Origin: an uncultured SAR324 cluster bacterium
Lineage (GTDB): Bacteria; SAR324; NAC60-12
NCBI GenBank assembly: GCA_902564345.1
Contig: CACFAY010000011.1
Coordinates: 1 to 37,146 of the forward strand
Reading direction: 5' to 3'
DNA length: 37,146 bases
Part shown: positions 1-37,146 of the stretch, in pieces
Layout: every line of letters starts with the position of its first letter
Numbering within the stretch: position 1 is the first letter of the stretch
Made by a program: the position numbers and the translations under genes
Notes under the pieces: generated by a model
Told to the model about the DNA's origin: nothing
Databases searched by the model: none
What the model saw: only the letters and a program-made list of their open reading frames with translations

Positions 1-161
1 TCTAAATTGTTAATAGTGAAATTTACTGCATATTTTACGTCAAGATTATAATTCCATGGTGGTCTGATCAATTCTTCTCCTATAAATGACAAATATTCAT
101 TCAAGATAATTCTTATTTCATCTAAATGGGATGCTCTGTATTGAAATATTTGAATATCCAT
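1..161 (-). CDS. Partial CDS, C-terminus outside window; possible GNAT-type acetyltransferase N-terminus
   Basis: Minus-strand ATG at 161 opens an ORF running off the left edge: MDIQIFQYRASHLDEIRIILNEYLSFIGEELIRPPWNYNLDVKYAVNF...; N-terminal pattern resembles GNAT proteins but too short to be sure. Confidence 0.4.
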   Translation of the reverse strand, partial: MDIQIFQYRASHLDEIRIILNEYLSFIGEELIRPPWNYNLDVKYAVNFTINNL

Positions 162-669
162 TTTTATAGAATCTCTCCTTTCTCTTAATTTAGTAAGAAT
201 TTTTACCTAAGATTGCACCCCCAATCTATCAAAATGGGTGGAGTTCTAATTTTTATCAACTTTTTAAAAAAAACTATAATTTCACAGATTTTTTCGAGAT
301 TTATAGGAATCTAAAAAAGTATATTAACTATTGATAACAAGGAGGTAAATATTAAATTGTTTTATTAATACTCCCAATAGTACCCCCATACTATCATCTT
401 TAATTCATTTAATTAGAATCCATTCAAACACTATACTGAATGTGAACCAGTCTAATTAACTAATATTAAAAGCATCTTAATCCACCCTCTCACTTATACC
501 AAGTTTTATTGAATTGTACTAAATATCAGGGCCTATAGAAACCTATTTGGACACCTAAAATTTAGCACTTGTCCATGGGTGCAGAATTTTTTCTTGCGGT
601 CTATTTATTAATTTGGTATTACTCCCTTAATAACATCTTCGATCAAAATTTGAATAAGTGCGCTGTAAG

Positions 670-1509
670 ATGATTAATCAAAAGGTTTGTGTTATCGGCG
701 ATAACTGTATTGACATCTACCCTGAGTCAGGAAAGAAATATGTTGGGGGGAATGGTATTAACAGTGCTATCGCCCTCAAACGAAACGGCATTGATACAGG
801 ATATGTTGGGATAATTGGAAATGATGTAGAGGGTGAATTAGTAATTGCTGCTCTCAAAAATGAAAATATTGATTGTTCAAGAGTTTCTAAGCTGAATAAA
901 AAAACAGCTTGGACAAAAATTGAACTTTACAAAGGTGACAGAGTTTTTGTTAATGAATCTTTGGGAGTCCAGCTCAAGTTTGATCTCATCGAAGAGGATT
1001 ATGACTACTTAAGCAATTTTGCCTTTGTTCATCATACAATTTTTTCTAATTGGCCAACTGCAGTATCAGATGGTATAGAATCATATTATGAAAAAATTGA
1101 AAATCAAATCCAAAGACTGCACAGTAATCGAGTAAGAGTTTCGGTAGATTTTTCAGAACAGTTTGATGAAAAGCTTCTAGCTTCCTTAAAAAACTTTGTG
1201 GATTTGGGATTTTTTTCTAGACCTGAACTTTCTCCTACTGAATTAAAAGAAGAGTTTAAAAAGCTTTATGGATACGGGTTCTCGGTCATTGTAATTACCA
1301 TGGGTGCTAAAGGTAGTGCCGCGTTTTTTGGTAGTGATATTATTACTCAGCCTGCCATCCCCACAAAAGTAATTGATACTCTGGGGGTCGGTGATGCATT
1401 TATAGGTGCATTTTTGTCACAATGGGCAAGAAAGAAAAAAATAAAATTAGCATTAAATTTCGCAGCTAATTACGCAGCAAATACTTGTTTAATAAATGGA
1501 GCATTTTAA
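670..1509 (+). CDS. frlD: PfkB-family sugar kinase, fructoselysine 6-kinase (FrlD)-like
   Basis: PfkB C-terminal signature DTLGVGDAFIGAF; N-terminal GGNGINSAIALKRNG; next gene is a FrlB-like SIS protein. ORF track starts at GTG 658; ATG at 670 is more likely. Confidence 0.75.
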   Translation: MINQKVCVIGDNCIDIYPESGKKYVGGNGINSAIALKRNGIDTGYVGIIGNDVEGELVIAALKNENIDCSRVSKLNKKTAWTKIELYKGDRVFVNESLGVQLKFDLIEEDYDYLSNFAFVHHTIFSNWPTAVSDGIESYYEKIENQIQRLHSNRVRVSVDFSEQFDEKLLASLKNFVDLGFFSRPELSPTELKEEFKKLYGYGFSVIVITMGAKGSAAFFGSDIITQPAIPTKVIDTLGVGDAFIGAFLSQWARKKKIKLALNFAANYAANTCLINGAF

Positions 1510-1637
1510 ATAGATATTTCACTTATAAAACCGAAGAAATATTTTTTCATAGGTCTAATTGTCTTAATAATTCAAATTCTAAAAACTAGGCAAAAATTAT
1601 AGTATTTACAGCTAATCTTTAAGAACAGGAGAATTGA

Positions 1638-2648
1638 GTGTTTAATTTTAATCAGGATCGATTTGTAAAGGTAATTAAAGACGCTATATCTATTCGCATT
1701 GAATTAGAAAAATTAATTGATAATCTTTACTCTAGTGGATTTGAGAATTTATTTTTGATTGGAGTTGGCGGTACATATGCTCATTTCCTGCCAATTAAAT
1801 ACATGTCTGAAACCCTTTCAACAATGCCCGTCCACGTTGTTCAGGCAGCAGAGTTCATACTTCAGGACAACAAACATTTTTCAAAAAACTCTCTATGTGT
1901 CTTCTGCTCTAGGAGCGGTGACACTAAGGAAATAGTAGAGGCCATTACCTTCTGCAATATGGCCGGAGCCACTACATTGTCTTTCGTATGTAACCCAAGA
2001 ACTCCTGTTTGTGAACTTTCTAAGTACCATTTCGTAAGTTTTGCAGAAGATGATCACATAGCCGAATGTTTTTATCTAGTAATGTACACAGTAATATTCC
2101 GATTATTAAAAAACCGTGGAGAATTTGTGGAATACGATAAAATGTTCGATCAAATCAACTCGATTGCCCCTTATCTTGTAAAAGCAAAGGAGCAATCCGA
2201 AGAAATTTCAAAGTCGCTTGCAAAACATCATAAGAATACTGATTATCACATGGTTGTAGGTTCCGGTGCAGTATGGGGAGAAGCATATGATTATGCCATG
2301 TGTGTTCTAGAAGAGATGCAGTGGATAAAAACAAAGTCTATACATGCAGGAGAATATTTCCACGGCACAATTGAGTTGACTGAAGAAAACACCAGCATTA
2401 TTTTGTTGTACGGTGAGGACGCTACAAGACCTTTGATGGACAGAGTAAATAATTTTGTGATTAAAATATCAAAGGAGGTTACTATTTTTGACACCAGGAC
2501 TGTTGAACTTCCAGTGGATGAAAAATTTCGTCAATATTTGTCTCCATTAGTCATTTATACAATGTTAGAACGATTCAGCTGTCATCTTGAAAAAGAAAGG
2601 AACCATCCATTATCCACAAGGCGTTTTTACCGTCAGATACAATATTAG
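1638..2648 (+). CDS. frlB: SIS-domain sugar isomerase/deglycase, fructoselysine-6-phosphate deglycase (FrlB)-like
   Basis: SIS motif CVFCSRSGDTKEIVEAI; HAGEYFHGTIEL and C-terminal NHPLSTRRFYRQIQY resemble FrlB; GTG start; follows the PfkB kinase. Confidence 0.7.
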   Translation: MFNFNQDRFVKVIKDAISIRIELEKLIDNLYSSGFENLFLIGVGGTYAHFLPIKYMSETLSTMPVHVVQAAEFILQDNKHFSKNSLCVFCSRSGDTKEIVEAITFCNMAGATTLSFVCNPRTPVCELSKYHFVSFAEDDHIAECFYLVMYTVIFRLLKNRGEFVEYDKMFDQINSIAPYLVKAKEQSEEISKSLAKHHKNTDYHMVVGSGAVWGEAYDYAMCVLEEMQWIKTKSIHAGEYFHGTIELTEENTSIILLYGEDATRPLMDRVNNFVIKISKEVTIFDTRTVELPVDEKFRQYLSPLVIYTMLERFSCHLEKERNHPLSTRRFYRQIQY

Positions 2649-2735
2649 TCTTTAAGAAGAATTAAGTGGAAAAAGTATAAAATTTAATTAATTGTCATTT
2701 TATTATAATTAAAATTTTTCAATCCATAAAAAAAT

Positions 2736-3992
2736 ATGTTTGGCATAAGAGAAAATGAAATTGCAGACGCTCTAACTACAGCAGATATTTGGAAAATTAT
2801 GCTTAAAGAGATACCTCCTATCGCAGCAGAATACTTTATTGGTGGTGCTGACGAACTGACTACTCTTAAAGCAAATGTACTCGCATTTAAGCAAATTTTG
2901 TTAGCCCCTCGTGGTGCAATCAAATTTAAAAAATTAGACACTAGTTCAAAAATTTTTAGTCATAATCTTTCCCTTCCTTTTTTTATTGCCCCAATTGGTA
3001 GTCTTCGCACAGCTTGGCCAATGGGGGATGCAGTTGCATCTCAAGTAGCAGGAGAATTCGGCACTGCTATGACATTGTCAACACTTTCACAAACACCAAT
3101 GGAAGATGTTTCTGAGGCTTCTGCTGGACCTAATTGGTTTCAACTTTACCTATGCGGGGGCAGAAATACTGCAAAAAGAGGAATTGAAAGAGCAAAAAAT
3201 GCAGGATTTTCAGCTTTAATCCTTACAATTGATTCAGCTGTATCAGGAAACAGAATAGGACACGCTAGAATGAAACCAATGGACGCAGCAGATTCTATTT
3301 TTTCTGGTCCAAGAAAAATGGAGCGAGCATATCACAAATTAAAACTTGCACCTCAGATTATTCCCCGATTAGGGTGGCTTTTCAGACACTGGAATGACGG
3401 AGGGATTCTTCCATTTGTAAATATCATAGACGAAGAAGGTAAATCGATGCCTTATGTTGGAATTGGTGAACAACTTTCTGCTTCAGCGGTTACATGGAAT
3501 GATATTCCCTGGATAAGAGATACATGGGGTGACCAGCCTCTAATTATTAAAGGTATTCACTGCTTAGAAGATGCTCTTAAAGCAGAGGAGCTTGGGGCAG
3601 ACGGTGTTATTTTTTCAAACCATGGTGGTCGACAGTTAGGACAGGCAATCCCAACACTTCAAATTGTTGCTGAGATTATGCCTAAGTTAAAAAAAGCAAA
3701 TTCAAAACTCGATTGCGCTATGGACGGTGGAATTAGAAATGGTATGGATGTATTAATTGGGCTAAGTTACGGTCTCAAAGCTGTTGGTTTAGGAAGGGTT
3801 GTAGCAGGGGGACTTGGCGCAGGTGGCCATATGGGTCTAACAAAGACTTTTGAGTTAATTAAAGAGGATTTGTGTCGTTCGATGGAACTTCTTGGAGTAC
3901 AAGATATAAAACAAATACATGATCAAGGAGAAAAACTTAGGCGCAAAAGCATTCTTTCTGGCACGGAATATTTCCCTGATTTTATATTTTAA
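2736..3992 (+). CDS. FMN-dependent alpha-hydroxy-acid dehydrogenase (lactate/mandelate dehydrogenase family)
   Basis: Active-site motif SNHGGRQLGQA, FFIAPIGSLRTAWPMGD, GGIRNGMDVLIGLSYGLKAVGLGR. Confidence 0.85.
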   Translation: MFGIRENEIADALTTADIWKIMLKEIPPIAAEYFIGGADELTTLKANVLAFKQILLAPRGAIKFKKLDTSSKIFSHNLSLPFFIAPIGSLRTAWPMGDAVASQVAGEFGTAMTLSTLSQTPMEDVSEASAGPNWFQLYLCGGRNTAKRGIERAKNAGFSALILTIDSAVSGNRIGHARMKPMDAADSIFSGPRKMERAYHKLKLAPQIIPRLGWLFRHWNDGGILPFVNIIDEEGKSMPYVGIGEQLSASAVTWNDIPWIRDTWGDQPLIIKGIHCLEDALKAEELGADGVIFSNHGGRQLGQAIPTLQIVAEIMPKLKKANSKLDCAMDGGIRNGMDVLIGLSYGLKAVGLGRVVAGGLGAGGHMGLTKTFELIKEDLCRSMELLGVQDIKQIHDQGEKLRRKSILSGTEYFPDFIF

Positions 3993-4132
3993 TTTTATAT
4001 GTTTTATTGATATTGGCAATTATAAATTTAATTTCTAAAACCTCTAGGGCTTAAACTCTAAAAAATTAAAATTTTATTAATAATTTAAATATTGCAGATA
4101 AACAATTTAATGACTGTTATAGTTTCAATTAG

Positions 4133-4162
4133 AACTTGTGGTGGCAAAGTTGTATAGGAATC
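4133..4162. repeat. Degenerate direct copy of the selC 3' end (att-like remnant)
   Basis: aacttgtggtggcaaagttgtataggaatc vs aacttgaggtggcggagatgtataggaatc at 8489-8518: 26/30 identical, same orientation. Confidence 0.6.
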
Positions 4163-4461
4163 TACATTTTTCAATTATCCACCACTTCGTATCGAACCTT
4201 CTTAAACCGACTAATATCGCAAAAATAAACCTTTAGGAAGATTTAGGGACAAGTTATAAAAGAACATGAGGGAAATGATTGACCCCTCAATTTATCCCCA
4301 TTAAATTACAAAAAAAAGGCAGTTTAAATCTATCTAAAAGATATACAAAAACCTCCAAGTAAAATCCCCTCATTCTTGTAAATTACTACCAAAATCTGGT
4401 ATTTGTAGGTATATGATGATGATTAAAATTTTATATTGTTTTTGTATTTGTACAGGAAAAG

Positions 4462-4893
4462 ATGAAAAAGTATTTGTTTAATCCTCTATTTTGTTTTTTT
4501 TGTCTCACAGTTATCTCCTGTGGGACGAATGACAATACAACAGATAGCACAAATATCGAAAGTTCATCATACAGTGACAATGGAACTACATATACAATTA
4601 CAGTGAATTCATCAAAATTTTACATAGACGGTGTCCTAACAAAATCATTGATTTTGAAGAAAGGATATACCTATTATTTTGATTCCACTGATTCAACCAC
4701 AAATAACCATCCTTTATTTATTGGCACAACTTCTTCTGGGGGAAATTATTCTTACGAATATACTTCTAGTGTAACAAACAGTCGAACAACGAATGATACT
4801 TTAAAAATTTTAGTTCCTTCAGACTCTCCTTCAACACTTTATTACAATTGTGGTAATCATGTATCAATGGGAGGATCTATAACAATTAACTAA
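4462..4893 (+). CDS. Lipoprotein with cupredoxin-like (type-1 copper) C-terminal domain
   Basis: Lipobox-type leader ...FFCLTVISCGTND; candidate copper ligands in NNHPLFIG and YYNCGNHVSMGG (C-x2-H-x2-M). Confidence 0.55.
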   Translation: MKKYLFNPLFCFFCLTVISCGTNDNTTDSTNIESSSYSDNGTTYTITVNSSKFYIDGVLTKSLILKKGYTYYFDSTDSTTNNHPLFIGTTSSGGNYSYEYTSSVTNSRTTNDTLKILVPSDSPSTLYYNCGNHVSMGGSITIN

Positions 4894-4908
4894 AACCAAT
4901 CATAATCT

Positions 4909-5352
4909 ATGAAACACCTACTCATTATCCTCTCAATCCTTCTTCTTTCTTCTAGAATTTTTGGAGATAGTCATAAACTTTTCAGATTTGATAGTTCCCT
5001 TGATAGTAGAAGTTCTTTGTCTATCATCAATTATGGTGAAACTCTTTATGGATGGGGAGAATATCCTGATTATGTTTGGAAAGGATTTGGTGATAAAGAA
5101 ACTCATCCAAAATATAAAGGTAAAGTTGAGAACGGAGTTCCAAATGGTCTTGGTTATTTGATTTACCCAAATGGGAGTAGGTATTTAGGCAGTTGGAAAA
5201 AAGGGGAAATGAATGGTCAAGGATCATTCACTTACCCTAACGGAGAAAAGTATGTTGGAGAATGGAAAAATAGTAAATTTTGGAATGTAACAGGAAAAGA
5301 CATAGACGGAAATATTATTGGAAAAGTCATGAATGGAGAATTACAAGAATGA
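4909..5352 (+). CDS. Secreted MORN-repeat protein
   Basis: Signal peptide MKHLLIILSILLLSSRIFG; MORN units YKGKVENGVPNGLGYLIYPNGSRYLGSWKKGEMNGQGSFTYPNGEKYVGEWKN. Confidence 0.8.
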   Translation: MKHLLIILSILLLSSRIFGDSHKLFRFDSSLDSRSSLSIINYGETLYGWGEYPDYVWKGFGDKETHPKYKGKVENGVPNGLGYLIYPNGSRYLGSWKKGEMNGQGSFTYPNGEKYVGEWKNSKFWNVTGKDIDGNIIGKVMNGELQE

Positions 5353-5759
5353 AACACCTTCTCATCATCCTCTCAATACTTCTGCTTCCAATATCTGTAT
5401 TTGGTTGGGACTGGACAGTTAAATATGATATGAAACAATCAGATGTAAGATATGATACTGTAATATTATCTGTTCCAAAAGTAATTAAGAGTTTTTGGAC
5501 ACTACCAAATCAAGTAGGTATTTGGAAGTGTTCATTGAGTAGATATGATGATGATTATTATGGTTCTAGTAGTGTCTCCTTAGATTGTCGTTCAAGAGAA
5601 GACAAAACTATTTTATTAACTTCAAAAATTGAGTGTAATCTAAGAGGTAGGAAGAACAATGAGTTGGTAGTTGTTTATCCAAAAACTATCAAAAATAACA
5701 AAAATTCAAAAAATAACACTTATCCAGAAACAATTGTTACACTTAAATGTAATTATTAA
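5349..5759 (+). CDS. Small secreted protein of unknown function with same signal peptide as the flanking MORN proteins
   Basis: ATG at 5349 overlaps the previous stop (ATGA); MKHLLIILSILLLPISVFGWDW. The ORF-track start at 5280 adds a non-signal-like 23-aa extension. Confidence 0.6.
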   Translation: MKHLLIILSILLLPISVFGWDWTVKYDMKQSDVRYDTVILSVPKVIKSFWTLPNQVGIWKCSLSRYDDDYYGSSSVSLDCRSREDKTILLTSKIECNLRGRKNNELVVVYPKTIKNNKNSKNNTYPETIVTLKCNY

Positions 5760-5785
5760 ATTAGGAAGGCAGTAAACAAATAAAA

Positions 5786-5855
5786 GGGGATTTATAACCT
5801 CTATTTCATTGGAAGAATAACACTCGCTTCCACCATACTTCCAATTAAAATCCCC
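5786..5855. promoter_or_regulatory. Nested inverted-repeat intergenic structure
   Basis: Outer perfect 8-bp arms ggggattt (5786-5793)/aaatcccc (5848-5855); inner perfect 8-bp arms attggaag (5808-5815)/cttccaat (5838-5845). Confidence 0.45.
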
Positions 5856-5911
5856 CACACATTGAAATCCAAATCAAGTTCTGGTATAAATTGGATAATC
5901 CTAAACCACCA

Positions 5912-6376
5912 ATGGATAACTTAGTTAAAAAGATAATAATACTATTATTCGTAATCCTTACATTCATCTTCTCAACCACTTTTATCTTTCAATTCTTCAT
6001 CTACTTGATTGAGGAAATAGTGCCCAAATCTCAACTACAATCACAAAGTTGGGGTGAGTGGATTTATGTTTTAGAAAATCAAAATGGAGGAAAATCATAT
6101 TATGATAAGGATAGATTAAGAAAAAGTGGAAATTATATCTATTTCTGGGAGTTATTAGATTTTACAGAGAAAAATGACACCGAAGGTGTTACCTCTTATA
6201 TCCAATTGGATTGTTCTGTTTTTAGAATAAAGAAACTAAAGTCACAACATTTTACTAAACCCAAGGGAGAAGGAAAAATAAAAGGTGACTTCCCCCAACC
6301 AGATGAGTGGTATTTTCCTCCCCCTAAATCTATAATAGGAAGATTTTATAATAAAGTTTGTGAGGAACACCAATAA
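5912..6376 (+). CDS. Membrane-anchored protein of unknown function (N-terminal TM)
   Basis: MDNLVKKIIILLFVILTFIFSTTFIFQFFIYLIEEIVPK... then soluble domain; ATG at 5912 preferred over the alternative start at 5891. Confidence 0.5.
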   Translation: MDNLVKKIIILLFVILTFIFSTTFIFQFFIYLIEEIVPKSQLQSQSWGEWIYVLENQNGGKSYYDKDRLRKSGNYIYFWELLDFTEKNDTEGVTSYIQLDCSVFRIKKLKSQHFTKPKGEGKIKGDFPQPDEWYFPPPKSIIGRFYNKVCEEHQ

Positions 6377-6379
6377 ACC

Positions 6380-6835
6380 ATGAAACACCTACTCATCATG
6401 CTCTCAATACTTCTTCTTTCTTTTCCTGTAATTGGAAATAGCCATAAAAGTAAAACTCTATATGCGTGGGGTGAATGTTGTGATTGGGTATGGAAAGGCT
6501 CTGGGGATAAAGAAACTCACTCTATATATAAAGGTCAGGTAAAGAATGGGAAACCAGAGGGTATTGGAATTTTGATTTACAAGGATGGAAGAAAATATGA
6601 GGGTAATTGGAAAAATGGGATTTGGAATGGAAGAGGGAAATACACTTTCAATGATGGATTTGGATATGAAGGTGAATGGAAAAATGGTGTTGAAAACGGA
6701 ATGGGAATTTTAACTTATCTCAATGGAGACAAATATGAAGGAGAATTTAAGAATGGGAAAATGTTAAATGGTAAAATGTATAAAAAAAATGGAGATATAC
6801 ATGTACAAAAAAATAACGAATGGAAAATAGAATGA
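6380..6835 (+). CDS. Secreted MORN-repeat protein
   Basis: MKHLLIMLSILLLSFPVIG leader; several MORN units (YEGNWKNGIWNGRGKYTFNDGFGYEGEWKNGVENGMGILTYLNGDKYEGEFKNG). Confidence 0.85.
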   Translation: MKHLLIMLSILLLSFPVIGNSHKSKTLYAWGECCDWVWKGSGDKETHSIYKGQVKNGKPEGIGILIYKDGRKYEGNWKNGIWNGRGKYTFNDGFGYEGEWKNGVENGMGILTYLNGDKYEGEFKNGKMLNGKMYKKNGDIHVQKNNEWKIE

Positions 6836-7070
6836 GATAATAAGTATCACTCTCTAAAAAAAACAACCCACCAAAATTTATACCAAGCCCCAAAAATCAC
6901 TAAAATAACGTTTATAGCAAAAAAAGCTAGTATATTTAAGTAACTAAATATACTTATATTTCAGATCAAAATGATCTTGAAAATAAATATTTTTGTGGTA
7001 CTGGAATATATTACAATTTTTTAAATTAATAGATTTTGAAGTAAAAATTACTAAAATTAAGAGAAATCGA

Positions 7071-8372
7071 ATGTATAAATTTGCAGATCAGAAACAAGAA
7101 AAGGAAACGGTTTTTACAATCAAAACTCAGGACGTAAAATTCGGGGTTGGTGCATTAAGAGAATTATGGTCTGATGCAAGATCATTGGGAATGAACCGGA
7201 TTGCTCTATTCCTCGATTCCAATATTCAAGCCAGTGCACCAATTACTCTTATTCTGGAATCATTTCAATCAACCGGACTGGAAGTCAATATCTATGATGC
7301 AGTTGTTTTTGAACCCAATTCTTCCAGTTGTATGGCCGCAGCAGATTTTGTGAAACAGGGTGAATATGATGGCATTGTTTCCATCGGAGGAGGCTCAGTA
7401 ATGGATACTGCAAAAGCAGCCAACCTCCTCAGTTGTCATGGAGGAGAGATCCTAGACTATGTCAATGCTCCTATAGGTCTTGCCAAGAAGGTACCTGGCC
7501 CTTTATTGCCACACATTGCATGCTCTACCACATCAGGGACAGGGGCTGAAACCACAGGTATTGTGGTACTTGATATTGAGGAAGTTGGTCTAAAATCAGG
7601 GATCTCTTCTCCGTATCTGAAACCGGATCGCGCCATAGTGGATCCAGAAACAACTTTGACTCTTCCTTCAGGTGTGATTGCTTCAACTGGATTTGATGTA
7701 CTTACACATGCCGTGGAATCATATGTTGCGAGGCCCTACACAAGTAGTGATCGTCCATTGAACCCTTCTCTTCGAATTGGTTATCAAGGGGCTACACCAT
7801 ATAACGACATCGGAGCTCTGGCGGCTATTCGTATTGGTGGTAAATATCTTTTACGTGCAGTTCAGGACAAACAGGATGAGGAAGCTCGGTATCAGTTGAT
7901 GTTTGCAGCTACTCTCGCTGGACTTGCTTTCAATTCAGCTGGTGTGCATATTCCTCATGCCATGAGCTATTCTGTTGCAACCTTAAAGCATGAATATACT
8001 GCACATGGTTATGAAGATCTTCCACCAATGGCACCACATGGAATTTCTGTTGTTTTGAACGCACCTGCAGCATTTCGTTTCACAGGACCAACCAATCCAG
8101 AACGTCATCTCGAAGTTGCCCAAGCGATGGGAATTGATACCAGAGATGCAAAATTACAAGATGCAGGGATGATCCTTGCTGACTGTTTCATAGATTTGAT
8201 GAAGAAAACAGGCCTCCCCAATGGTCTTGGAGCTCTTGGTTACAGTGAACAAGATATTCCTGCTCTTGCTGAGGGAGGTTTTGCTCAACAACGACCTCTG
8301 AGTATGTCGCCATGTACTGTCAGTGAAGAAGATTTAAAGAATCTTTACAAGGATGCACTTCAATATTGGTAA
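7071..8372 (+). CDS. Iron-containing alcohol dehydrogenase, hydroxyacid-oxoacid transhydrogenase (ADHFE1)-like
   Basis: GGGSVMDTAKAANL, PHIACSTTSGTGAETTG, GFDVLTHAVESY, NPSLRIGYQGATPYNDIGALAAIRI, GVHIPHAMSYSV, MAPHGISVVLNAPA match the ADHFE1 branch. ATG at 7071 preferred over the track start at 6993. Confidence 0.85.
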   Translation: MYKFADQKQEKETVFTIKTQDVKFGVGALRELWSDARSLGMNRIALFLDSNIQASAPITLILESFQSTGLEVNIYDAVVFEPNSSSCMAAADFVKQGEYDGIVSIGGGSVMDTAKAANLLSCHGGEILDYVNAPIGLAKKVPGPLLPHIACSTTSGTGAETTGIVVLDIEEVGLKSGISSPYLKPDRAIVDPETTLTLPSGVIASTGFDVLTHAVESYVARPYTSSDRPLNPSLRIGYQGATPYNDIGALAAIRIGGKYLLRAVQDKQDEEARYQLMFAATLAGLAFNSAGVHIPHAMSYSVATLKHEYTAHGYEDLPPMAPHGISVVLNAPAAFRFTGPTNPERHLEVAQAMGIDTRDAKLQDAGMILADCFIDLMKKTGLPNGLGALGYSEQDIPALAEGGFAQQRPLSMSPCTVSEEDLKNLYKDALQYW

Positions 8373-8497
8373 CAGTGAGATTCGATGTTGGCATGTTTCC
8401 TACAATTATTTAGGAGTACTAAGAACAATAAAAGTCTTAATATCCCTTGATAATAAGGGCTTTGATAAATATTATTGGATCTTACTGAAACTTGAGG

Positions 8498-8596
8498 TGG
8501 CGGAGATGTATAGGAATCGAACCTATCTACGATAGTGTTAGTACCGTACACTCGGGTTTGAAGTCCGGGGCGCCCACCAGTGACACATCCATCTCC
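8498..8596 (-). tRNA. selC: tRNA-Sec (anticodon UCA)
   Basis: Reverse complement GGAGATGGATGTGTCACTGGTGGGCGCCCCGGACTTCAAACCCGAGTGTACGGTACTAACACTATCGTAGATAGGTTCGATTCCTATACATCTCCGCCA: CTTCAAA anticodon loop, long variable arm TACGGTA/TATCGTA, T-arm ATAGG-TTCGATT-CCTAT, encoded GCCA, 99 nt. Confidence 0.88.
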
Positions 8597-8767
8597 ATTT
8601 TTTAGAGCGATGAAAGCTATATCCTTTCAATAATTCATCTAAAAGTCCAGACTTATGACATTAGGATAATACAGAATTACTTTCTGCTTCGCTTGACACA
8701 AAAGTCTTACTTAAGTGATACTGGCTGAATATCGAAATGTTAAAAATTTGCCTCCATTTAAAATTTT

Positions 8768-9019
8768 ATGCGATATCTATCTTTGATTATTTTTGCAGGA
8801 TTTCTGGTTTTTTGTGTGGACTTTGCCACTCAAAATACGGAAAACGTTATAATTAATTATCAACAGGACTGGCTGAAATTTAGTTTAAGAAGCGAGCGTC
8901 CAGTATTTGTCCCCATATTCTTTACTTTTGCTTTTGGGATAATTTTTTGTGTTGTCTATTTCTTCATTTACCATTCAGTTTTACATGCTAAACTTAGAAG
9001 GCAAAAAAAAAGAAATTAA
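8768..9019 (+). CDS. LapA-like (DUF1049) inner-membrane protein, apparently frameshifted at its C-terminus
   Basis: Two TM segments: LIIFAGFLVFCVDFATQNTENVIINY ... PVFVPIFFTFAFGIIFCVVYFFIYHSVLHAKLRRQKK; the coiled-coil continuation lies in another frame (8949-9188) across an A9 tract. Confidence 0.65.
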   Translation: MRYLSLIIFAGFLVFCVDFATQNTENVIINYQQDWLKFSLRSERPVFVPIFFTFAFGIIFCVVYFFIYHSVLHAKLRRQKKRN

Positions 9020-9230
9020 ACGACTAAATAAACTAATTGAAAGTCATAACAAAACAGACTTTATTCATGATGATCGTAAAAGTGAATTGAACAAGGTTGT
9101 GGCTAGTGTCCATGATGAAGTTGATGAGCATGATGACTTAGCTACTCCTGACTTGCATAAAAAAGAGGATTTGAAAACATCTACGTGAAAGCTAAATACT
9201 ACAAAATTAATAGCCAAATGGAGAAATTAG

Positions 9231-10769
9231 ATGAGTGTGCATGATATTATGCAAAATCTTGGTCTAAAGCAGCTTAATTCAGGTGTAAGCTCTGGAAAAA
9301 TATGGCCAAAAGTAACTGGGCCCTTGACCGAGTCTAAAACACCAATAGATGGGGAGGTAATAGGGCAAATTCAAAACGCCAGCTTAGAAGATTATGATAA
9401 GGTTATGTCACTAGCTAAAAATGCATTTAAGGAATGGCGTAAGGTTCCAGCACCTCAGCGTGGGGAAATTATTCGTCAAATTGGGAACTCAGTGAGGGAA
9501 GCTAAGGAAGATCTTGGCAAACTGATTTCGTGGGAAATGGGTAAGATTTACCAAGAAGGACTAGGAGAAGTTCAGGAGATGATAGACATCTGTGATTTTG
9601 CTGTGGGTCTTTCAAGACAGCTTTATGGTTTTACCATGCACTCAGAGCGTCCTGGGCATCGCATGTATGATCAATACCATCCGCTTGGAATTTTGGGCAT
9701 CATTACAGCTTTCAATTTTCCAATTGCAGTATGGTCATGGAATGCCATGATTGCTGCTGTTTGTGGGAACGTATCTATCTGGAAACCAAGCCCCAAAACT
9801 CCACTTTGTTCAATTGCACTCCAACTTATACTCGGAAAAGTAATGCATGAAAACGGGTTACCTGAAGGAGTATTTAACCTTGTAATAGGTTCGAATGAGG
9901 AAATCGCAGATGAAATGGTTAATGATAGACGTATACCGTTAATTTCTGCAACGGGATCCACAAACATGGGCCAGCAAGTTGCCAGTAAAGTAGCTTCACG
10001 GCTAGGCAGGAGCATTTTAGAACTCGGTGGTAATAATGCAATAATAGTGACTGAAAGCGCAGATTTGAAGATAGCAATTCCAGGGATTGTTTTCGGTGCT
10101 GTTGGAACATGTGGTCAGCGTTGCACAACCACTCGGCGGTTAATAATTCATGAATCAATTTTCGGGAAAGTGAAGGAAAAACTTATCCATGCATACACTC
10201 AAATTGAAAATAGAGTTGGAGATCCACTTGATCCAGAAACACTAATCGGTCCAATGATTGACAATGATGCAGTGAAAAAATTTCAAAATGCTCTCAATGC
10301 TATTCGAAATCAGGGAGGAGAGATAATTTACGGAGGAGAAATTTTGTCAGGATTTCCAACAGATTTATATGTACAACCGGCTCTGGCCATTGCTGAAAAT
10401 CACTGGCCTATTGTACAAGAAGAAACATTCGCACCGCTGCTTTACCTCATTAACTACAAAAATTTTGATGAGGCAATTAGTCTTCAAAACGAAGTTCCAC
10501 AAGGTCTTTCCTCGGCAATATTCACAAGAGATTTAAGTGAATCAGAAAAATTCCTTTCTCAGGAAGGCTCAGATTGTGGACTTGCAAACATAAATATCGG
10601 AACTTCAGGTGCAGAAATAGGAGGAGCGTTTGGAGGAGAAAAGGATACTGGAGGAGGAAGAGAATCTGGTTCAGATGCATGGAAAGCCTACATGAGACGT
10701 CAAACTAATACTATCAACTATTCATCAGATTTACCTTTAGCACAAGGAGTGAATTTTGATATTCAGTAA
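9231..10769 (+). CDS. Aldehyde dehydrogenase, ALDH7 family (aminoadipate-semialdehyde/piperideine-6-carboxylate dehydrogenase-like)
   Basis: LELGGNNAIIV, GTCGQRCTTTRRLIIHE, and the ALDH7-type C-terminus SGAEIGGAFGGEKDTGGGRESGSDAWKAYMRRQTNTINYS. Confidence 0.9.
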   Translation: MSVHDIMQNLGLKQLNSGVSSGKIWPKVTGPLTESKTPIDGEVIGQIQNASLEDYDKVMSLAKNAFKEWRKVPAPQRGEIIRQIGNSVREAKEDLGKLISWEMGKIYQEGLGEVQEMIDICDFAVGLSRQLYGFTMHSERPGHRMYDQYHPLGILGIITAFNFPIAVWSWNAMIAAVCGNVSIWKPSPKTPLCSIALQLILGKVMHENGLPEGVFNLVIGSNEEIADEMVNDRRIPLISATGSTNMGQQVASKVASRLGRSILELGGNNAIIVTESADLKIAIPGIVFGAVGTCGQRCTTTRRLIIHESIFGKVKEKLIHAYTQIENRVGDPLDPETLIGPMIDNDAVKKFQNALNAIRNQGGEIIYGGEILSGFPTDLYVQPALAIAENHWPIVQEETFAPLLYLINYKNFDEAISLQNEVPQGLSSAIFTRDLSESEKFLSQEGSDCGLANINIGTSGAEIGGAFGGEKDTGGGRESGSDAWKAYMRRQTNTINYSSDLPLAQGVNFDIQ

Positions 10770-10873
10770 ATATCAACATATTTATTAATGTTCTTGATAT
10801 CTAATTCAGAATAAAGTTGATTTAAATTTCATCAAATAAATTTCAATAGGCTTAAGATCAACAACCCAAATAC

Positions 10874-10903
10874 TTGACTGAAAAAGGTTTAACAACAAAT
10901 AAT
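10874..10903 (+). promoter_or_regulatory. Candidate sigma70 promoter upstream of the solute-binding-protein gene
   Basis: TTGACT - 18 nt - AATAAT, in the intergenic region before the SBP start at 11030. Confidence 0.35.
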
Positions 10904-11029
10904 TTTTTTACTTGACCTGTTTTGTTTTTCCTTTAGTGTAATTTGTTAATGTCAATTCATACATTTCACATCCAAAGACTTCAACGTAACGAGGAAACTG
11001 GATCAATTTATTTGAAAGGAAAAAATAAT

Positions 11030-12091
11030 ATGAAGATTATTAAAAGAACTGCAGTAGCTTTGGCAACAACAATTTTTTTTGCTACAGTAGCCTCTGCTGC
11101 TGATCCAATTACCGTTGTTTCTTGGGGAGGCTCATACGGTAAGGCCCAAGACTCAGCTTTGTTTAATGATGCCTCAAAAAACTCTGGCATTGCAATCAAC
11201 AGAGAATCAGGGGCAAGCATGTCAAAAGCTTGTCTTCAGGTTGAATCAGGTGCAGTTACCTGGGATCTTGTTGTAACAGGTTCTGGATCTGGAGCCGCTG
11301 CTGCCGCTAAGGGTTGTCTAGAAAAAATAGACTATGGTGTTGTAGATGTATCTGATTTCTATCCTAATCTTTACACAGATTACTGTGTTGGTTCAGATGT
11401 GTTTGCCACAGTGATGGCCTGGAACACAGATAAATATGGAGAACCAGGAACTCCTGGAGCTCCTAATTCATGGGCTGATTTTTGGGATGTGAAAAAATTT
11501 CCTGGAACCCGGGCGTATCGCGCAAACAATGTCGACGGAGCTCTAGAACCTGCTTTAATGGCTGACGGTGTCCCTCCTGAAAAGGTTTACGAAGTTCTTG
11601 CAACTCGTGCAGGCAAAGAACGCGCAATCAGAAAAATCAGAGAACTGAAACCACACATTTCAGTTTTCTGGGGGTCTGGGGCTCAGCAGGCTCAACTAAT
11701 GAAGGATGCTGAAGTTGACATGACAACAGGCTGGAATGGACGCTTCGACAATGCCAAGAAAGACGGCGCCAAAGTTGGGTACACATTCAATCAGGCACTA
11801 CTAGATTATGATTGCTTTGCAATGCCAAAAGGTGCACCTAACAAAACAACCGCTATGAAATTTCTTGCAGAAGTTTCAAAGCCTGAATACCAGGCTAATC
11901 TACCTTTTTACATCACCTATGGGCCCACCAACAAAAAGGCCTATGAAATTACAACAGCTCCTAAAGCCTTGATTGAATCCCTGCCTTCTCATCCTAAAAA
12001 TGTGCCTCTTATGCTGCCTGTTAGCCTAGACTTTTATGCAAAAAACCGTACAGAGGCCATTGAGCTATACATGGAACTAATGAGTGAATAA
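11030..12091 (+). CDS. ABC transporter periplasmic solute-binding protein, PotD/spermidine-putrescine-like family
   Basis: Sec signal MKIIKRTAVALATTIFFATVASAA then ADPITVVSWGGSYGKAQ; followed by PotA/B/C-type genes. AAAGGA Shine-Dalgarno upstream of 11030. Confidence 0.85.
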   Translation: MKIIKRTAVALATTIFFATVASAADPITVVSWGGSYGKAQDSALFNDASKNSGIAINRESGASMSKACLQVESGAVTWDLVVTGSGSGAAAAAKGCLEKIDYGVVDVSDFYPNLYTDYCVGSDVFATVMAWNTDKYGEPGTPGAPNSWADFWDVKKFPGTRAYRANNVDGALEPALMADGVPPEKVYEVLATRAGKERAIRKIRELKPHISVFWGSGAQQAQLMKDAEVDMTTGWNGRFDNAKKDGAKVGYTFNQALLDYDCFAMPKGAPNKTTAMKFLAEVSKPEYQANLPFYITYGPTNKKAYEITTAPKALIESLPSHPKNVPLMLPVSLDFYAKNRTEAIELYMELMSE

Positions 12092-12103
12092 ATGCTTAAT
12101 CTA

Positions 12104-12128
12104 GCCGGGCAGATTAATCTTGCCCGGC
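12104..12128 (+). promoter_or_regulatory. Intercistronic GC-rich hairpin between SBP and ATPase genes
   Basis: gccgggca-gattaatct-tgcccggc: perfect 8-bp GC-rich stem without a following T-run. Confidence 0.6.
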
Positions 12129-12162
12129 AATTAGATTTAGCTGTCAAAATAAAATCTTGTTA

Positions 12163-13275
12163 ATGCAAGATAAAAATAATGTGGTTGAATACTCAAAGGC
12201 TTTACCCATTTCCATAAGGGGACTCACAAAAAGATATGGCTCACTTTACGCACTGAATTCAATAGATTTAGATGTAAGTAGCGGTGAGTTTCTGACTCTT
12301 CTTGGACCTTCAGGATCTGGAAAAACCACTCTACTAATGGCCATAGCAGGTTTCAATCGACCTGATTCTGGAAGCATAAGGTTTGGTGATTCTGAAATGA
12401 TTCTTGCCCCCCCCCATAAACGTGAAGTGGGTATGGTTTTTCAAAACTATGCTCTTTTTCCGCACATGACAGTTGCTGAAAATATTGGGTTTCCACTTAA
12501 ACTTAGAAAAATTGGATCAAAAGAATGCCAGCAACGTGTTGACGAAGCTCTATCTACTGTCCAACTATTAAATTTAGGTGACCGGAGAATTGATCAACTC
12601 TCCGGTGGTCAAAAGCAGAGAGTTGCTCTTGCCCGTGCTTTTGTTTTCAGCCCAAGAATCCTCCTTATGGATGAACCTTTATCTGCGCTGGATAAAAAAC
12701 TTCGTGAGCAAATGCAGATTGAGTTAAAACAACTTCATCGAAAACTTGGTGTTACTACAGTTTATGTAACTCACGACCAGCGGGAGGCATTGACAATGTC
12801 TGACCGCATAGCAGTAATCAATGAAGGAAAGTTTGAACAGATAGACTCACCTGAGTTTATATACAATAAACCAGCAAATTCGTTCGTAGCAGATTTCATT
12901 GGAGAATCAACCATGCTACCTGTGAAAAAAAAAACATCAGGAGATCTTTTCTTCCAAGATATTCTTATTTCATCAGGATATTCAAATTCTTCTCAAGAAG
13001 AATGGCTACTTGTGATTCGACCTGAACGACTCTTTCTGGTCGAGAAAAATAATTTAGATTCAGATCAAAATATCATTTTTGAAGGTGTAATTAAAGAATT
13101 TGTATATCAGGGTGAAACAGCTTTTGCCCTCATTGCATTAAGCGATCAACATAGTCTCTCAATAAGATTCAGCACAGATTCATCAGGGTCCAGAGATAAT
13201 ATGAGGCCAGGGGAAAGTCTTAAAATTGGACTGAAGAGAAGTGAGGTAATCATCATCCCTGAAAATTCTAACTGA
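12163..13275 (+). CDS. ABC transporter ATP-binding protein, PotA-like
   Basis: Walker A GPSGSGKTT, signature LSGGQKQRVALARA, Walker B ILLMDEPLSALD, C-terminal TOBE-like region. Track start is TTG 12157; ATG 12163 preferred. Confidence 0.9.
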   Translation: MQDKNNVVEYSKALPISIRGLTKRYGSLYALNSIDLDVSSGEFLTLLGPSGSGKTTLLMAIAGFNRPDSGSIRFGDSEMILAPPHKREVGMVFQNYALFPHMTVAENIGFPLKLRKIGSKECQQRVDEALSTVQLLNLGDRRIDQLSGGQKQRVALARAFVFSPRILLMDEPLSALDKKLREQMQIELKQLHRKLGVTTVYVTHDQREALTMSDRIAVINEGKFEQIDSPEFIYNKPANSFVADFIGESTMLPVKKKTSGDLFFQDILISSGYSNSSQEEWLLVIRPERLFLVEKNNLDSDQNIIFEGVIKEFVYQGETAFALIALSDQHSLSIRFSTDSSGSRDNMRPGESLKIGLKRSEVIIIPENSN

Positions 13276-13289
13276 AGTCAAATAGTATT

Positions 13290-14177
13290 TTGGTACAGGA
13301 AATTAAAAGGAATAATCAGAAATTAAGGCTCCAGAAATTAAAGGAGCAGTGGATGCTCTTGGGTTTAGCAACTCCATCCATACTAACAATAATTGCAATC
13401 ATTATGATTCCTCTAGGATGGTTATTTTATCTTTCATTTATTGGCAAAGGAGGAGAATTTTCATTAGAAAACTATCAGAGGATGATCGAATACAAATCAT
13501 ACTTCCGTGTATATATTATAACATTTGAGGTCAGTATTCTAACAACACTGGTTTGCATTCTTATAGGCTATCCACTTGCTTATTTTCTATCTCAGTTACC
13601 CCAAAGATTTGCCGGGTTTTTTATGTTGACAGTCCTACTGCCATTTTGGACATCACTTTTGGTTAGGACTTACGCATGGCTAGTATTACTTCAAAAAAAA
13701 GGACTCTTGAATGAATTTGCGATGCAGATCGGACTATGGGAGACTCCTATAAAACTTGTTCACAACATGACCGGTACTTTGATAGGCATGGCTCATATTA
13801 TGCTGCCTTTTCTCGTTCTCCCTCTATATGGAGCTATGCGCCGTATTGAACCCGAAATGATGCAAGCTGCCGCAAATTTAGGAGCAAAACCAGTACATGC
13901 ATTTTGGAAAATCTTCTTTCCTATGTCACTTCCCGGTATGGTTGCCGGTTCGCTTATTGTATTTGTTCTTTGCCTCGGATTTTACGTCACACCCGCAGTT
14001 CTTGGGGGAGGACGTGTTGTTATGGTTGCAACACAAATTACTGCTATCCTAGAAAATCAGTTCAACTGGGGTGCAGCAAGTGCACTGGGAGTGGTACTAC
14101 TTCTTGCAACTCTAGTAATTCTTTTTATAGCCGGACGTATACTCAAACTTGATAATGTACTTTTTGGGAGAAGCTGA
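13290..14177 (+). CDS. ABC transporter permease, PotB-like
   Basis: Multi-TM; EAA-type loop AAANLGAKPVHAFWKIFFPMSLPG; potA-potB-potC order. Confidence 0.88.
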   Translation: MVQEIKRNNQKLRLQKLKEQWMLLGLATPSILTIIAIIMIPLGWLFYLSFIGKGGEFSLENYQRMIEYKSYFRVYIITFEVSILTTLVCILIGYPLAYFLSQLPQRFAGFFMLTVLLPFWTSLLVRTYAWLVLLQKKGLLNEFAMQIGLWETPIKLVHNMTGTLIGMAHIMLPFLVLPLYGAMRRIEPEMMQAAANLGAKPVHAFWKIFFPMSLPGMVAGSLIVFVLCLGFYVTPAVLGGGRVVMVATQITAILENQFNWGAASALGVVLLLATLVILFIAGRILKLDNVLFGRS

Positions 14178-14999
14178 ATGGGGTTTTGGAAAAAACCAGC
14201 ATCTGAAACTCAGATAACACATGCAGACCGGTTATGGCTTTATATTGTTGCTTTAGTCATAATGTTGCTACTAGTAATACCCTCAGTAATTGTTGTTCCA
14301 ATGTCATTTTCTGATTCACAGTATCTTGAGTTTCCACCAAGTAACTGGTCTCTGCGCTGGTATGAAGAATATTTTGGTTCGGCAAAATGGATGCAAAGTA
14401 CTATAACATCTTTACATATAGGAATGTTGACAATGTTATTGTCAACACCTTTGGGGACTATGGCGGCTTATGCTCTATATGTATCAGGACATCCTGCATC
14501 AAAAGCTATTTTTGTTTTCCTGATTACTCCAATGATTGTACCAGTGATTTTAATTGCCATTGGGACCTTTTATGTTTTTGGGAGAGTTGGTCTTAACAAT
14601 AGTATTGGTGGTTTGGTACTAGCTCATACTTCTCTTGCAACTCCACTTGTAATGATAATCATTACAGCAGCTCTTAGAACATACGACCTCAACCAAGAAA
14701 GGGTTGCTAGGAGTCTGGGTGCAAGTCGGTTGAAAGCCTTTTTTCTGATCACACTACCACAAATACGTTTCTCCATCCTAACTGCTGCACTGCTGTCATT
14801 TCTTACTTCATTTGACGAGGTTATCATTTCAATCTTCATTTCAGGTGGAGTAAATTCAACTTTAACCAAGCAAATGTTCAGTGCACTTCGAGATTTCATC
14901 GATCCAACCATAGCTGCCATTTCAACAATAATGGTTTTCATTTCCACTGCACTACTTCTGACAACTCAATTTATAGATATACATCAAAGGGAAAAATAA
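14178..14999 (+). CDS. ABC transporter permease, PotC-like
   Basis: Multi-TM; EAA-type loop VARSLGASRLKAFFLITLPQIR; starts immediately after PotB-like stop. Confidence 0.88.
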   Translation: MGFWKKPASETQITHADRLWLYIVALVIMLLLVIPSVIVVPMSFSDSQYLEFPPSNWSLRWYEEYFGSAKWMQSTITSLHIGMLTMLLSTPLGTMAAYALYVSGHPASKAIFVFLITPMIVPVILIAIGTFYVFGRVGLNNSIGGLVLAHTSLATPLVMIIITAALRTYDLNQERVARSLGASRLKAFFLITLPQIRFSILTAALLSFLTSFDEVIISIFISGGVNSTLTKQMFSALRDFIDPTIAAISTIMVFISTALLLTTQFIDIHQREK

Positions 15000-15106
15000 T
15001 GTGAACTATAATTTGCTAGCTATTGCAGAATAAACCTGCTGGTGGATAGGAAGACTAAAAAAGATAGGTGCTAAAATGAATCAATTCATTTTTCTTGTTG
15101 AACGCT

Positions 15107-15123
15107 AGAACTTTTTGAGTTCT
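15107..15123. terminator. Possible terminator hairpin in convergent intergenic region
   Basis: agaact-ttttg-agttct stem-loop followed by a T-rich stretch, between the ABC operon and the minus-strand cupin. Confidence 0.3.
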
Positions 15124-15144
15124 TTAATTACTTTTGGACTTATT

Positions 15145-15774
15145 TTATAAAATGCCAGGACAATCTATTTCTTCATGGCCCACAAACCAGTAACGTCCTT
15201 CAATCAAACCTGTCCAAATCCAAATTGCAAATAAGGGTTCTGATTTAGTAATCATTCTATGAGAAACTCCGGGCTGGTGATGGAATATTTTTCCTGGTAT
15301 TGCATCATACCAAATATTACTAATCTGCCATGATCCAATACCGCTTAAAATAAGATAAAATTCCTCTGCTTCATGCGCATGGGGGGGATAATCAATATTT
15401 TGATTTTGTAAATAAAAACCCATGCGAATATTTGTTGAAGAAACTAATCCAGAATCACCAATAACTACTGAAGAAGAGTAACCTCCTTCAAAAAATTCAG
15501 GAACGCCCCTTGATGCTTTACACCAGCTAACATACTCAGACAACTTAACGATATCATCATAAAATGAAACCATCTCACCTTTTATGTTTTCCAATGAGTA
15601 CTCTAAATTAGGAATGGAATCTTTTCTTATCATTTCTTTATTGGGCGAAATCACATGGTTTCCCTCTGCAAATTTTTTTAATCTTTCTTCCAGTTGCTTA
15701 TAATTATGATTACTGAATACTTTGATCAATTCACTGATCAAGGAAGACAAATTAAATTCAGGATTATAAATCAT
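15145..15774 (-). CDS. DMSP-lyase-family cupin (DddL/DddQ/DddK-like)
   Basis: GVPEFFEGGYSSSVVIGDSGLVSSTNIRMGFYLQNQNIDYPPHAHEAEEFYLILSGIGSW...PGKIFHHQPGVSHRM...PLFAIWIWTG: metal/catalytic cupin pattern H-x-H-x3-E-x-Y and a downstream His 40 residues after the first His. Confidence 0.68.
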   Translation of the reverse strand: MIYNPEFNLSSLISELIKVFSNHNYKQLEERLKKFAEGNHVISPNKEMIRKDSIPNLEYSLENIKGEMVSFYDDIVKLSEYVSWCKASRGVPEFFEGGYSSSVVIGDSGLVSSTNIRMGFYLQNQNIDYPPHAHEAEEFYLILSGIGSWQISNIWYDAIPGKIFHHQPGVSHRMITKSEPLFAIWIWTGLIEGRYWFVGHEEIDCPGIL

Positions 15775-15876
15775 TTTGATATTTATCTAAAAAATTTTCA
15801 TCTTTACAAAGTGGACTTAAAATATCTTCTAACTGTTCAATCTAAAAATTAAATCAACAACATTTCTTACAAATTC

Positions 15877-16647
15877 TTAACTCTTATTATTGTTTCTTAT
15901 ATTTTTCAGAAAAGGCTCCACCAAGTCCATAGGCAGTGGAAAGACTATTGTATTTGTTTTATCTGAGGTGATTTCAGTTAAGGTCTGAAGATAGCGCAAT
16001 TGCATCGACTCTGATTGTTTAGCGAGTGTCTGTGCCGATTCAAGTAATTTGCTTGATGCTTGAAGTTCTCCTTCTGCATGGATCACCTTTGCGCGACGCT
16101 CTCGCTCTGCTTCAGCCTGACGTGCTATCGCTCGTATCATGCTTTCGTCTAGATCAACCTGTTTCATCTCTACATTAGAAACTTTTATACCCCAACCGTC
16201 AGTTTGTTGATCAAGAATGTCCTGGATATTTGTACTTAGTTTCTCACGTCCCGACAGCATTTCATCCAGTTCATGCTGACCCAGAACAGAGCGTAACGTG
16301 GTTTGAGCAAGCTGGCTAGTTGCTTCAAAATAATTTTCAACCTGAATAATTGCTTTTTCAGGGTCAACAACACGCATGTAGACAACCGCATTGACCTTGA
16401 CAGAAACATTGTCACGAGAAATTACATCCTGAGTTGGAACGTCAAGCACAATAGTCCGAAGATCAACGCGTGTCATTTCCTGCAAGATTGGAATAATAAT
16501 AATGAGTCCAGGACCTTTTACAGACCAGAAACGTCCAAGCATGAAAACTACGCCGCGCTCATATTCACGAAGTATTTTGAGCATACTTACAAGCAAGACA
16601 ATCAGTAAAACCAATGGTATAACAAAGGTAAATGCATCTAAAATCAT
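15877..16647 (-). CDS. SPFH/stomatin-like protein (slipin)
   Basis: [68 protein letters not shown]; overlaps the upstream NfeD gene. Confidence 0.92.
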
Positions 16648-18020
16648 TTCTCCTCCTGGGTATTTAATGGGGTTACAAGAAGCACCAAACCATCGGTGCT
16701 GATTATTTTCAATTCCTGCTCTGACTTAACAGGTACTGTTGATCGTGCCTTCCAAATTTCACCTCTGGTTTTGACTTTACCTTCAGAATTAAAATTCTCC
16801 AGCGCAAAAGCTTTTGTTCCCACCATTATAGAAGAGCCTGTCACAACAGGACGTTTACGGGCCTTAATTACTGACCCCAGAACAAATGCAAAAAAAGCTA
16901 AATTCATTAAGCCCAGAGTCCCAACGAGAGCAGGTGAAATTCCATATCCTGGTGCAGAAGTATCTATCAAAAAGATTGAACCAATAATGAAAGCCAATCC
17001 ACCTCCTATTCCAAGTATTCCAAAACTGGGAACGAATGCCTCGGTAATCATCAGAGCCAGTCCAAATAGCATAAGGGCAAATCCAGCATAACTAATTGGA
17101 AGCACCTGGAATGCGTAAAGAGAAAGCATAAGAGAAATAATCCCAACAATACCAGGAATCAAAGTTCCTGGAGCTGCAAACTCAAATATAAGTCCGTAAA
17201 TACCGATAAGCATTAGGATGTAGGCAACATTCGGATTTGTGATAAATGATAACAGCTGTGTATGCCAATCTGGCTCTATTTTTTTAATTGTTAAACCCAA
17301 AGTTTGGAGTACCTGAGTTTGATTGATAAGCTTTATTTCCTTTCCGTCAATTTGGGCTAGCAAATCAGGAACATTATTAGCTACGATATCGATTACGTTT
17401 TTCTGAAGGGCTTCCTCAGCAGATAGACTTTCTCCTTTGCGGACGGCTGATGCGACCCACTCAACATTTCTACCTCTTAACTGTGCTAAGCTTCTAAGGT
17501 ATGCCTCAGCATCATTGATTATTTTGCTCTTCATGTCTGATTCTCCAGAAGAAAATAAATTTTCTTCATCAGATCCATTTTTTCCTTGATTAGATCTACC
17601 GCTAAATTGAATTGGAGTTGCAGCACCAAGGTTAGTCCCAGGAGCCATGGCGGCAACATGGCTGGCGTAAAGAATATATGTCCCTGCACTTGCTGCTCGA
17701 GCCCCACTTGGTGATACAAAAGTTACAACAGGTAAAGAAGAAGTCATTAAAATCTGAATTATTTTTCGCATGGAAGTATCCAGACCTCCAGGAGTGTCTA
17801 GTTGCAAGATCAAGAGGGTTGATTGATTACTCGTAGCATGTTTAATGGCACTTTCAATAAAACTTACAGAAGGTGGCCCTATAGGACCTTTAAATTCAAG
17901 CAAGGTTGCAGTTTTAGTTACATTTGAAAAAGCCGAATTTATACAAAATACTGACATTAGTCCCAACAAGATTGGGAAATGCTTTAGGATAAAATTTTTG
18001 AGAAAAATTGGATAGTTCAT
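16644..18020 (-). CDS. nfeD: NfeD-family membrane-bound ClpP-class serine protease
   Basis: [56 protein letters not shown], multi-TM then OB-like C-terminus; paired with slipin. Confidence 0.9.
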
Positions 18021-18342
18021 ATAATTTTCAAAATAAATTAAAAAAAAAGTACTTTCATGATTGTTTACAAATTAGTCTCATAAAATAATCGTAACCGGCA
18101 ATGTCATCCTAAATAATTTTTAAATTAGTAATTTTACAGTCCACTTATTTTCCCATTAATAAGTTTTCAAAATATGAATCTCATATTAATGATTCAAATA
18201 GTCAATTCTTTTTTAATTATTTTGTTATCATTTCGAGTCTTGTTATGACACTATTATAACTCTATGCAAAAATTCATTATAAGCACTTCAGTTTAAAGTC
18301 AATCGTCAAAATAAGTAATTTGTAAAAAAGTATCATTAGACC

Positions 18343-18954
18343 GTGGAAAAAGAACCAATTTTGATTGGACTTACAGGTGGCATTGCTTCAGGTAAAAGTA
18401 CAGTAATACAGTATCTGCGATATCAAGGATATCCTGTTATTGATGCAGATAAACTAGGACACAAAGTTCTGGAGCCAGGTAATCAGGGATATAAAAAAGT
18501 TGTGGATAAATTTGGAGAAGGCATATTAAACAAAGACAAAACAGTAAATAGACTTATATTGGGAGGAATTGTCTTTTCTGATCCTAATAAGCTACAGGTT
18601 CTAAATGAAATTTCTCATCCAATAATTGCTGAAATGGTTATGAAAGAATTTAAATCAATATCCTCAATGGACCAAACAGGGATAGTGTTCTTGGAAGCAG
18701 CTTTATTAATTGAAGCAAACTGGTTTAACATGTGCCAACATATTTGGGTAGTAACTTTGGAGAAGGCTGAAGCAAGTCGAAGGTTACAGAAACGTGATGG
18801 CTTGAGTGAATCTGAAGCAATATCGAGACTTGAATCCCAACTCACTGCAAAAGAAAAAATAGCTTACGCTGATGTTGTATTACGTAACGATGGATCTAGG
18901 AAAGATTTATTGTCTCAAACACAGCATGCACTCGAAAATCTAAGAGAAAATTAA
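18343..18954 (+). CDS. coaE: Dephospho-CoA kinase
   Basis: GLTGGIASGKSTV P-loop, VIDADKLGH, LEAALLIEANW; GTG start. Confidence 0.92.
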   Translation: MEKEPILIGLTGGIASGKSTVIQYLRYQGYPVIDADKLGHKVLEPGNQGYKKVVDKFGEGILNKDKTVNRLILGGIVFSDPNKLQVLNEISHPIIAEMVMKEFKSISSMDQTGIVFLEAALLIEANWFNMCQHIWVVTLEKAEASRRLQKRDGLSESEAISRLESQLTAKEKIAYADVVLRNDGSRKDLLSQTQHALENLREN

Positions 18955-19004
18955 ATAGAAATAAATAGGCAAATACAGTTTAACTTACTTAGTAAGGTTT
19001 TTTA

Positions 19005-19943
19005 ATGAAACATCCAATGCACTTGATTCTTGACAGTTATTCTAAACCAGCAATTTCAATGTTTTGGAAAAGGCATGGTCTTGGAATCATGGAACATCTG
19101 GTTCCAAATGAATTTTTCTTCACAGACAGTGACACACCACTAGAAAAACTTGTCGAAAGAGATATATGGTCAGGATGGAAAAAAATAATATTAATTGGAT
19201 CTTCAAGTTCCATAAGACGTGGATTTAATACTTTAATGCAAGCCAGCAAGGAATGCCGAAGTACATTGGAAATTGGCTTATGGCCACTAAACCTACAGAA
19301 AATTGCAGCTTATATCGCTCATTCACCCTCAAGTTTAAGACCAATTCTTCAGGTATTCAAAGCAGGTCACACACTAAAGGTTGACGTAATGAAAGTTCAA
19401 TTTCTGACTCCTTCTCTTGAAACAAGATTTTTTTGGAATGATTTGGTAATAAACAGTACTCAATCAAACGCTGATACTACCATTTACATTGATGAGCAGA
19501 ACAGCCAAGTGGGTGGAAGATTCCGATGCCGCATTGCATTCCATGATGAAATATTAAGCTCACTCACAATGCATCCTGGCAAGTTGATGAGGTCTCCTGT
19601 TCTAAAAGTTTATATTAAAAGAGAAGTTGGTTTAAATTTTACTGAATTATTAAATCAATTTAGGCAAATATTTACATTTGAAAAGGGGGCCCCAGAAGAA
19701 GAAATGCTTCTTAAAACTGGTAAACAGGTTGAGATTCAAGGGAACTGGGCAAATTTAAACCTCAACGTGACTGCAATAAAGGATTCTGTGCAATCAGTGC
19801 ACTTTAGCGTAGATCGCAAGTCTTTCTCGCTAATAGTTCCTGGGAAACCAATTTTGATACCTGAAAGTGCCAGAAAAATGATCCCTGCATTTCGACCTAC
19901 TGGCGTAATTGCCAACAACAGGGGTAAATCCGGTAAATTTTAA
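19005..19943 (+). CDS. Highly diverged diacylglycerol/lipid-kinase-like (YegS/DAGK fold) protein, putative
   Basis: ILIGSSSSIRRGFNTLMQASKECRSTLEIGLWPLN aligns by eye with the DAGK GGDGTxxEVxNGL...LGxxPxGTGN region; C-terminal beta-rich ...FSLIVPG. Confidence 0.4.
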   Translation: MKHPMHLILDSYSKPAISMFWKRHGLGIMEHLVPNEFFFTDSDTPLEKLVERDIWSGWKKIILIGSSSSIRRGFNTLMQASKECRSTLEIGLWPLNLQKIAAYIAHSPSSLRPILQVFKAGHTLKVDVMKVQFLTPSLETRFFWNDLVINSTQSNADTTIYIDEQNSQVGGRFRCRIAFHDEILSSLTMHPGKLMRSPVLKVYIKREVGLNFTELLNQFRQIFTFEKGAPEEEMLLKTGKQVEIQGNWANLNLNVTAIKDSVQSVHFSVDRKSFSLIVPGKPILIPESARKMIPAFRPTGVIANNRGKSGKF

Positions 19944-19984
19944 TCCAGTCTAAATTAATTTAGTAGTTTCTCACTTACTGTAAT

Positions 19985-20497
19985 TTAAAATTTTAATGCT
20001 TCTTCTTTAGATATTTCCACTTTCTCTTCGGATTTTATATCTTCTTTATTTTGCGAAGACTCCGTTGCTTTTGATGGAATAGAGCTATCATCTGGAAGTA
20101 ATTTGGGGATCTGTTCAGGAAGAAGTTTTTTCATTTTCTCTTCTGTTGCAGTTAGACATTGCCCCTCAAGAATTCCTCCAGTCTGAATAACAAGTGAACC
20201 TGCTAGATTAGTTATATTTCCAGTTACTCGTCCTTTTGCCATTATTTCAATACTGTTGGAAGCAAACAATTCTCCTTCAACTGATCCATTTACTTTAATA
20301 GTAGATGCTCTAATGGTGGCATCTACTTTGGCAAATTCTCCAATAATAACTTCACTTATACTGTCTATTGTACCATGCACTTCGCCATCAATCCAGATGG
20401 GTCGCATTCCAAAAATTTTCCCCTCAATTCGCATACCACGACCAATATAAGTAGGAGCTGAATTTACAGATGGTGTTTTTTTGTCTTTTCCAAACAA
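19985..20497 (-). CDS. Bactofilin family cytoskeletal protein
   Basis: YIGRGMRIEGKIFGMRPIWIDGEVHGTIDSISEVIIGEFAKVDATIRASTIKVNGSVEGELFASNSIEIMAKGRVTGNI: regular beta-helical bactofilin repeats. Confidence 0.9.
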   Translation of the reverse strand: MFGKDKKTPSVNSAPTYIGRGMRIEGKIFGMRPIWIDGEVHGTIDSISEVIIGEFAKVDATIRASTIKVNGSVEGELFASNSIEIMAKGRVTGNITNLAGSLVIQTGGILEGQCLTATEEKMKKLLPEQIPKLLPDDSSIPSKATESSQNKEDIKSEEKVEISKEEALKF

Positions 20498-20761
20498 TTT
20501 TTACTCTTATTATTTTATTATGGCAACGATAGATTTTTTGAAAACAAAAAATATTCTATGAAAAGTATTAAATACGTAAAACGTATTTTAAACAAGATAA
20601 TTATTTCTTCTATTTAGACAAATATAAATAAAAATCTATATTATTATATGGTTATTTAAAATTCAAATTTCAAGAATTTTTTGTTTTAAATTGAAACCTT
20701 TTTGACAGAAAGGTAAGATGCTTATCAAGAAAAAAAGAAATAAAACATAAATTAAATAAAA

Positions 20762-21286
20762 ATGAATTTCATCAATTTTATTTTTCATCACAACACTGTT
20801 AAAAAACACTCAAATTTCATAGGAATTAGATTTTTTTTGGGGTTAACAATTTTAATAACTACATGTGTAATTCCTACTACAATTTTTTCATTAGAAAACA
20901 AACAATCCGAGGATAGATATAAGAAACTTTCCAACGAACTGCGTTGTCCTACATGTCAGGGACTATCTGTTAAAGATTCTGATGCAGGATTTTCTAATAG
21001 CATCAAAAGCAAAATTCGTGAACTAATGAAAAAGGGTAAATCTGATAAAGAAATAAAGGCATATTTCGTTGAGAGATATGGAGAATGGATTTTGCGTACA
21101 CCTCCAGTTTCAGGTTTCAACATGGTGTTATGGCTATTGCCTGGACTTACCATAATAACAGCCTTCTTATGGATGCTTTACAGGTCAAAAAAATGGGTAG
21201 AAAAACCAAAAAAAGAAATGATCAGACTCACATCTGATGAGGAGAAAAAAATAATGGATGATCTAAGTCGTTTTGAAAACAGTTAG
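20762..21286 (+). CDS. ccmH: Cytochrome c-type biogenesis protein CcmH
   Basis: LRCPTCQGLSVKDSDAGFSNSIKSKIRELMKKGKSDKEIKAYFVERYGEWILRTPPVSGFNMVLWLLPG. Confidence 0.93.
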   Translation: MNFINFIFHHNTVKKHSNFIGIRFFLGLTILITTCVIPTTIFSLENKQSEDRYKKLSNELRCPTCQGLSVKDSDAGFSNSIKSKIRELMKKGKSDKEIKAYFVERYGEWILRTPPVSGFNMVLWLLPGLTIITAFLWMLYRSKKWVEKPKKEMIRLTSDEEKKIMDDLSRFENS

Positions 21287-21291
21287 TTAGT

Positions 21292-22344
21292 TTATTTCAT
21301 GCGGAACGCATTGAAATTATTAAAATCAATACAATAATCAATTTGGTCATGCACCTTAAAATTATCTAGGTAATCTGCATAATATTTGCCTTCTTTTTTC
21401 AAATAAGTTTCGACGAATGACTGGTCAAAATTTTCACGTTCATCCAGAGAAAACATGCGGGCAGCAGCAGTTTTTTCAGAAAGTTCAAGCAATACTCGTA
21501 AATCAATAAGATTTTTCATTTCCGGGATGAATACTGTTGTACCCCACACAAACAGAATCATTTCTGGGGCAAGAAAAAAAGGCGCCGTTGTAATTTCAAA
21601 ATTATGTATCATTTCAGGGAGTTTATCAAAATATACTTTTTTTCCCTTGCTATAGGGAAGCAACACGTCTTCAACTATCCATTTTTGTATTTCTTTAGAT
21701 CGCCACAAAGTTGATGTTGATTTATTACTTGATATATTCTGCTTTTGAAATTCTGATCCCAGGACTTGAGACAGATCAAGTCCAGAAACAAGTATTTCTT
21801 GGTCTTCTAGGGCTTCTGTCATTTCACTTACAAAAAAAATATGACCACACTCATCTGGACCTCCAACCCCAACTATCAAAGGGAGTTGTGGCGATTCAAG
21901 CTTAAGTTTGGAAATTTCAGCTGACAAATCAGCCGCAGTAATTTTACTTGGATGAAAAATATGAAGAATATCTTGAAGATACTGAAACTGCATTCCGCCG
22001 TTATGATTTGTGTTTTTATTACTACCTGCAAAGTTCCGGGTAGTTTCAGATAATTTTGATTGAAGTTCCGGCAGTTCAGTAAACCAGAAAACATCATTTT
22101 CTGTGAGGGAGTTGTTTTTTTGAAGGGCTTCAATTGTGTTAAATTCTAGAACAGAAAGTTTTGAATATGATTTCCAGTCTGAGTACTCGATAGATTCTGA
22201 GATTAATACTATTTCAAAGTCACGATCGTCGAGAACGTGCAATAATTTTCGAAAATTATCCCAACTTTCTTGATCGAAACCAACAGTAAGGCTGTCAATG
22301 TCAAAAACAAGAAGACGTATGTTGTTTGGATGAAAATCTAGCAT
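21292..22344 (-). CDS. HAD-like domain fused to uridine-kinase-like domain with degenerate P-loop
   Basis: N-terminal LLVFDIDSLTV (DxD) and IVLISES; central LPLIVGVGGPDECGHIFFVSEMTEAL at the P-loop position; FVWGTTVFIPEMKNLIDLRVLLELSEKTAAARMFSLDERE resembles uridine kinase. Confidence 0.5.
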   Translation of the reverse strand: MLDFHPNNIRLLVFDIDSLTVGFDQESWDNFRKLLHVLDDRDFEIVLISESIEYSDWKSYSKLSVLEFNTIEALQKNNSLTENDVFWFTELPELQSKLSETTRNFAGSNKNTNHNGGMQFQYLQDILHIFHPSKITAADLSAEISKLKLESPQLPLIVGVGGPDECGHIFFVSEMTEALEDQEILVSGLDLSQVLGSEFQKQNISSNKSTSTLWRSKEIQKWIVEDVLLPYSKGKKVYFDKLPEMIHNFEITTAPFFLAPEMILFVWGTTVFIPEMKNLIDLRVLLELSEKTAAARMFSLDERENFDQSFVETYLKKEGKYYADYLDNFKVHDQIDYCIDFNNFNAFRMK

Positions 22345-22416
22345 GAATAAATTATAGCATTTTTAATTTTTTTTTTTCAGTTAATAGTCAATATTTTTTT
22401 GTTAAGCAATTCGAAA

Positions 22417-23820
22417 ATGATAAAAAGACATACACAAATTTTTTCTACAATACTCCGTTTGTTAGACATGTCTCTTGCTTTTGCTGCATGGGAGCTGGCA
22501 TATCTGCTTCGTTTTATTTGGGTTGATTTTCCGGCCGCAGTACTGATTCCAGAACATCATGAATATTTAAAGGCAGCATTTTTTGTTACCATTTTATCAG
22601 GTTTTGTATTTTCCTTCATAGGTGTATACAAAATGCACAAAGCAATACACCTACGTCATGAAATTTATAGTCTATTGCGTGGAACCTTAACGCTTTTCCT
22701 ACTTACATTAGTAACTGCCTTTTTCTATCGAAATTTTTCATATTCGCGTGTTCATACAATATATTTTCTAATCTGCTTTTTAAATTTACTATTTTTGTCA
22801 AGGTTTTTGACAAGATGGTGGCTAGAATGGCTCCATAAAAAAGGTAAATATATTGAAAATATACTTATAATTGGAGAAGGAGACTCCGCATGTAAATTTA
22901 TTGACAGACTTGAACGTTTAAAAACATGGGGAATAGAACTTAGAGGGGTGATTGAAACAGGAAGCAAAATCAAATCAAATATTCCAGCAAATATTCCAAG
23001 ACTGGGTGGAATTGATAAACTAAGCCTAATTATTCAGACACATAAAATAGATCAGGTCTTTATTGCACTGTCTCCACACGAACAGCAGTTCTTACAAGAA
23101 CTCAAGGAAATTCTTTCCGAACAGTGGGTTGATGTCAGGATAATGCCAGATTTGGGTACTTTCCGAACATTAAATACCGAAGTTGAATCTTTTGATGACA
23201 TGCCAATTGTCACAGTTGTTCAAAGCCCCATGACTGGCTGGAATCAGGTTTCAAAAAGAATAATTGACATTGTTGGAGCATTGATTGCTTTAGTTCTTTT
23301 TGCTCCCCTAATGTTGATCATTGCAATAGTAATAAAAATAACATCTTCAGGTCCATCTCTATACGGCCAAGAACGTATGGGGCTTGATGGACGTACTTTT
23401 AATGCTTTAAAATTTCGATCCATGCATTATGATGCAGAATCTGAGACCGGTGCCGTATGGGCCAGTGAAAACGATAATCGCCGAACAAAAGTAGGTACCG
23501 TCCTAAGAAAATATAGCCTGGATGAACTTCCACAACTTTTCAATGTATTCAAAGGAGAAATGAGTCTAGTTGGACCCCGGCCTGAAAGGCCTGTGTTCAT
23601 TGAGCAGTTTAAAAGTCAGATACCAAATTATATGTTACGGCATAAGGTCAAAGCAGGGATAACAGGATGGGCACAAATAAATGGATGGAGAGGAAATACA
23701 TCACTTGAAAAACGTATTGAATTTGACTTGTATTATATAGAACGCTGGTCAATCTGGTTCGATATTAAAATTTTGTTTCTTACCTTTTACAGAGGTTTTT
23801 TTGGAACTAATGCTTATTAA
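22417..23820 (+). CDS. Undecaprenyl-phosphate sugar phosphotransferase (WcaJ/WbaP-like polyprenyl glycosylphosphotransferase)
   Basis: N-terminal multi-TM, CoA-binding-like [20 protein letters not shown]-terminal [58 protein letters not shown] and [28 protein letters not shown] at 22417 (MIKRHTQ) preferred over the track start at 22399. Confidence 0.93.
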
Positions 23821-24259
23821 TTGTTATTATTTTGGTTTCAATTTGTATTGAGTTATAAAAAGTATTAATTCAATGTTTACCATATCAGACATGAAAGTAT
23901 TTCTTTGCTTTAGTTGATTGTTCTGTTGGAATTTATAAATACTTCATTTCAATTAATTTTTCCTAGCCAACATTCAAACTGCTGGTTCTTAAACAACTAA
24001 TATCTCACCTAGTTTATAAAGATTCATTATTTTTCATGCTACAATTAAAAGTCCCTAAAAAAATCAAAAAATTTAAGAGGGAAAGTTAATTGTCGAAAAC
24101 TATGTCGTTTTAAAACAATTAACATCATTTAGTGCATTTGGATTAGTGCAAGGTGGATCTATCATTATCCCAAATAAAAGACTACGCAAAAAAAATGGGA
24201 TCAGTCTAATAGAAATTACTCACCATACTAAAGTTAAAAAAATAAAGGTTTTTATAATC

Positions 24260-25393
24260 ATGAAAGCAGAGAGTATATTCTTAAGGTTTTCACTCATCTT
24301 GTCAGCAATTTTACTGACATTAAGCTGCGCAAAAAAAAATTCTAGCTCTTCCGAAAGCAGTGATAATTTTACAGTTTCCGAAATTGCACAAACATCAGGC
24401 AGTGACGGACTTTCAGGTTCCTTTGTGGTACCAGAAAATAGTATATCATTTTTACTTTCCGTCTTCCTTGATAACAATAACTCTGTTGTATTTAAGTCAT
24501 TAACTGACCCTGATGGAATAGATATTTTAAGCTATTCATCAACACCAAATTTATATCTTGATGCAAGTGGAAGTTCCGGCAGCAGTGTAACCAAGTACGG
24601 ATACGCAAATGTACTAATTCCTCAATCTCCTAGCTTCAGTGCAAAAACAGGAAAATGGACTTTCACTGCATATAATAACGACCGTGTAAAACTCGCCCTA
24701 CGCAAAGGAGTTATTCCTTTAGAAGCAACAATTGAAGTTCAGCCCTTTATCACTGGGACAACATGGTCTGCGGAAAATATTTTAGACGCGCTGACTATCT
24801 TGTCTGATATTTACCTTGAAAACGGAGTTAAAATAACAATCAACAACACTATTACAATTACTGAAGGTGAATACAGCTCAGTTTCACCAACCTTCACTAA
24901 CACAACAACATCAGCTCTAGTAAAACAGGGTAGTTCAGATGCAGTAAATATATTTTTCATTGAGGATTATTCTGGAATTGGATCTGGTATACTCGGGAAT
25001 GCTGCCGGGATGCCGGGATCAATGGGGGAGGTTAATTCTTGGAATGGAGTTCTAGTAAGTCTCTCTGCACATGCGTCAGGTACTGTGGTGGATGCACAGC
25101 TACTAGGAGAAACAGCAGCCCATGAAATGGGTCATCAGTTAGGATTATTCCATACGACTGAAAAAGGGGGTAATGTATTTGACATCTTATCCGATACCCC
25201 AGAATGCACAATTAGCTCGCTGGATAATGACAGTAACGGGATTCTAACTGCAGAAGAATGTGATTTATTTGGAGGAGATAATTTAATGTTTTGGACATCA
25301 TGGTCTTCTACATCACGATCTTCAGGAAAAAAACAGGATAAATTATCCAGTTTTCAACAATACGTTATAAAGCATTCACCTATAGCAAAATAA
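24260..25393 (+). CDS. Lipoprotein metzincin-type zinc metalloprotease
   Basis: Leader MKAESIFLRFSLILSAILLTLSCAKKN with lipobox; zinc site HEMGHQLGLFH (HExxHxxGxxH). ATG 24260 preferred over 24146. Confidence 0.8.
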   Translation: MKAESIFLRFSLILSAILLTLSCAKKNSSSSESSDNFTVSEIAQTSGSDGLSGSFVVPENSISFLLSVFLDNNNSVVFKSLTDPDGIDILSYSSTPNLYLDASGSSGSSVTKYGYANVLIPQSPSFSAKTGKWTFTAYNNDRVKLALRKGVIPLEATIEVQPFITGTTWSAENILDALTILSDIYLENGVKITINNTITITEGEYSSVSPTFTNTTTSALVKQGSSDAVNIFFIEDYSGIGSGILGNAAGMPGSMGEVNSWNGVLVSLSAHASGTVVDAQLLGETAAHEMGHQLGLFHTTEKGGNVFDILSDTPECTISSLDNDSNGILTAEECDLFGGDNLMFWTSWSSTSRSSGKKQDKLSSFQQYVIKHSPIAK

Positions 25394-25486
25394 ATTAATA
25401 GCTACTAAAGACCTGCTTTTATACACATGGACATAATAAACGATTTAATAACCAGGAAAAAAGTTAATTAAAATTTCCATAAAAGC

Positions 25487-25636
25487 CTAAAAAACAGCTG
25501 TTAAAAAAACCAGCAGAAAAGTCAAAACTGCACCTCCCACAAAAAATACGTGCATTACAAACAGCAAAGAATGATTTTCACGAAGATTTTGAAGAATGGT
25601 AAGGTAGTTTTTAAGCATTTTTTTAATTAATTGCAT
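25487..25636 (-). CDS. 49-aa putative single-TM protein (below ORF-track cutoff)
   Basis: MQLIKKMLKNYLTILQNLRENHSLLFVMHVFFVGGAVLTFLLVFLTAVF*. Confidence 0.4.
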   Translation of the reverse strand: MQLIKKMLKNYLTILQNLRENHSLLFVMHVFFVGGAVLTFLLVFLTAVF

Positions 25637-25864
25637 TTTTTCATTTAAGGTGTGATTTACTTCCTTTATCGAAAGGGCTATTAATTATTTTAAAGATGAA
25701 TATCAAATGTTTTTTTTAGTTTATCTTTTGATTTCAAGCTAATCTTTATGTGAAGTTAAGTATAATTCTTTAAGATTTATTAACTAAGTAAAAAAATTAA
25801 AAGCATTTAGATAAGATTTGTAATGCGAATGTAAGAGTTAACTATACAGATTTTTATGAATGTT

Positions 25865-26935
25865 TTAAATAAGCTCCAGCCAGCCAAAAGGATCCGATTT
25901 TTTTCCATATTGAATGCCTGTGAGGTGTTTATAAAAACGAATAGCTACCGGTCCCGTTTCACCTTTTCCAACCTGAAAATCTTGACCCTTATATGCTAGC
26001 ATACCAACAGGAGAAATAACTGCAGCAGTGCCAGCACCAAAAACTTCTGTGACCGATCCATTTTCTAAACCCTTGAGCACCTCATCTATAGTGACTCGCC
26101 TTTCTTCAACATTTAGTCCCCAATGTTTACCAAGTTCAATGACAGACTTACGAGTAATTCCGGGCAAGATTGATCCTGTTAACATCGGAGTAACTACGCA
26201 GTCATTAATAACAAAAAAGATGTTCATTGATCCTACCTCTTCAATATAACGGCGCTCCAATGCATCAAGCCAGAGGACTTGGCTATAACCCAATTCTTTT
26301 GCTTCTTTTTCTGCCAAGTTGCTGGCTGCATAATTGCCTCCAGTTTTGGCAAATCCTATCCCTCCAGGGACAGCTCGGATATATTTTTCTGAAACCATAA
26401 TATTAACAGGATTAAATCCTTGGGAATAATATGGTCCAACAGGACTGAGAATAATAAAAAATAGATATTTTGATGAAACTTTTAGCCCAATAGCCTCTTC
26501 TGTCGCCAAAATTACTGGGCGAATATACAAGGAAGTTCCATCTTCATCTGGAATCCATCTAGAGTCCAAGCGCAACAGTTGTTTTAGAGCATCCAAAACT
26601 TCTTCAGTATCCAGTTCAGGAAGACACATACGTTGAGCAGTACGGTTCATCCTTTCAAAATTTTCTCGTGGACGAAAAAGTGCATGCTTTCCTGACTCTA
26701 TTTTGTATGCTTTTAATCCTTCAAAAGACATTTGAGCATAGTGCAAAACCATGGAAGATGGTTCCAGCCTAAGTGCCCCATATGGTTTGATTTGCGCACT
26801 ATGCCATCCTTTCCCTTCTCCCCACTCCATGCTGAACATATGATCTGAAAATACAGTTCCAAATACAACTCCAGAAAGCGTTTCAGGAGGAGTCTTAGTT
26901 TGCTCAAGAGTTACTTTTTTAAGCCTTATTTCCAT
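25865..26935 (-). CDS. ilvE: Branched-chain amino acid aminotransferase
   Basis: GALRLEPSSMVLHYAQMSFEGLKAYK, TGGNYAASNLAEKEAKELGYSQVLWLDALERRYIEEVGSMNIFFV, EVFGAGTAAVISPVG. Confidence 0.93.
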   Translation of the reverse strand: MEIRLKKVTLEQTKTPPETLSGVVFGTVFSDHMFSMEWGEGKGWHSAQIKPYGALRLEPSSMVLHYAQMSFEGLKAYKIESGKHALFRPRENFERMNRTAQRMCLPELDTEEVLDALKQLLRLDSRWIPDEDGTSLYIRPVILATEEAIGLKVSSKYLFFIILSPVGPYYSQGFNPVNIMVSEKYIRAVPGGIGFAKTGGNYAASNLAEKEAKELGYSQVLWLDALERRYIEEVGSMNIFFVINDCVVTPMLTGSILPGITRKSVIELGKHWGLNVEERRVTIDEVLKGLENGSVTEVFGAGTAAVISPVGMLAYKGQDFQVGKGETGPVAIRFYKHLTGIQYGKKSDPFGWLELI

Positions 26936-26971
26936 TTAATTTTTTTATGAGCTAATTTAATTTCATGAATT

Positions 26972-27121
26972 CTAAAATTTATGATTCATATGCCAAATCT
27001 GACGATCTCTTTGCTCAGATTTAATATCATCATAGTTAATCCATACATAAGACAATATCAATCCCATACAAATAATCAGCAGAACAGCGAACCTACTGGT
27101 AAAATGGTAATTTTTATTCAT
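26972..27121 (-). CDS. 49-aa putative single-TM protein upstream of ilvE (below ORF-track cutoff)
   Basis: MNKNYHFTSRFAVLLIICMGLILSYVWINYDDIKSEQRDRQIWHMNHKF*: short cytoplasmic N-terminus, TM, charged tail. Confidence 0.45.
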   Translation of the reverse strand: MNKNYHFTSRFAVLLIICMGLILSYVWINYDDIKSEQRDRQIWHMNHKF

Positions 27122-27335
27122 TTATATTTTTTTCTAAAGGCTTTAAAACAAATAATCTTAAACTATAAAAGTATTGCTTGCAATCACCTAATGTTTTTCC
27201 TTAATAAAGCAGTTTTGAACAGTAAAGGAATTACATAAAATAAAATTCTATTTGTAAATTAATTTTTTGATAAGGAATAGAAATTAAATAAAAAACAAAC
27301 ATAAATAACAATTAGTTAAGAAATTACTTTTTTTA

Positions 27336-27364
27336 TTGACATTTTAACAAATATTCTGTAATGT
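27336..27364 (+). promoter_or_regulatory. Candidate sigma70 promoter
   Basis: TTGACA - 17 nt - TAATGT, about 150 bp upstream of the ORF at 27521. Confidence 0.4.
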
Positions 27365-27520
27365 TCTTGTCTTAAAAAGGTATGTTGCATGGTTCTTGTA
27401 TTATAAAATCGCAAAATTGCATATGAATTAACTGTAACAAACGATCCTTTTAAAAGATTTTGAGATGGTAATACTCAATCTCTTCATAGGTAATAATAAA
27501 TATTATTACAATTTTCGTTA

Positions 27521-27781
27521 ATGATAAATTTTACAGAGCAGGTTATGCCGGTACGGATTTTTGGATTATTCGGCCTGCACCATGGATTGGAGATAGAGCT
27601 GAAATCAAAAGTTAAGGAGTCAATTCAGGAAGAAGCTTTTTTTGACTATAAAGATCGCAGTTATGAAATTCAAAGTTATTCTCTAACTGGTAATCGACGT
27701 TATATAAATGTACGACAGATACCAAACCCAGGATTATATCCTACGAAAAAAAGGCTGAAAATTTTGCCAGAGGCAAGCTGA
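27521..27781 (+). CDS. Small hypothetical protein
   Basis: 86-aa ORF MINFTEQVMPVRIFGLFGLHHGLEIELKSKVKESIQEEAFF...; downstream of the promoter-like element. Confidence 0.45.
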   Translation: MINFTEQVMPVRIFGLFGLHHGLEIELKSKVKESIQEEAFFDYKDRSYEIQSYSLTGNRRYINVRQIPNPGLYPTKKRLKILPEAS

Positions 27782-27908
27782 TATGAGATAATATTAAAAG
27801 AATAAGCTTAATATTATTAAAAATGATTCCCAAAATATATTTATTTTTTTTATCTGATAAAACTTTTAGCAATTTAGTCCCGCAAACAAATTACGATTAA
27901 AAATAGTT

Positions 27909-28376
27909 TTACCACCAAGGCCTTGACCATTCAAAAACTTTTGCCCATAGCGGTTCCTCCTGTTCAAGATTGTGAAGTGCAGCCTCAACGCTTATAACTT
28001 CTCCAGATTGTCTTATTTTTACTGTTAAAAAATCGTTTACTTCTAGGATTGCTGCCAGCCTTTTTCTATTAGTAAGATTTTGTACTCCTCGAGTTACAAC
28101 AGAACCATTATCCACTGGATATCGATAGACATTGTCACAAATATGACATGATTTTGGAATATTACTATCAAACCAAATATTTGCAACCTCCTCCTGGAGC
28201 CAAGGGTGTATTTCACGTTCTACACTTGCCGTAAAAACATAACGAACAGCAGTTGTCTGATGATCTAACGTCTTTTCTTCTGCTAAAAGAAAATAAGGAA
28301 GAACAGCTAGGCAAATGACAAAAAAAATTAATGTTTTCTTAACTATTTTGACTAAATTTTGAGTCATTATATTCAA
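27909..28376 (-). CDS. Secreted/periplasmic hypothetical protein with CHIC motif
   Basis: Hydrophobic leader KKTLIFFVICLAVLPYFLLAEE; overlaps the stop of the upstream gene (28373-28376). Confidence 0.6.
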   Translation of the reverse strand: MNIMTQNLVKIVKKTLIFFVICLAVLPYFLLAEEKTLDHQTTAVRYVFTASVEREIHPWLQEEVANIWFDSNIPKSCHICDNVYRYPVDNGSVVTRGVQNLTNRKRLAAILEVNDFLTVKIRQSGEVISVEAALHNLEQEEPLWAKVFEWSRPWW

Positions 28377-30415
28377 AAAAATATACCAAATCCTAATAAT
28401 ATTCGTGTCAAATCTTTTGCTTTATCCCATCGGTCTGTAACTGCTGAACGCTGGTTTGGATTTTCTGGAATACTAGTTTCCTCATAGCCATCTTGGTAAA
28501 CGACATAAAACGATGGCTGAAGAGAGAATTGGAAGTAGTAATTCTCCTTTCCTTGCCAGCCACCGTCAAGTACTGCAAAAAGTCCATATCCAATTGTAGA
28601 ATGATTATATTCAGTTGCGATTGAATCATAAGTCTCAGAATCACCTGAAATAGTTGCTACAGCCGCAGTATCTTTACCTTGATATTTTAATGTTGCATAT
28701 CCAAGGCCAACACCTGCACCATAAAAAATTCCATCTGAAATCCCCCATAAAAGAGACTCATCAACAAACCATCTCAAGGTCGCAGAAAATAATGATCTGT
28801 TTATTTCCAAGGTGTTACCTGAGCCACTTGCAGCAATACTCTGCATTTCAGTACTTTCTTCTGTCAAGCGTAATGCTTTGAATGCACTATTTACCTGTGA
28901 GCCTGTCAGCTCCACCGAATAGTGTAACTGTAAATCATAGTCCAGATTGTAGTCATAAAATGTAACTATACCGTTAAGACCAGTAAACGACATCCCCAGT
29001 CCAAGGCCACGATATTCTGAAATTCTCCATTGTGATCCCTCCCTAGTTTTGTCTTCTTTTTCCTCTTCAGTCTTTATAATGCTTGCATAATTATCAATTT
29101 CTTCTGCAGATGTTTCTTCTTGCTTTTTAAATTTTGATAAGGAGAAATTTTTTAGTCCTTCTTTAATATTAACCAAAACTTTTTCTTTTTTCTTTGATCC
29201 TGCCGGATCCATGACAGAAACATTTGCAATTGGTCCTTTCAATCTTCTTTCAGCGTCATCCTGAAACCAGAATTTTTTTTGAGTGTAAACCAGAATATGG
29301 GTTGCTCCTTTAGGAAAAATTGTGTTTTCAGGGAATTTATACCTTAATTCTGGCCTTGCTTTACCTTCAGTTTTTACGTCAATTTCCTGATCCATTTGAG
29401 AGATTGTTGAAACCTGTATTTCTTTATCGGTCAAACCATCTTTAAATTTTTTTACTTCAATTTGAGCGAATGGTGGATGTTCTCCCAGACGTGTTTGCTC
29501 TCCCTTACCCCAAAAAAACAAAAAATGACTAAAATCTTCTTCAAACTTCGTACGTATTAATCTCAAGTTACCATTTATGAATCCGAGTGCAGAGGATTTT
29601 TTTTCTAGGATTAATCTCAAATTTTCAGTTTTTTTCTCTTCCTGCATTCCTTTTAGTTTAACGAACTTACCCTCACTCATTTGTCCTTCATTATTTCTTG
29701 TGAAGACAATTAAATGAGTTGCCTCTGGAGGTAAAAGAATATCAATTTCTTCAGTCAAAGCAGAGCCCCTCCATGGCGCCATAAATTGGACTCCCAGACT
29801 GCCAAGCCAAGAACGTTTTTCAATTACCATAACAGCCGGTTGAGTTCGTAGAACAGTATTCTGTCCTTCTCCCCAGTATACTGCATAGTGGGTAACGTCT
29901 CTTTCATCCCATGCTCGTGTTATTCGAATTTCTCCATGTACCCTGTTTCCCTCTTTTCCTGTTTGTTCAAAAATTATGTCCTGGGCTTTATTCTTTGGAA
30001 CACCTTTGTCAATCAACCTTAGACTATAAATCTCTGTTTCATTTCCAGATTCACTACGTGCATATAGTAAAAAATGAGTTGCACTTTGAGGAACACGTGT
30101 TTTATTGAACTGTAATCTGATTTTACTCCCAGGCCCTGCTAAAGGCAGTTTAGTAATTGGTCTAAACATTCCAAGTCGCTGATGAGGATTGTTCCCCCAA
30201 TAAATAACATAATCTTTGATTTTTGATGGATTTTTTTTTGGTACGGTAAAGATAAGGTCTCCCGTGAGTATTCCACCACGAGCATCATTATCAGTGAATA
30301 CTAGAGGTGGTTCTTTTTGAGCAAATAATGATCCATGAATAACCACACTAAATGTGAGAATTAGTACGATTTTTTTCTGGAAAGGAGGTAGCACTGATCC
30401 ATTTTTCCACCCCAT
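28373..30415 (-). CDS. Secreted protein with three repeats of a WG-type module and a C-terminal outer-membrane beta-barrel-like domain
   Basis: Signal KKIVLILTFSVVIHGSLFA; modules share yxxYWG/fxFWG and lPxxATHxLVYtR; C-terminus alternates aromatic/hydrophobic strands ending LLGFGIFF. Confidence 0.6.
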   Translation of the reverse strand: MGWKNGSVLPPFQKKIVLILTFSVVIHGSLFAQKEPPLVFTDNDARGGILTGDLIFTVPKKNPSKIKDYVIYWGNNPHQRLGMFRPITKLPLAGPGSKIRLQFNKTRVPQSATHFLLYARSESGNETEIYSLRLIDKGVPKNKAQDIIFEQTGKEGNRVHGEIRITRAWDERDVTHYAVYWGEGQNTVLRTQPAVMVIEKRSWLGSLGVQFMAPWRGSALTEEIDILLPPEATHLIVFTRNNEGQMSEGKFVKLKGMQEEKKTENLRLILEKKSSALGFINGNLRLIRTKFEEDFSHFLFFWGKGEQTRLGEHPPFAQIEVKKFKDGLTDKEIQVSTISQMDQEIDVKTEGKARPELRYKFPENTIFPKGATHILVYTQKKFWFQDDAERRLKGPIANVSVMDPAGSKKKEKVLVNIKEGLKNFSLSKFKKQEETSAEEIDNYASIIKTEEEKEDKTREGSQWRISEYRGLGLGMSFTGLNGIVTFYDYNLDYDLQLHYSVELTGSQVNSAFKALRLTEESTEMQSIAASGSGNTLEINRSLFSATLRWFVDESLLWGISDGIFYGAGVGLGYATLKYQGKDTAAVATISGDSETYDSIATEYNHSTIGYGLFAVLDGGWQGKENYYFQFSLQPSFYVVYQDGYEETSIPENPNQRSAVTDRWDKAKDLTRILLGFGIFF

Positions 30416-30447
30416 CCATAAGTCCGAGGCGGTATTGTTTTAGGTGT

Positions 30448-33400
30448 TTAAATTGCGGGTGGTTCTGAATGTGACAGGCTGGTAGGAATGCCACTGACAC
30501 TAAGTCTTACCCAATATCCCTGGCCTTTTTCTACTGTGCTGAATGTAGTGTAGCCAAGTTCTTCCAATTCATCAGCAATAGATGATTTAGGGGAATATGC
30601 AAGCCATTTGCTATTCTCGTCATCCCATGTCCAAATTGAATGAACTCTATCATATGAACCCATATAATCATAAGTTTCAGAAGTTGAATCACTTTGTGGT
30701 GGAGCGCATGCTACGACTAGCATTATCATTCCAGCAGAAAAAATCATCAATTGCCATGAGGAAATTTTCTGTGATTTTGAAATGCTGATTAACATTGTTT
30801 GTTTGAATCTGAACATTAAGCTTGCAGATGACAACAGTAACATTGCCATCACTAAAGCAAAACCATTAAATTGTCCTATTTGATTTCCGGAGACAATGAA
30901 GTCATCTTCCATAAAGTTAAGTCCTGAGGAAGGTCCATTTCCTCCTGAGTTATCTATAAATCCCAAAGTATTGGAATCATCTTCTTTTGTTTTGTCAAAA
31001 TTTCCAGCCTGAGTTATTTCCACAACCGTGATCTCTTTAGATGTTCCAAGTAAATTCCATTCAGAAGTCATGCTGCTCAATTGGGGTAAAGCAGAATATC
31101 CTCCATAATCGGCAATTTCAAAATTTGTAGGATTTGCAGGAGAATTCAGTTCAATCCAGAATCCTTCCCCAGCTTCAATGTTAGAGCTTAATTCAGAATA
31201 TCCTTTTTCTATATATATAGTACTTTCTTCACCACTTGTATAAAACTGCCATGCGCCATTTCGTCTTACCCAAACAGTTTTATAATCCCTGAAAAAGCTT
31301 CCAAAACTTGCTGGTGCAATTGATGAATATGCAGGAAGTGCGACAAGATTGCGAGATCCGTTCAATGCAACTGAAGCGGGGGTACTGTTTACATTTAATG
31401 TTTGACTTAAGGAAGATGGCAAATCATCTCCAATTCGGTATTGAGCAGTCCCCTGAGACAAACTTACGGAAGTTATATTGTCATATTCATTTGAAACTAA
31501 GAGGGATGCGTCTGATGATGTAGACTGGACAAATACTGGTTTTCCTAAAGATGTGTCAACTCCAACCCAAGTTCCAGTCACTGAGTATTCTGATAAAACT
31601 CCTGTACGTTGAGAAGTCCTGATAGTAGACCTGCTTCTAGACTGAGTCCTTGAATTGTTAGATGTATTTAAAGGTATCGTGAGGGTTATTTTATCAGCTT
31701 CCTGACTTACAGTACCTCCGGCACCTACTTCAGGTAAAACGTATTTTTCATTAGTTGAAACAGTCGTTAATACGGGATACATCAGGCCCTCATTGTTCAT
31801 GCTAACAGTGCTAGTGATACTCTCATCAGGGGCAAATGTGGATGTAATTTCTCGATCACTATTTACTGTTATGGTCGAACCTGTTGCCGCCTCCAAAGTA
31901 CTATCAGATATACCAGAACCCTGTACCTGAACGGAAGTATTTGAGTTAGTTATTGTACTGGTTATGCTACGGCTTACTCCATCATCAGCTGTCGCTGCTG
32001 AAATAGTGCTTACCACCATTCCACTCTTAACTTGGAGATCCATATTCGTAGATGAACTGAAAGTAGATAATACTGGTAAGGAATTTACAGGCAAAGTTTC
32101 GTAACTGGTAGAAGATGTACCATCAGTACCAATACTCGCTCCAAGAGTTCCACCTGTAACAGCCATGTTGGCAGTCACTCCATTACTAGTACTTATGGAA
32201 ACTGATAGTCCTGAATCTGTGCTTAAGCTTGATGTGGTGGTTGCTGAAGCTTCATCCACGTTGGATGTTGTTCTTCCAGAACCTCCACTGAGAGTAATTT
32301 CAATAACTGCTGAACCATCTGGACTTATTAAACTGGTAACCTGGGAGCTTATACCCGTCGATTCATCAGTTGTAGCCGGCTGAGAAATTTCAGAAATTCC
32401 ACTATCACTAATTACTACTTCTGATCCTTTAGGTGCTTTAACATTTGGTCCTGCTCCAGAGGAATCAACACCAACTGTGACCTCACCAACTGAACTAATA
32501 TTTGTAGAGAGTTGTGATCCCGTAGAAAGCGTCTGTAAGATGCTGATTGAAGCATCATCGTTCATATTAAAATCTGCACCCAGAGGAACATTTACTTTAG
32601 ACTCAGTTCCATCTTCAGTTTTAACTGTGCTGTAACCAGTACCATCGGTTTTCATGTCAATATTAAGTTCCGTCTCCCCTGATACAAGCTTATGGGCTTG
32701 AGCAACTTCTGGATCTGTAGAAGTAACATTTTCAAGAGTACTACCCTCAGGATATTTTGGTACAATTGCGCCAGTAACATTTGCTACAGCATTAATTTCA
32801 ACGATTGGCATGACCGTAACGGAAGTAGATCCGTATGCTGCAATCAGGTCATCATCAACGACTTCGAGACTAAACAGAAGAATAGTAACTTCAGAAATAT
32901 CTGGAGCAGAGAAATATGATATACTTTCACTTTCCCTTTCAATTGTAATATCAGTTCGCTGGCCAACATAATTCCATTTATATGAAACGATACGTCCAGT
33001 TGGGTCAGGGTCATAAGAAGCCGAACCGTCAAGAATCACTCTTGTCTTTTCATTTATTTTCTGGTCTTCACCAATTTGTACTATTGGACTGAGACCTTTC
33101 TGCAGGTCATCGTTGATATTGGTAAAAGTATATTTAAAAGCATGCAACCTGTTTGCTGAAGTGGAAGCGTAATTAGTGTCATCTGACTCCGTATAACCAA
33201 TAATTCGTACACTTACATCACCATCGACAACCGAATCATCCTCACCGGTAATGGTTACTTCCTGACTGCGGTTCCAATTAGCTGGAGTGAAAGTTAAAGA
33301 ATATTGATCAAGTGTTGCTTCCGTTAAGTCAGAGCTACTTAATACCACCTGTACATCACTTGATGGTCTGCTAAGGAGTTTAACTTCCATATTAGCAGTT

Positions 33401-36400
33401 TTTCGTTCACCTTCTGCCTCTGAAAGTAACCAGTTTGCACTTGTAACATATCTGTAAACACCATGAATATTATAGCCATAGGCACCTGTTTCTATAAATC
33501 CTATGCAGTTCTGAAGACATTCAACTCCTCCAGATGTACTAATTGAACCAATTGTATCTGTTGATGTAGTAAGTGTTATGTTCGAAACAGTACTTTCATC
33601 AGTCATACTAAGATCAGGTTCTCCATCAATTTCAATTATAGCAATCTCATTATTATTGTCCGATGTTATTAGAGTATCATCAAGCATCATCACGGCATCT
33701 GCGCTAAATATAGATGTTTGATTACTGGCGAATTTAATGCTTCCTCCTGCACTTTGCAGCAAGCCATTACTCATAATTAAAGCACTTTTCAATATTAAAT
33801 CAGCTTCTCCTGTTGAAATTCCCTCAGTGCTTTCATCAATTATTAAGCTTTCCTCCACTGTGAGATCGCTTTCTGCGCTTCCCAGAGTAAGGATAAATCC
33901 ATTTAAATCAAGCAATGCTATATTTAAAGGTTGATCGCTAGTCAAAGTTGTATCTTTTCCTAATTTCAAATTTGTTTGATAAAATACATAGGTTCCACCT
34001 AATTTGAAAAGAGAACTCCCAGTAACCCAAGTACTACCAGTGAAATCTATTGTGCCTGTTCCAGTCAACTCACCGCCACCAAGAAAGGAAAGTGTACCAC
34101 CAGTAGATGTAACTCCACCAGCACTAATATTCAGAGTAGAAAGCATTGTTATATCTGCATCTCCTGTAACTATAAACTCGTTTGGATTATCCACAATTAC
34201 AGCAGAAGAAATTTGCAGGTCTGTATTTGAATCAGCAAGGGTAAGTGTAAAGTCATTGAGTTCCAACTTATCAAATTCAATAGCTGTTTCACTAGCTATT
34301 GTGGTGTTATCATTCAGACTCAAAGTGGCAGATGAACTATCTAGGCTGCCACCAGTTTTTGTATAGTTACCACCAAGGCTAAAAATACTTTCTGCAAGAT
34401 TAAACTCAAATGATTCGGACTGAACTGTAGTATTTGTAAAACGAACTGTTCCCTCTGTTGACTCAAGCTTACCTTCGTTAAGGTTAACATTGCCTCCAAC
34501 ACTAAAGTCTGCATCCCCAGTATTGAGATGAACGTTCGCCTCCACTAATGAAAAATCCCCGCTGACTGCCAAATCGCTTGTGGCTGATCCCAGCTCAAGA
34601 GTATTATCTCCAAGATTAATCGATTTAACCGAAATTTCAGAATTACTGGTTATTTCCATGTCAGCTAATATTGTAGTTTCAGCGTCTAAGGTTTGCAGAA
34701 TCCCTCCCGTTTTAAAAATATCCCCACCTAACTCTAATTGAGCGTTATTTAGTCTCAGCAGACCTCCGGTCTGATTTATACCACCTGTAAATTTCAGGGA
34801 GGCATTATCTGAGATAATTCCACCATCGTCCACACTTAAAAGTCCTTTTAGATTTAAATCTGCTGAATTTGCAAAAATTTGTTCATCTGCTTGATCAAAG
34901 TTAATTGGCCCTCCGATTGTAAGCCCAGTTGTTTTAGAACCAAGAGTTAGAGTATTGTCATTCAACGCAATACCTAGTAGATACGATAAAGTATCGCTGG
35001 TTAACGTAAGGTTATCTGTAAGTTCCAAAATCGTTCCGTTTTCTGTGGAGGTCAAAGTACCACCAGATTTAAAATAATCGCCACCAAGTTTAAGAAAACT
35101 TGAAGTAACGTCCAGTTCACCTCCGGATTGGTTACCTCCTTTTTCAAGGGAAACAAATCCTCCTGTTGATGAGATTGCGCCATCTTCTATGTTAAGAATT
35201 TCCTCAAGAGTAATATCTGCCAAGCCTGAACTTAAATGTTCATTTGAATTGTTGAAGGTCATGTTGTCGGACACCGTCACATCACTATCTGCTGATCCCA
35301 GAGCAAGAATATGATCATTCAATATAAGTGTTTTAATCTCGATCTCTGTGTCGCTTGTATAAGTGGTATCGTCAGTCAGGTTCCATACCATATTTTCAAG
35401 ATTCATTGAGCCTCCTGCTTTTGATAAGGTCCCCTGTGTGTACCAGTGATTATCTTTTAACTCCAGTATTTTCCCTGCAGTCACTTGTATCTCGCTGTTA
35501 TTCCACCTGCCAATTGAAGATTTAATTTTAGTATCCTCTTGTGCATCAATTAAATTGCTTTCTTTGAAGTCAAAACTCCCACTGATTTGAGAATTTGATG
35601 AATCTAAGACCAGCTGACTATCATTTTCAAAAGTTAGTGTCCCGCCAAATAAGAGTTCTCCTTCTTCTCCACTTACTGTCATGGATTTTTGCTGAGGAAC
35701 TGAAATTGAGTTGGATATGTTGAGTAGAGTGTTGTCAGCCAACTGAAGATTTGAACTACCCTCGTGATCAAGATTTTCAACTAAGATTGTTGATGAATCG
35801 TGTATAATTTGGTCTCCAGAACATACAGAATTTTGATTCTGGGTTATTTGCAGTACTGCAGTAAGCACGTTTTGATCAATGTGGAGATGAGAAATTGATG
35901 TTGCATTATCTGCTAGCTTAAGTATTCCTCCATTCTGGTTCAGACTGATTGAATTATTTTCCAGACTTGAAAAATAACCACCGCCCTGCAGAGCAAGTTC
36001 AAGGTTGTTGATCTCAAGCTTATTTTCACCTTTGTAGGTAAGAATTCTTTCAGGAGCAATATATATCACTGAATTTGCAAGGTGACTAATATCTCCATCA
36101 ATTGTAGAATTATCTAAGACACACATTGTACCACCCATCAAATTTATATTTGCAGTAAGGTGACCTTTGAAATCCATTGTACCAGTCAAATTAAATGTGA
36201 GCCCACCAACAACTTCGAATATTGCGCTGTCTGTCATAGCAATTTGATTTTTAAAAGACAGTTCAATTTCTTCCTGCACCTTTGCAGTTATATTATTTAG
36301 TGTTAGTAAGGCATCTTGATTGTCCTGTAGAAGCTCAGTAATAAATACTAGACCTCTACTTCCTTCAGTTGAAAGAGTTGCTGCCGAGCTAACTATTAGA

Positions 36401-37146
36401 TTTTCAATATTAAATACGTACTGTTCGCTGTCAAAAATAAGTTTTAAGTCAGCACCAAGATTCAGGTTTGTAACTTTTGCTCCAGCACTTTTAACTTGTA
36501 TTCCTTTTCCTGATGAGCTGTCTGCTTGCACCATTACAAGCGCAACTGTAATGTCATCAGCAAAAATAATTGCTCCTTCAGAATTACTTAGGAGAACAGC
36601 GTTGGAATTCAGCATAGTTCCTTTGCCGAGAAAAGAAAGCTGGTACGAATTGATATCGATGACATCACCTAAATATGTCAAAGTCATTTCTGAGGCAACA
36701 TCAATATTAGAATCACCTGAAATTTTGATGTTTGAACCAATATTTGTATTATAATCAATATCGAGTAGGCCTCCTGATGCTAGTTCAAGTGTTCCATCAA
36801 TCAAGCTGTGATATTGAATTTGAGAGCTTACATTTGGTGGACTAAACTTAATAGTACCTCCAACTTTCAGGGTATCAGAAAGGCTTAAGGATCCTCCGTC
36901 AGTTCCTTTAATTTCAAGTTCTAAGTCAGATGGAACTTCAAAAGACTGTGTTACACTTAAAGTCTTACTACTGTCTAAATCCATTCTGGCATTTTTGCTG
37001 AGCACGATCTCTGTTGCAATCGTAGTATCCTGATCTAAATCAATCAATCCATCATTGAATATCAATTTCCCGCCACTAATAATATTATTCTCAGCATTCA
37101 GTTTCAGAACTCCTGATAGAGTAATGTTGTCATTTATATCAATAGT
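30448..37146 (-). CDS. Giant surface protein: tandem beta-solenoid-like repeats, Calx-beta-like and PKD-like domains, Ser/Thr-rich region; N-terminus outside window
   Basis: Frame open to 37146 (TIDINDNITLSGVLKLNAENNIISGGKLIFNDG...); track start at 37065 is an internal TTG. Repeats LGSxxSDLxV...GxADl...STGG...LGGxYxKtGG; PKD-like VILDGSASYDPDPTGRIVSYKWNY. Confidence 0.8.
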   Translation of the reverse strand, partial: TIDINDNITLSGVLKLNAENNIISGGKLIFNDGLIDLDQDTTIATEIVLSKNARMDLDSSKTLSVTQSFEVPSDLELEIKGTDGGSLSLSDTLKVGGTIKFSPPNVSSQIQYHSLIDGTLELASGGLLDIDYNTNIGSNIKISGDSNIDVASEMTLTYLGDVIDINSYQLSFLGKGTMLNSNAVLLSNSEGAIIFADDITVALVMVQADSSSGKGIQVKSAGAKVTNLNLGADLKLIFDSEQYVFNIENLIVSSAATLSTEGSRGLVFITELLQDNQDALLTLNNITAKVQEEIELSFKNQIAMTDSAIFEVVGGLTFNLTGTMDFKGHLTANINLMGGTMCVLDNSTIDGDISHLANSVIYIAPERILTYKGENKLEINNLELALQGGGYFSSLENNSISLNQNGGILKLADNATSISHLHIDQNVLTAVLQITQNQNSVCSGDQIIHDSSTILVENLDHEGSSNLQLADNTLLNISNSISVPQQKSMTVSGEEGELLFGGTLTFENDSQLVLDSSNSQISGSFDFKESNLIDAQEDTKIKSSIGRWNNSEIQVTAGKILELKDNHWYTQGTLSKAGGSMNLENMVWNLTDDTTYTSDTEIEIKTLILNDHILALGSADSDVTVSDNMTFNNSNEHLSSGLADITLEEILNIEDGAISSTGGFVSLEKGGNQSGGELDVTSSFLKLGGDYFKSGGTLTSTENGTILELTDNLTLTSDTLSYLLGIALNDNTLTLGSKTTGLTIGGPINFDQADEQIFANSADLNLKGLLSVDDGGIISDNASLKFTGGINQTGGLLRLNNAQLELGGDIFKTGGILQTLDAETTILADMEITSNSEISVKSINLGDNTLELGSATSDLAVSGDFSLVEANVHLNTGDADFSVGGNVNLNEGKLESTEGTVRFTNTTVQSESFEFNLAESIFSLGGNYTKTGGSLDSSSATLSLNDNTTIASETAIEFDKLELNDFTLTLADSNTDLQISSAVIVDNPNEFIVTGDADITMLSTLNISAGGVTSTGGTLSFLGGGELTGTGTIDFTGSTWVTGSSLFKLGGTYVFYQTNLKLGKDTTLTSDQPLNIALLDLNGFILTLGSAESDLTVEESLIIDESTEGISTGEADLILKSALIMSNGLLQSAGGSIKFASNQTSIFSADAVMMLDDTLITSDNNNEIAIIEIDGEPDLSMTDESTVSNITLTTSTDTIGSISTSGGVECLQNCIGFIETGAYGYNIHGVYRYVTSANWLLSEAEGERKTANMEVKLLSRPSSDVQVVLSSSDLTEATLDQYSLTFTPANWNRSQEVTITGEDDSVVDGDVSVRIIGYTESDDTNYASTSANRLHAFKYTFTNINDDLQKGLSPIVQIGEDQKINEKTRVILDGSASYDPDPTGRIVSYKWNYVGQRTDITIERESESISYFSAPDISEVTILLFSLEVVDDDLIAAYGSTSVTVMPIVEINAVANVTGAIVPKYPEGSTLENVTSTDPEVAQAHKLVSGETELNIDMKTDGTGYSTVKTEDGTESKVNVPLGADFNMNDDASISILQTLSTGSQLSTNISSVGEVTVGVDSSGAGPNVKAPKGSEVVISDSGISEISQPATTDESTGISSQVTSLISPDGSAVIEITLSGGSGRTTSNVDEASATTTSSLSTDSGLSVSISTSNGVTANMAVTGGTLGASIGTDGTSSTSYETLPVNSLPVLSTFSSSTNMDLQVKSGMVVSTISAATADDGVSRSITSTITNSNTSVQVQGSGISDSTLEAATGSTITVNSDREITSTFAPDESITSTVSMNNEGLMYPVLTTVSTNEKYVLPEVGAGGTVSQEADKITLTIPLNTSNNSRTQSRSRSTIRTSQRTGVLSEYSVTGTWVGVDTSLGKPVFVQSTSSDASLLVSNEYDNITSVSLSQGTAQYRIGDDLPSSLSQTLNVNSTPASVALNGSRNLVALPAYSSIAPASFGSFFRDYKTVWVRRNGAWQFYTSGEESTIYIEKGYSELSSNIEAGEGFWIELNSPANPTNFEIADYGGYSALPQLSSMTSEWNLLGTSKEITVVEITQAGNFDKTKEDDSNTLGFIDNSGGNGPSSGLNFMEDDFIVSGNQIGQFNGFALVMAMLLLSSASLMFRFKQTMLISISKSQKISSWQLMIFSAGMIMLVVACAPPQSDSTSETYDYMGSYDRVHSIWTWDDENSKWLAYSPKSSIADELEELGYTTFSTVEKGQGYWVRLSVSGIPTSLSHSEPPAI
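33700..35400 (-). repeat. Tandem coding repeats, period about 350-360 bp (about 118 aa)
   Basis: LGSADSD, LGSKTTG, LGSATSD, LADSNTD, LGSAESD motifs recur near 35290, 34935, 34580, 34222 and 33873. Confidence 0.7.

Follow-up and report, generated by a model that had tools for sequence, protein, structure and literature searches.

The selC locus

The window, i.e., the whole stretch of DNA analysed, comprises 37,146 nt from an uncultured SAR324 cluster bacterium whose genome (G000) is ~51% complete. It holds selC, the gene for tRNA-Sec and a known island hotspot, e.g., for the LEE in enterobacteria. ARAGORN and Rfam (RF01852, 57.5 bits) agree in placing this gene on the minus strand with its 3' end facing left, as originally predicted. 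Features of the locus are given below by position, strand and description (att, attachment site; cargo, gene carried by a unit).

217-221, plus: ACCCC, candidate arm-type integrase site, 74 nt left of att 291
291-311, plus: weaker, older displaced att site TTTTCGAGATTTATAGGAATC, 18/24 identical over 291-314, with flank homology on both sides
291-4141, no strand: integrated unit 1, att at each end; PfkB sugar-kinase type, SIS-domain protein and FMN-dependent dehydrogenase genes; without integrase
370-387, plus: ACTCCC/ACCCCC pair, 12 nt apart, candidate arm-type sites right of att 291
412-560, plus: dispersed sequence, several congener copies of which directly follow a displaced 3' half of another tRNA
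658-1509, plus: PfkB-family carbohydrate kinase (PF00294), cargo
1638-2648, plus: SIS-domain protein (PF01380), cargo; 69-71% nucleotide identity, only in G019/G025 (other genera)
2736-3992, plus: FMN-dependent alpha-hydroxyacid dehydrogenase (PF01070), cargo; 71% nucleotide identity, only in G017/G024 (other genera)
4133-4162, plus: displaced att site, 26/30 identical to 8489-8518; right flank resembles that of G009 L026:8333
4142-8497, no strand: integrated unit 2, att at each end; genes for a small secreted protein, two MORN proteins, two small proteins and an iron-containing alcohol dehydrogenase (Fe-ADH); without integrase
4282-4299, plus: ACCCC/TCCCC pair, candidate arm-type sites right of att 4142; aligns with an ACCCC pair at the same place in G009 L026:8333
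4462-4893, plus: small secreted lipoprotein-like protein, cupredoxin-like by eye, no Pfam family, cargo
4909-5352, plus: secreted MORN-repeat protein (PF02493), cargo; 86% nucleotide-identical copy at G000:C5:20384-20762
5349-5759, plus: small secreted protein with the shared MKHLLIILSILLL signal sequence, called from sequence, no Pfam family, cargo
5915-6376, plus: Adhesin_E-like small protein (PF16747), cargo
6380-6835, plus: secreted MORN-repeat protein (PF02493), cargo
7071-8372, plus: Fe-ADH (PF00465), cargo
8489-8518, plus: selC-proximal att site, i.e., the selC 3' end (8498-8518) and 9 nt past the gene
8498-8596, minus: selC, anticodon TCA, intact attachment gene, 3' end towards the left
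8768-10769, plus: right-hand core flank, LapA-domain protein and aldehyde dehydrogenase (ALDH), syntenic beside selC in G001, G003, G004, G014 and G016

As predicted, a direct repeat of the selC 3' end occurs at 4133-4162, and its 26/30 identity to 8489-8518 compares with 18/30 for the runner-up on either strand of the window. With up to 3 mismatches allowed, the 21-nt selC end was found in the window only at 8498 and 4142; the expected count of this core was 0.00 (100 dinucleotide shuffles), and no shuffle matched as well. Identity ends inside the T-loop, at 4162/8518, the very point at which homology stops in displaced copies of four genomes, while at the other end the repeat takes in the 9 nt past the tRNA 3' end (8/9 identical). 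As in islands lodged in tRNA 3' ends, the interval runs from an intact tRNA gene to a direct repeat of the 3' end of that gene.

The copy at 291 is weak when taken alone and lies within the reach of chance; it is supported by homology of both flanks, the left resembling the left flank of selC in G009 and the right resembling the sequence to the right of displaced att sites at L026:2042 (G009) and L055:18127 (G015). Similarly, the right flank of 4142 aligned to that of the displaced att G009 L026:8333 with a score of 48 (shuffles: mean 20.5, maximum 32), and for each match of a window flank to the G009 or G015 att flanks, 0/1000 dinucleotide shuffles reached the observed score. Beyond the 9 nt adjoining the tRNA, the left flank of 4142 showed no match to that of 8498, with a score below the shuffle mean. 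Since a third copy, not part of the original prediction, is present at 291-311, in addition to those at 8498 and 4142, at least two units stand in tandem in the window. The island proposed originally is supported, but the single remnant that was drawn is too small, since the array reaches left to at least 291. Of an older third unit left of 291, only the right end is present, cut by the contig start.

Cargo of the units

The MORN-to-ADH block had been considered accessory, and indeed it is not syntenic in relatives; its conserved synteny in all of them, which an island would not show, was not seen. The three genes of unit 1 gave no nucleotide-level match in 16 congeners. In unit 2, the Fe-ADH is 93% identical (amino acids) to a protein of another genus (G019:C51) and at most 49%-50% identical to that of every other relative, including the congeners and a second copy in G019. 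Since core ALDH is 74% identical between G000 and G019, these values support lateral acquisition of the Fe-ADH, as judged from sequence. The cargo is thus patchy among relatives and includes a gene shared with another genus. The near-identical ADH of G019:C51 (L030:9057-10358) again adjoins a tRNA, lying ~480 nt from a tRNA-Gly 3' end. A check of base composition, suggested with the original prediction, was not decisive (GC of 0.347 for 4142-8497 vs. 0.365 right of selC); within unit 2, GC is uneven, at 0.309 in the MORN part and 0.435 in the ADH.

MORN arrays were also considered as exclusive cargo of such elements and rejected, since MORN motifs are frequent in 16/17 congeners, many of them away from integrases. 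A promoter-like block, CTCCAAGTAAAATCCCC...ATTCTTGTAAAAC...TTATATT, recurs ahead of many MORN and lipoprotein genes (window 4347-4402, G005, G004 and G000:C26). At G005:C3:136-154 kb (L040), a long array of secreted-MORN genes adjoins tRNA-Ala and an integrase relative that is broken into two frames. Further along the window, a very large, repetitive, surface-protein-like ORF of >2200 codons occupies 30448-37146 on the minus strand and is open at the contig end.

Displaced selC ends in relatives

Across 17 genomes of the genus, the 21-mer matched only selC, five displaced copies and one further copy in G015; a reversed-pattern control gave 1 match in the same 17 congeneric genomes. Displaced copies occur once in the window, three times in G009, and once each in G005 and G015, the last on a contig without selC. 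All share the strand of selC, and in G005, G009 and the window they are located to the 3' side of the gene. Sites with a selC end number three in the window and four in G009, as tandem accretion would give. Selected family-level relatives had no displaced selC end in the stretches examined, some of which reach only shortly from selC. One unit of G009 (L026:8333-9743, contig G009:C22) measures 1.41 kb between two selC att sites and holds a single gene and no integrase. The product of this gene has MrcB_N and NucS_C domains, is nuclease-like and matches the PADLOC PDC-S02 candidate family, making it a candidate defence gene by sequence.

The locus is bounded by core markers, the MlaA operon on the left and LapA-ALDH on the right. 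The distance from MlaA to selC is 2.5 kb in G003, 2.4 kb in G014 and 3.3 kb in G004, and 42.3 kb in G005, where both lie on one contig. In G005, a MORN-rich block of 16.8 kb extends from the displaced end at L021:2961 to selC and is missing at that place in G016; the left flanks of L021:2961 and of G016 selC match over 242 bp (79%), and this match ends at the repeat. The empty-site comparison that the original prediction called for was therefore obtained between two congeners, G005 and G016, with the junction at the repeat. Since MlaA of G000 is on a separate contig (C35), the left end of its island is outside view. C35 itself was considered as this left end and rejected, as it begins in a transporter-like gene and no att was found on it. 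Considering that G000 is ~51% complete, its assembly may lack both the left end and any selC integrase.

Integrases at selC and other RNA genes

No integrase had been visible in the window, and this was confirmed: neither a Phage_integrase match on its contig nor a match in the window to the G001-type integrase or a fragment of it was found. The one integrase relative in the G000 genome, at C28, has an in-frame stop within the match. In G001, a SAR324 MAG (LSNO01, SAR324-CTD7B; PMC4782131), an intact ORF for a 613-aa tyrosine recombinase starts 73 nt from the selC 3' end; it matches Phage_integrase (PF00589, 37.6 bits), has conserved catalytic-type residues and gives a sub-threshold match to DUF6538. 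This protein is a candidate selC-specific recombinase. A piece of a G001-type integrase (residues 4-43, 68%) adjoins the displaced att of G015, on a contig that also bears the core left flank. Relatives of the G001 protein, 26-32% identical over the aligned set, each start beside the 3' end of tRNA-Ser, -Pro, -Leu, -Ala or tmRNA. The aligned integrases proved too divergent to serve jointly as a query of public collections. Searches of IMG/VR with a single integrase query and with the exact att 21-mer returned nothing.

Candidate arm sites and a probable shared terminus

ACCCC motifs flank several of the att sites. In G001, G009 and G015, they occur 78-91 nt to the left of att; on the right, the distance is 59-72 nt in G009 (L026:2042) and G015 and, more broadly, 59-72 or 119-149 nt at several displaced sites. 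The background frequency is 0.09 per 180 nt. The motifs are candidate integrase arm sites. None was found beside selC of G003, G014 or G004, at the window selC, left of 4142, at L026:1388 or at L021:2961. Since ACCCC is lacking both at selC and to the left of 4142, and the left flank of 4142 does not match that of 8498, the unit ends there are at best decayed. ACCCC as a feature of the whole integrase family was rejected, since among the flanks checked only the selC type carries it, bar one ACCCC at a tRNA-Ala site.

The sequence at 412-560, which holds a repeat spaced by ~11 nt (GACACCTA), has copies at, e.g., G016:C2:25014-25164, G005:C2:357185-357313 and G000:C9:41264-41368. The window copy lies ~120 nt inside att 291, next to sequence like the anticodon region of tRNA-Arg(CCT), and the two may form a composite end. 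In G005, tRNA-Phe is intact at C2:333857 with a displaced 3' half at 357327, and tRNA-Arg(CCT) is intact at C1:570499 with a displaced part at 563443, which suggests that 3'-end insertion is a general habit in the genus. For several congener copies, no intact tRNA was found nearby, and the remaining tRNAs (Met, Thr and others) were identified only by eye. From these positions, 412-560 is probably a shared terminus of tRNA-targeting elements. This explains the sequence better than a transposon, for which no transposase was identified in the two copies examined. At G016:C22:15291-15399, two tRNA-Phe 3' halves share a strand and are separated by 73 nt, possibly a tiny unit or an empty tandem site; an intact tRNA-Phe was not found there.

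Origin of the array

Given the selC-end repeats, the homology of their flanks, the integrase beside selC in G001, and the presence and absence of blocks among relatives, we consider it very likely that, in this SAR324 genus, a family of integrative elements with tyrosine recombinases uses the selC 3' end as its attachment site, and that repeated insertion has built a tandem array. The attP of such an element would recombine with the last ~20 nt of selC, from the T-loop to CCA, and insertion would restore an intact selC on one side while driving the earlier 3' end outward on the other. Successive insertions would thereby give an array in which each junction carries one selC 3' end; in the window, the sites at 8498, 4142 and 291 would bound two units that lack an integrase, together with the right end of a third. 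The attP circle of an excised unit would join its end to its start via one copy of TGTATAGGAATC. An integrase of the G001 type presumably made the units of the window and, since no integrase is present there, these units are presumably decayed, cis-mobilisable or trans-mobilised.

It is also conceivable, although considerably less likely, that the att relics are real while the gene content arrived mainly via homologous recombination or other insertions, so that the units as bounded never moved. The mosaic make-up of unit 2, with an ADH of 0.435 GC and 93% amino-acid identity to another genus beside MORN genes of 0.31 GC, would fit such a history, as would the missing arm motifs at the selC-proximal end and the numerous MORN genes elsewhere in these genomes. 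However, the left ends of both units retain element-end sequence and motif pairs in common with G009. It is very unlikely that the 4133 copy is instead a degraded second selC, left by segmental duplication or as a tRNA pseudogene: the homology does continue past the tRNA 3' end, but the 3' end alone was copied, with the same T-loop stop in four genomes, its flanks bear common element-end sequences, and the wider left flanks of 4142 and 8498 are without homology. Chance similarity in an AT-rich genome, which could yield the 291 copy alone, is exceedingly improbable for the 4142 copy in view of the shuffles, and the original prediction's repeat stands beyond chance, since displaced ends recur left of selC in congeners with common flank sequences.

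Returning to repeated insertion at selC, we tentatively suggest a wider reading, one we hold to be rather doubtful as a whole: a genus-wide family targeting tRNA and tmRNA genes, with long tyrosine recombinases, paired arm repeats of ~11 nt and a shared terminus, whose tiny integrase-less units (e.g., the 1.4-kb unit of G009) would accumulate at selC through the action of an integrase in trans, like a cassette-capture locus on a tRNA end.

Comparison with known systems

Stepwise insertion at tRNA ends is a known bacterial route to extra genes, and a repeated-insertion hotspot is now placed at selC in an abundant, uncultured deep-ocean lineage. The locus is an address for recently acquired SAR324 genes, including metabolic enzymes, a nuclease and secreted MORN proteins. 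No description of a selC array in SAR324 was found in the literature searched, most subscription papers being outside its scope.

In Dehalococcoides, ssrA islands occur in tandem downstream of the RNA gene and are bounded by ~20-nt direct repeats of its 3' end; crossover takes place in the T-loop, the cargo is specific to the strain, and many units lack an integration module (PMC3146451). The SAR324 array is alike in its tandem units, 3'-end repeats, T-loop crossover and units without an integration module; however, the target in Dehalococcoides is tmRNA and the enzyme a serine recombinase, whereas in SAR324 these are tRNA-Sec and a tyrosine-recombinase-type protein (PMC3146451). The additive flexible genomic islands of Methylophilaceae, which use tRNA-Lys ends in another lineage, are a close precedent (PMC10872708). 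Streptococcal CIMEs keep att sites, lack recombination genes and occur in tandem at one tRNA or gene end (PMC7563491). The units of the window have sequence-defined att sites at both ends and no integrase, and stand in tandem; no ICE or IME parent was identified for them, and transfer genes were not seen. Tycheposons, which the SAR324 elements resemble in description, are likewise tRNA-bounded, cargo-bearing tyrosine-recombinase elements of marine bacteria (PMC10872708). Enterobacterial selC islands, the LEE and others among them (reviewed in PMC7545054), share the selC 3' end as a hotspot, but their host is unrelated, and no virulence-type cargo was seen in the SAR324 window. Given the close precedents in Dehalococcoides ssrA islands, additive flexible islands and CIMEs, the SAR324 array can by analogy be assigned to a known kind, as a fresh case of tandem accretion at a tRNA 3' end that is new at selC in this lineage.
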